Shown: piece after piece, positions 1-39,305 of the stretch | Layout: each line of letters opens with the position of its first letter | Numbering within the stretch: the first letter of the stretch is position 1 | Virus record (IMG/VR): IMGVR_UViG_3300047163_000049 | Location: 1 to 39,305 of that record | Length of the DNA stretch: 39,305 bases | Strand: one strand, 5' to 3' | Source of the DNA: a virus | Program-made: the position numbers and the translations under genes | Notes under the pieces: generated by a model | Told to the model about the DNA's origin: nothing | Database searches by the model: none | The model's input: the letters and a program-made list of their open reading frames with translations, nothing else

Positions 1-23
1 AATAGCGAATGATGTTCTGTGCT
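1..23. repeat. Terminal direct repeat, left copy
   Basis: These 23 bases are identical to 39283-39305. A gene reads in frame across the join if one copy is removed, so this is best read as the overlap left by assembling a circular or circularly permuted genome of 39,282 bp. It is too short to be a typical T7-like terminal redundancy. Confidence 0.9.
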
Positions 24-59
24 GCTTATTTTTTTGAAGTCTTTTAGGTTTAAACTCAT
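1..59 (-). CDS. 5' end of the internal virion protein gene that continues at 39282
   Basis: ATG lies at 59-57 and its A is shared with the TGA stop of the neighbouring gene (ATGA overlap at 59-56). Reading leftward through base 1 and on from 39282 gives an unbroken frame of 574 codons ending at 37617. The extra N-terminal residues begin MSLNLKDFKKISSTEHH and include a GHQIKIAHKAL segment. That style of N-terminus (Gly-His-x-Ile-x-Ile-Ala) is familiar to me from internal virion proteins of uncultured podoviruses. The first start codon available inside the linear right end is only a TTG at 39239, so this ATG is the better start. Confidence 0.85.
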   Translation of the reverse strand, partial: MSLNLKDFKKISSTEHHSL

Positions 60-1039
60 TTTTTTCTCTTAGCTAAAGTTTCTAGAACAAACTTTCTTGA
101 ATTGGCCTCTGGATCTGTGCTTTGCGCTTGAGATCTAGGCACAACTATGCCGCCTACTTTTAAATCTTTTCTAACCGTATCGTTTGCATATGAGTCGACA
201 GCTCCTGGAACCGCTGGTGTTCCGCCGATCTTTTCACCTACGGCTTGAGGTGATTTGCCTTGAGCTACTTCTTTAACGGCTTGCGGGGGTAGCCAAACTT
301 CTCCAGGAGAAACCATTGCCGGTACGCTGCCGCCTTTTGCATATTTGCCTATGGCGCTTTGTGGACCAGATCCAATCATGCCGCCTTCGGCTTTATGCAT
401 ACCCATGTATGATCCAAGACCCGACATTGCACCACCAAGAATTCCACCCATCATGCCGGCCTGACCTGATTCCATTCCGGCCTGCGCTTGATTGTAACCA
501 GTTTGCGCGCCGACCTGAGTGCCATACAGCCCTTGCTGAGATGCCACGTTTTGATTTGTCTGCCCGATTTGTTGTTGCGCTTGCTGAGTAGCGAGTGCGC
601 CCGCTTGGCCGATAGCACCGAGAGATTGTTGCGCCTGCATCGCCGCGCCCTGACCGACCGATTGTTGCTGAGTATTTGCGCCTTGCTGTGCCGCCTGCCT
701 CGCCATAAGCCCGACATTGCCAGATGCCCCGCGCTGCCCCGCCATGAGGGCCGCTTGGTTAGCCACGTTCTGACCCGTCGATTGATTTAACATCGCTTGC
801 GCAGGATTAGGGCCAGTGCCATTAGCCACGCCTTGAAGTTGATTGTAGACAGCGTTTTGGTTTTGAATGCCGCCTTGCTGCTGAAGCACGTTGAGCAAAC
901 CATTTTGCGCGGCCATTGAGTTTTGAGTGCCAGAAAGAGATTGACCTATTTGTTGGCCATTGACTGGGTTACTTGTCGAGAAGCCTGAGCCGTTGATACC
1001 GCCATTTAGACCTAGCAAACCACCAATCGCGCCCATCAA
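56..1039 (-). CDS. Internal virion / ejection-type structural protein
   Basis: A 327-residue protein, not assignable to a named family by eye. The first 200 residues are rich in Gln, Ala, Gly and Asn with many QQ and AQ pairs, a low-complexity composition common in podovirus internal proteins. The C-terminal third contains KAEGG and YAKGG motifs, then a VSPGEVWLPP segment, an NDTV segment and GGIVVPRS. I know that combination from many uncultured-phage virion proteins. The start ATG overlaps the end of the GNAT-like gene by 4 nt, and the stop overlaps the next gene by ATGA, so it belongs to the late leftward operon. Candidate late-promoter copy 1197-1213 lies about 160 nt upstream. Confidence 0.65.
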   Translation of the reverse strand: MMGAIGGLLGLNGGINGSGFSTSNPVNGQQIGQSLSGTQNSMAAQNGLLNVLQQQGGIQNQNAVYNQLQGVANGTGPNPAQAMLNQSTGQNVANQAALMAGQRGASGNVGLMARQAAQQGANTQQQSVGQGAAMQAQQSLGAIGQAGALATQQAQQQIGQTNQNVASQQGLYGTQVGAQTGYNQAQAGMESGQAGMMGGILGGAMSGLGSYMGMHKAEGGMIGSGPQSAIGKYAKGGSVPAMVSPGEVWLPPQAVKEVAQGKSPQAVGEKIGGTPAVPGAVDSYANDTVRKDLKVGGIVVPRSQAQSTDPEANSRKFVLETLAKRKK

Positions 1040-1365
1040 ATCCCCTTAGAAAATATAATCAAGTCGTCTGATGCGCTTTTAAGTCTCATCCCATAACCGA
1101 GAAGGACTTTAAGCGATTCTGTGCTTTTGTTCGCCGATGGTACGACAGTCCCCAGAAGCTCAGAACAGCCGCGAGCTTTCGCGACCACTACTATAGCGTC
1201 GGCGATTGTACTAGCTTCATGCGACTTTCGTTGTTCTGGCACCACATAGATGTCGACGATATAGACTTGAGTCTCGTTTAAGAAGCGATAAACAGCGAAA
1301 CCGAACTCATTTTCAATTAAATGATCGCCCCGATGCTCTTTTAGATAATCAGCATACATGCTCAA
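1036..1365 (-). CDS. GNAT-like acetyltransferase, virion-gene neighbour
   Basis: A 109-residue protein with the general layout of a small GNAT fold. A beta strand VYIVDIYVVPEQRKSH (about residues 34-49) resembles the core strand plus the acetyl-CoA pyrophosphate loop. A helix (ASTIADAIVVVAKARGC) and a strand (LLGTVVP) follow, and the C-terminus is GYGMRLKSASDDLIIF. The Q/R-x-x-G-x-G/A loop is degenerate (EQRKSHEAS), so activity is uncertain. Similar small GNAT-like proteins sit among podovirus structural genes. Start and stop overlap or abut the neighbours. A late-promoter-like element lies inside the gene at 1197-1213. Confidence 0.55.
   Translation of the reverse strand: MSMYADYLKEHRGDHLIENEFGFAVYRFLNETQVYIVDIYVVPEQRKSHEASTIADAIVVVAKARGCSELLGTVVPSANKSTESLKVLLGYGMRLKSASDDLIIFSKGI
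1197..1213 (-). promoter_or_regulatory. Late-promoter-like element, copy A
   Basis: The minus strand reads TAGTACAA-N5-GACG, followed by CTATAGTAG. It is one of five same-orientation copies (others at 7840, 9970, 14458 and 35195). This one is inside the GNAT-like gene, where it encodes STIAD, about 160 nt upstream of the internal virion gene starting at 1039. A promoter role is inferred from its repetition, orientation and location. Confidence 0.5.
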
Positions 1366-1370
1366 AAGAG

Positions 1371-4300
1371 TTACCCTCGATTTTGCCCAGATCCGACAGT
1401 GTTACCTTGAGATTGTGTGCGCCAACCCGCTTTTACGGCAACAACTAAATTGATACCAGAAAGAGTAAGCCCAGCGCCGGCAGTGACACCATAAGTAGGG
1501 TCATAAATCTCGTTGAATGAAATCTGAATTGCCGAGCATCTTTTTTGAGCTAAGAATACCCGCCAAGGCTCAACGCTGGTTGACGCGCCAAATGGTGACG
1601 GTTGATCGCCAAAAGGCGACGCCGCACTTGAGTTAAAATTTGTCGGCATAATGAAGTCAGATTGATAGATCGATGCATTGTAATCATAGGCAACACCCAT
1701 GCGCAAAATATGAGGCGACAAGTACTCGCCCAGCAAAAAGTATTCATAAGCCATTTGATAGCCCTGAAGGCCCGCGAGATTAAGCCAAGACGTGAGAAAA
1801 GACATTAGCGTAGGCTCGCCAGCATCTAGATATGTTCCAGGTGTTTCTTGTAAAACCGCGCCATCACCGCGAAGCAGAGTGTGCAGACTTTGATAGAGCG
1901 TAGATGAAATTGCTGAAGCCCCAGAAAACGTGCCCCATTTATCAAAAAAATAATCATACATGAGTTGTACGCCAGTATCGAGAGTGAATCGAACTTGCGT
2001 TGTAGCTGGAATATTTACGGCGCTATTTGCGCTTACTGAATTGAACGCCTCGACAGGAGCGCCGATGTAATTCGTTGAAAGATCTCTGCCGATGAGCCAA
2101 ATGCCCTTATCAGACTGAAACATCAAGCCGCCAGGAATTAAAACAATTGAATTCTGATTCGCGCAACCTACAGAGCTTGTGATAAAAATTGGCTGCGAAT
2201 ATTGATTATTCGAATCTGTATTATCTGGCCCAGATCCATTGATGTAATAAACAGCATCTTGCTTGAACAAAATCAACTTATCATCCATTGGGAATATGCA
2301 AGTGAGGGGTCCTGTCGATCCTTGAGCACCAGTCGAGGGCGCAACATAGAAGGTCGAGAGATCTGACATCTCAACGGGCGTGCCCTCAATAACTTGTTTT
2401 GAAAACCAAAGCAAATTTCTGTCTTCTGCATCGATCAGCCAAAGCCTGTCATCGAAAAGCGCTGTAGCCACAGCAGCCGGGCCAGCAATATCTTCAATCA
2501 CTCCGCCCGTCGTATAAATGATGTTGTTACCAATGATTGAGCTATCAGCAAGTGTATCGACGTAAGCGATAGAGTCTGAAGTCGTTACGTTTAAAGTCGG
2601 CGCCGTGATTGATGTAACCTGATAGTATTCTTGATTAGCGACAGACCATCGATAGATAACTATTTTTACATTAGATTTATAAGTAAGCCTAAGATAAGGC
2701 ACATTAACAGTAATTGAACCAGCAGTCCCAGACCCAGTGGTCGTAACAGATACAGGGACGCTAGAAGCAGAACGATTAATATTGCCGTTGGCGTCTGTCC
2801 ATTCGTAAGTGACTTGATAATAGTAAGCATTTGTATTTGTCGCCCCGTCTGGTTGCGCGTGAATAGAGCCGCCCGTAGTTGACCATGTACACTCAATGCT
2901 GTCTGGGAATAAATGAAAACCCTGCTCTGATACGGTCTGCCCGTCATATGACCAAAGCATCCCGCCAGTGATATTTAGCGAGCTACCAATCTCAGAGGCA
3001 TTTTGAGTTGCTGTCGTGAAATCTAATCCGACAAGATTTACTCCGGTTTGGCTATAAACATTTGACACATTTGGGGCGCCAGAACCGTTAGCGTTTTGTG
3101 TCGTATTCAAAGTCTCAATTAAATCTTTATACAAATACGCAATGTTCGCAGTTGATCCAATCACTTGAGCTTGCGGAAGACCGAGCGTCAAATAACCGCC
3201 ACCATTCTCATATGCAAATCGCGAGTAAATATTGCCAAGCGAGTCGATTAGAAAATAAGTGTTTTGGAACACTGATTGATAAGTAACTAACGTATAGATC
3301 ACTGAGTTATAAATAAAAGATTTAGACGCGAGACCGACAGACCTTAAAATTGTCGTAGTTGATCCTACTGTGCCAGTCGTAACCGTTAACGGTAAAGTAA
3401 CTGCAACCTTATCTATGAAATCAGATTTAATTGACGAGTCATAAGAATAGGCATTATTAACTTCATACAGCGTAGTGACGACACCGTTTTGAGCGGCACA
3501 AGTTATATTATTAACTGTGCCGCTTGATATGATCTGAGTTGGCGACATCCTCTTAGCTAAAGTCGAATCGACAGCTAAAACATAACCAGTACTTGATCCC
3601 GAGCTATAAAAAGATGCATAGATAACGGCGCTATTTTGGCTTGTGTCTACGCATACACTCATCATCGTTGCGGCCCACGAGGCGTTAACGAAAGTTGTTG
3701 CTGCAGACAAAAGCAACTGTTGATTGAGCGTAACGAAATCAATCGCTTGACCGCCGGATGTTGTATTGTAGGCGATAAATAATTGAGTTCCGTAAACCAC
3801 ACCATCCCACGCAACCGTTGAGCTAGGCGCATAAGTCGCCGCGATATCTGCTGGCGCTGTTACCGTCGTCGGCGAGCTTGTCGAAATTGCAACGTACTGA
3901 AGATGTGGAGTTGCGGTTAAAGTATTCGTAAAAACAATAATAAAAAAACCACCGAGTAAAAATACTCTAGGCGAGCCAGTTATTGCTCCAGATCCCGCAG
4001 GTATCAGCGTCGGATTAACTACAGCTTGGCCGGTATTCGAATCTCTAATGTTGTAATAATAATTTGATGTACTGTTGTTGCGCTCAGTGTACACAGTGCA
4101 AACTAGATTATTTGCTGAGATCACAGAGTCACACTGAATTTGATTTATTGCGCTTCGGCCCACGGGAAGAGTTGATAATGTTATTGGGTTAAGATTGCCC
4201 TTTGTAACCCACGATTCGTTACCCGCAGAGTAGGCCTGAAGTGTTGAGCCAATCGCGGTTAGATTGCCGTTCAGTGTTGTTAAGTAGTCAGCGCCAACGA

Positions 4301-4463
4301 CAGAAGAGATTTTGCCGAAACCATTTCGCTTTGTTAAGCGCCCTTGCGTTGTGAATACTGAATTGTCTAAAGACAAGAACTGACCAACGGGCAATTGCCA
4401 TTTGTCTGTCTTTGTATTTAGACCTTCAGAGAAGTTTATGTTTACAGGTTGTTTTTGAAGCAA
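1371..4463 (-). CDS. Large tail hub/nozzle protein (P22 gp10 / T7 gp12-like)
   Basis: A 1030-residue beta-rich protein. The N-terminus has an EGLNTKTDKWQLPVG segment (about residues 14-28), then NSVF and a G-R-L-T-K-R-N-G-F segment. This is the opening I know from P22 gp10 (packaged-DNA stabilization) and from T7 gp12 (tubular protein B) relatives: ordered binding of adaptor, a list of variables, 'first-use' residues and a G-L-x-x-R-x-G motif. The body is Ser/Thr/Asn-rich, with no cysteine-based or catalytic motif visible. Its size and its place shortly after the adaptor and fibre-like genes fit a nozzle that closes the tail tube. The likely start is TTG at 4463, five bases after a GCAGGTG ribosome binding site embedded in the end of the upstream gene. 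Confidence 0.65.
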   Translation of the reverse strand: MLQKQPVNINFSEGLNTKTDKWQLPVGQFLSLDNSVFTTQGRLTKRNGFGKISSVVGADYLTTLNGNLTAIGSTLQAYSAGNESWVTKGNLNPITLSTLPVGRSAINQIQCDSVISANNLVCTVYTERNNSTSNYYYNIRDSNTGQAVVNPTLIPAGSGAITGSPRVFLLGGFFIIVFTNTLTATPHLQYVAISTSSPTTVTAPADIAATYAPSSTVAWDGVVYGTQLFIAYNTTSGGQAIDFVTLNQQLLLSAATTFVNASWAATMMSVCVDTSQNSAVIYASFYSSGSSTGYVLAVDSTLAKRMSPTQIISSGTVNNITCAAQNGVVTTLYEVNNAYSYDSSIKSDFIDKVAVTLPLTVTTGTVGSTTTILRSVGLASKSFIYNSVIYTLVTYQSVFQNTYFLIDSLGNIYSRFAYENGGGYLTLGLPQAQVIGSTANIAYLYKDLIETLNTTQNANGSGAPNVSNVYSQTGVNLVGLDFTTATQNASEIGSSLNITGGMLWSYDGQTVSEQGFHLFPDSIECTWSTTGGSIHAQPDGATNTNAYYYQVTYEWTDANGNINRSASSVPVSVTTTGSGTAGSITVNVPYLRLTYKSNVKIVIYRWSVANQEYYQVTSITAPTLNVTTSDSIAYVDTLADSSIIGNNIIYTTGGVIEDIAGPAAVATALFDDRLWLIDAEDRNLLWFSKQVIEGTPVEMSDLSTFYVAPSTGAQGSTGPLTCIFPMDDKLILFKQDAVYYINGSGPDNTDSNNQYSQPIFITSSVGCANQNSIVLIPGGLMFQSDKGIWLIGRDLSTNYIGAPVEAFNSVSANSAVNIPATTQVRFTLDTGVQLMYDYFFDKWGTFSGASAISSTLYQSLHTLLRGDGAVLQETPGTYLDAGEPTLMSFLTSWLNLAGLQGYQMAYEYFLLGEYLSPHILRMGVAYDYNASIYQSDFIMPTNFNSSAASPFGDQPSPFGASTSVEPWRVFLAQKRCSAIQISFNEIYDPTYGVTAGAGLTLSGINLVVAVKAGWRTQSQGNTVGSGQNRG

Positions 4464-4465
4464 GA

Positions 4466-5686
4466 CTACACCTGCACAACTTGCATTGTGGCGCCAGAGG
4501 CAAGTGTGGCCGTTGCGGGCCCAGACAATGTATTAATAACCCCATACATGTTGGGGAATCTCGTCCCGATGCTTGATGCCGCTGGAATATAAAAACCATT
4601 AAAGACAGATAGTGGGAATACGTAGGTAACTCCGGCGGCTAATGTAATCGTAAATGTCTGAGTATGCCCCGTAAATAAAGATATCCCGTTGGTATTGGCT
4701 GCACCAAAAGTTATTGCATATGTCCCGCCAACGCCACCGCCGCCCGATGCTGTCGTGACAATTGTTACTTGCCCACTAAAACTTAAAAATATTGGGCGAT
4801 TTGTTGCTGGCGACGCTCCAATGGATGCACCAGACACAGAGGGGAATCCATTTACCGATAAGGTCGAAAAAGAAAAACTTGCCGTCGTACTTTGACTCCC
4901 GTAAAGCGCGCTAGTGTAGGTATCCATTTCAAATGGAGTGACCGTATTTTGAGCAAGCTGCGAGCCAAGTATGCCAGCCGAAGCACTGATTGATGCCGTT
5001 GTTATTGTCGCAGGCACTATATTAGATTCAGCAATTGTACTTGCAGCAATATTTGATCCGGTAATGCCACCGGCAATTGCGATACTTGCGCCCATATTCC
5101 CAGACGCATCCATTGTCATAAAGCTTGTTGCACCAGGCGTTAGCGGCAACGTCTGAAGAAGACTCGATGATAAAGTCGGCGCCTGAAGAGTAAGTAGGTT
5201 CGTCAAATTGCCTGAGTTAGTCAAAATGCATGAAAGCATCTCAACGCTCGCGGCTGTCGTTGACGATCCTTTAACTAACAAAACACCAGATGAGAACGCC
5301 GCCGTTGCTGTGCCGCTAGAAATACCAGAGCTTGTCGCATTCACGTTGCCGTTTAAAGTAATCTGAACATGATTGCCGCCGGTGTAATCATTGTAATATA
5401 ATTCGTTACCGACAACATAAAGACACGCGACATCTTGAGCCCCGGCGAGCACAGAAACTTGAGAGATAAAACGAGTAGATCTTAATTGAGTCGCGTTGTT
5501 TGATAAGAATGCAAGGTCAGAAGAAATAAGCATTCCATTTGGTTGAATCTGCAGGCCCTTGCCCGAGCTATGATCATGGTTATCAAGATTCGTCATGTTC
5601 GCGTTGAACGATTGCTCCCAGATAAGACCTGAGTCGATACCGATCGTGGGCAAAACCAAACTTATATTTGAAAGTATTGTAGACAT
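4466..5686 (-). CDS. Tail-fibre-like virion protein
   Basis: A 406-residue protein. Residues near 10-60 read PTIGIDSG..W...FNANMTNLDNHDHSSGKG followed by IQPNGMLISSDLAF. The HDHSSGKG motif with a following I-x-P-x-G is a recurrent N-terminal attachment or fibre signature in phages with short tails. The rest is low-complexity Ser/Thr/Ala/Gly with SNIAASTIAESNIVPATI repeats (a 'generated N-I-x-x-x-T-I' pattern often used for fibre stalks) and a beta-rich C-terminus. The upstream gene's stop abuts its ATG. Likely a minor fibre or tail-knob appendage. Confidence 0.6.
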   Translation of the reverse strand: MSTILSNISLVLPTIGIDSGLIWEQSFNANMTNLDNHDHSSGKGLQIQPNGMLISSDLAFLSNNATQLRSTRFISQVSVLAGAQDVACLYVVGNELYYNDYTGGNHVQITLNGNVNATSSGISSGTATAAFSSGVLLVKGSSTTAASVEMLSCILTNSGNLTNLLTLQAPTLSSSLLQTLPLTPGATSFMTMDASGNMGASIAIAGGITGSNIAASTIAESNIVPATITTASISASAGILGSQLAQNTVTPFEMDTYTSALYGSQSTTASFSFSTLSVNGFPSVSGASIGASPATNRPIFLSFSGQVTIVTTASGGGGVGGTYAITFGAANTNGISLFTGHTQTFTITLAAGVTYVFPLSVFNGFYIPAASSIGTRFPNMYGVINTLSGPATATLASGATMQVVQV

Positions 5687-5970
5687 CAGAACACCCAGAG
5701 CGCGACGTTAACTGGTGCGCTAGCGTTAAGAGTTAATGTTTTAGCATTGAGTGGTTGAGATCTGTAGATCGTCGCCGCGGCGTCTTGATCGACAATGATC
5801 CAACCAACTTGTTGTCGCCCGAGGAGATGATTTATAGTATTACTACCAGATGCCAAAGACTGCGAGATCAGAGATCCTTGAGTTAATTCGTTTGATAGCA
5901 ATTGGTCTAGCTGTGACTTCCATTTGGTTTGCATTTGGGACAAGTCTAAATTCAGAGGTAGCTGAGCCAT
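5686..5970 (-). CDS. Small conserved virion-operon protein
   Basis: A 94-residue protein not assigned to a named family. The N-terminal half is helical and Gln-rich (a WKSQLDQLLSNEL segment). The C-terminal half is beta-rich, with GWIIVDQDAAATIYRS and LTLNASAPVNVALWVF. That ending (an alternation of hydrophobic strands with a final LWVF) is common in small proteins encoded next to podovirus fibre genes. Its ATG overlaps the stop of the adaptor gene (TAATG), so translation is probably coupled to it. Confidence 0.5.
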   Translation of the reverse strand: MAQLPLNLDLSQMQTKWKSQLDQLLSNELTQGSLISQSLASGSNTINHLLGRQQVGWIIVDQDAAATIYRSQPLNAKTLTLNASAPVNVALWVF

Positions 5971-7025
5971 TACCAGCCCCCCTGATTACCGCCGCCCCAA
6001 CCAGTTCCGCCATACACAGGGTCTTGTCTTGTTTCACTAATGGTGTCGGCAATACCAGCATCCCGATTTTGACTTGCCTCTTCGATTCTTTTCTTAAGAA
6101 ATAAAATCTCATTATCAAGGCCTGATGTGTCTGAGCCTGGCTCTTTATCAAGAGCATATTTTGCGGCTCTCGAGATCACGTAATTTAGCCACCCTGAGAT
6201 ACCAATATTTGTGCAGTCTGTGTCTTGCAAAAGCGCTGGGAGTTTTGGCGTATACCAGAGAACCAAATTCTGCCCACCCGCAGGTACTGGAATAATATTG
6301 ATGTTAGAGCCCATGAGTCTATATCGCATGTTATAGACGCCGTAGATTGTGCTAGTAGAATTTGGGTAGATGTAAGAGTTTCTTTTAATGAAATCAAAAC
6401 GCATGAGCGTCACGCGAGAAGGCGTGATGACCGATGTGTTTACATTCAGATCAACGCCCGCAAGCTTATACATTGCTTTTGCCGGAGTTCCGCTTGTACC
6501 GCCATAGCTACCGCCAAGATAATTACTATATCCATTGGGCAGTGGATAGTTTGCTGTCGTACCGTTGGTCGGTAAAAACGCCATCTCTTGCGCATACCAA
6601 TCCTCGTAAGACGTAATCAAAATATCATAGAGCTCATAGCAGGCGAGCCTGATTACGTAGTTCCACTCGGCGTTACCGACGAACTTAGAATTAACTCTGT
6701 CGGCTCTTTGCTGACAGCGTAGACGTAACTCATAGAGAGACATCTCGCTCGGTGGTGCCGCAACCATTTGCGCCGAAACAGATGCCGGGCTATTGCCAGA
6801 CGCGTTTGAGGCAAGCACTTGGTAGTAATACATGATTGAAATGCCGGGGAGTGAGTCAACGTATTGAGTGACAAGACCAAGGGTTGCAACGCTTGCAAAA
6901 TTAACTCCGTCTGTGCTTCTCTGCACGACGTAGCCAGTGGCGCCAATGGCACCACTCCATGTGATTAGTATATTGCCATCAGCTTGTTCAGCCGAGACAT
7001 TTTGAACTTGATACGGAACCGCCAC
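5970..7025 (-). CDS. Head-tail adaptor with N-terminal fibronectin type III domain
   Basis: A 351-residue protein with two parts. Residues about 1-92 form a fibronectin-III-like module: a V-x-x-V-x-A-E segment, an ILITWSG strand, GATGYVVQRSTDG and YYYQVLASNASGNSPAS. After a proline-containing linker, residues about 95-351 resemble adaptor proteins of the P22 gp4/T7 gp11 kind: helices EMSLYELRLRCQQRADR and NYVIRLACYELYDILIT, then a VTLMRFDFIKRN strand, a P-P-A/G-x-x-NLVLWYTP strand and a C-terminal helix with NYVISRAAKYALDKE. The adaptor joins portal to tail. The Fn3 fusion is unusual and may decorate the neck. The gene lies between the possible decoration gene and small fibre genes, as expected for a connector. 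Confidence 0.65.
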   Translation of the reverse strand: MAVPYQVQNVSAEQADGNILITWSGAIGATGYVVQRSTDGVNFASVATLGLVTQYVDSLPGISIMYYYQVLASNASGNSPASVSAQMVAAPPSEMSLYELRLRCQQRADRVNSKFVGNAEWNYVIRLACYELYDILITSYEDWYAQEMAFLPTNGTTANYPLPNGYSNYLGGSYGGTSGTPAKAMYKLAGVDLNVNTSVITPSRVTLMRFDFIKRNSYIYPNSTSTIYGVYNMRYRLMGSNINIIPVPAGGQNLVLWYTPKLPALLQDTDCTNIGISGWLNYVISRAAKYALDKEPGSDTSGLDNEILFLKKRIEEASQNRDAGIADTISETRQDPVYGGTGWGGGNQGGW

Positions 7026-7041
7026 GAGAGGCTCCTTTTAA

Positions 7042-7740
7042 TTACAGGCCGTCTACCGTTACCACTGAGCCGTCGAAAGTGAATTGAAACGAGAGCACAG
7101 AGTTATCGGCTGGGTTTGTCGCAACTAAAGTTGTGGTAGACGAGTTTGTCGGTGCAAAAATCTGAAATACAATCTGTGCGCCGCCGTTTTGAGCAACAGA
7201 AGAATTTGCAAGCGTTTGGTTCGGATCACCGACAGGCATGAATGAGAGCGGCAATGGAACACCTGGAACGCCCACAGTGCCGGAGCCGCCAATTGATCCC
7301 GTTGCTTTAGCAACAAAGCCAGCGCCGACCGCAGGAGTAAAACCTAAAGGCAAACCAGCCGCTTGCCACTGAGCAAGAGTTGTTGTGCCAAGAGACGTAA
7401 TCGCATAAGGGCTATGGTTTGTCGTGCTTGTTGTCGTCGTGCTAGTGAGTGATACGATCTCGCCACTATAACCGCCGAGGTAATAGTTAAAGTTATTGTT
7501 GAACTGTACAATCATTGTGCCTGCGGATGGGTTTGGGTTAAGTGTGCCGTTGTTTGACCCCGGAGTTGCCGACGTGTGCATAAAAACATTCTGGATGTAG
7601 CCATTGCTCTTGAGAGAGCGAATACCTAGACCATTACCGTTAGTAGAATCGACGACGAAATTACAGTCGATCTCCATTGGTTTTACGATGTTTTTGTAGA
7701 TTGATTTGCCGTTTAGGCCAAAGCCACGAGGTTGTGACAT
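7042..7740 (-). CDS. Putative capsid decoration or accessory virion protein
   Basis: A 232-residue, Gly/Ser/Thr/Asn-rich beta-type protein with no recognisable catalytic motif. It starts MSQPRGFGLNG and ends with LSFQFTFDGSVVTVDGL. It is the first gene after the major capsid protein and is separated from it by a terminator and a late-promoter-like element, so it may be made at an independent level. In many podoviruses this slot holds a decoration or head-completion protein. GGAG precedes the ATG. The functional assignment rests on position only. Confidence 0.45.
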   Translation of the reverse strand: MSQPRGFGLNGKSIYKNIVKPMEIDCNFVVDSTNGNGLGIRSLKSNGYIQNVFMHTSATPGSNNGTLNPNPSAGTMIVQFNNNFNYYLGGYSGEIVSLTSTTTTSTTNHSPYAITSLGTTTLAQWQAAGLPLGFTPAVGAGFVAKATGSIGGSGTVGVPGVPLPLSFMPVGDPNQTLANSSVAQNGGAQIVFQIFAPTNSSTTTLVATNPADNSVLSFQFTFDGSVVTVDGL

Positions 7741-7760
7741 GTGGTTGTCTCCGCATATAA

Positions 7761-7788
7761 CTGGGGATTTCTCTCAAGCGCGCCCCAG
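7761..7788. promoter_or_regulatory. Leader hairpin before the decoration-like gene
   Basis: CTGGGG at 7761-7766 pairs perfectly with CCCCAG at 7783-7788. In the leftward transcript this stem lies in the untranslated leader, between the promoter-like element at 7840-7856 and the start codon at 7740. It may stabilise the mRNA or mask the GGAG site. No U tract follows it. Confidence 0.45.
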
Positions 7789-7839
7789 ACCACTACGCTT
7801 GCAGTACGCGTCCACCAAAAACGGTTAACGCCTCATATA

Positions 7840-7856
7840 CGTCAAAACTTGTACTA
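7840..7856 (-). promoter_or_regulatory. Late-promoter-like element, copy B
   Basis: The minus strand reads TAGTACAA-N5-GACG, then TATATGAGG. It begins at the last bases of the T-run of the terminator that follows the capsid gene, and it is the only large signal before the decoration-like gene at 7740. This terminator-then-element arrangement is the strongest positional argument that the five-copy family is a promoter. Confidence 0.6.
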
Positions 7857-7857
7857 A

Positions 7858-7888
7858 TAAAAAAGGCCAGGGGTTTTAATCCTGGCCT
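7858..7888 (-). terminator. Rho-independent terminator after the major capsid gene
   Basis: On the minus strand an 8-bp perfect GC-rich stem (AGGCCAGG/CCTGGCCT, 7881-7888 with 7864-7871) encloses a 9-nt loop and is followed by TTTTTTATT. It lies 55 nt after the capsid stop codon. This is a textbook intrinsic terminator for the leftward capsid transcript. Confidence 0.9.
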
Positions 7889-7942
7889 CTAACACGCTAG
7901 AAAAAGGAGAGCACACCAAAAGCTAGCGTTTTATCTAATATT

Positions 7943-9250
7943 TTAAGCTGATAGAGCCACGTTCATATTGTAACCAGGCGCCGAATTTATTTCGTTACCG
8001 TAGTAAGCAATGCGAATCTCCAGGGCATCGGCGTTACCTACGCGTAAACCCTCAAGGCCTTCCATGCCGTACGTCAAGATATGTGGGGCTTTGCCGAGAG
8101 TGCGAAGCTTCCATGTGTCTTGAGTTAGAGCCCATGCTGTTTGCGCTTGAACAGAACGATCGGCCAATACTGGGATTTTGCCATAAGCCGAATGAAAGTG
8201 AATTGCTTCAAAAGCAACAGGCACTTCATCATGCTCAAGCATTACGTATTGAACTTTAGCGCCTAGCTCATTGATGAGAGTCGCGTAGCTGATAAAATCG
8301 ATCAAGATAATATCAGGCGCTGCACCCTCACGGTTTGCTAGAGCTAGAGAGTTCGTAATACCTTCAGAGATCGACTGAGAAATCGCCGAGTATCTTAAGC
8401 CAGCTAGTCGCGTTGGATCTGCTGAGCGGTTAACACCCCAGAAGTTATCCGTAGAAAGTGGATCTGCTGCAGGCACCCATGCCGCCATACCAGACAAACC
8501 AAGCAGACCAGCAATTGTCGATGCACCGGCTGTACCGATATCACCATATACTTGCAAGAATGTGTTGGCTGGCCATGTTGAGCTGTAAGTGTCTTGAACA
8601 ACAACGGCTGAGATCACACCAGTGCCACGGTTAACAGCTGTAATTTGAGCCGCAAGAACCGTTGAGCCTGAGCCAGTTAAAGCTGCGCCGCCATCAGTTG
8701 CAGAACCTTGAAGCGTCATACCTACTTCAAACTGAACAACCGTTTGGCTGTTAGCTAAAGTAAATGTGAGCGTTGAACCGCTTACTGACGTACCGCCAGA
8801 TCCGATCTGACCGCGAGTTGCTGTACCACCAGAGAACGCCTCAAACGCCATGTTGTTTGAGATGTTTCTAAAAGCATTATCCATGGTTCGAGACGACTCA
8901 TCGACAAATGCGCCTGCGTTGTTCTTAGTCTGTTCCATCAAAAGGTTTGTGATTGTCACCAATTGATAATCTTGAATCGCGTAAACGAAATAACTGACTA
9001 CGCTTGACGCCGTTTGTTGGTTCTGCGCGTTTGCAAAAACGTGCGCACGACCAGCTGGGTTAGCGTACTCGAGTGGTACCGGGATGTACTTACCGGCAAA
9101 GCCATCAGGGCTTTCGTTTTTCGGGATCATCGCAAGCCAAGGGTTCTTAGCGTAAACGATGTTTTTCATATAATCTTTGTCGTCAACGTATAGCTCTTTC
9201 AACGCAGCAATCTGGTTTGAGCTATTCGCATATGTTGGGCTAATCGCCAT
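7943..9250 (-). CDS. Major capsid protein (HK97-fold type)
   Basis: A 435-residue protein and the best match here to a podovirus major capsid protein. N-terminal residues include an ALKELYVDDKDYMKNIVYAKNPWLAM segment. They are followed by a KYIPVPLEY segment, an extended loop, helices with NNMAFEAFSGG, an inserted beta-rich region (about residues 150-235), an IILIDFISYATLINELG helix, and a C-terminal strand set ending LEIRIAYYGNEINSAPGYN. Its position directly after scaffold and portal, a strong AGAGGT ribosome binding site before ATG, and a strong intrinsic terminator behind it fit a highly expressed shell protein. The fold assignment is from family knowledge, not from a structural test. Confidence 0.8.
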   Translation of the reverse strand: MAISPTYANSSNQIAALKELYVDDKDYMKNIVYAKNPWLAMIPKNESPDGFAGKYIPVPLEYANPAGRAHVFANAQNQQTASSVVSYFVYAIQDYQLVTITNLLMEQTKNNAGAFVDESSRTMDNAFRNISNNMAFEAFSGGTATRGQIGSGGTSVSGSTLTFTLANSQTVVQFEVGMTLQGSATDGGAALTGSGSTVLAAQITAVNRGTGVISAVVVQDTYSSTWPANTFLQVYGDIGTAGASTIAGLLGLSGMAAWVPAADPLSTDNFWGVNRSADPTRLAGLRYSAISQSISEGITNSLALANREGAAPDIILIDFISYATLINELGAKVQYVMLEHDEVPVAFEAIHFHSAYGKIPVLADRSVQAQTAWALTQDTWKLRTLGKAPHILTYGMEGLEGLRVGNADALEIRIAYYGNEINSAPGYNMNVALSA

Positions 9251-9256
9251 AAATTT

Positions 9257-10255
9257 TTACCTCTTTAAAGTACCGTTCATCGCTGCAATCGCTCTAGACC
9301 TTCGATCTAGGATCGGTGCCGCTGAGTCACGGTTAGTTAATGTTTTAATCAATTTTTGACCAGTAGGTTGAGGTTGTGCGCCTACCTTAAGTCGCTCTTG
9401 AACTTTTCTGCGCTGTGCAGCCTGTAGAGACTCTTCAAGTAATTCTGTCTCTATGGCTTCCATAGCGACACTTACGTCTAACACTTCACCAGTTGTTTTA
9501 TAGGTGCGTTTAATTAGCTCCATAACATCTGGGATAGAGTTAGTGTCCCTAATCATTTCATACGTCTCGCCATCCTTGGCGAGAAACGTAGCCTCTCTTT
9601 GCATTTCGCGCAGAGCTGCTTCTTCTTGCTGTTGATCTCGATCGGTGAAGTTCTTATTCAGATCAGCCTTCATCGCCTCAATCTCAGCACGAAGCTTCGT
9701 GACTTCGGGACTAATACCATTTTGCTCATTCAGAATTGCTTCTGTGAGCTGGTCGTAAGTGACGCCATGCTCTTTGAGCACACTCAACGGCTCGCTTTTG
9801 AGCTTCTGGATTATAGCATCAGGGCTTTGGCCTTGAGTGCTTAATGCCTTTTCTCGCTCAATGAGCTGCTGCTCCTTCACCTGGAGAGCCCGGCGTTGTT
9901 TTGCAAGCGCCGCGAATTGAGGACTTAGGGGTTTGATCTCTTCAGACCCTTCAGCCGTCGCTACACTAGCGTCGGGAGTTGTACTAGTTTCTTCAACCGT
10001 TGCTTCAACTTGTGGCTCTACAGCTTGACCGTCGTCTATTGATCGATCGGTCGAGTAGTTCGTTTTCATCTTAATTCTGCGCAAAGAGTTTTGCACATTC
10101 TCAACCTGTTTATCCACAGGTGCTTGGCCTGGCTCTTGACCTGCGGCTATTTGTTTTGCTCGCTCAATTTTAGCTGAGCTAACGCGCTCGATGCCGTTAG
10201 TTCCTGATGCCTGACCGGGCGTGCCTGTGCTATGTGCTACTGGGGATATTTTCAT
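9257..10255 (-). CDS. Capsid scaffolding protein
   Basis: A 332-residue, highly charged, mostly helical protein. The N-terminus contains a VAHSTGTPGQASGTNG segment, then a disordered acidic linker (about residues 60-105). A long coiled-coil region follows (PLSPQFAALAKQRRALQVKEQQLIEREKAL, then EVTKLRAEIEAMKADLNKN). The basic C-terminus (LDRRSRAIAAMNGTLKR) is of the kind that binds capsid protein in scaffolds. It lies between portal and major capsid protein, the standard place. Late-promoter-like copy 9970-9986 is embedded in its coding sequence and could give extra transcription of the capsid gene. Confidence 0.75.
   Translation of the reverse strand: MKISPVAHSTGTPGQASGTNGIERVSSAKIERAKQIAAGQEPGQAPVDKQVENVQNSLRRIKMKTNYSTDRSIDDGQAVEPQVEATVEETSTTPDASVATAEGSEEIKPLSPQFAALAKQRRALQVKEQQLIEREKALSTQGQSPDAIIQKLKSEPLSVLKEHGVTYDQLTEAILNEQNGISPEVTKLRAEIEAMKADLNKNFTDRDQQQEEAALREMQREATFLAKDGETYEMIRDTNSIPDVMELIKRTYKTTGEVLDVSVAMEAIETELLEESLQAAQRRKVQERLKVGAQPQPTGQKLIKTLTNRDSAAPILDRRSRAIAAMNGTLKR
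9970..9986 (-). promoter_or_regulatory. Late-promoter-like element, copy C
   Basis: The minus strand reads CTAGTACAA-N5-GACG, then CTAGTGTAG. It sits inside the scaffold gene (encoding TSTTPDA), about 720 nt upstream of the major capsid gene. Preservation of the same 12 fixed bases inside a coding region with a different N5 suggests selection on the DNA. Confidence 0.5.
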
Positions 10256-10267
10256 GCTCTGCTCCTG

Positions 10268-12199
10268 TTATTGATTAGCGTTCGGTACTAATGGAGATTG
10301 GGGAAGTGGCGCCGCTGTTGCCTGTGGAGTATTTGGCGCCCCGCTAGGCGCTGCGCCCATTGGGGGCGGTGGCGGTTGAGAAGCCATGACGAGCGCTTGC
10401 GTTTGTTTAAAGAAGTCTCTGAGCAAGTCGGCTTTCTTTTCTTCGAGGTTTGCTGACATATATAGATTGATGTATTTAACAACGAGCTCGGTTGCGAGCT
10501 GTAGATCCATGAACTCATCTGGTGGAGTGTATTTACCTTTCTCTACGATCTTATCTAGGATCTGAAAGATTCTCTCCTCGCTTGCATTATCAAGCTTCTC
10601 GTTTTGCTCAGTATCTGGGAAGCGCATAAGTCTGCGCCCCTCTTTAATAGATAGCATGCCGGCTTGAACTTGCTCGCTGACCCATTGAATGCGGCCTGCG
10701 GGAGTTTTTGGAAGCATACTCTCTGTGAAACACTGAATGACGAATGGATCTTTTAAGAAATTCATCCCAGGCAGATCGATCTCTTTTGTACCGTCTCTAT
10801 TCGGATAGATAGTCTGATATTTACCATCTCGCTCAGCGATATCTTTTGCGACATCAGTGATTGCATAGGCTAGATCGATGAATACATTGTCGTATTTCTG
10901 CGCAACAGAGTTAAATCTGTCTGTCGCAATATCATCATATGAACGAATGGCAGCACCAGAGACTAAACCCTCTGGCTTTTGCGATGTCGCTTGCATTGCC
11001 GACACACCTGTCTGCTGAAAACCGTACTGGATAAGCTTATCGCGCTCTGAATATAGCTCTGGAGCATTGCAGGGAGCGACTTCATAGCTTGGTTTCGTGC
11101 CCGAGTAAGTAACGAGTACGCCTATTTCGTTATTGTTATGCGCTTTAACAACTTTCGAGCCCTGTTCAATAAAGACTCTCGGTACGCCGACCAGAGTAAT
11201 GCTGCGAGCGATAGTGTAGAGAATGCGATTAAGAGTGAGTTGTGTACCGAAGAGTTGAGACCCAATGCCTTTAGCCCAGAAGCCAAGAAAAGGGTCAGAA
11301 TAATGCATAAAAACAAACGGGAATTTTGGCTTATTCCACTCTTCATCAATGATCACTCCATTAACTGTCGCGATTGTATGTCGGCCAGGCACATAACCTG
11401 GCTCTTCTTGATCTGGGCCAGATGGAAGCTTCCAGCCTTCGACAACCATAACTTGATCAGCGACAGAGTTTGAGCTCTCGGCGCTTTGATCAGGGTATGA
11501 GTTCGGAGTCTTTGCAATCATGTCCCAAGATTTCTTCGGCGAGTTTGCAATGAGCTTGTTCTTATCCATGAGCTTTAGCTGAATCAACTGCTGCGGATCA
11601 CCATTGAGCGAGTCATTGTCATCAGTATAAAGATCAGTTTTAAGAACACGATCAACGCAAACTCTTCTATCATCACCTTCGTAAATCTTTAAGCAACCCG
11701 TGCCCATGACAAGACAGTCTTTAAGCATCTTGACTGACTTCTCATAAGCTTTTGTCTGATAGAACTCACCGAGCGCAAATTGATTTAATTGCTGCGCAAG
11801 ATGGCGCTCTTTGTAATCAGCATTGTCTGTTAGAAACTTTGGTTGCGGCTTATTCTGCGAGAGCCTTGAGAGCAGAGTATCAACGCACGCTTGAATCAAG
11901 TTAAATGTTGGCCGATCATCTGGCAGAGTTTTACTGCGATCCATTTGGCTTACGGTCGAGCCAGCGTAAGAGTAAATACTTAAACCAGAATATAAACGAA
12001 TGCTCGCAGCGTCTTGTCTTAACTTATAAGTCTGATTTGTTTTTAAGTATTGCGCTGTTGCGCATAGATCTGCCGCAAGCTCATCTTCATCTTCTGCTAG
12101 CCACCATTGTTTAAGTGCGCCGCGCTCTGAGTCGAGAGATTTCGACTTAGTTCTCATGATGATTTTTTCTGGGCTACCAGCTGACTTCTTTATCTTCAT
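10268..12199 (-). CDS. Portal protein
   Basis: A 643-residue protein with portal features. An N-terminal helical domain has an IRLYSGLSIYSYAG segment. A MLKDCLVMGTGCLKIYEGDD segment is typical of portal wings. Then come PFVFMHYSDP, FWAKGIGSQLFGTQLTLNRILYTIARS, a VAPCNAPELYSERDKLIQYGFQQTGVSAM segment and a crown-like helical C-terminus. The protein ends in a Pro/Ala/Gln-rich tail. This is the P22 gp1-type arrangement seen in podoviruses. Its ATG overlaps the previous stop (ATGA at 12199-12196), and scaffold and capsid follow. It forms the dodecameric vertex through which DNA is packaged. Confidence 0.85.
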   Translation of the reverse strand: MKIKKSAGSPEKIIMRTKSKSLDSERGALKQWWLAEDEDELAADLCATAQYLKTNQTYKLRQDAASIRLYSGLSIYSYAGSTVSQMDRSKTLPDDRPTFNLIQACVDTLLSRLSQNKPQPKFLTDNADYKERHLAQQLNQFALGEFYQTKAYEKSVKMLKDCLVMGTGCLKIYEGDDRRVCVDRVLKTDLYTDDNDSLNGDPQQLIQLKLMDKNKLIANSPKKSWDMIAKTPNSYPDQSAESSNSVADQVMVVEGWKLPSGPDQEEPGYVPGRHTIATVNGVIIDEEWNKPKFPFVFMHYSDPFLGFWAKGIGSQLFGTQLTLNRILYTIARSITLVGVPRVFIEQGSKVVKAHNNNEIGVLVTYSGTKPSYEVAPCNAPELYSERDKLIQYGFQQTGVSAMQATSQKPEGLVSGAAIRSYDDIATDRFNSVAQKYDNVFIDLAYAITDVAKDIAERDGKYQTIYPNRDGTKEIDLPGMNFLKDPFVIQCFTESMLPKTPAGRIQWVSEQVQAGMLSIKEGRRLMRFPDTEQNEKLDNASEERIFQILDKIVEKGKYTPPDEFMDLQLATELVVKYINLYMSANLEEKKADLLRDFFKQTQALVMASQPPPPPMGAAPSGAPNTPQATAAPLPQSPLVPNANQ

Positions 12200-12462
12200 T
12201 GCTTATCTTTCTTAAGCACAGGGTCATTGTCTGGTGTCCCGCCCGCAGAGTAATAAGTAAGCTGCTCTGGCGTTAGCATGCCTGCTGGGAACTCTGCCCA
12301 ATCGTCTTCTATAAGCTCACCTTGATCTGTTTGATGCTTTGTTGCCTCAGCTTCTGGCAAATCGCCAAGCTTAAGCTCAAGACCATTGTGTTTGAAATCT
12401 GTGACGCCTTGTTTTCGAAGTAACTTTAACAGGCGTTCAAGATCTTTTTGGGTATCGATCAC
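12196..12462 (-). CDS. Small conserved protein upstream of portal
   Basis: An 88-residue protein. The N-terminal half is a helix-plus-strand unit (LERLLKLLRKQGVTDFKHNGLELKLGD split over residues 8-34). The C-terminal half contains W-A-E-F-P-A-G-M-LTPEQLTYYSAGG and a DNDP ending. I know this LTPEQL-x-x-Y-S-x-GG-x-P pattern from small proteins encoded beside portal genes in many uncultured phages, with no assigned function. It starts at GTG with a GAGG site upstream and overlaps the portal start by ATGA. A portal-associated or packaging role is an inference. Confidence 0.6.
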   Translation of the reverse strand: MIDTQKDLERLLKLLRKQGVTDFKHNGLELKLGDLPEAEATKHQTDQGELIEDDWAEFPAGMLTPEQLTYYSAGGTPDNDPVLKKDKQ

Positions 12463-12477
12463 TATCGCCTCGATTTA

Positions 12478-13353
12478 TTAGCGCTTGGCGCGTTTTTTCA
12501 TAACTCGCGCAATAAAATCATCTTCTTGATTTAGTTTTGAGCCCAGCTCATCGCCCGAGTTTGCGCCTGTATCTGAGGCCTCAAGATCATCATCTAAAGC
12601 CAGATCATCGAACTCATTGGGGTCAGACTTTGCCATTTTACTTGGATCACTTGCAGAGCTACCGGAGTCTTCATTTGCGACTTTGCCGCCTTGAGAATAA
12701 CCGCAGCGTTTCATTGCGCGGTCTACGATGTCGCCGCCCTTAGCTTGGCCAGTCATGATGATCTTGCCCCAGCCTTTGTCTGGCTTCACCGTTGTGGCTT
12801 CATCGACCTCACCGCCGTCTGCTAGGCCCTTGAGGTTGCCTGAAGGCATTGATTTAATTTCTTTAATTAATTTATGAGCATTATGTTTATTTATAAAATT
12901 AGAACTCCCGCGCATTGTAGACTCTCCACCATGCTCAGATGAAACATTTGGCATATTAACGCCGCGTTCATTCATATATTTTTTGCCAGCACCGGTTTCA
13001 ACATCTCCGCCGTCTGCTAAATGCATGGCGCCCATAACCTTGCCGCCGTGAGCGAGACCTTGAAGTTTTGGCTTAGCAGTATCTCTAAGGTCTGCTAAAG
13101 TAGCTCGTGCAGTTCCTTTAGCTTTTTCAACATCTAAATTACGAACATTACGCCCAGCTTCAGATACACCCTCATGCGCTCGTCTGCTCTGCGCATTTAC
13201 TCCTCTATCATGCCTAACATCCCCGCCCTCAGCCATCATCTCAGCTCCAGCATTACCACTATTATGAATATGTACGTGAACCTGAGGAGAGCTCGCGTCT
13301 TGATGTTTCTTCGAGCGCTTCTTTACAGCGTAAGCCGTCGCTAATTTACTCAT
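12478..13353 (-). CDS. GG-motif virion-associated protein
   Basis: A 291-residue hydrophilic protein of unknown function. It contains a spaced series of motifs of the form (A/L)-x-(D/H/E)-GG-(D/K/E)-V: MAEGGDV, LAHGGKV, LADGGDV, LADGGEV, AKGGDI and SQGGKV. The N-terminus is basic with an HVHIHNSG segment, and the C-terminal 60 residues are acidic with a final basic ARVMKKRAKR. The same GG motif recurs in the proteins at 56-1039 and 37617-59. It shares an end with the next small virion gene. Structural or packaged status is inferred from the operon. Confidence 0.55.
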   Translation of the reverse strand: MSKLATAYAVKKRSKKHQDASSPQVHVHIHNSGNAGAEMMAEGGDVRHDRGVNAQSRRAHEGVSEAGRNVRNLDVEKAKGTARATLADLRDTAKPKLQGLAHGGKVMGAMHLADGGDVETGAGKKYMNERGVNMPNVSSEHGGESTMRGSSNFINKHNAHKLIKEIKSMPSGNLKGLADGGEVDEATTVKPDKGWGKIIMTGQAKGGDIVDRAMKRCGYSQGGKVANEDSGSSASDPSKMAKSDPNEFDDLALDDDLEASDTGANSGDELGSKLNQEDDFIARVMKKRAKR

Positions 13354-13667
13354 TAGTACCCCGGCCCGTCAGATATTACGACGGTGCCTTGAATTGCATT
13401 TAAGTTATTATCAATTGCGTTTGAGCTTGATGTTGTAACGGATAACGTATCACCAGCAGTGCAGGGCACTTGAGCCCATGCTCCAGTTGCTCCGGCTATT
13501 CCGGTGTAAACCGTAGTCCCGTTATGTTGAATTAAAGTTAGAACAGCAGAGTCTGAGCCGCTTTGAACTCTAGACGGGATTTGAAGTTTAACATCAACAT
13601 TGTGAGTTGCGGTAACTGCAACATTGAACGTCACGGTTCCAAGATTTGTGAATTGAATGCGAGCCAT
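13353..13667 (-). CDS. Small beta-rich virion protein, paralogue of neighbour
   Basis: A 104-residue protein. Strands alternate through VTFNVAVTATHNVDVKLQIP and TTVYTGIAGATGAW. The end has a GDTLSVTTSSSNAIDNNLNAIQGTVVIS segment. The ending (GD-x-x-x-V-T-x-S-S-x-N-x-x-D-x-x-L-N-x-x-Q) closely parallels the C-terminus of the adjacent 13668-14231 protein, so the two are probably tandem duplicates. Likely a minor capsid-surface or fibre protein. It starts with ATG abutting the neighbour's stop. Confidence 0.5.
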   Translation of the reverse strand: MARIQFTNLGTVTFNVAVTATHNVDVKLQIPSRVQSGSDSAVLTLIQHNGTTVYTGIAGATGAWAQVPCTAGDTLSVTTSSSNAIDNNLNAIQGTVVISDGPGY

Positions 13668-14231
13668 TTATAGAGCTCCTTGGGATACGGTTATTGTTGA
13701 TTGAACGCCATTGAGTGTTGCATCACTAGCATTCGCTGAGCTAAGCGTCACAGTTATGACATCACCAATTGATGGCACGAAAGCGACATTGAATTGCCCA
13801 GCGCTTTGAGTCGCTGTTGGTACTGTTGATGTGTAAAGCGTAGTGCTTGAGGTCGTGTCGACAACCGTAATAGTTAAGGCCGACGTCACCGCCGCATTTA
13901 AAGGATCAGTCGTCACATAAGCTGGCGGTTGTTGATAGCCGTTACCAGTGCCAAAACCTTGACCTACGCCGCCTAAACCTAAGCCTTGATCTCCGCTAAC
14001 GAAACCTTCGCCGCCACCGCCAGCACCAGCGCCTAAGCCAGTTCTTGAAGGACCAGGGCCTGTTCCGGCACCTGAACCAGTGCCTAAAGCTTGAGGGACA
14101 AACCATTGAACTTTGCAATTGAATTGACCTCCAGCCGCATAACCACCGGCAACTGTCGCTGGGATTGTGCATGTGCATGTTACTAGACCCACATTAACTT
14201 GTGGCTGATTGAGTACCAATACATTAGACAT
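13668..14231 (-). CDS. Glycine-rich beta-type virion protein, paralogue of neighbour
   Basis: A 187-residue protein from the ATG at 14231. This start is preferred because AGGAG lies six bases upstream, although the frame stays open 8 codons further. The N-terminal half is beta-rich with a CTCTIP segment. A Gly/Ser/Pro-rich linker (about residues 53-105) follows, then a domain ending VGD/IGD-x-I-T-V-T-LSSANASDATLNGVQSTITV that matches the end of the 104-residue neighbour. Probably a duplicated capsid-decoration or appendage module with a flexible linker. Confidence 0.5.
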   Translation of the reverse strand: MSNVLVLNQPQVNVGLVTCTCTIPATVAGGYAAGGQFNCKVQWFVPQALGTGSGAGTGPGPSRTGLGAGAGGGGEGFVSGDQGLGLGGVGQGFGTGNGYQQPPAYVTTDPLNAAVTSALTITVVDTTSSTTLYTSTVPTATQSAGQFNVAFVPSIGDVITVTLSSANASDATLNGVQSTITVSQGAL

Positions 14232-14442
14232 CTTGCTCCTCTGGCTCTGAGCCACATAGATCTATTGCTGCGCGAAAACATTCTGCTGCAGACTTCCAGT
14301 CGCTAGAGCCTAGATGCGTATGAAGCTCTTGCATTGCGAGCTCTAAACTATCTGGTTCTTTATCGTCATTTGTTTGCATCTTAATGGGTGCCGAGTCAGA
14401 CCCCACCGTCGCGTCTTTATTGTTTTTCAAAAATGGAAGCAT
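14224..14442 (-). CDS. Small acidic conserved protein beside terminase
   Basis: A 72-residue acidic protein. The core DSLELAMQELHTHLGSSDWKSAAECFRAAIDL (split over residues 31-62) forms two helices and resembles small proteins found near portal and terminase genes of many uncultured phages (S-L-E-x-x-M-x-E-L ... D-x-x-x-AA-x-x-F-R-A-A). Function unknown. It is the first gene after the terminase and is preceded by late-promoter-like copy 14458-14474. Its stop overlaps the next gene by 8 nt. Confidence 0.55.
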   Translation of the reverse strand: MLPFLKNNKDATVGSDSAPIKMQTNDDKEPDSLELAMQELHTHLGSSDWKSAAECFRAAIDLCGSEPEEQDV

Positions 14443-14457
14443 TTAGACCTCTAATTA

Positions 14458-14474
14458 CGTCGAATCTTGTACTA
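14458..14474 (-). promoter_or_regulatory. Late-promoter-like element, copy D
   Basis: The minus strand reads CTAGTACAA-N5-GACG, then TAATTAGAG. The TAG in the element is the stop codon of the large terminase, and the element ends 16 nt before the next start codon at 14442. It therefore sits exactly at the terminase/virion gene boundary. Confidence 0.6.
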
Positions 14475-15920
14475 GAATTGCCCAAAACCCTCGCCATCAT
14501 CTGTTGGCCAGCCGGCATCGTCGCCATTGATCTTCGTAAGTCTCTCGCGTTCTCGCTCCCAGATATTGTCGGCCTGTTTCTCGTACCATTTAACAGAATA
14601 CTTCGGATGCACGACCTCGGTCTTATCTGTAATCGCTGGCCTACTCATGAGCCCATAGCGAATCATGTCGTAAGCATCATCGCCTGATAGCGGATCACCC
14701 TCGCTTGCATCGACTTTCAAAACATCCTCGGGATGATCTGGGTCATGAATCATGCGAGACAATGTGTCGAAAGTAATCGGGCACGTTTCAAAGATGAATA
14801 GTCTTGGCTTCTTGTTCGCCTTACCTTGCCACGCGAGATACGAGCGCAGTTGTGCAGCGCCTTGAACTCGATCGATGACCGCGGGCTTTAGGTTGATTCC
14901 ATGTTGCGCAAACTCGTCTGCAACTGTTGGAGGCTTAGCATCATCTCGTAAGACTGACTTTTGAGTCCAGCAATCTCTTCCTGCAAGGATTGGATATAGA
15001 CTAGGGGTATCGTGGAACTCGTTAAGTCTTTTTGCAAACTGATCAACTCTAAGTTGAGCTTTAATAAGCTCTCGATATAGATATGTATTGCCATCTTCAT
15101 CTGTCGCAAACCATCCGAAAGCCGCTGGGTGATTGAAGCCGTAATCGTAAGCACCGAATTTATTCCAATGATCTGGTATTGTGAAAGGCTTTATTAAGTG
15201 AATTGTGCGCGTGATCTCTTGAAAGAATTGTCCAGCGAATATATCCCAGTCGCCGTGACGATAGGCTTTTCTTAGTGCTTCATTTGGCTCAGATTCTAAA
15301 CGTGCCACATATGCTGGGTCGTTCTCCATAAGAGCGGCATTGTCATCGACCAAAGCTTGAATAAATTTATAATCCTCTGATCTCTCACGCTCGTTAAATC
15401 TTCTTTCGATAAATATTCTTTTAAGCCAGCCATGACCGATGCCTCCAGGGTTGCCGGTAAGGATAGCTCTGGGAAGAATACCTTTAATTGACGATCTGTT
15501 TGACCCAAGTAATCGACGAAACATACCCTCAGGCCATTGCCCCGCCTCATCAATGCATAAGTCACTAAACTCGCGCCCTTGATAAAGGTCCACGTCTGCT
15601 TCATTCTGACAATGACAGAACTGAAGTGTTGATCCGTTGGGCAGTGCCAAAACTTTCTTTGATTCATTATAGTATGGCCTCAATACTGGATATGCTCTGA
15701 AGAGCGGTTGAATGTGGTTACCTTCTAGCTCTGGATAAGTACGACGAAAGATTGCGCCTGTCGAGCCCGGATATTTTAATCTCCTGATCAATTGGATTAG
15801 CTGAAGTCCCTTCGACTTACCGCCGCCCTTTGCGCCACCGTAGAAAACAATTGGTGTTGACTCAACGGCGTTTAGAAATTCACGCTGCTTAGGTTGTAAT
15901 TGAATGTTTAGTTCAATCAC
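14472..15920 (-). CDS. terL: Terminase large subunit
   Basis: A 482-residue DNA-packaging motor with both expected domains. The ATPase domain has Walker A GGAKGGGKS at about residues 28-36 and Walker B LCIDEA at about 121-126 (D124, E125), with a TGNPGG coupling motif at 155-160. The RNase-H-like nuclease domain has the first acidic strand FGAYDYGF (D259) and a late GDDAYDMIRYG segment (D414, D415, D418). It pumps DNA into the prohead through the portal and cuts concatemers. Its ATG overlaps the stop of the small subunit gene by 4 nt. Confidence 0.95.
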   Translation of the reverse strand: MIELNIQLQPKQREFLNAVESTPIVFYGGAKGGGKSKGLQLIQLIRRLKYPGSTGAIFRRTYPELEGNHIQPLFRAYPVLRPYYNESKKVLALPNGSTLQFCHCQNEADVDLYQGREFSDLCIDEAGQWPEGMFRRLLGSNRSSIKGILPRAILTGNPGGIGHGWLKRIFIERRFNERERSEDYKFIQALVDDNAALMENDPAYVARLESEPNEALRKAYRHGDWDIFAGQFFQEITRTIHLIKPFTIPDHWNKFGAYDYGFNHPAAFGWFATDEDGNTYLYRELIKAQLRVDQFAKRLNEFHDTPSLYPILAGRDCWTQKSVLRDDAKPPTVADEFAQHGINLKPAVIDRVQGAAQLRSYLAWQGKANKKPRLFIFETCPITFDTLSRMIHDPDHPEDVLKVDASEGDPLSGDDAYDMIRYGLMSRPAITDKTEVVHPKYSVKWYEKQADNIWERERERLTKINGDDAGWPTDDGEGFGQF

Positions 15921-16195
15921 TTTTTGCTGTAGTCCTCGATGCGAACTACGAAACCTTTGTCGCCAGTTTCAACTTCTACCTGTTTGCGCTTTGAGTATAA
16001 ATAGTCTGCAACCTTTGAAAGCATTTCGAATCTCTTTGGTTTGTCTTCTGTGTCTTTGATAATCATGATCATCGCTTCAAAAACATTAACGCCATGCTTT
16101 TCGCAAATAGCTTCTAGATCTTTAGTGGATTTATTGGGAGTGCCTTTTTGTCTACCTGCGCCCTCTGGTCTTGGTTTACCTTTTGGATATGCCAT
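15917..16195 (-). CDS. terS: Terminase small subunit (TerS-like)
   Basis: A 92-residue protein immediately upstream of terL, with ATGA overlap. The basic N-terminus AYPKGKPRPEGAGRQKGTPN is a glycine/lysine-rich segment typical of phage TerS and DUF5681-like proteins. Helices LEAICEKHGVNVFEAMIMI and RFEMLSKVADYLYSKRKQVEV follow, ending in a short strand VVRIEDY. TerS recognises the packaging site and stimulates TerL. No pac or cos site can be defined by eye. Confidence 0.75.
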   Translation of the reverse strand: MAYPKGKPRPEGAGRQKGTPNKSTKDLEAICEKHGVNVFEAMIMIIKDTEDKPKRFEMLSKVADYLYSKRKQVEVETGDKGFVVRIEDYSKK

Positions 16196-16219
16196 AACTT
16201 ATCTTAACTCACTTTAAGT

Positions 16220-16591
16220 TTAAAATTTTCTAGGGCTTTTACGACCCTCTTGTTTCATCCCAAACGGCCCGGCATTCACTGCGCTATTTATTAGATTCTG
16301 TCTATCCATTAAAGCTTGCGCTGCAGCCATTGTCACAGGCTCTGGGCCAACGGCTGGTGTGTCGACCATAGGGACACCGCCCATTGCCTTCTCGGCTTCC
16401 ATAGCGGCGACTTTAGCCATCATACTCGGCGCTTGTTGGCCCACTTGTGGGGTGGGCCTAATGATTGCGGGAGACTGTGCTACGCGAAGCTCTTCAATCT
16501 CTTTAATCCGCGAGGCGATGTGATCTTTTGTCGCCTTTTGCAGGCGGTGATTGAGTACAAGATCAAGAAGAAAGCTAAGCTCTGGCGTCAT
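16220..16591 (-). CDS. Unknown protein, N-terminal helix plus Ala/Pro-rich tail
   Basis: A 123-residue protein from the ATG at 16591, chosen because it forms an ATGA overlap with the stop of the upstream gene. The N-terminal 40 residues are a leucine-rich helix (TPELSFLLDLVLNHRLQ) followed by HIASRIKEIEEL. The rest is Ala/Met/Pro-rich and probably disordered, ending GRKSPRKF. Similar 'helix plus proline linker' proteins occur just before terminase genes in several phages. I cannot assign a function. Confidence 0.5.
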   Translation of the reverse strand: MTPELSFLLDLVLNHRLQKATKDHIASRIKEIEELRVAQSPAIIRPTPQVGQQAPSMMAKVAAMEAEKAMGGVPMVDTPAVGPEPVTMAAAQALMDRQNLINSAVNAGPFGMKQEGRKSPRKF

Positions 16592-17208
16592 TCGTTTGAC
16601 CAATATCCCCAATAAGTTTGATTATTGACCTCTTTCTTGACCACTTTACCGCCTTTTATGCGATGAATGAGGGCTTTTGCCCATGAGAGCGTGTGCCAAA
16701 CCTCTTTCGGCGGGGTGAACGGTACGATCTTTGTGAGCTGACTTATTCTTTCTTTATCTTGGGGCGCAGGTGCCGGTGGCGAGACAAGAAAATGATGTTC
16801 TGCGCTTTTTTTTCGTTCATCTGACGCTCCAGAGAGCATAGATTGGCCTTCAGTATTTGAATGGCCTTTTCGTCTGATATCTTGCTCAATCTCGCGTTCT
16901 TTTTCTGTGAGCTCACGCTTATTAACCATTTCGTCTAAGGTTTTAGCCTCTGGATTCGCAAGCCACCCGTCGGGGAGTGGTGCCGTCCAATCGCGTTTGT
17001 AATCAGGATCTTTTTGCAGCTCAATAATCGTTTGAGTCGATTTAGCTTGTTGGCCAAAGATAAACTCATCTCGATCAACACCGTCCGGGATCGGCACGCG
17101 GGGGCGAAGAGTTCGAGTCTTTCTCTGAAGCTCTGCCATCTGCTCAGCATAGATGACGTCACGTGGGTCTCGCTCTAAAATAGGTCGCGCTCGCCAGCCG
17201 TACTTCAC
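16588..17208 (-). CDS. Unknown protein upstream of terminase
   Basis: A 206-residue charged protein without a recognised domain. It has a basic N-terminus, a Pro-containing middle (DWTAPLPDGWLANPEAKTLDEM), a heptad-like acidic/basic helix (NKRELTEKEREIEQDIRR) and a C-terminal WHTLSWAKALIHRIKGG segment. It lies in a run of leftward genes with 1-4 nt spacing, so it is probably co-transcribed with terS and terL. Confidence 0.5.
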   Translation of the reverse strand: MKYGWRARPILERDPRDVIYAEQMAELQRKTRTLRPRVPIPDGVDRDEFIFGQQAKSTQTIIELQKDPDYKRDWTAPLPDGWLANPEAKTLDEMVNKRELTEKEREIEQDIRRKGHSNTEGQSMLSGASDERKKSAEHHFLVSPPAPAPQDKERISQLTKIVPFTPPKEVWHTLSWAKALIHRIKGGKVVKKEVNNQTYWGYWSNE

Positions 17209-17562
17209 TTATTTCATACCTCGTGTTGGGTCAGAGACTTGCGCTCGATCGATACCCGCAACCATCGGGTGCGACGCATGCGTTGCTTTTGGCTTCTTAG
17301 GCTCTTTAATCACTGTTTTCTCGGTGACAGATTCTAAAGTATAATACTCGAGCGCAACATGTGGCTCACTTGGTGACCAATTGGCAATGTTACTCTCTGG
17401 AATAAATCCGACTTGTTTATTAAAAAGCACAACAATCATTTTATGATCTGGAATATAATCAATACTCTCGGCGAACTTACCTTGCTCTAGGCGATTACCA
17501 AAGTTTTTGCCAGCTAAGAAGAACGGGTTATGTAGAAGAACATTTGCGACTTTAATTTTCAT
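17209..17562 (-). CDS. Unknown small protein
   Basis: A 117-residue protein. The first 65 residues look like a compact beta-rich unit (KIKVANVLLHNPFFL, then DHKMIVVLFNKQVGFIPESNI). The rest is Lys/Pro/Thr-rich and ends RAQVSDPTRGMK. It abuts the next gene with no gap. No family recognised. Confidence 0.45.
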   Translation of the reverse strand: MKIKVANVLLHNPFFLAGKNFGNRLEQGKFAESIDYIPDHKMIVVLFNKQVGFIPESNIANWSPSEPHVALEYYTLESVTEKTVIKEPKKPKATHASHPMVAGIDRAQVSDPTRGMK

Positions 17563-17569
17563 TTTTGCC

Positions 17570-17935
17570 TCACACGAATGGGTTAAATTTTGCCTTACTC
17601 AATTCTTTATTCCAAAAAGCTAGACCATCTTTTGTTACATGGCTAATTGAATCTATATAATCAGGCGTTATCTCTCGCGCGATACCTTGTCTGCGATTAA
17701 GCTTTTGCACATAAACGTAGTGAAGACTTGATCTCTCGATCACAGAAAAGCCTAAAACAACGTCTCTGTCTTCAGTTAAATGAGCAAGCTTAACAAATGA
17801 ACGCATGAGAAGCTGCTCAATATAATTTTGATATGTTTTAAAGTATTTATCTGTGTCGATGAGTTTAAAATAATCATTACCTGAGCGCAAAGATCTTAGC
17901 CATTTAGCGAAAATAAAGTTGCGATACTCTTTCAA
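17570..17935 (-). CDS. GNAT-like protein of the terminase-proximal type
   Basis: A 121-residue protein starting at TTG. The central strand VVLGFSVIERSSLHYVYV followed by KLNRRQGIAREITPDYI matches the GNAT acetyl-CoA-binding beta strand and R/Q-x-x-G-I/A loop. The ending FNPFV and the SHVTKDG segment are familiar from phage GNAT-like proteins encoded near terminase genes. The start of the fold is short, so activity is uncertain. This is the second GNAT-like gene in the genome. Confidence 0.6.
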   Translation of the reverse strand: MKEYRNFIFAKWLRSLRSGNDYFKLIDTDKYFKTYQNYIEQLLMRSFVKLAHLTEDRDVVLGFSVIERSSLHYVYVQKLNRRQGIAREITPDYIDSISHVTKDGLAFWNKELSKAKFNPFV

Positions 17936-17955
17936 ATCAGAGTAGTTTATCGTTC

Positions 17956-18432
17956 TTATCGTATACGAGCTTTTTTCGGGTACACAGTCTGCGTCAGCTC
18001 TTTGAGTTTCCAGTTTTTAACTCCCCACTTCATCTCATATTTACGAATGACAAACCTTATCGACTGATACTTTGATATCTCTCCCATCGATTCAAGCTCT
18101 CTAGATATGCCTGCGATAGTAGCGCCGTCGCAAATTCTGATGAGAATATATTTGTGAACAATACTTGAGAAGATCTCATTTGCGAGAAATCCTGACATAA
18201 GTCTGAAATAACTCTCTTTTGCTTCTCGCCTGACTTGATCAATTGCGCGATAAGCGTTCTCGGCATTTTGTCGCAAGACTCTCTCGCCATTGACCAATAC
18301 TTTCTCAGCATTATGCCCCTCAACTTCAAGTATTTTATTCCAGTGTTTTAGTAACTTTTTGCAGTTTACACACTCGGTAAGTTTTAGTTGATGTGAACAA
18401 AGAAAGCCCTCAATGACCTTATTGTTTTGCAT
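17956..18432 (-). CDS. Unknown protein with N-terminal Cys motif and C-terminal HTH-like region
   Basis: A 158-residue protein. Residues 12-24 read CSHQLKLTECVNC, a C-x9-C-x2-C arrangement that could bind zinc together with the histidine. The middle is helical. The last 60 residues (IRICDGATIAGISRELESMGEISKYQSIRFVIRKYEMKWG) could form a helix-turn-helix. It overlaps the upstream gene by 14 nt. A DNA-binding role is only suggested. Confidence 0.5.
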   Translation of the reverse strand: MQNNKVIEGFLCSHQLKLTECVNCKKLLKHWNKILEVEGHNAEKVLVNGERVLRQNAENAYRAIDQVRREAKESYFRLMSGFLANEIFSSIVHKYILIRICDGATIAGISRELESMGEISKYQSIRFVIRKYEMKWGVKNWKLKELTQTVYPKKARIR

Positions 18433-18775
18433 CTGCGGATTTATCCGCTAGCTTTTTTTTCTCTTCAGCCTCTTTCTCTAAACGCATTCTCTTTAGAGCC
18501 TGAAGATCCTCAACCACCTGCAAAGCACACTGTGCCGCGGCGGCGTTACGAAGACGATGAACAAAGAATAGGTCTGATTTAAAGCTCTCGACTTTTTGAA
18601 GCTCAAGTACCATAGAGGCAAGAGCAAATTGTTGAGTCTCGATTGCTCTCTCGCCAGTCGCAGGTAAAGCCGCACCTTTGATTATGCGCTCGCTCCACTC
18701 TTTAAACTCTGGCATTGTGAGGGGGATTGGCTTTAGCTCATCGCGAGCGAATAGGCCTTTCAATTTACTGAACAT
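18419..18775 (-). CDS. Unknown helical protein
   Basis: A 118-residue mostly helical protein. It contains a VHRLRNAAAAQCALQVVEDLQALKR segment and a lysine/glutamate-rich C-terminal coil ending KLADKSADAKQ. Its start overlaps the upstream gene by 11 nt. No family recognised; it belongs to the small-gene cluster between the recombination genes and terminase. Confidence 0.45.
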   Translation of the reverse strand: MFSKLKGLFARDELKPIPLTMPEFKEWSERIIKGAALPATGERAIETQQFALASMVLELQKVESFKSDLFFVHRLRNAAAAQCALQVVEDLQALKRMRLEKEAEEKKKLADKSADAKQ

Positions 18776-19034
18776 CTTGTTGCTCCTTCTTTTTTAATTC
18801 AAGATCTCCGAAGAGTAACTTCTTTACATCGGCAGAGATCTCACTATCAGACAATATCGATTTCTTTAAAGCGTCAATTCTTTCTTGAACTGGTCCAGAT
18901 ATACGGCCAAGCATTTTAGCGTCTTCAGCGGCGTATTCTTCTAATCTTTTCGCTTCTTCTTTATATTTACGATTGAAGGGCTCCCAGTTGACTCTTTTTG
19001 ATTCACCTTTAAAGAAGCCTCTAGCATTAGCCAT
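18765..19034 (-). CDS. Unknown helical protein
   Basis: An 89-residue, highly charged, helical protein (FNRKYKEEAKRLEEYAAEDAK; LKKSILSDSEISADVKKLLFG). The ATG has an AGAGGT ribosome binding site nine bases upstream, inside the preceding gene. The two genes overlap by 94 nt in different frames. Both look coding, with sensible charge patterns and starts. Confidence 0.45.
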   Translation of the reverse strand: MANARGFFKGESKRVNWEPFNRKYKEEAKRLEEYAAEDAKMLGRISGPVQERIDALKKSILSDSEISADVKKLLFGDLELKKKEQQDVQ

Positions 19035-19228
19035 TCGTGCTTAACCTCTTTCATATCGGCGTAGATATTTGCTAAATCATCGGGGATGCACTTGTAAGAG
19101 TATTCTAATTGACCAGCAGAGGAGCTAAGCGCAACGAATTTCTGTTTCAATTGATCGATCTTATTTAAGACATTGGTCTTGTCTGCATACTGCGTAGTAG
19201 ACAGTTGCTCTTTATCTGATGTGCTCAT
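18941..19228 (-). CDS. Unknown protein, first gene of the left late-early segment
   Basis: A 95-residue protein beginning MSTSDKEQLSTTQ, with a coiled-coil-like LNKIDQLKQKFVALSSSAGQLEYSYK and a basic tail KKKRKD. It is the first leftward gene after the 474-nt non-coding block. A TATAAT box lies 21 nt upstream of its ATG. It overlaps the next gene by 94 nt. Function unknown. Confidence 0.45.
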   Translation of the reverse strand: MSTSDKEQLSTTQYADKTNVLNKIDQLKQKFVALSSSAGQLEYSYKCIPDDLANIYADMKEVKHEWLMLEASLKVNQKESTGSPSIVNIKKKRKD

Positions 19229-19249
19229 GAGTATTATCTTGATACAACA

Positions 19250-19255
19250 ATTATA
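19250..19255 (-). promoter_or_regulatory. Candidate -10 box for the leftward small-gene operon
   Basis: The minus strand has a perfect TATAAT about 21 nt before the start codon at 19228. No clear TTGACA-like -35 sits 16-18 nt further upstream, so it would need an activator or be weak. The expected transcript leader would be about 15 nt. Confidence 0.35.
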
Positions 19256-19620
19256 TCTGAGGCAAGCACATAAACACGGATGAACTTCGATTTATGTTTC
19301 GATCTTCTTAATTTTTAACCCAGAGGACAAAGCATCCCGTAATAGGTCAGGGGTTAAAGCATTTCGCTTTTTTAACCTGACTATTCCCTCGTGGAGTTCG
19401 CGAGTGTATGCTCTTCCAGTAGGTCGGTCCTACCCTTAAGACTCCAGTCCAAAAATTCCACTTTAACCCGTCGGCATAAATGCAGAACCCGCGTTATTTG
19501 GTCACATTCCCATGCGCTGGTTTATGGGGAATATGATGGGTTATAACGAAACCCCTCACCAGTACTTATGCATTGACAAAACTTGTGTTTAGAATTAACT
19601 CTTAGACAATATTTGTTCTT

Positions 19621-19636
19621 GCAAATAAATATTTGC
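19621..19636. repeat. Perfect palindrome GCAAATA-AA-TATTTGC
   Basis: Seven base pairs with a two-base centre. It is flanked by a second AATATTTG word at 19609, so the AATATTTG sequence is present as a short direct repeat too. It could be a protein-binding site in an origin. Confidence 0.6.
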
Positions 19637-19638
19637 TC

Positions 19639-19686
19639 GAGCGTAGCGGCCCTGTCAATCGTCCCTGAATGACTAACGCTACGCTC
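19639..19686. repeat. Perfect 10-bp inverted repeat GAGCGTAGCG / CGCTACGCTC
   Basis: The arms are at 19639-19648 and 19677-19686 with a 28-nt loop. The right arm ends 16 nt beyond the stop codon of the leftward gene 19703-19945. It has no T-run on the leftward side, so it is not an ordinary intrinsic terminator. Confidence 0.65.
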
Positions 19687-19702
19687 TCAGCTTTTCTAGC
19701 CC

Positions 19703-19945
19703 TCAATGAAGCGGCAAATAAAGATGCATATTTTGAATGAGCTTTGGTATCTCAAGATTCTTGAGCAAGAATTGTGCGACGCGTACAGCGTCGTTGTCGG
19801 TCATATCGTTCAATTGAATTATATCGTCACCGCCAAGATTAACGGTTTCAGGCCGCTCATCCGGGCGCCAGTCAATGCCATCGATGAACTCACGGGCCTT
19901 GTCGGGACGATTGATCAGCTTCGCCAAATCAACTTCGTCTCTCAT
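19703..19945 (-). CDS. Small acidic unknown protein, end of recombination operon
   Basis: An 80-residue acidic protein (RDEVDLAKLINRPDKAREFIDGIDW, then DDIIQLNDMTDNDAVRVAQFLLKN). It is the last gene before the non-coding block, 18 nt after the 58-residue gene 19964-20140. No family recognised. The compact, acidic, aspartate-rich make-up recalls phage early accessory proteins. Confidence 0.5.
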   Translation of the reverse strand: MRDEVDLAKLINRPDKAREFIDGIDWRPDERPETVNLGGDDIIQLNDMTDNDAVRVAQFLLKNLEIPKLIQNMHLYLPLH

Positions 19946-19963
19946 TACGCATAGAGTAGCGAT

Positions 19964-20140
19964 TTAGGGCGGTATCTCAACTAGATTTTTTATGTTCTTG
20001 ACCGTAGCCCTGAGCTTTGGCAAATGGGTCTCGACGTTGTCGATCCACGATAAGAGCTGAATGGTTAAATATCTAGGCAAGACAAGCTCGCCTTGCTCAT
20101 TTATATACTTTAAAAGCGTGTCACTTATCTTGTCTTCCAT
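19964..20140 (-). CDS. Small unknown protein between ERF and the non-coding block
   Basis: A 58-residue protein: MEDKISDTLLKYINEQG, then ELVLPRYLTIQLLSWIDNVE and a helix with LPKLRATVKNIKNLVEI. It starts at ATG 20140, 20 nt inside the end of the ERF gene, and ends at TAA 19964. Its coding quality is good (no rare features, well-formed helix pattern), and it fills what would otherwise be an unexplained gap. Function unknown. Confidence 0.6.
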   Translation of the reverse strand: MEDKISDTLLKYINEQGELVLPRYLTIQLLSWIDNVETHLPKLRATVKNIKNLVEIPP

Positions 20141-20813
20141 CGATTACCTCGAGTGCTGCTGGTCGATCTACATTAGCGTCTAGGTATTTTGTCGCAAAAT
20201 CAATAAACTCTGCCACATCGCCCTTGATAGGCTTATTTTTCTTCTTTGCCTCATCTCTAATATGCTCAACGTAATCATAAAGCTCTTTTAACTGATCTTG
20301 ACCACGAATTGAGTCAAGGGGGCGGCCCGCGTATTTGCCGAATTTAGGGAAGTATAGACCTGGGTCTTTAACTTGAGCTGCTCGAGTCTCTCTCATCTCT
20401 TGGCTCATGGGCTTCGGGCGCTCCATAGCAGCCTCGCCATCATCATCTTCTGAGTCAGCTATACCAATGAGAGCAGCAAGACTATAGCGCTTCATATAGG
20501 TCAGTGCTGAGCCGATATCTTGCGCCCCCACTCTTAAAACTGGAAGCAAAACAGAGTTTTCAATAAACTCGCCAGAGGTATGCATAAGAATAGTGGTTAG
20601 TTGTGGCTTGCCGTCTGTCGACGACCCTAGAGATTGAACAACACTTAAGCCGTTCTTTGTCAGGGCCTCTCGACAGGCATCCCAGACACTCTCAAGATCA
20701 GCAAATTTTGATTTAAAATGTGGGTTTGTTCTGTTTTTGGTCGCTTTTTTGACGACGCCTTGTGCTTTAGCCATCGCTGCGGCAATTTCTTTGATCGATT
20801 CTGTCTTTATCAT
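20121..20813 (-). CDS. erf: ERF-family single-strand annealing recombinase
   Basis: A 230-residue protein. The N-terminal two thirds match the ERF superfamily: KEIAAAMAKAQG, a K-N-x-x-N-P-H-F-K-S-K-F-A-D-L segment (about residues 26-41), a LSVVQSL strand and GSALTYMKRYSLAALIGIAD (about 101-120, followed by acidic EDDDGE). The C-terminal part contains FPKFGKYAGRPLDSI, a small module seen at the ends of other recombination proteins (exonuclease-X/DUF3820-like). It anneals homologous single strands during phage replication and recombination. The next gene upstream is a Gp157-like protein, a common partner. Confidence 0.85.
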   Translation of the reverse strand: MIKTESIKEIAAAMAKAQGVVKKATKNRTNPHFKSKFADLESVWDACREALTKNGLSVVQSLGSSTDGKPQLTTILMHTSGEFIENSVLLPVLRVGAQDIGSALTYMKRYSLAALIGIADSEDDDGEAAMERPKPMSQEMRETRAAQVKDPGLYFPKFGKYAGRPLDSIRGQDQLKELYDYVEHIRDEAKKKNKPIKGDVAEFIDFATKYLDANVDRPAALEVIDGRQDK

Positions 20814-21334
20814 TTCTTTCTAGCCTCACTATTTGCAAAAACTCGTAATGACGAGCCTTGAGTTAACTCTGCACCCGCAACCGGGACACCAAGCTTTAGA
20901 TCGTCTGCAAGACGCTTTTTGTCAACGCGAGTTGTCGTCTCTGTAATCTTGTAAGACGCCGGCACAAGTGACTCGTCTAAAATGTTCACGGCTGGGTTAG
21001 ATTTTACAAGCTTGAATCTTATGTCGTTGCCCAATAGCTCAGTGACTTTCAATTCTTTCATTGCATCTTTCATATTGTTTTCACAGCGCTCAGATACTTT
21101 AGCGGCTGAAAAAGCAAGACGCAAAAACATGTCTGATTTTGCTTTGTAGAACGCAGCTATAGATTCCATGCGGTCGATCATATATGAGTAATTATCAATC
21201 TTTTCTGGGAGCGCCGTACAAGTTACGGCTAGCATCGCCTCTATTGCGGGCGTTATTTCGCCATTGGACTCAACGAGCATTTGCTCAATTTCTGATGTGT
21301 CAGACACCAGCTCTCGTAAAGATTTAGGGTCCAT
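20810..21334 (-). CDS. Gp157-like protein
   Basis: A 174-residue protein matching the Siphovirus Gp157 family. A helical N-terminal half (IDNYSYMIDRMESIAAFYKAKSDMFLRLA, and SAAKVSERCENNMKDAMKEL) is followed by a beta-rich C-terminus with FKLVKSNPAVNILDES and P-A-S-Y-K-I. The family is usually encoded next to annealing or exonuclease genes and is implicated in recombination or resistance. It overlaps the ERF gene start by ATGA and the small lipoprotein gene by 11 nt. Confidence 0.75.
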   Translation of the reverse strand: MDPKSLRELVSDTSEIEQMLVESNGEITPAIEAMLAVTCTALPEKIDNYSYMIDRMESIAAFYKAKSDMFLRLAFSAAKVSERCENNMKDAMKELKVTELLGNDIRFKLVKSNPAVNILDESLVPASYKITETTTRVDKKRLADDLKLGVPVAGAELTQGSSLRVFANSEARKK

Positions 21335-21494
21335 AAACTTGCTCTATATTTGATTGATGAAAACAAAAGATGCTGCCATTAGTGCTTTGAATACACGCTG
21401 GGCCAGTGCGAAATTTCATCGCTTGGCTCGTATTGTTGCTAGATTTTTGAGCACATGCTGAGAGAAGCAAGAAGAGAATAAATAGATATTTCAT
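21324..21494 (-). CDS. Small predicted lipoprotein
   Basis: A 56-residue protein. It begins MKYLFILFLLLSACAQKSSNN: a positive start, a leucine-rich core and a lipobox LSAC, so the mature protein would start at Cys14 with a lipid anchor. The rest holds three cysteines and ends QVYGP. An AAGGAG site precedes the ATG, which overlaps the previous gene's stop (ATGA at 21494-21491). A surface lipoprotein in an early operon could act in superinfection exclusion, as in other temperate phages; that is only inferred from type and place. Confidence 0.65.
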   Translation of the reverse strand: MKYLFILFLLLSACAQKSSNNTSQAMKFRTGPACIQSTNGSIFCFHQSNIEQVYGP

Positions 21495-21697
21495 AGGCTC
21501 CTTTTCGTAAGTTTCTCATATAGATTTTTAAGATTAAATAGCTCTAGAGGGCGATTGTCGGCATTCAAATAAGCCACGCCGAATTTTTGAGCCATAAAAT
21601 CTACGATAGTTTTGTACATATGATCTTTTGCATTATGACCATCCATTGTGGCGATAGCCTGCTCAATAGCCTCGTCAAGAGTTGTCGGGGTTTTCAT
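21491..21697 (-). CDS. Small unknown early protein
   Basis: A 68-residue protein from the ATG at 21697. This is preferred over the ATG two codons upstream because AAGGAG then lies 8 nt away, and the ATG forms a TAATG overlap with the upstream stop. It is helical (LDEAIEQAIATMDGHN, then MYKTIVDFMAQKFGVAYL). Function unknown. Confidence 0.5.
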   Translation of the reverse strand: MKTPTTLDEAIEQAIATMDGHNAKDHMYKTIVDFMAQKFGVAYLNADNRPLELFNLKNLYEKLTKRSL

Positions 21698-21981
21698 TAG
21701 CATCGCTCCTTAAATTCATCATACTTTCTGTCGGGGTTTTCTAAAACCTCTGGTTTACCGTTTTCTTTGAACCAATTGGTTATGTACTCAACAGCCTCGT
21801 CATCGTCTGCGATTCCACTATCTATTTCGCCTCCGTCTTGATCGATCCAAGAATAACCAGCATTTTCAATGAGCTCCTCTAATGTATTACCGAAAGTCGT
21901 TAGCTCAGCGACGCTGAATCTGGGCTCGTATCTGCTGCTCTCGCCCATGTTTACCGATTCAATATTATATTTATATTCCAT
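21697..21981 (-). CDS. Small acidic protein, first gene of the leftward early operon
   Basis: A 94-residue protein from the ATG at 21981, preceded by AAGGAG, with a good TTGACA/TATTCT promoter at 22004-22032. The acidic sequence is alpha/beta: EYKYNIESVNMGESS, then FGNTLEELIENAGYSWIDQDGG and EAVEYITNWFKENG. No family recognised; it is probably an early regulatory or host-takeover protein. Confidence 0.5.
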   Translation of the reverse strand: MEYKYNIESVNMGESSRYEPRFSVAELTTFGNTLEELIENAGYSWIDQDGGEIDSGIADDDEAVEYITNWFKENGKPEVLENPDRKYDEFKERC

Positions 21982-22003
21982 TTGTGTGCTCCTTGTTATA
22001 TAC

Positions 22004-22032
22004 AGAATATGCTTATTTATGCATCTTGTCAA
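22004..22032 (-). promoter_or_regulatory. Leftward sigma-70 promoter of the early/recombination operon
   Basis: On the minus strand TTGACA (22027-22032) and TATTCT (22004-22009) are separated by exactly 17 bp. The first gene starts at 21981. The -35 forms one arm of the operator-like inverted repeat, so it would be occluded by a bound regulator. Confidence 0.6.
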
Positions 22033-22046
22033 TAAAAGTGTTGACA
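22027..22046. promoter_or_regulatory. Candidate operator: TGTCAA-N8-TTGACA inverted repeat
   Basis: The two arms are perfect complements, and each is the -35 box of one of two divergent promoters. This is the arrangement of a small phage switch. The small HTH protein at 22087 or the Xre-like protein at 23422 are candidate binders. Confidence 0.5.
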
Positions 22047-22069
22047 CCAGTATCAAATCGATATAAATT
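22041..22069 (+). promoter_or_regulatory. Rightward sigma-70 promoter of the accessory operon
   Basis: TTGACA at 22041-22046 is followed after 17 bp by TAAATT (22064-22069), or after 15 bp by TATAAA. The first rightward gene starts at 22087 with AGAGGTC upstream. The -35 is shared with the operator-like inverted repeat. Confidence 0.5.
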
Positions 22070-22086
22070 AATTACAAGAGGTCAAA

Positions 22087-22266
22087 ATGGATATAATCAA
22101 GAAGGTTAACGCTTGGGTCGTTAAGGTCGGCGTCAACGTCGCCTATGTCGATTTAGTTCGAGCTGGGATGTCACCAAGCATGGCCTATAAGCTCGTATAT
22201 GGTGGCTATAAACATAGCCCAAAGCAGATGACAATAAACACAATAAACAAGGCGATGAAAGAATGA
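22087..22266 (+). CDS. Small HTH protein (Cro-like candidate)
   Basis: A 59-residue protein starting at ATG 22087 after AGAGGTC. The sequence YVDLVRAGMSPSMAYKLVYGG (written here as YVDLVRAGMSPS and MAYKLVYGG) reads as a helix-turn-helix: helix 2 with a glycine turn, then the recognition helix. It recalls compact Cro/Xre regulators. It is the first gene of the rightward operon and lies next to the operator-like repeat, so an autoregulatory switch is likely but inferred. Confidence 0.6.
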   Translation: MDIIKKVNAWVVKVGVNVAYVDLVRAGMSPSMAYKLVYGGYKHSPKQMTINTINKAMKE

Positions 22267-22436
22267 TTGGTGATGCGGTTATTTTAATTGGTGGCTTATC
22301 TTTTGGCTTTATGGGCGGCTTCATATACATGGATCATCGCCACGAGCGAACTCTTGCAGAAATTACAAATTTCAATTTAAGCCAAATAAACTCTACTTTA
22401 AGGCGGCTCTCTGTTAGGGTTAGAAAACAAAATTAG
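22263..22436 (+). CDS. Small membrane protein
   Basis: A 57-residue protein whose ATG overlaps the HTH gene stop (ATGA). One N-terminal membrane segment (AVILIGGLSFGFMGGFIYM) is followed by a basic, polar tail (DHRHERTLAEITNFNL, then STLRRLSVRVRKQN). The stop TAG falls inside the tandem TTAGAAAACAAAA repeat. Function unknown; it could be an early exclusion or regulatory membrane protein. Confidence 0.55.
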   Translation: MIGDAVILIGGLSFGFMGGFIYMDHRHERTLAEITNFNLSQINSTLRRLSVRVRKQN

Positions 22437-22445
22437 AAAACAAAA
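22420..22445 (+). repeat. Tandem repeat, two exact 13-bp units TTAGAAAACAAAA
   Basis: The two units are immediately adjacent, and a third degenerate unit (AAAGAAAAC) follows from 22446. They lie just upstream of the integrase gene, where attP arm-type integrase sites often occur, but they may equally be a local slippage duplication. The first unit overlaps the end of the membrane protein gene. Confidence 0.6.
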
Positions 22446-22500
22446 AAAGAAAACGGCAAAAAGCGAACGCGAGAAGACCTTCAGGGAGATTAATCGCAGC

Positions 22501-22518
22501 ATGGCAGAGTTTGTTTGA
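22501..22518 (+). CDS. Possible leader peptide for the integrase
   Basis: ATG GCA GAG TTT GTT TGA encodes a five-residue peptide with an AGGGAG site ten bases upstream. Its TGA overlaps the TTG start of the integrase (TTGA), giving a stop/restart arrangement. Either a real coupling leader or an accident of the sequence. Confidence 0.25.
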   Translation: MAEFV

Positions 22519-23435
22519 TAGGTAAGTTGTGGGGCGAATTCATTGAGTATCGCAAGAAGGGTGAGCCTCGGTTAAAGCTCAAGCCTTGGCGAGCAAGTAC
22601 GCTTAGGGAATATATGAGATTTTGGGCCTGCAGCTTTAAGTATTTCTGGGAGCATAAAGATGAAAGCGAAATCGAAGGACATTGGGATGAATACATTGAA
22701 GCAGAGCGCAAGCGAAGTCGTCGAGGCGAGAAGCTTGGATTCGTTCACGCGATCAAATATCTTTCGACATTTACAAATTGGCTTTTCAAAACCGGACGCA
22801 TCGAAAAACGACCGATTCTTCATGACCCAAATTGGCTTGCCTCAGAGGATCAAGCCGAAAAAGTTAAGCACATCTTTACGGATGAAGAGGCCACCGCAAT
22901 GATGGCTCAATCGAGTGGAGCATTTGGCTTATATATACGCATGGCGCTTCTGATGGGCATGCGCTCGAGTGAGATCACTCAGCTCAAAAAAGATCGAATC
23001 GAAATTATAAATTCAGCGATAAAGCTTCGCGCCATTGATACCAAAACGGGGTCTAAGACCGGCAAGGGCCGCACCATATCTATTCACGACCAAGTAATGC
23101 CGGCGCTTAAAGCTCAATATACAACTTCAAACTCTGACTATTTATTCCCCAGCAAAAAAGACCCAGCAAGACCGATGGATCGCCTTGGATTTAAAGGGCA
23201 ATGGGATAAGCTTATGGCCAAAATCGGCGTCGAGCATGCGACCCCGCATAATTGCCGCCATACATGTGCGACTAAAATGTTTTCAAATCCGAACCTAAAC
23301 CCGGCCCTAATCTGCAAGAGCTTGGGTTTTTCGATGGCAATTGCGCAGAAAACCTATATTAACTTTAGCGACAAAGACTTGGCGTTAGTCGCTAAAAACC
23401 AAAGCTATGGAGAAAGCAAAAATGAAACCGAATAA
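22515..23435 (+). CDS. int: Tyrosine recombinase / phage integrase
   Basis: A 306-residue protein. The N-terminal SAM-like core-binding domain covers roughly residues 5-100. The catalytic domain has R150 (in MGMRSSEI), a K-containing beta hairpin (TKTGSKTGKGRTISI), the H245-x-x-R248 pair (PHNCRH) and nucleophile Y281 (KTYINF). At the position of the usual second His/Trp the sequence reads LGF rather than LGH (F272), a variation that may lower or alter activity. The most upstream start in frame is TTG at 22515, since TAA closes the frame at 22491. It mediates integration, so the phage is probably temperate; no attP is certain. Confidence 0.85.
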   Translation: MIGKLWGEFIEYRKKGEPRLKLKPWRASTLREYMRFWACSFKYFWEHKDESEIEGHWDEYIEAERKRSRRGEKLGFVHAIKYLSTFTNWLFKTGRIEKRPILHDPNWLASEDQAEKVKHIFTDEEATAMMAQSSGAFGLYIRMALLMGMRSSEITQLKKDRIEIINSAIKLRAIDTKTGSKTGKGRTISIHDQVMPALKAQYTTSNSDYLFPSKKDPARPMDRLGFKGQWDKLMAKIGVEHATPHNCRHTCATKMFSNPNLNPALICKSLGFSMAIAQKTYINFSDKDLALVAKNQSYGESKNETE

Positions 23436-23673
23436 ATTCAGCGAGTATATGGCAAAAAAGAGAGTGAAGTCAGGCAAAACACAGGGCGATATTTCGAGAC
23501 GCCTGGGCTATGGGTCTGCGCAGTTTCTATCTAATTTCGAGAGGGGCCTTTGCGTATTCCCGCTCGCCAAGCTCAAAATTTTGTGCGCAGAGATTGGTGT
23601 CTCGAGAGAGAAGGCCGCCGAGATGCTGATTAAAATTGAAACGGCTAAAATAAACAAGGGTCTAGGAATTTAA
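23422..23673 (+). CDS. Xre-family helix-turn-helix regulator
   Basis: An 83-residue protein from the ATG at 23422 (GGAG lies 9 nt upstream, inside the integrase end). An ATG five codons earlier is also possible. The HTH reads MAKKRVKSGKTQGDISRRLGYG and SAQFLSNFERGLCVFPLAKL, the typical Cro/CI helix pattern with the SNFERG recognition helix end. It overlaps the integrase gene by 14 nt. A repressor or excision regulator is likely; it is short for a classical CI. Confidence 0.7.
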   Translation: MKPNKFSEYMAKKRVKSGKTQGDISRRLGYGSAQFLSNFERGLCVFPLAKLKILCAEIGVSREKAAEMLIKIETAKINKGLGI

Positions 23674-23696
23674 AACAGCATAGCAGGTGCAAAATG
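23674..23696 (+). repeat. Start-associated element, copy 1
   Basis: AACAGC, two bases, AGCAGGTG, then CAAAATG: the AGGTG box serves as ribosome binding site for the ATG at 23694. The spacer is shorter (2 instead of 6) than in most copies. Confidence 0.6.
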
Positions 23697-24053
23697 ACCA
23701 ATTTACACGAGTTCATTGTTTTAAAAGAATTTAACAGCAATCGCGCTCTGTTATTTGACACGTCTGAAAAATTCTCAGTTGGTGACATGATTGCGATTCC
23801 CGTCATAAATAAATTGTCATACGATCAGCTAAAAACTGAATCTGAAAAAGATCGAATAGACATGAGACATTTTCAGACTGAGTTTATCAAGGCCGACTTA
23901 AATCTAAGGGGCGCCGTCAAGGCCCTGAAATACGCCAAAAATACCCTAGAAAGTATAGATCACTATAGAAGTGAGGTTGGCTCTGGCCTTTTTCAGATCA
24001 AAAATGCATTAGAGAAAATAGAAGAAACAGCAGTTATAGCAGGTGTAAAATGA
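23694..24053 (+). CDS. Unknown coiled-coil protein
   Basis: A 119-residue protein. The N-terminus (HEFIVLKEFNSNRALLFDT) is beta-like. The middle and C-terminus form a coil (YDQLKTESEKDRIDMRHFQT, then GAVKALKYAKNTLESID). It ends with TAVIAGVK, the translated product of repeat copy 2, with the stop overlapping a downstream ATG. Similar helical proteins occur twice more in this region (28460 and 28714). Function unknown. Confidence 0.55.
   Translation: MTNLHEFIVLKEFNSNRALLFDTSEKFSVGDMIAIPVINKLSYDQLKTESEKDRIDMRHFQTEFIKADLNLRGAVKALKYAKNTLESIDHYRSEVGSGLFQIKNALEKIEETAVIAGVK
24026..24052 (+). repeat. Start-associated element, copy 2
   Basis: AACAGC-N6-AGCAGGTG, then TAAAATG. It encodes the last residues of the upstream protein (TAVIAGVK-stop) and places its AGGTG box before an ATG at 24050. 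Confidence 0.65.
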
Positions 24054-24065
24054 AGGAGAAACAAA

Positions 24066-24359
24066 ATGAGTAAAAAGGTGCCAGTACTAATAACCACAGA
24101 CAACACAAAGCGCGGTGTCTTCATGGGCTTTATTGACCCTGCCGACGCAGACAAAACAGATCTTTATGCCGATGAAGTTCGTATGGCCGTGATGTGGTCT
24201 GCTGAAATTCGTGGCGTTGTGGGTCTTGCCGCCAAAGGTCCGAACAAAAGTTGTCGTATATCGCCAGCAGCCAAGAGGGCACATATCAAAGGCGTAACGG
24301 CGACTCTCGAGCTCTCAGACGAGGCTCTCGAAGCATGGAGAAAAGAGCCGTGGGCCTAA
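24066..24359 (+). CDS. DUF6948-like phage protein
   Basis: A 97-residue protein. Layout: a beta strand KVPVLITTDNTKRGVFMGFI, a DEVRMAVMWSAEIRGVVGLAAKGP segment, CRISPAAK, a strand VTATLELS and a final EALEAWRKEPWA. It resembles the small phage family I know as DUF6948 (TT-x-x-RGV-F-x-G ... W-S ... G-x-x-GLA-x-x-GP ... A-x-x-A-W). That number is from memory. No enzymatic role is known. It starts after a GGAG site at 24057 and is followed within 14 nt by the glycine-repeat gene. Confidence 0.6.
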   Translation: MSKKVPVLITTDNTKRGVFMGFIDPADADKTDLYADEVRMAVMWSAEIRGVVGLAAKGPNKSCRISPAAKRAHIKGVTATLELSDEALEAWRKEPWA

Positions 24360-24373
24360 AAATATTTGGCGGG

Positions 24374-24805
24374 ATGTTAAAAAATTTTTTTAGCTACGGC
24401 TACGGCGACGGCAGCGGCTACGGCGACGGCAACGGCGACGGCAGCGGCTACGGCGACGGCAACGGCAACGGCAGCGGCTACGGCGACGGCTACGGCAACG
24501 GCAGCGGCTACGGCGACGGCGACGGCAACGGCTACGGCTACGGCGACGGCAACGGCAACGGCTACGGCAGCGGCTACGGCGACGGCTACGGCGACGGCAG
24601 CGGCTACGGCGACGGCAACGGCTACGGCTACGGCGACGGCAACGGCAACGGCAACGGCAACGGCTACGGCTACGGCGACGGCGACGGCTACGGCAATGGC
24701 TACGGCGACGGCTACGGCAATGGCCGCGGCGACAGCTACGGCGACGGCGACGCCTACGGCTCTAAAGAAAATTGGCCGAAGGCCGGGGCCGAGGTGGTCG
24801 CATGA
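24374..24805 (+). CDS. Glycine-repeat low-complexity protein
   Basis: A 143-residue protein from the ATG at 24374; the frame is open further upstream from a TTG at 24251. After MLKNFFS it is a run of about 60 two-residue units G-x, where x is mostly Y, D, N or S, ending KENWPKAGAEVVA. At DNA level it is a hexamer repeat GGC-NAC/AGC in which nearly all variation falls in one base of the second codon. The stop overlaps the next ATG (ATGA), and the upstream gene ends 14 nt before it, so it is an operon member rather than an accident. It could be a disordered linker, an adhesin-like strand or a condensate-forming segment. Confidence 0.6.
   Translation: MLKNFFSYGYGDGSGYGDGNGDGSGYGDGNGNGSGYGDGYGNGSGYGDGDGNGYGYGDGNGNGYGSGYGDGYGDGSGYGDGNGYGYGDGNGNGNGNGYGYGDGDGYGNGYGDGYGNGRGDSYGDGDAYGSKENWPKAGAEVVA
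24398..24763 (+). repeat. Hexanucleotide tandem repeat GGC-(T/G/A)AC with AGC variants
   Basis: About 60 copies, always GGC for glycine, alternating with TAC, GAC, AAC or AGC. It lies inside the glycine-repeat gene. The composition (much richer in GC than the genome) and near-perfect period six point to expansion by slippage and selection for G-x repeats. Confidence 0.85.
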
Positions 24806-25479
24806 TCGAAGATTTACAAAATTATGCAAATGGAATCGCTGCGAATGTCGAAGTTATATCGTGGCTTAATACCACTGGTAAGAAAGCAATTGAAAAACGC
24901 GGCGCAACCATTTCTGAACTAGAACATATTTTAGATTTTTTTGTCTCTGGTGCGGCTCCAAATCGTCTGCAGAAAATGGCTTATGTTGATGCGAAAAGAA
25001 AAGCTGAAGAGTGGAGCAAGAGAAATCAAAAAAAGGGCAGAGACCTAGTCGATTCAAAAGATGACATAGAGACCATTCATAAATTCAAAGATGGCTCTGC
25101 GATAGTAAAGCTGAAAACCAAAACCGCACTTCAGCGCGAAGGCTTTTTAATGAGTCATTGTGTTGGCGGCTATCAGTTGAGTAACGAGTGCCAAATTTAT
25201 TCTTATCGTGACAAGAAAAATATGCCTCACGCCACATTTGAAGTCAGAAGATCTGGCAAAGAAATTACGCAAATAAAAGGCAAAGGTAACGGAGCAATTC
25301 ATCCGAATTACATCAAGCCAATTTTGGTTTTTCTTAAAAAGATTGGAATAGAAGTCAGGCCATCCGATATGGTTAACCTTGGCTACTATCATATTCACAA
25401 AGATCATTTGAAGTATTTAATGAAGACCAAAGCAAAAGAGCAGATTACGGTTATTGGTGGAGAATCTTATGCGTTTTAA
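24802..25479 (+). CDS. PcfJ-like protein
   Basis: A 225-residue protein starting at ATG 24802, four-base overlap with the glycine-repeat gene and a GAGGTG site upstream. The signature block is LMSHCVGGY (residues 116-124), IYSYRD (132-137), PHATFEV (142-148) and QIKGKGN (157-163). I recognise this as the conserved core of PcfJ-like proteins (C-V-G-x-Y ... I-x-S-x-R-D ... P-x-A-T-x-E-V ... Q-I-K-G-x-x-N), known from conjugative elements and phages. Biochemical role unknown. The cysteine and charged residues in the block are the candidates for a site. Confidence 0.75.
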   Translation: MIEDLQNYANGIAANVEVISWLNTTGKKAIEKRGATISELEHILDFFVSGAAPNRLQKMAYVDAKRKAEEWSKRNQKKGRDLVDSKDDIETIHKFKDGSAIVKLKTKTALQREGFLMSHCVGGYQLSNECQIYSYRDKKNMPHATFEVRRSGKEITQIKGKGNGAIHPNYIKPILVFLKKIGIEVRPSDMVNLGYYHIHKDHLKYLMKTKAKEQITVIGGESYAF

Positions 25480-25507
25480 AACAGCGTTGAAAGCAGGTGC
25501 AAAATAA
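25469..25507 (+). CDS. Miniature ORF MRFKTALKAGAK
   Basis: A 12-codon frame with a GGTGGAG site seven bases before its ATG. Its end coincides with repeat copy 3 and its stop overlaps the next gene. A similar tiny frame follows at 26996 (MKKQTAFKAVLK...). A real micropeptide, or simply the translated repeat used as a coupling leader. Confidence 0.35.
   Translation: MRFKTALKAGAK
25480..25506 (+). repeat. Start-associated element, copy 3, with ATA in place of ATG
   Basis: AACAGC-N6-AGCAGGTG, then CAAAATA. In copies 1 and 2 the same position is ATG. It ends the miniature frame and precedes the acidic gene. Confidence 0.65.
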
Positions 25508-25920
25508 GTGGAGGAGCAAAATTTAAAGCCAGCGAGCAAGACGAAGAAGATTGTGAGCAAGAAAAGCTCATTAAAGAGTGGGCAGAGCGAGCTGGAGTCG
25601 AAATTGAACTGTCATCTATCAGTCGCACGGGGACTGCTCGCTACCTTGGAGTTAAGGCATCATTCAGCTTGGACCAAAAAATTAACGAGACCTCACGGAG
25701 TGGAACATTTGCGAATTTTATTACTGGATGTGATGGACGAGATATGGGAGGCGGAGAGCCTATTGTCGAAGAGCCCGAGCCTAACGAGATTTTTGAAGAA
25801 TTCTTAAACGCACTTGGTTTTAAACCAGGAGATATCGAATGGATAATAAGCTTACTAAAGTGGTCGATTCAGAAAAATCTATTGCCCTCAGAGAAATCTC
25901 AGACAGATTCGGAGTGGTAA
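25504..25920 (+). CDS. Acidic unknown protein with no canonical start codon
   Basis: The frame is open from just after the PcfJ-like stop and has strong coding character: G/A-rich first codon positions, acidic residues EQDEEDCEQEK, EWAERAGVEIEL, then YLGVKASFSL and PEPNEIFEEFLNALGF. If translation starts at the ATA at 25504-25506, where sister copies of the repeat carry ATG, the protein has 138 residues. The first ordinary start is TTG 25669 (83 residues). A GTG at 25508 opens another frame with a poorer composition (99 residues), and that could be the true gene. Function unknown. Confidence 0.45.
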   Translation: MSGGAKFKASEQDEEDCEQEKLIKEWAERAGVEIELSSISRTGTARYLGVKASFSLDQKINETSRSGTFANFITGCDGRDMGGGEPIVEEPEPNEIFEEFLNALGFKPGDIEWIISLLKWSIQKNLLPSEKSQTDSEW

Positions 25921-26072
25921 ACACCGTGAAGCAGCTTCAACACATGATGACTGAGGTGACGAAAAAAGAAATTAATTCTGATACCGTGAACGCGGCATGT
26001 AACTGCGTTCAAAATCTTAATTTAACAATTAAGACAGCAATTCAAGCGGCGAGATATTTGAGCGAAAAATGA
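25839..26072 (+). CDS. Small unknown protein
   Basis: A 77-residue helical protein (LTKVVDSEKSIALREISDRF, then VNTVKQLQHMMTEVTKKE). It starts at ATG 25839 after an AGGAGATATC site and overlaps the previous frame by 82 nt. A C-N-C pair (AACNCVQN) is present, and the stop overlaps the next gene by ATGA. No family recognised. Confidence 0.5.
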   Translation: MDNKLTKVVDSEKSIALREISDRFGVVNTVKQLQHMMTEVTKKEINSDTVNAACNCVQNLNLTIKTAIQAARYLSEK

Positions 26073-26932
26073 GAGACTGTCGAGATTGTGGGGTCGATAT
26101 AACCCACGAGCATTCTAATCGTAAGAGCTGTGTACCTTGCACACTCAAGCGCAGGCACAGACCGCCGACGGCAATGACGCCAGATCAGATTAGTCAGGCA
26201 GCAAAGCTTATTGGCAAAATGTCGCGCGAAGATATTGCCGCCGAAGTCGGTACCTCTGTCGTGAGCCTAAAGCGTGCGTTTCGTGGACGACGGTTAGCTT
26301 TTTATAATTATTGTACTATAAATCCGGCATGGGTTAGGTCTGTTAATAAGTATTACGAAAAGCACACTCAAGAAGAAACTGCGAAATATTTCGGAATAAG
26401 AAGAAAACAGGTCGATCACATTGTTCATCGGTATAAAAAATATCGTAAGCCAAAACAACTGCGCTGGACGCCTCAGGAGATTGCCGAAGCCGCAAAAATG
26501 GCAGGCTTAGTATCTGAGAATGGTCAGGCTAAGTTTTTTAGGCGGCCAGGAGCTCATTCTGGCTCGATTAAATCGCTATGGATGAAAAACTTTGGCATGG
26601 GCCAGGGCTCGATAAACGGCATGACTCATTGGTGTGCCAAAGAGATTGTTGGCGAAAAAGCGCGATATTTAAAGCCGCTTGGCCAGACACGCAAAGGCAA
26701 ACCGACCGAATTTCGTCGTGTGATTTTGTGGGTCGATATGGAGAAGTGCCTTAAGCCGCAAACTCCTAAATTTATTAGAGAAGCAATTGAGCAAATGGCC
26801 AAATTTCAACGTTGGCTTTGGAAAAGCGAAAATCCGAAACCACTAATATTAAAAATGATGAGGGAAAGAGATGCTGTTCAACAACGACGTATTCAACAAA
26901 AACATAAAACAGATGCTCGAGTGGGCGCGTGA
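26069..26932 (+). CDS. Zinc-finger plus HTH DNA-binding protein
   Basis: A 287-residue protein. The N-terminus MRDCRDCGVDITHEHS, followed by CVPC, forms a four-cysteine C-x2-C...C-x2-C finger. Then come HTH-like segments: SREDIAAEVGTSVVSLKRAF (about residues 53-72) and TQEETAKYFGIRRKQVDHIV (about 100-119). A further helical DNA-binding-looking region follows (TPQEIAEAAKMAGL). It is highly basic. The best guess is a transcription factor or replication-initiation protein. No catalytic motif seen. Confidence 0.6.
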   Translation: MRDCRDCGVDITHEHSNRKSCVPCTLKRRHRPPTAMTPDQISQAAKLIGKMSREDIAAEVGTSVVSLKRAFRGRRLAFYNYCTINPAWVRSVNKYYEKHTQEETAKYFGIRRKQVDHIVHRYKKYRKPKQLRWTPQEIAEAAKMAGLVSENGQAKFFRRPGAHSGSIKSLWMKNFGMGQGSINGMTHWCAKEIVGEKARYLKPLGQTRKGKPTEFRRVILWVDMEKCLKPQTPKFIREAIEQMAKFQRWLWKSENPKPLILKMMRERDAVQQRRIQQKHKTDARVGA

Positions 26933-26999
26933 TCACAACATGTCTCGCCAACAAACGGAGGCACTTTTGCAATTTTTAATTCAGATGGTTTATACATGA
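26871..26999 (+). CDS. Small helical protein
   Basis: A 42-residue protein, ATG 26871 to TGA 26999, with AGGGAAAGAG upstream. It overlaps the end of the zinc-finger gene by 62 nt in another frame. The sequence MLFNNDVFNKNIKQML, then EWARDHNMSRQQTEALLQFL, is amphipathic and resembles small helical phage proteins. Its stop overlaps the ATG of the next tiny frame (ATGA). Confidence 0.5.
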   Translation: MLFNNDVFNKNIKQMLEWARDHNMSRQQTEALLQFLIQMVYT

Positions 27000-27049
27000 A
27001 AAAACAAACAGCATTTAAGGCAGTTTTAAAAGATGAGAAAAATAAATGA
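26996..27049 (+). CDS. Miniature ORF MKKQTAFKAVLKDEKNK
   Basis: A 17-codon frame that begins in an ATGA overlap and ends one base before the tRNA gene. Its sequence M-x-x-x-T-A-F-K-A-V-L-K parallels MRFKTALKAGAK at 25469. Probably the translated repeat, or a micropeptide. Confidence 0.35.
   Translation: MKKQTAFKAVLKDEKNK
27007..27035 (+). repeat. Start-associated element, copy 4
   Basis: AACAGC-N6-GGCAG, then TTTTAAAAGATG. Weaker in the AGGTG box but well aligned with copy 5 (AAAAGATGAG ending). It lies directly upstream of the tRNA. Confidence 0.5.
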
Positions 27050-27124
27050 GCACCGGTAATATAGTGGCTATTATGCCTGTCTTCCAAACAGGATACGAGT
27101 GTTCGATTCACTCTCGGTGCTCCA
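27050..27124 (+). tRNA. tRNA-Gly (anticodon UCC)
   Basis: A 75-base cloverleaf with a 7-bp acceptor (GCACCGG with TCGGTGC, one G-U), discriminator U and genomically encoded CCA. The anticodon stem CCTGT/ACAGG holds loop CTTCCAA with anticodon TCC at 27083-27085. The T arm has TTCGATT. It starts one base after the stop of the tiny upstream frame and is bracketed by two repeat copies (27007 and 27125). It reads GGA and GGG codons. Confidence 0.95.
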
Positions 27125-27156
27125 AACAAGCCTTCGAGGCAGTATAAAAAGGGATG
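27125..27156 (+). repeat. Start-associated element, copy 9 (variant)
   Basis: AACAAGC-N6-GGCAGTATAAAAAGGGATG: it follows the tRNA and precedes the methyltransferase start. Together with copy 4 it brackets the tRNA. Confidence 0.45.
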
Positions 27157-27158
27157 AA

Positions 27159-28004
27159 ATGTTAAATGGCTTGGATTTATTCAGTGGCATCGGCGGAATC
27201 ACACTCGCACTCGGAGACTGGGTGCGGCCCGTCGCATATTGTGAACGTGATAGATTCTGCCAAGCCGAACTCATGTCTAGAATTGCAGACAGACAATTGC
27301 CGCGCGCCCCGGTCTGGGATGACGTCACAACCCTTAACGGTCACGGAATGCCTATCGACATTATTTATGGAGGATTCCCATGCCAGGACATTAGCGCTGC
27401 GGGCTATGGAGTCGGCTTGGGCGGTGAGCGAAGCGGCCTTTTCAACCACATCGCGCGGCTTATCAAAGAAACAAACCCGAAGTTTGTATTTCTCGAAAAC
27501 GTCCCAGCAATTAGAACTCGTGGCCTCAACTGTGTCGCACAAACATTTACCGAGCTCGGGTATGATTATAGATGGACAATTGTTTCAGCCAAAGAAGTTG
27601 GAGCTTGTCACATCCGAAAACGCTGGTTCATGCTTGCCCACGCCCACGGCGCAGAATTACGGCCACAACCAGGGCGGAGCCGCGGGAAGAAACGGACGGC
27701 GAAGAATGTCGATAGACTCGATGGCTCGCCGCGGACTTATACCGACACCAATGGCCCGGGATTGGAAAGGTTCTGGAGGAACGAATCGCGAATCCCCAGA
27801 CCTGCCATTTACAATGGGTGGAGCTCTCAACCCACCATTCGTCGAAGAAATAATGGGATACCCTTTAGGATGGACAGAATTAAAGCCTTGGGCAATAGCG
27901 TGGTGCCGGCCCAAGCGAGAGAAGCGTTCATGAGATTAATGGGATTAAAAAATACTGCCAATACGGCAGGTGCAAAAGATGAGTGTACAGAAAAATGCAA
28001 TTGA
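27159..28004 (+). CDS. C5-cytosine DNA methyltransferase
   Basis: A 281-residue protein from the ATG at 27159. Motifs: I DLFSGIGG (6-13, S-adenosylmethionine binding), IV GGFPCQDIS with catalytic C75, VI ENV (113-115), VIII HIRKRWF (151-157), and X LGNSVVPAQAREAF (244-257). The target-recognition part is short (about 160-225), giving a compact solitary methylase, probably used to protect phage DNA or silence host restriction. Its C-terminal tail contains repeat copy 5 (NTANTAGAK). No partner nuclease is seen. A second frame of 255 codons overlaps it (27166-27933). Confidence 0.9.
   Translation: MLNGLDLFSGIGGITLALGDWVRPVAYCERDRFCQAELMSRIADRQLPRAPVWDDVTTLNGHGMPIDIIYGGFPCQDISAAGYGVGLGGERSGLFNHIARLIKETNPKFVFLENVPAIRTRGLNCVAQTFTELGYDYRWTIVSAKEVGACHIRKRWFMLAHAHGAELRPQPGRSRGKKRTAKNVDRLDGSPRTYTDTNGPGLERFWRNESRIPRPAIYNGWSSQPTIRRRNNGIPFRMDRIKALGNSVVPAQAREAFMRLMGLKNTANTAGAKDECTEKCN
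27166..27933 (+). other. Overlapping +1 frame with methyltransferase-associated sequence features
   Basis: A 255-codon frame nested in the methylase gene. Its second half reads CLPTPTAQNYGHNQGG (about 156-171), then IPTPMARDWKGSGG (192-205) and MGGALNPPFVEEIM with GYPLGWTELKP (about 217-241). I recognise repeated PTPTA and LNP-x-F/W-V-E-x-L/I-M-G-x-P-x-GWT-x-L sequences as features of some bacterial and phage cytosine-methylase-related proteins. I cannot say whether those known proteins are themselves alternate-frame readings. Not called as a certain gene. Confidence 0.35.
27953..27981 (+). repeat. Start-associated element, copy 5
   Basis: TACTGC-N6-GGCAGGTG, then CAAAAGATG. It encodes part of the methylase tail and places its AGGTG box before an ATG at 27979. 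Confidence 0.6.
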
Positions 28005-28026
28005 GAGTTTTGGTAAACTTAAGTAA
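27979..28026 (+). CDS. Miniature ORF MSVQKNAIESFGKLK
   Basis: A 15-codon frame that starts right after repeat copy 5 (GGCAGGTG site 10 nt upstream) and overlaps the methylase end in another frame. A possible micropeptide; nothing else supports it. Confidence 0.3.
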   Translation: MSVQKNAIESFGKLK

Positions 28027-28050
28027 CCGCCTGAGTGGCTGTTTGTTGGA

Positions 28051-28299
28051 GTGAAAATGAATAGTTTAAGTGAAAGGGCGCGAGAAGCTTTTGATTTTAA
28101 TACTTCTCCAATGGACCCGATCGAAGACTTTATTCGCGGCTCAAAATGGGTGTTCTCAATGAAAGAATTTAATAATTTGCAGAGAGCATTTTCTAGATGG
28201 TCAAATGGAGTAGGTAGCATAAAGGTTTTAGAAGAATCCATCGAAGAAATTTTGAAATTAAAAGAACAAGCCTCAACAGCAGTATCGGAGAAGAAGTGA
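28051..28299 (+). CDS. Small helical protein
   Basis: An 82-residue protein. The ATG at 28057 follows a TTGGAGTG site at about the right spacing. The sequence is helical and charged (ERAREAFDFNTSPMDPIEDF, then NNLQRAFSRWSNGV), and the C-terminal ASTAVSEKK comes from repeat copy 6. The stop overlaps the next gene (GTGA). Unknown function. Confidence 0.5.
   Translation: MKMNSLSERAREAFDFNTSPMDPIEDFIRGSKWVFSMKEFNNLQRAFSRWSNGVGSIKVLEESIEEILKLKEQASTAVSEKK
28275..28298 (+). repeat. Start-associated element, copy 6 (degenerate)
   Basis: AACAGC-N6-GGAGAAGAAGTG. Here GGAG replaces AGGTG and the start is GTG at 28296. Confidence 0.45.
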
Positions 28300-28460
28300 A
28301 AGCAGAAATTAGACCGAATAAAAAGGCGCATTTATGTCAAAGTTGCGGCAAGCCAATTAGAATTGCTTTGAAAGATAGAGATGACAAAGAGAAACGGCTT
28401 TGCATTATGTGCATGATTAACACAATAATTCCACCAGCCATATCAGCAGGTGAAAAATAA
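28296..28460 (+). CDS. Small zinc-ribbon protein
   Basis: A 54-residue protein with a GTG start that overlaps the previous stop (GTGA). Four cysteines form a classical ribbon: CQSC at residues 14-17 and CIMC at 36-39, with basic residues between (KPIRIALKDRDDKEKRL). It probably binds nucleic acid or protein. It ends PAISAGEK from repeat copy 7, with TAATG overlap to the next gene. Confidence 0.65.
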   Translation: MKAEIRPNKKAHLCQSCGKPIRIALKDRDDKEKRLCIMCMINTIIPPAISAGEK

Positions 28461-28462
28461 TG
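28433..28462 (+). repeat. Start-associated element, copy 7
   Basis: ACCAGC-N6-AGCAGGTG, then AAAAATAATG. It encodes the end of the zinc-ribbon protein and is the ribosome binding site of the ATG at 28460. Confidence 0.6.
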
Positions 28463-28717
28463 GGCGGCGCGCTTAGTTATGTACCTAGAGAGGTACTTGA
28501 AAAGTACAAAGACGATGCCGCGATGGCTCCCGTTTTACAAACCTATGGCGGCTTAAGAAAACATGAGGTCGGCATGGATGATCTTTATCTTTTTGATACC
28601 ATTGCAGAGCTAAAGAAGTGCCTCGTGCATTTGAAAGAAGAAATGGAACAGCGAAAGACATACGCCGAATCTCTTGAGGCTAAGCTAGCAACAGCTCACC
28701 AGACAGGTGATAAATGA
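28460..28717 (+). CDS. Coiled-coil protein
   Basis: An 85-residue protein. The N-terminus (GALSYVPREVLEKYK) is followed by a coil with KKCLVHLKEEMEQRKTYAESLEAKLATAH. The C-terminus ATAHQTGDK comes from copy 8. The start is coupled to the zinc-ribbon gene. Similar in style to 23694 and 28714. Unknown role. Confidence 0.5.
   Translation: MGGALSYVPREVLEKYKDDAAMAPVLQTYGGLRKHEVGMDDLYLFDTIAELKKCLVHLKEEMEQRKTYAESLEAKLATAHQTGDK
28690..28716 (+). repeat. Start-associated element, copy 8
   Basis: AACAGC-N5-AGACAGGTG, then ATAAATG. It encodes the end of the upstream protein and supplies the ribosome binding site of the ATG at 28714. Confidence 0.6.
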
Positions 28718-29073
28718 GTAAGTCATATCTGGTTTACGATGCGTATCTGTGTTCTGAGCCCAATGTTGATGCTGGCGACCGATTTACGCCGCCGTGGCAA
28801 GAAGTGGTTTTGAAGTCAGCTTATGATGATTTGAAAAATGAAATTAATAATTACAGGACTCACATTGATATGTCGGCGTACGTGCAAAAACAGCTCGAAG
28901 CCAAACTCAAAATCGCTATTGAGGGTATAAAGAGGCTCCGTACATTCGTGCGCGTCGATGTCAAACATGGTTATATTTCGCCTGAATTCGCTGATTCAAC
29001 TGACGAAAGTATTGAGAAGTTACTCGTAGAACTAACAGACCAGAAGTCAGTATTTAAACAGGAGAAAAAATGA
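28714..29073 (+). CDS. Coiled-coil protein
   Basis: A 119-residue protein beginning MSKSYLVYDAYLCSE. It contains a coil (LKSAYDDLKNEINNYRTHID, and YVQKQLEAKLKIAIEGIKRL) and ends SVFKQEKK. Start ATGA-coupled to the previous gene. Probably related in design to the 85- and 119-residue neighbours. Unknown function. Confidence 0.5.
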   Translation: MSKSYLVYDAYLCSEPNVDAGDRFTPPWQEVVLKSAYDDLKNEINNYRTHIDMSAYVQKQLEAKLKIAIEGIKRLRTFVRVDVKHGYISPEFADSTDESIEKLLVELTDQKSVFKQEKK

Positions 29074-29174
29074 ACACAGGTTTACAAGTAGTTAACGGCT
29101 TTGCCTTTGGTTTTGGAATGCTTATCGCGGTAGTTTTATTTCGGCTAATGTTTCATACCGGATTTTGCGGTTAA
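29070..29174 (+). CDS. Small membrane protein, last rightward gene
   Basis: A 34-residue protein (MNTGLQVVNGFAFGFG, then MLIAVVLFRLMFH) with one hydrophobic helix. ATG 29070 overlaps the previous stop (ATGA). It ends at TAA 29174, and its last four bases TTAA are shared with the stop of the convergent leftward gene at 29171. No terminator lies between the two convergent operons. Confidence 0.5.
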   Translation: MNTGLQVVNGFAFGFGMLIAVVLFRLMFHTGFCG

Positions 29175-29581
29175 CCGATCACGATAGTGAATTGGTCATA
29201 ACCAATTTGCATGTCTATGAACTTATCAAAAGCAATCTTGCTATCTTTAATTGAGTAGTAGGCTGAGCCTCTATTCAATTCCATACCAAGAAGCACGCAT
29301 CCGTTAGAATCTTGATTAAAATTGCCAACATGAAATAATAAACCAGAATGGCCATCAACTCCGGTAATCTCAAAAGTCTCAAAGTTGTCTTTAGCGAACG
29401 CAAGACGATGCTCTCCTCTCACGCATTGGTATGACCCATCGGGAATGATCGGGGAGTAGTTTTTGTTTTTGTCGTAGTAGGCATGCTCAAGAGTGTAGAA
29501 TAAATGCTCACCCTTATCGTCGAGGATTTCACCGAAAATGCCATCTTCTCTATATGCGAAGCGCCTTAAAATTAAATCCAT
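29171..29581 (-). CDS. DUF5675-family protein, lysis-cassette candidate
   Basis: A 136-residue protein with the family layout: LRRFAYREDGIFGEI..LF.TLEHAYYD, a PDGSYQCVRGEHR segment (I-P-D-G-x-Y), FEITGVDGHSGLLFHVGN and a GCVLLG ending. The family is common in phage lysis or tail-end cassettes and has been proposed to have a lysozyme-like or peptidoglycan role; I cannot confirm catalysis. It sits last in the left cassette of membrane proteins and shares a TAATG junction with the next gene. Confidence 0.65.
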   Translation of the reverse strand: MDLILRRFAYREDGIFGEILDDKGEHLFYTLEHAYYDKNKNYSPIIPDGSYQCVRGEHRLAFAKDNFETFEITGVDGHSGLLFHVGNFNQDSNGCVLLGMELNRGSAYYSIKDSKIAFDKFIDMQIGYDQFTIVIG

Positions 29582-29856
29582 TATTTTGCAATCTCATGTT
29601 CTAGGGCCATGCCCGTTATGATGCCGACCGCACCAGTCCAAAGTAAAATCTTCCAATCGTAACCGAACATCGTTTTAACAATACTTTGGTTGTCGATGAT
29701 CTGCTCGTACTCGTCTTTTTTCTCAAAGCAGTCTGCAATCTTTGATTTCTGGTCTCGGTTGAGACACGAAAAATCAGTTGGGTTTGGCTGTTGGGCCGAG
29801 GTCTTTATCGACCAGAGCAGTGAGCTCATCGTTAGTAAGGCTAGAAATTTTCGCAT
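29581..29856 (-). CDS. Secreted/C-terminally anchored lysis-type protein (spanin-like)
   Basis: A 91-residue protein from the ATG at 29856; a GTG two codons earlier is also open. It has an N-terminal signal peptide MRKFLALLTMSSLLWSIKTSA with a probable cut after TSA. A periplasmic part with two cysteines (CLNRDQKSKIADCFEKK) follows, then a C-terminal hydrophobic segment (ILLWTGAVGIITGMAL). It overlaps the next small membrane gene. The overlap of two small envelope proteins is typical of spanin-like pairs, but family membership is not proven. Confidence 0.5.
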   Translation of the reverse strand: MRKFLALLTMSSLLWSIKTSAQQPNPTDFSCLNRDQKSKIADCFEKKDEYEQIIDNQSIVKTMFGYDWKILLWTGAVGIITGMALEHEIAK

Positions 29857-29974
29857 CGACACTTTTCACCCCGATATTTTTAGTCAGGGATTGCACACGA
29901 ATTTCTAGGTATGCAACCCAAATTAAGAATACAAAGAAGCCACCGCAAATGCAGCCAATCCAAAAACCATCCAT
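29774..29974 (-). CDS. Small membrane protein overlapping the spanin-like gene
   Basis: A 66-residue protein with one N-terminal membrane helix (GFWIGCICGGFFVFLIWVAYL) and a soluble tail (SVDAKISSLTNDELTALVDK, then DLGPTAKPN). It overlaps the neighbour by about 80 nt in another frame. Could be the inner-membrane partner of the neighbouring protein. Role inferred. Confidence 0.5.
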   Translation of the reverse strand: MDGFWIGCICGGFFVFLIWVAYLEIRVQSLTKNIGVKSVDAKISSLTNDELTALVDKDLGPTAKPN

Positions 29975-30292
29975 TTACGATTTTGAGGCAGCGACAACAG
30001 CTTCAATGTCAGTTGCTAAATTCTCGAGAAGCTTCATTGAAGCCGCAACGACCAAAGCCGTTTTGCCGGTTGGTAGACTCAAGTCAGAAGCAACAGTCGC
30101 AAGTAAGGTCTCGTAATCAGCGGGCTCAAGTGCTTTAATCTGTGCACCGATTTGACCAACTTGAGGCAATACGCCGAGTAGATCGGGGAGTAAATTCTCG
30201 TAACCAGCAACGCCCGATGCGTGACTTGCAACGTCTGACGCTGCATCCGCTAGTAATTTTACCGCTGCTTGTAATGCTGCACCTACTGCCAT
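29975..30292 (-). CDS. Alanine-rich unknown protein of the lysis cassette
   Basis: A 105-residue protein rich in Ala and Val (AALQAAVKLLADAASDVASHAS, and ALVVAASMKLLENLA). It looks like an amphipathic helical bundle without charged extremes. It abuts the next gene and may help form a membrane lesion or a virion component. No family recognised. Confidence 0.45.
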   Translation of the reverse strand: MAVGAALQAAVKLLADAASDVASHASGVAGYENLLPDLLGVLPQVGQIGAQIKALEPADYETLLATVASDLSLPTGKTALVVAASMKLLENLATDIEAVVAASKS

Positions 30293-30301
30293 AAAACCTC
30301 C

Positions 30302-30607
30302 TTAAGGTTCTAAATCATCGTCCATTATTTTTCTAAACTTCTGCCAATCTTTACCAGCCAAATGTCGGAGCACGTTGAATATTCGGCGTAAGTCTGTTTT
30401 TACTTTAGCGTCGTTAATTTCACTGTGCTTTATAAACAAATCTATTTTCTCTTCTAGAGATTTGTTCTTGTGTCCTAAATAACCCCACGCGAGCTTGCCA
30501 ACCTGTAAAACGAGATGCAGAGATAGAATCACAACAAGACTTGTTATGCCGTGCTGTACGTCTATCTCGGGCAAGCTATAACTCGTACCACGCCAATTGA
30601 GACGCAA
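30302..30607 (-). CDS. Holin-like small membrane protein
   Basis: A 101-residue protein with one clear membrane helix (GITSLVVILSLHLVLQVGKLAW, about residues 20-41) and a long basic cytoplasmic tail (KIDLFIKHSEINDAKVKTDL). The start is TTG at 30607, 32 nt inside the end of the upstream virion gene. Position among DUF5675 and spanin-like genes suggests a holin or antiholin. Single-helix topology makes this tentative. Confidence 0.45.
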   Translation of the reverse strand: MRLNWRGTSYSLPEIDVQHGITSLVVILSLHLVLQVGKLAWGYLGHKNKSLEEKIDLFIKHSEINDAKVKTDLRRIFNVLRHLAGKDWQKFRKIMDDDLEP

Positions 30608-31100
30608 TCGTAGTTGTTGCCGCCGAAGCCTGAAGCGTGATTAGCATCGTTTGCCCTGGGTCGATAATAAAAAGCTGTGATGAATACATGGTAGCAAAAG
30701 GCGTTGTTGCGATTACGTCAACCAGCGTGCCGTTTACTGAAGTTGTCGGTGACGTGGTTACCGTCGTTAGCGGCGTAATTGTTGTGTTGGCTGGTCGCAT
30801 ACTTGTAATTGTCGCGGCGGTGCCTGCTAAAGAAAATGTAGGAGTCAAATAGGATCTCAAAATTGCAGAGTTACTCGCGGTCAGAGATGAAATTGTTTTT
30901 CTATTGATGAAAGTAGATTTTTTAGTCGACGAATTCTGTATCAACAAAATATTTGTTTCACTCGCTCCGATAACTTGAGAAGTGGTTACCGCAAACTGAC
31001 AACCCAGATAGGTTTGTTTATTGAAGTAATCCATAATCGAGTTTTGAGGTACTTGATTAGACGTCGGGAAGTTTTGTTGTGTCGGTATAGTTTGTGCCAT
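30576..31100 (-). CDS. Small beta-rich virion protein
   Basis: A 174-residue protein. After a Gln/Pro/Asn-rich N-terminus (PTQQNFPTSNQVPQN) there is beta-rich Thr/Ser/Ala-rich sequence with an ATNIL/LLIQNSSTKK strand and a final PGQTMLITLQA and LAWYEL. It overlaps the stop of the fibre-like gene by one base. Likely a minor tail-fibre or tip protein. Confidence 0.5.
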   Translation of the reverse strand: MAQTIPTQQNFPTSNQVPQNSIMDYFNKQTYLGCQFAVTTSQVIGASETNILLIQNSSTKKSTFINRKTISSLTASNSAILRSYLTPTFSLAGTAATITSMRPANTTITPLTTVTTSPTTSVNGTLVDVIATTPFATMYSSQLFIIDPGQTMLITLQASAATTTIASQLAWYEL

Positions 31101-33100
31101 CAGTTGCCAACCCTTGTAATTGAGAAATAATTCTGACTTGCGCTTGAAACAATTGTCGGTCCAGTAACGCTACTGCTTACTTGAACTTTGAGAACATCGC
31201 CCGCTAAGCAGTAAAATAGATCAAAAGCGAGTGCTGACAAAGCTGTCTCAGTGCCGCCCGAATACACTTTTTGTTCTGCTATTTGCGTTGCGGAGCCTGT
31301 TTGCTGAATCTGTAAATCAAGTGTGTTATTAAGAGCTATAGTCCCAGAGACGGCTATCGCTGCCGCCGCGCTGTAAGTGCCTGTCACGGGTATCGTATAT
31401 GAACCAGAGGCGTATTGATTATGTGAGTCGCGAATTTTATTCGAGTACGTTACAGTAGCAAGAGAACCGCTAAGGCTCGTAGCCGAAGTGTTGTAGCTCA
31501 TGTTTACTGACTCAGTCGCAGCGATTACCGATGGGCCAGAGAGGCGGCTAATAGAAAAATAAGTACCACTGTCAGCATTCGCCCAAGTCAGAGTACCAGC
31601 ATTAGAGTTTTTTACATCAAACTCGATTACGTCTCCGGCATTACACAAAAGTATACCAGACGCATAAGCAAGAGCAGTTGACCCTGATGTCGTGAAAGAA
31701 CCACCAGTGCCAATAATTGTTTTTGATTGAGTCGTATTATTGATGCGCGCAAACAAATTGTTGCCGAGTGTGCCGGATGTTGACGCATTTTCTATATTCA
31801 AAGAAAAGTTATAATAGCCGGTTATCGGTATAACATAGTTATTATTTACTGCACTCCAACCGCCATGCGTGTCTTGAGCAATAGGAGTTGCTGACCAAGT
31901 TATTTTAGCAAATGAAGAGGTGGGCGTACTGTTTGGTGTGCCCGCAAGAGCATAAGCAGAAACAACGCGAGTATCTGTGTCATTGCTCATCTGCACATTT
32001 GATGACCAGCCTACGATTGGGACTGAAAATTGAACCCGTTGAGTCGCGCCAGTTGCGAATATCGTTCCAGTTAATGCCGTCTCAGATGATTGAGTACTTG
32101 TTTGATAACCTAAATTTACATAAGTTTGATTGGCCGCTGGAACAAGTACTGCTCCAGAAAATGTCGTAGCATTTGCTACAGAATGCAGCATGTAGCCGCA
32201 AACACTTGATGGCGGTATTCTTGAAGTATCAACGGTTACATTCGCAGATGCTCCATTAAATCCAATTGGAATTTGAACAGTAACAGCAGTCGTAGTGCCG
32301 AGTGTATAAGTACCTGTTACTTCTAAATCTCCACCTACGCGACGAGAAAAGAAAGACGATGAGGTTACAGTACCATATCCAACAATGGTCGGAGTATAAG
32401 CGACCCAGTCTGTAATCGGAGCGCCGATCGGTGCAGTCTGAGGGCCGAGATAGAAACCGTCGAAGTTAAGTGTTGCAGCACCCGCCGTTGCGTTTGCTGC
32501 GTATATCACAAAACGAAGAGACGCAGTTGTAGCGTTTGTCTGGCAAGTGCCTGTTACAAAACCAACGCCTGAAGACTGAGTCATGCCGAAGTTAGCTGTA
32601 GAGGTTAGCCAAGAGCTATTGGTCGAATCCCAGACCGCAACACCGAAGCTATTCGAACTAGTGCCTGAGAAATTGCAATTCGCAACACCCGAAGGCACTG
32701 AGTAATAGAATTTAAATGTAAGTACTTTTGCCTGATCTTCTGTATCGATTGTATAAGCTTGAGTCGCGAGCATATTGCCAGCTGTAGTCGCTGCACTTGC
32801 AACAAGAGACAGAGAGTACGTACCTTCGATTTGACCTGAATTTACAACAGAGATTGCAAGGTTTGTTGTACCAGACCCGAATGTAGGAACGCCTGTAGGG
32901 ATTGCGTTAGTTAAAGTACCTGTAGTACCGAGTGACCAACCAGTCGTCGCGTTGTTCTCAAAATTGTTGTACGAGATATAGTTTTTAGAACCGTTGTACG
33001 ACGAAAGTGTCCCGTTAGAAGTTAACTCCCCAGTCTCTAAATTAGTAGCAAAGTTATTTGCTCCAAATATTACAGCTGAAGGTGGATTTTGTACGCCCAT
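31100..33100 (-). CDS. Tail-fibre or receptor-binding protein with C1q-like domains
   Basis: A 666-residue protein. The N-terminal region has a carbohydrate-binding-module-like opening (GSKNYISYNNFENNATTGWS) and a beta-rich body with VAYTPTIVGYG. Two C1q/TNF-like jelly-roll domains sit at the C-terminus. One has DTHGGWSAVNNNYVIPITGYYN and ILLCNAGDVIEFDVKNS; the other has DSHNQYASGSYTIPVTGTYS and YCLAGDVLKVQVSSS. They share the P-V/I-T-G-x-Y ... C-x-A-G-D-V-x-x-x-V rule. Such domains trimerise and often bind receptors. It is the best host-range candidate here. Confidence 0.7.
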   Translation of the reverse strand: MGVQNPPSAVIFGANNFATNLETGELTSNGTLSSYNGSKNYISYNNFENNATTGWSLGTTGTLTNAIPTGVPTFGSGTTNLAISVVNSGQIEGTYSLSLVASAATTAGNMLATQAYTIDTEDQAKVLTFKFYYSVPSGVANCNFSGTSSNSFGVAVWDSTNSSWLTSTANFGMTQSSGVGFVTGTCQTNATTASLRFVIYAANATAGAATLNFDGFYLGPQTAPIGAPITDWVAYTPTIVGYGTVTSSSFFSRRVGGDLEVTGTYTLGTTTAVTVQIPIGFNGASANVTVDTSRIPPSSVCGYMLHSVANATTFSGAVLVPAANQTYVNLGYQTSTQSSETALTGTIFATGATQRVQFSVPIVGWSSNVQMSNDTDTRVVSAYALAGTPNSTPTSSFAKITWSATPIAQDTHGGWSAVNNNYVIPITGYYNFSLNIENASTSGTLGNNLFARINNTTQSKTIIGTGGSFTTSGSTALAYASGILLCNAGDVIEFDVKNSNAGTLTWANADSGTYFSISRLSGPSVIAATESVNMSYNTSATSLSGSLATVTYSNKIRDSHNQYASGSYTIPVTGTYSAAAAIAVSGTIALNNTLDLQIQQTGSATQIAEQKVYSGGTETALSALAFDLFYCLAGDVLKVQVSSSVTGPTIVSSASQNYFSITRVGN

Positions 33101-33101
33101 A

Positions 33102-34757
33102 TTAACCTTGCTTTGCAGAATAAGGTGAACTTGCAGCCGTACTTAAAACAGTTACCGCTTCAGTACTCACGTAATTCGATTCCATTGAGAACGCTGCACC
33201 GGGGAGTAATTGAATCGATGGCTGTGTTGCCGCTGCCGCTGTCGTAAAGTTTATCCAAATTGTATTCGTAAGACTTGAGTTTTGAACAAATAAATACTTT
33301 CGAGCAGCATTAGATGCCATAAGTGTTGTCGATGTACTCGGTGTTGCAGAAGTAGTGCCCGAGGCATCGGTCAACGTACCTTGGCCAGCACTTGTTTTTA
33401 GCGGGCTGTTCGGGCTCACGGCTACAGTCAGCGCAATATCTGCAGCGGCTGGCGTTGTCGATGCTGGCTGAACTTTAACCGGGCCAGTTGTAGAATCTGA
33501 CAGCTTTGCATACCAAGAGTTTGCGATTACTGCCGCTGTACCTTGGTTGACCGTTGGTGTAGCAATTGTGGCGTTCAAATTACCAGCCGTAGCTTGTGCA
33601 ACTTGAACAATAGCAGGGAACCACGACGCTTGCGATAATCTAGTAAACGCCTGAATGCTGCCGCCAGTGATAGTTGTCGCGATACGCACTCGAATATATC
33701 GGGTTTGTATTGGGAATGTATACACAAGCTGAGAGGCGATTGGCGTGATGGCTGCCGTTATCGGCGTACCAGTCAAAATAAGTTGAGAGTAGACCGGAAT
33801 ACTTTGAAAGTTTGAGTTATCATTCGAGCCTTCAAATATGAAGGTACCGCCCGTACCAGTAGATATGATTTGCACACTTGCAGAACGATAATTTGCTGCA
33901 TCTGTCGCGTTTGCACTAGATGTCGCCGGGATAATGTTATTTACTGTCGCTGTTTGCGCAGATTGACCAGTGAATAAAAGATCGGTCAAAACAGAAAGAC
34001 TATTGCCAAGAGCATCTGACTGTTGCGCGATCTGCTGACCATTCGTAAGCGTTGGCTGAGTCGAATTATAAACCATGCCGACGAGTTCAGAACTAGTAGC
34101 AGCTGTACCAGCGGCAACGGTCCCTTGAACTGAAGTTTGATTCGCTGCTGTCGCTGCACCAGTCGGGAGCGGAGCCGTTGAGCCAGAGGCATCGACGCGC
34201 AATGCTCCTGCAGTAGTAAGAGACAATGGGTCGGTTTGACCATTTGAATAAGTCGGTGCAGAAGTACTTACCGCGCCTTGAATTAACTGACCTGTTTGGC
34301 CAGAAGTTGTAGACCCTTGAGCAACGGTTACGCCTGTAGTGTTAGTCGCAATGGTAGCAAGACTGCTGATCTCAGTTGCCTGGTTAGCTGCTGTGGCCGC
34401 GCCTGTAGGTAATGGCACTGTACCCGTAATTTGCGTGATCTGAGTGCCATTTGTTAAATCGAGAAGGATAGACCCTAGAGTCGTGATCTCGGTTGTTTGA
34501 TTCGCACTTGTCGCGGCACCCGATGGCAATGCGCTTGAATCTACAATTACGTGTAGCGGAGCGCCAGGCTCAGCCGCGAGACTTACGAGAAGATTACCGG
34601 AAGCATCTGTTTGAAGCGGCTGAAGATTTAGACTTGGATTTTCACCGGCGACAAGTGTTGCCGATGTTGGTATCGGCTGACCATTTAAGCCAACCGAGGC
34701 ATTTGAGCCAGAACCGCCGCCGCCCGACCCCGGGTAATTGGCATAAAAATTTGCCAC
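33102..34757 (-). CDS. Fibre-like virion protein with repeated PTGAATAANQ motifs
   Basis: A 551-residue protein. The N-terminus is Gly/Ser-rich (YPGSGGGGSGSNAS). A tandem set of motifs follows: LPSGAATSANQTTEI, LPTGAATAANQATEI and LPTGAATAANQTSVQ. This repeat is widely known in phage appendage proteins and forms a fibrous stalk. The remainder is beta-rich with SGSTAPLP and RYIRVRIATTITGG, ending in small beta domains. Its stop abuts the ATG of the C1q-like gene. Likely a stalk or tail-fibre component. Confidence 0.6.
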   Translation of the reverse strand: MANFYANYPGSGGGGSGSNASVGLNGQPIPTSATLVAGENPSLNLQPLQTDASGNLLVSLAAEPGAPLHVIVDSSALPSGAATSANQTTEITTLGSILLDLTNGTQITQITGTVPLPTGAATAANQATEISSLATIATNTTGVTVAQGSTTSGQTGQLIQGAVSTSAPTYSNGQTDPLSLTTAGALRVDASGSTAPLPTGAATAANQTSVQGTVAAGTAATSSELVGMVYNSTQPTLTNGQQIAQQSDALGNSLSVLTDLLFTGQSAQTATVNNIIPATSSANATDAANYRSASVQIISTGTGGTFIFEGSNDNSNFQSIPVYSQLILTGTPITAAITPIASQLVYTFPIQTRYIRVRIATTITGGSIQAFTRLSQASWFPAIVQVAQATAGNLNATIATPTVNQGTAAVIANSWYAKLSDSTTGPVKVQPASTTPAAADIALTVAVSPNSPLKTSAGQGTLTDASGTTSATPSTSTTLMASNAARKYLFVQNSSLTNTIWINFTTAAAATQPSIQLLPGAAFSMESNYVSTEAVTVLSTAASSPYSAKQG

Positions 34758-34758
34758 G

Positions 34759-35151
34759 TTAAGCCACCTTGCCAGTTACTTTGCATTGCAAAGAACCGAC
34801 TCCACTTGCGAATGTATAAACTGGTCTGATTGCATAGCCAGCCGACGAATCGATATCTATAAAGCCGTTGCCCGTGTTACCAGACAGAGGCACGGTCGTA
34901 ACCGATGAGCCAGAATAACTTAGAGGCAACGTATTCCATGTCCCTGCGTTCGCGACTTGCCCCGTTGCCGACAAAGCGTAATCGTTTGAAACTTGAATTG
35001 AAACCGTACCGACCGGCGACGTGCCAGACCATGAGAAGCTATAACTAGCGAACGTCATGTTAGAGATTATTGTAGCGGTGCCGGTTATATTGCCGGACAT
35101 GTTGCCATTCGTGATTACTGAGTATGGTTTGATTTGTGGTCTAGTAGACAA
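34759..35151 (-). CDS. Small beta-rich virion protein
   Basis: A 130-residue protein, beta-rich and Ser/Thr/Gly-rich (NMTFASYSFSWSGTSP, then GTVSIQVSNDYALS, ending in a VYTFASGVGSLQCKVTGKV segment). It is the first gene after late-promoter-like copy E, with a GGAG site. Similar short single-domain proteins accompany fibre genes in uncultured phages. Likely a minor structural protein. Confidence 0.5.
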   Translation of the reverse strand: MSTRPQIKPYSVITNGNMSGNITGTATIISNMTFASYSFSWSGTSPVGTVSIQVSNDYALSATGQVANAGTWNTLPLSYSGSSVTTVPLSGNTGNGFIDIDSSAGYAIRPVYTFASGVGSLQCKVTGKVA

Positions 35152-35194
35152 AGGGATCTCCTAAAGTAAGTTGGGCTTGTCGAGCCTTCACTAT

Positions 35195-35211
35195 CGTCAA
35201 AAGTTGTACTA
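35195..35211 (-). promoter_or_regulatory. Late-promoter-like element, copy E
   Basis: The minus strand reads CTAGTACAA-N5-GACG, then ATAGTGAAG. Its TAG is the stop codon of the 802-residue gene, the same arrangement as copy D at the terminase end. It is 44 nt before the start of the small beta-rich gene at 35151, ahead of the fibre and lysis genes. Confidence 0.6.
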
Positions 35212-37617
35212 GCTTTCGGTCCTTCTCGAGGCCGCGGCCTGTGTATCTGTGTAATGACTATCGGCCATCTTGCCCATTTTTGAAGTATTGCCACGCTTTT
35301 GTTTTTGTTGCATTTGCCCTTGTTGCTGCATTTTTTGGCCAGCGAAAACGGCTTGCGCGGCTTGAATTGATGCGGGCGTTAGATTGCTGTCGAGTGGTTG
35401 GCCAAACAACAAAGACAAAGACTGTCTCATCTCGTAAGGTATCGTCTGACCCTTTTGCATTTGGTCAGCGACTTGACTCATTACACCTTTTGTCATTTCT
35501 TGCATAAGATCTGGGTACATTTTTGATAGATGCTGAACATCAGACGGCAATAGTGTCCCGTTTTTAACTTTAGCCAAAACACTCAACGGCTGCTGAGCTA
35601 TGCCCAAAATCTTATCAAAGTCTGCTTTTTGTTGTGGAGTAACCTGAGTGTCTTTATCAAAGGGCAAGCCTTTGCCTGGGTTTGGTCTATTTGCATTGAT
35701 GTAATTAACCGCGTTGCTAGTGACTTGAGCAATTGCTGTGCTGTGATTAGGCAAAATATTGCCGACGCTGCCGGGAATTTTTGCCATATTCGCATAATTG
35801 TCGCCGTAGTATTCTGCTTTTTTGTTAAGCGCCTCTTTCTGTTCTGGAGTCGGCATAAATTGCGAAGGAATTGTTTTGCCGCTTTCAAATAGTGCCTTCG
35901 ATGCATTAACTAAATTCTTTTGACCCTTTTCAGATTGACGAAATAATGAATAAACATTTCTAAAAGCTGTCAAATCTGCATTGGGGTATTTCTCAAGTAA
36001 TGGTTGAATTAATCGACCGAATGCTGGGCCTAAAACCTCTTTGCCTAAGAATGCGCCGCCGAAGCCAGGCAAAACCAATTCTCCAAGTGCACCACCGGCC
36101 AAATTACCAAGCGCACTAGATCCAATTCTTTCATGCCACATGTCTGCGAGCCTTGCCCCAACAGATTTTTTCTCAATCGAATCTTTAAGAGCAGACATGC
36201 CAACGTCTGAGAATGGATTTTCAACACCAGCCGATTGATAAATCTTATCAACAGTTTTAAAATGGTTATCCATTGCGTCAATGAAATTGCCCATCATCTT
36301 TTGTCTATCTGTCGCAGATGTTGCGCGACCGCTTTGATTTAAAAATGAATTAAATTTATCGCCGCTTATTTCGTAATCGTTGCCGATTTTGTTCATGAAC
36401 TTGCCGCGAAACTGCTTGTAGGCTGGCAATGATTTAGTCCAAGATGCATTTAATTCTTTTTGCAAATCAGCAGCGCCACCCCAGACATTTGAATCTTCAA
36501 GCGCTAGGCGCACCTCTCGACTGAGACTTTTCGTTGCATTAACAAAATTATAAGCCTCATGATATCGGGGCAAGACTTCTTCGCCCCATTTGCCCTTAGA
36601 GTAATCTTGTAGGTTTTGTTTAAATTCATTCATTGAATCAAAAAATGTTTTAGGTGATCCATTCGCATCGGTGGCTTTGCTTAAGAAGTTTTGCAAGTCA
36701 TAGTTGAAATCATTAATAAGACGATCTGGTACTTTTTTATCTTTCATTTCTGAAAGAACATCTTGCGCTTTGGCAAATATATCGGCGGCTTGATTTGAAA
36801 TCTTTGGTGTTACCGCTTCAGGCAGTAGTTTTTCTATAGCCTGAGACTTCATCCCGGTCGGCCCAGTGATTTCGTCGTTCATGTCTTTGAACGTGTTCAC
36901 TACTTTATCGGCTTCATATTTAATCATGTCGGCTGGATCTGCATTTGCTTTTCTAAACGCTAAACGATCCATGAAATTTTTAAGCTCTGGCGTGTCTAGA
37001 ATCTTACCCGCCGCCATTCCGAGACCAGAAAACGCAGGGCCAGTAACTCCCCCGAGAAGAGTTGATAGACCAACATTTGTTAGTGCGCTTCCTACTGTTT
37101 GATTTGGGTCATCTAGTAGATACTTCGATGTCTCATCGCCAGCCTGAAACAATCCCATCTCTGTGCCAGCGGTTAATGCTCCTTTTGCAAGCTTGCCGCC
37201 AAGGCTTGCCGCCTCGCCAAGACCAGCGAGCCCGGCAACCCCTTCGCTTGCTTTAGCAAGTAAAGCAGCTTCGCCGGTGCCGAAATACATTCCTGCGCCA
37301 AAACCAGCAGCCTCAGATATGCCATGTGTCCAAGGATTTGCCGCAGCCCGACCGCGAATGTCTTGAGGATCAACGCCAAGCTTTTTCTCGCCCCAAGTTG
37401 CGAGTGGTCCCGCAAGGCCTTGCGCTGCGCCCTCAAGCCCTGTGATTACCTGCTGACCTGTGCCGCCGTATTTTTCATCGTCTGGTTGAAATTGATTGTC
37501 TGGTATGAAATCACCAGAAGCACCAGCACTTTGAGGTGCGGCCTGCGCATCTTGCTGTGGCTGCGCATCTGGTTGAAATTGATTATCTGGAATGAAGTCT
37601 GGTGACTGAAGATCCAC
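35209..37617 (-). CDS. Large internal/ejection-type virion protein
   Basis: An 802-residue protein. The N-terminus contains a duplicated DFIPDNQFQPD motif. A long Ala/Gly-rich, weakly hydrophobic stretch (about residues 90-220, for example GFGAGMYFGTGEAALLAKAS and GLSTLLGGVTGPAFSGLGMA) could form the membrane-inserting helices of an ejection protein. The remainder is helical and charged (FNSFLNQSGRATSATDRQKM), ending MQQKQKRGNTSKMGKMADSH. Position downstream of the 574-residue internal protein fits the podovirus ejection set. There are no lytic transglycosylase signatures that I can see. Confidence 0.55.
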   Translation of the reverse strand: MDLQSPDFIPDNQFQPDAQPQQDAQAAPQSAGASGDFIPDNQFQPDDEKYGGTGQQVITGLEGAAQGLAGPLATWGEKKLGVDPQDIRGRAAANPWTHGISEAAGFGAGMYFGTGEAALLAKASEGVAGLAGLGEAASLGGKLAKGALTAGTEMGLFQAGDETSKYLLDDPNQTVGSALTNVGLSTLLGGVTGPAFSGLGMAAGKILDTPELKNFMDRLAFRKANADPADMIKYEADKVVNTFKDMNDEITGPTGMKSQAIEKLLPEAVTPKISNQAADIFAKAQDVLSEMKDKKVPDRLINDFNYDLQNFLSKATDANGSPKTFFDSMNEFKQNLQDYSKGKWGEEVLPRYHEAYNFVNATKSLSREVRLALEDSNVWGGAADLQKELNASWTKSLPAYKQFRGKFMNKIGNDYEISGDKFNSFLNQSGRATSATDRQKMMGNFIDAMDNHFKTVDKIYQSAGVENPFSDVGMSALKDSIEKKSVGARLADMWHERIGSSALGNLAGGALGELVLPGFGGAFLGKEVLGPAFGRLIQPLLEKYPNADLTAFRNVYSLFRQSEKGQKNLVNASKALFESGKTIPSQFMPTPEQKEALNKKAEYYGDNYANMAKIPGSVGNILPNHSTAIAQVTSNAVNYINANRPNPGKGLPFDKDTQVTPQQKADFDKILGIAQQPLSVLAKVKNGTLLPSDVQHLSKMYPDLMQEMTKGVMSQVADQMQKGQTIPYEMRQSLSLLFGQPLDSNLTPASIQAAQAVFAGQKMQQQGQMQQKQKRGNTSKMGKMADSHYTDTQAAASRRTES

Positions 37618-39305
37618 TATTGCGACCTCTTCCAGCCCCCGGGAACTTTTTGATAAGTAACGCCGCCCATCTTTTTAGTTTGAGATTGCCCCGGCATTTG
37701 CTGTTGCTCTCCGCCGCCTAATTTAATTCCTAAACCATCAAGCGTGGGATGATTATCGAATGAATCAAAAAATTGATGAGCTCGAACAAATTTTTTCTGT
37801 CTTGTGTCGTCGCCCTCAATGCCTGGCAAAAGCGCTGCAGATTGGTTTTCTGCCTCTTGCAGATTGAATCGACCTTCGGCCATTTTTGCCATTGGCCCAG
37901 CAAAGGCCTGACTTGCGCTTTTTTGATCTTGTGGAGAAAATTTGCCAGCAAGCACTTTGCCGTTAAGATCTTGCCATGAGCCCATAAAGTCATTTCTAAG
38001 CTTATCGACCTCTTGATGCTTTTCTAATTCTTTGTTCGCCTGCTCGTATTGTTTCGGATCAATATATCCCATAACTTGCATTTGTCTAAGCTGCTGCGCC
38101 GGTTCTACATTACTACCCTGACCGCCAGTGATTGCGTGAAGTCGCGCCAGATTTGTGCCGGCCTGATCGATGATGTTATAGTTTTGACCCTGAACGGCTT
38201 GCGACAGTGAGCCGAGAACTTGCTCGGCCTGTTGCCTTTGCGGTGATCCCTGAGGCAACCCATAAGTGTATTGCACCAGCCCATGAAGCGCTGCCATATT
38301 CTGCGTTGTGCGAGCGAGAGCTTGCGCCTTCATGCTCGTCTCCATGTTCATGTTTTTAATCTGCGCTCTGTTCATTTCGCCTTGTTGCGCAACTTTTAAG
38401 AAATCAAGTTTGTTTGTTTTGTTTGCCGTCTGCGCTTTAAAATCATTATCAAGCTGATTTTGAATCATACCTAAAAGCATGTTTGGCTGATGCGTAAGGC
38501 CTGAGCCCATACCAGAAAGAAGCAGACCAAAGAAGGCGCCGATTTTGCCAGTCGTGCTTTTATCGCCATACCAATCTGCCATTGTTTTAGGAGTAATATG
38601 GCCGTCCATAATATCTTTTGCTACAGCTTGAGTTTCTTTTGTTAAATCATCGACGTGTGCAGCCTTAACCTGATCGGGGCTCGCGTTATGTGGGATCTTT
38701 GGCGGCGGCGGCAAAGTCGAAGTCGCAGTCTGACCTTGCGATGAAATTGGATTTTCTGGCGAATTAGCGGGAACGGTTTGAGCGCCAGGCATTTTTTGCA
38801 TTTGCTGATCTGATATTTGATCGGGGGTGTTATTGTCTGCCGATTGAGAAGCAAAAGTTGGAACACCCGGGGGTGCCTGATTACCAGGCAAAGACGATCC
38901 CGGCTGTAGCGCTTGAGCAAGATCAGTTCCTTTTGCTGGCTGCACGTCATCTGGGCTTATGCCCTTGCCGAGTTGAGCAAGGCTTGGCGCCTGCATTTGT
39001 TGCTGCGGTTGTGCAGGTGCTGGCGGCTCGTTGCTCATCCCTTGAGCAGCTCCAGACCCATATTGTGGCGGCGTCATATTTATCGTTACATCTGGTGTCT
39101 GGCTTGTGTCTTGTGACCCGTCATCGGCCAGCACAGTGTCTTTGCCGACCGTATCGCCTCCGCCCTTATACTTATGAATCTCACCGCCATGCGAAAACTT
39201 TGGCAGACCGTTTAGTTGAGATCTTAAATCATCTGACAAAGCCTTATGAGCTATTTTGATTTGATGCCCATGTTTATTTTGAAATAGCGAATGATGTTCT
39301 GTGCT
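37617..39305 (-). CDS. Internal virion protein, continues across the join to base 59
   Basis: The full protein has 574 residues from the ATG at 59 through the join to the stop at 37617. The N-terminal module has GHQIKIAHKALSDDL and FSHGGEIHKYKGG (the GG motif shared with 12478 and 56). It is followed by Gln/Pro-rich linkers, then a helical region with IPHNASPDQVKAAHVDD, GKIGAFFGLLLSGMG, and a long helical C-terminal half ending QKVPGGWKRSQ. It looks like a pilot or scaffold-like internal protein. The TTG at 39239 is the first in-frame start within the right-end part alone. Confidence 0.6.
   Translation of the reverse strand, partial: STEHHSLFQNKHGHQIKIAHKALSDDLRSQLNGLPKFSHGGEIHKYKGGGDTVGKDTVLADDGSQDTSQTPDVTINMTPPQYGSGAAQGMSNEPPAPAQPQQQMQAPSLAQLGKGISPDDVQPAKGTDLAQALQPGSSLPGNQAPPGVPTFASQSADNNTPDQISDQQMQKMPGAQTVPANSPENPISSQGQTATSTLPPPPKIPHNASPDQVKAAHVDDLTKETQAVAKDIMDGHITPKTMADWYGDKSTTGKIGAFFGLLLSGMGSGLTHQPNMLLGMIQNQLDNDFKAQTANKTNKLDFLKVAQQGEMNRAQIKNMNMETSMKAQALARTTQNMAALHGLVQYTYGLPQGSPQRQQAEQVLGSLSQAVQGQNYNIIDQAGTNLARLHAITGGQGSNVEPAQQLRQMQVMGYIDPKQYEQANKELEKHQEVDKLRNDFMGSWQDLNGKVLAGKFSPQDQKSASQAFAGPMAKMAEGRFNLQEAENQSAALLPGIEGDDTRQKKFVRAHQFFDSFDNHPTLDGLGIKLGGGEQQQMPGQSQTKKMGGVTYQKVPGGWKRSQ
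39283..39305. repeat. Terminal direct repeat, right copy
   Basis: Identical to bases 1-23. See the left copy: a circular-assembly overlap, not a virion terminus. Confidence 0.9.

Follow-up and report, generated by a model that had tools for sequence, protein, structure and literature searches.

According to a report by Lee, Kam and Shaw in 1995, the small open reading frame (ORF) of the methyltransferase M.EcoHK31I is nested within the large gene, in a different frame. In M.EcoHK31I, which recognizes YGGCCR, motifs I–VIII and X are carried by the larger polypeptide and motif IX by a smaller second one; its recognition domain has been reported as predicted in the larger chain (PMC3404938). M.AquI (CYCGRG) is composed of α and β chains that are split after motif VIII, with β carrying motifs IX and X (PMC3404938). 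An out-of-frame ORF within a phage methylase gene has also been described for the hidden HNH endonuclease of the ShiLan domain, which is an inserted homing endonuclease (PMC11855218). In the literature that we searched, mostly the open part outside subscription journals, such an overlap is not described as general among phage methylases.

The DNA considered here, called the window, is the whole stretch of 39,305 nucleotides of the virus record IMGVR_UViG_3300047163_000049, from a phage that carries an integrase and a terminase. On its + strand, a C5-methylase gene in frame 0 runs from the ATG at 27159 to the stop at 28004 (281 amino acids), while the +1 frame of the same gene is open from the ATG at 27166 to the stop at 27933 (255 amino acids). 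An ORF check returned both frames exactly where an earlier note on this DNA had placed them (27159–28004; 27166–27933, 255 codons), and the PTP blocks, LNPPFVEEIM and GYPLGWTELKP that it had picked out are indeed present in the translated +1 product, which contains LPTPTAQNYG, LIPTPMARDWKG and the latter two segments. The features of the locus are the following:

27150–27154, + strand: putative Shine-Dalgarno-like AGGGA, from reading of the sequence, 4 nt before the ATG at 27159 and 11 nt before the ATG at 27166
27159–28004, + strand: frame-0 ORF, proposed large (catalytic) subunit of a C5 cytosine methyltransferase with motifs I–VIII and X (PF00145, phrog_363, M.HhaI, AF2)
27163–27168, + strand: +1 stop TAA (27163–27165), then +1 start ATG (27166–27168), a pattern that recurs in relatives
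27166–27933, + strand: +1 ORF, proposed small (target-recognition/motif IX) subunit (stop depletion, conservation, substitutions; further, homology to the in-frame recognition region of actinophage methylases, and phrog_1008)
27171–27197, + strand: motif I, LDLFSGIGG, frame 0, with invariant or near-invariant columns
27369–27395, + strand: motif IV, GGFPCQDIS, with the catalytic Cys, frame 0 (PCQ invariant); +1 reading EDSHARTLA (block z = 8.6)
27495–27503, + strand: motif VI, ENV, frame 0 (E113 and N114 invariant)
27556–27591, + strand: conserved N-terminal part of the +1 protein, SGMIIDGQLFQP, overlapping frame-0 GYDYRW (z = 22.5; predicted short hairpin)
27600–27638, + strand: motif VIII region, GACHIRKRWFMLA, frame 0 (conserved columns; end of the M.HhaI alignment)
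27634–27651, + strand: first recognition block, LPTPTA, +1 frame (z = 23.6; in-frame counterpart in actinophages)
27645–27863, + strand: unconserved, mostly predicted disordered frame-0 stretch from motif VIII to motif X (dNN/dSN 0.87 in the recognition region, 0.79 in the IX-like segment)
27736–27771, + strand: second recognition block, LIPTPMARDWKG, +1 frame (z = 34.9)
27826–27882, + strand: motif-IX-like segment, LNPPFVEEIMGYPLGWTEL, +1 frame (z = 55.5; ratios 0.25 and 0.15; actinophage profile match)
27882–27914, + strand: motif X, KALGNSVVPAQ, frame 0 (G245 and N246 invariant; V249 and P250 near-invariant)

By description, the window resembles M.EcoHK31I in having a large chain with motifs I–VIII and X and a second chain with motif IX (IX-like in the window), and in the window the second ORF is nested in another frame; it differs in that the recognition domain of M.EcoHK31I is predicted in the larger chain, whereas the window has both its PTP blocks and the IX-like segment in the +1 frame. 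The likeness to M.AquI lies in two chains split after motif VIII, as in the loci L257 and L260 and in the Upyo gp54/gp53 pair. In M.AquI the β chain has motif X together with IX, a combination that L257 and L260 share, but the window keeps motif X in frame 0. The actinophage proteins Rita gp76 and prophiGD91-2 gp27 also have PTPxAxDG blocks and an EWMMGWPxGW segment between motifs VIII and X, but within one reading frame and one chain. With the ShiLan-domain HNH endonuclease the window shares the trait of a phage methylase gene that contains an ORF out of frame. An inserted endonuclease such as that of PMC11855218 is not favoured for the window; the present +1 ORF is no insertion, spans the methylase core and has no Pfam match. 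The overlapping split C5 methyltransferase is best read as a known but barely sampled kind of enzyme, with M.EcoHK31I as its precedent. What appears to be new is the generality of the overlap in phages and prophages of many phyla, the evidence for selection and the arrangement of the start codons.

The frame-0 chain possesses motifs I, IV (PCQ), VI (ENV), VIII and X of C5 methyltransferases together with their large-domain fold, while lacking the target-recognition domain and motif IX that a monomeric enzyme has in the same chain. The earlier note had regarded it as complete, with all motifs from I to X; this claim has to be reduced to I–VIII and X, given that PF00145 (E 8.6e-37) aligns residues 3–213 with profile positions 2–216 of 324 and stops there. 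The alignment with M.HhaI ends at residue 162, within the motif VIII region, and phrog_363 matches frame 0 with E 8.9e-60. Foldseek with the AF2 model retrieves M.HhaI and M.HaeIII. The model itself (pTM 0.74) has a confident large domain onto which motif X is packed as a helix (block pLDDT 97), and no folded small domain, the place of which is mostly predicted to be disordered (residues 161–240, block pLDDT 46–69). Between motifs VIII and X the consensus of the homologue alignment is all x, that is, unconserved. Used as a single query in the viral scan, the frame-0 sequence gave one distant match only.

The consensus of the +1 frame has PTPxARDxK blocks and LNPxFVExxMGYPxGWT. A profile of the +1 family matches the recognition/IX region that actinophage enzymes have in frame (97.8% probability, E 1.2e-12), and by such comparison the C-terminal part of the +1 product is homologous to the recognition/IX region of single-frame methylases. 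We call its last segment motif-IX-like from its position and homology: it resides in the proposed second polypeptide, is homologous to what the actinophage enzymes have in frame from motif VIII to motif X and has the strongest +1 constraint. The N-terminal part of the +1 protein, which lies over motifs IV–VIII, is also conserved and is without counterpart in single-chain methylases. Searches of the +1 protein against Pfam, NCBIfam and PADLOC gave no match, a profile search against solved structures gave nothing useful, and AF2 modelled the chain alone with low confidence (pTM 0.27). The protein does match phrog_1008 (E 2.8e-15). This PHROGs family goes by the name of DNA methyltransferase. Its matches cover a large part of +1-type recognition chains, plus motif X, and so it seems to be built from recognition, not catalytic, chains.

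That the +1 frame is real and selected, and more than chance, is strongly supported. In the window gene, 20,000 synonymous-codon permutations produced a longest +1 stop-free run of 95 codons on average and 242 at most, against the 255 observed. An unbiased set of 81 genes was assembled from 80 loci picked by their frame-0 catalytic core only, plus the window, and the expected number of +1 stops was derived by shuffling synonymous codons within each gene. These genes have 147 stops in the +1 frame versus 552 expected, and many of those observed stand alone at +1 codon 1 or 2, just upstream of the +1 ATG. There is no deficit in their +2 frame (1283 observed vs. 1171 expected), nor in the +1 frame of 121 other long ORFs from the same loci that served as control (1766 vs. 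1796). Over frame-0 codons 73–216, moreover, 77 homologues less than 90% identical, again picked by the frame-0 core only, have no +1 stop where about 240 are expected. Conservation of +1 residues across 77 sequences exceeds that of a synonymous-permutation null, with z = 29.6 at LYFSKTSQQLEL, 22.5 at SGMIIDGQLFQP, 23.6 at SCLPTPTAQNYG, 34.9 at LIPTPMARDWKG and 55.5 at EEIMGYPLGWTE. Both signs of a selected same-strand +1 overlap, fewer stops and more residue conservation than frame 0 imposes, are consequently present. The reciprocal test finds frame 0 constrained too, least in the recognition region, in an alignment that was made on frame 0 and favours this test.

How the constraint is shared along the gene emerges from substitutions classed by their effect in both frames, in 63 independent pairs and with ratios uncorrected for multiple hits. 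For the +1 frame, dNN/dNS and dSN/dSS are 0.76/0.29 in the N-terminal part, 0.56/0.41 over motifs IV–VIII, 0.60/0.55 in the recognition region, 0.25/0.15 in the IX-like segment and 0.76/0.41 after it, as compared with 0.89/0.92 in the control ORFs. The frame-0 ratio dNN/dSN over the same five segments is 0.23, 0.22, 0.87, 0.79 and 0.45 (control 0.25). Frame 0 is therefore selected at motifs I–VIII and X, and the +1 frame at the recognition blocks and the IX-like segment; in the latter, changes silent in +1 are tolerated, unlike those that are silent in frame 0 alone. There is additional +1 constraint over motifs IV–VIII. Purifying selection on +1 amino acids is thus found by comparison with the control ORFs, and the more diverged pairs taken solely from the unbiased set go in the same direction (IX 0.47/0.27, recognition 0.79/0.64, IV–VIII 0.73/0.41), except in the N-terminal part (first 60 +1 codons), where they are equivocal (1.05/0.51). 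Chance openness of the frame is rejected by the stop deficit and the 20,000 permutations, composition or codon usage by the permutations and the control genes, a by-product of frame-0 conservation by the +1 residue conservation beyond the null, and a nucleic-acid-level signal by the frame-specific pattern of substitutions.

The start codons of the two frames are 7 nt apart in the window, and in many relatives a second ATG lies 4 or 7 nt 3' of the first, right behind a +1 stop (stop followed by MSW or MAW). At the place of the +1 ATG, Asn is encoded by AAT in 44 of 50 cases, as against 170 of 347 Asn codons in the rest of these genes (P = 8e-8); the +1 start codon is conserved. Some subfamilies (L189, L190) have +1 stops upstream of motif IV and no neighbouring start, and initiation must differ in these. 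The two ORFs, the protein-level constraint on both frames, its handover from one to the other and the conservation of the +1 start are shown by these analyses, as is the homology of the +1 C-terminal part.

All this is very probably explained by a split C5 cytosine methyltransferase, the two pieces of which are encoded by overlapping frames of the same DNA. We infer that translation is initiated at both ATGs: ribosomes starting at 27159 would make the large subunit, with AdoMet binding, the catalytic Cys (PCQ), motifs I–VIII, a loose linker and motif X, and those starting 7 nt downstream, at 27166, would make the +1 subunit of 255 residues, which provides the segment for target recognition as well as the motif-IX-like helix. 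Both chains would assemble as a heterodimer into one active enzyme, which would take its large domain from frame 0 and its small domain from the +1 frame. Such an enzyme would methylate the phage DNA and probably evade host restriction, a role that phage methylases ordinarily have and that we assume here.

That the +1 frame holds the segment coming after motif VIII in single-frame methylases, and that frame 0 is weakly constrained in the recognition region, would also suit a programmed +1 ribosomal frameshift near the boundary of motif VIII and the recognition region, producing one fused polypeptide. We regard this as unlikely, for constraint on the +1 frame is already seen ahead of such a shift (0.56/0.41 over IV–VIII; z of 20–30), the +1 start ATG is conserved and frame 0 stays open with a conserved motif X; a fused chain would, besides, be without motif X, because in the window type X is back in frame 0. 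A true overlapping gene with another job, for instance as a regulator of the methylase or with an effect on host restriction, and having no more than a resemblance to recognition domains, would account for the conserved N-terminal part that single-chain enzymes lack and for the missing matches in Pfam, NCBIfam and PADLOC. It seems quite improbable in view of the C-terminal profile match to the in-frame recognition/IX region (E 1.2e-12), the frame-0 model devoid of a recognition domain (AF2) and the +1 chain of L257 and L260, which has motif X too, with no matching X downstream in frame 0. Finally, the idea that there is no second gene, the +1 pattern arising as a side effect of conservation in frame 0, of codon usage or of a DNA or RNA signal and the +1 annotations being wrong, can appeal to nearly all matches being alternate-frame readings of C5-methylase genes, but is hardly credible when permutations keeping protein and codon usage fail to reproduce the pattern, neighbouring genes and the +2 frame are without it, and the IX-like segment tolerates +1-silent changes and not those silent only in frame 0.

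The overlap of the two frames is far from confined to the window. Viral loci similar to the +1 protein have the C5 core one base back in 98 of 100 cases, the other two being truncated, and in the plasmid and phage records that match it the match is also in the +1 frame of a C5-methylase gene. A scan of genomes with alignment A5 (A3 and A2 were too diverse) found the core in 80 of 80 bacterial, archaeal and MAG contigs retrieved with the +1 alignment, from Pseudomonadota, Verrucomicrobia, Planctomycetes, Acidobacteria (Geothrix), Myxococcota, Spirochaetes and others. From codon 61 up to the IX-like segment, or to where the examined stretch ends, the +1 frame is free of stops in all 80; this stretch is short in the six contigs with a short frame 0. 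These data bear differently on the three options of the earlier note. A true overlapping gene is strongly supported by stops, conservation and substitution ratios. That the known proteins are alternate-frame readings holds to the letter for the homologues (98 of 100 viral loci), without refuting the gene, since the constraint is strong: the note had considered matches exclusively of this kind, combined with an unconstrained +1 frame, as fatal to its proposal, and constraint was found by stops, conservation and substitutions alike. An ancestral methylase fused out of frame is right insofar as the +1 frame holds a recognition/IX segment that is in frame with the core in actinophages, but wrong as stated, because the +1 frame is no relic and is maintained along its length, including over motifs IV–VIII.

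The deposited records that we inspected annotate one frame or the other. Acinetobacter and Salmonella phage records have frame 0 alone. Conversely, in Pseudomonas phage VB_PaD_phPA-G (L001, 2501–3229) the +1 ORF alone is annotated, as a hypothetical protein, and the frame-0 C5 methylase is unannotated. Gene callers normally retain one ORF per stretch, and as a result one subunit is missing in the records inspected. Two loci, L230 (1442–1936) and L231 (2997–3506), have an early frame-0 stop just past motif VIII with an intact +1 frame, motif X being still recognisable downstream in frame 0; this stop may be a MAG sequencing error or a different way of making the chains. Another locus, L250, seems to be a damaged or wrongly assembled copy and was set aside as evidence.

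The pieces are arranged in other ways elsewhere. Rita gp76 (from a Mycobacterium phage) and prophiGD91-2 gp27 have the core, the PTP blocks, EWMMGWPAGWVT and motif X in a single chain. The actinophages Upyo (gp54/gp53) and Ovechkin (gp69/gp70) have pairs of annotated genes, in which the second gene uses the +1 frame relative to the first; in these, as in L257 (Paraburkholderia adhaesiva, 2983–4497) and L260 (a Spirochaetia MAG, 3001–4167), frame 0 stops past motif VIII and the +1 chain has recognition blocks, IX-like segment and X. The +1 ORF of L257 and L260 starts near or upstream of the frame-0 start, and their motif X is in the +1 frame, other than in the window type, with no matching segment downstream in frame 0. 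In tblastn a +1 protein matches many mycobacteriophage records across two adjacent DNA methylase genes, such as Peaches gp76/gp77, a pattern consistent with a split enzyme present as two annotated genes.

In evolutionary perspective, there is probably a large and ancient superfamily of phage and prophage C5 methyltransferases that is dual-coded as a rule, many members having two starts 4–7 nt apart behind one ribosome-binding site. If so, few long same-strand gene overlaps in prokaryotes would be as widespread as this one, which annotation would systematically lack, and the annotation of many phage C5 methylases would cover just half of the enzyme. The shifts in frame of motif X and the recognition blocks among the three layouts (window type, L257/L260 type and actinophage single-frame type) would then record the dividing and re-fusing of a split enzyme. 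Frame 0 on its own, or a codon-optimised version of it, would then fail as a basis for cloning or for predicting specificity, since recoding would destroy the second subunit. The superfamily would also offer a large natural data set of one DNA sequence serving two proteins, with the load of constraint shifting between frames along the gene.

The few ORFs that were scanned around the methylase gene of the window included no recognisable restriction enzyme. A GC-rich, low-complexity stretch (24206–24866) separates the integrase gene from the methylase operon; its frame 0 is a long run of (YG)DGNG-like repeats (YGDGNGNGSGYGDG...), and several further frames are open there owing to composition.
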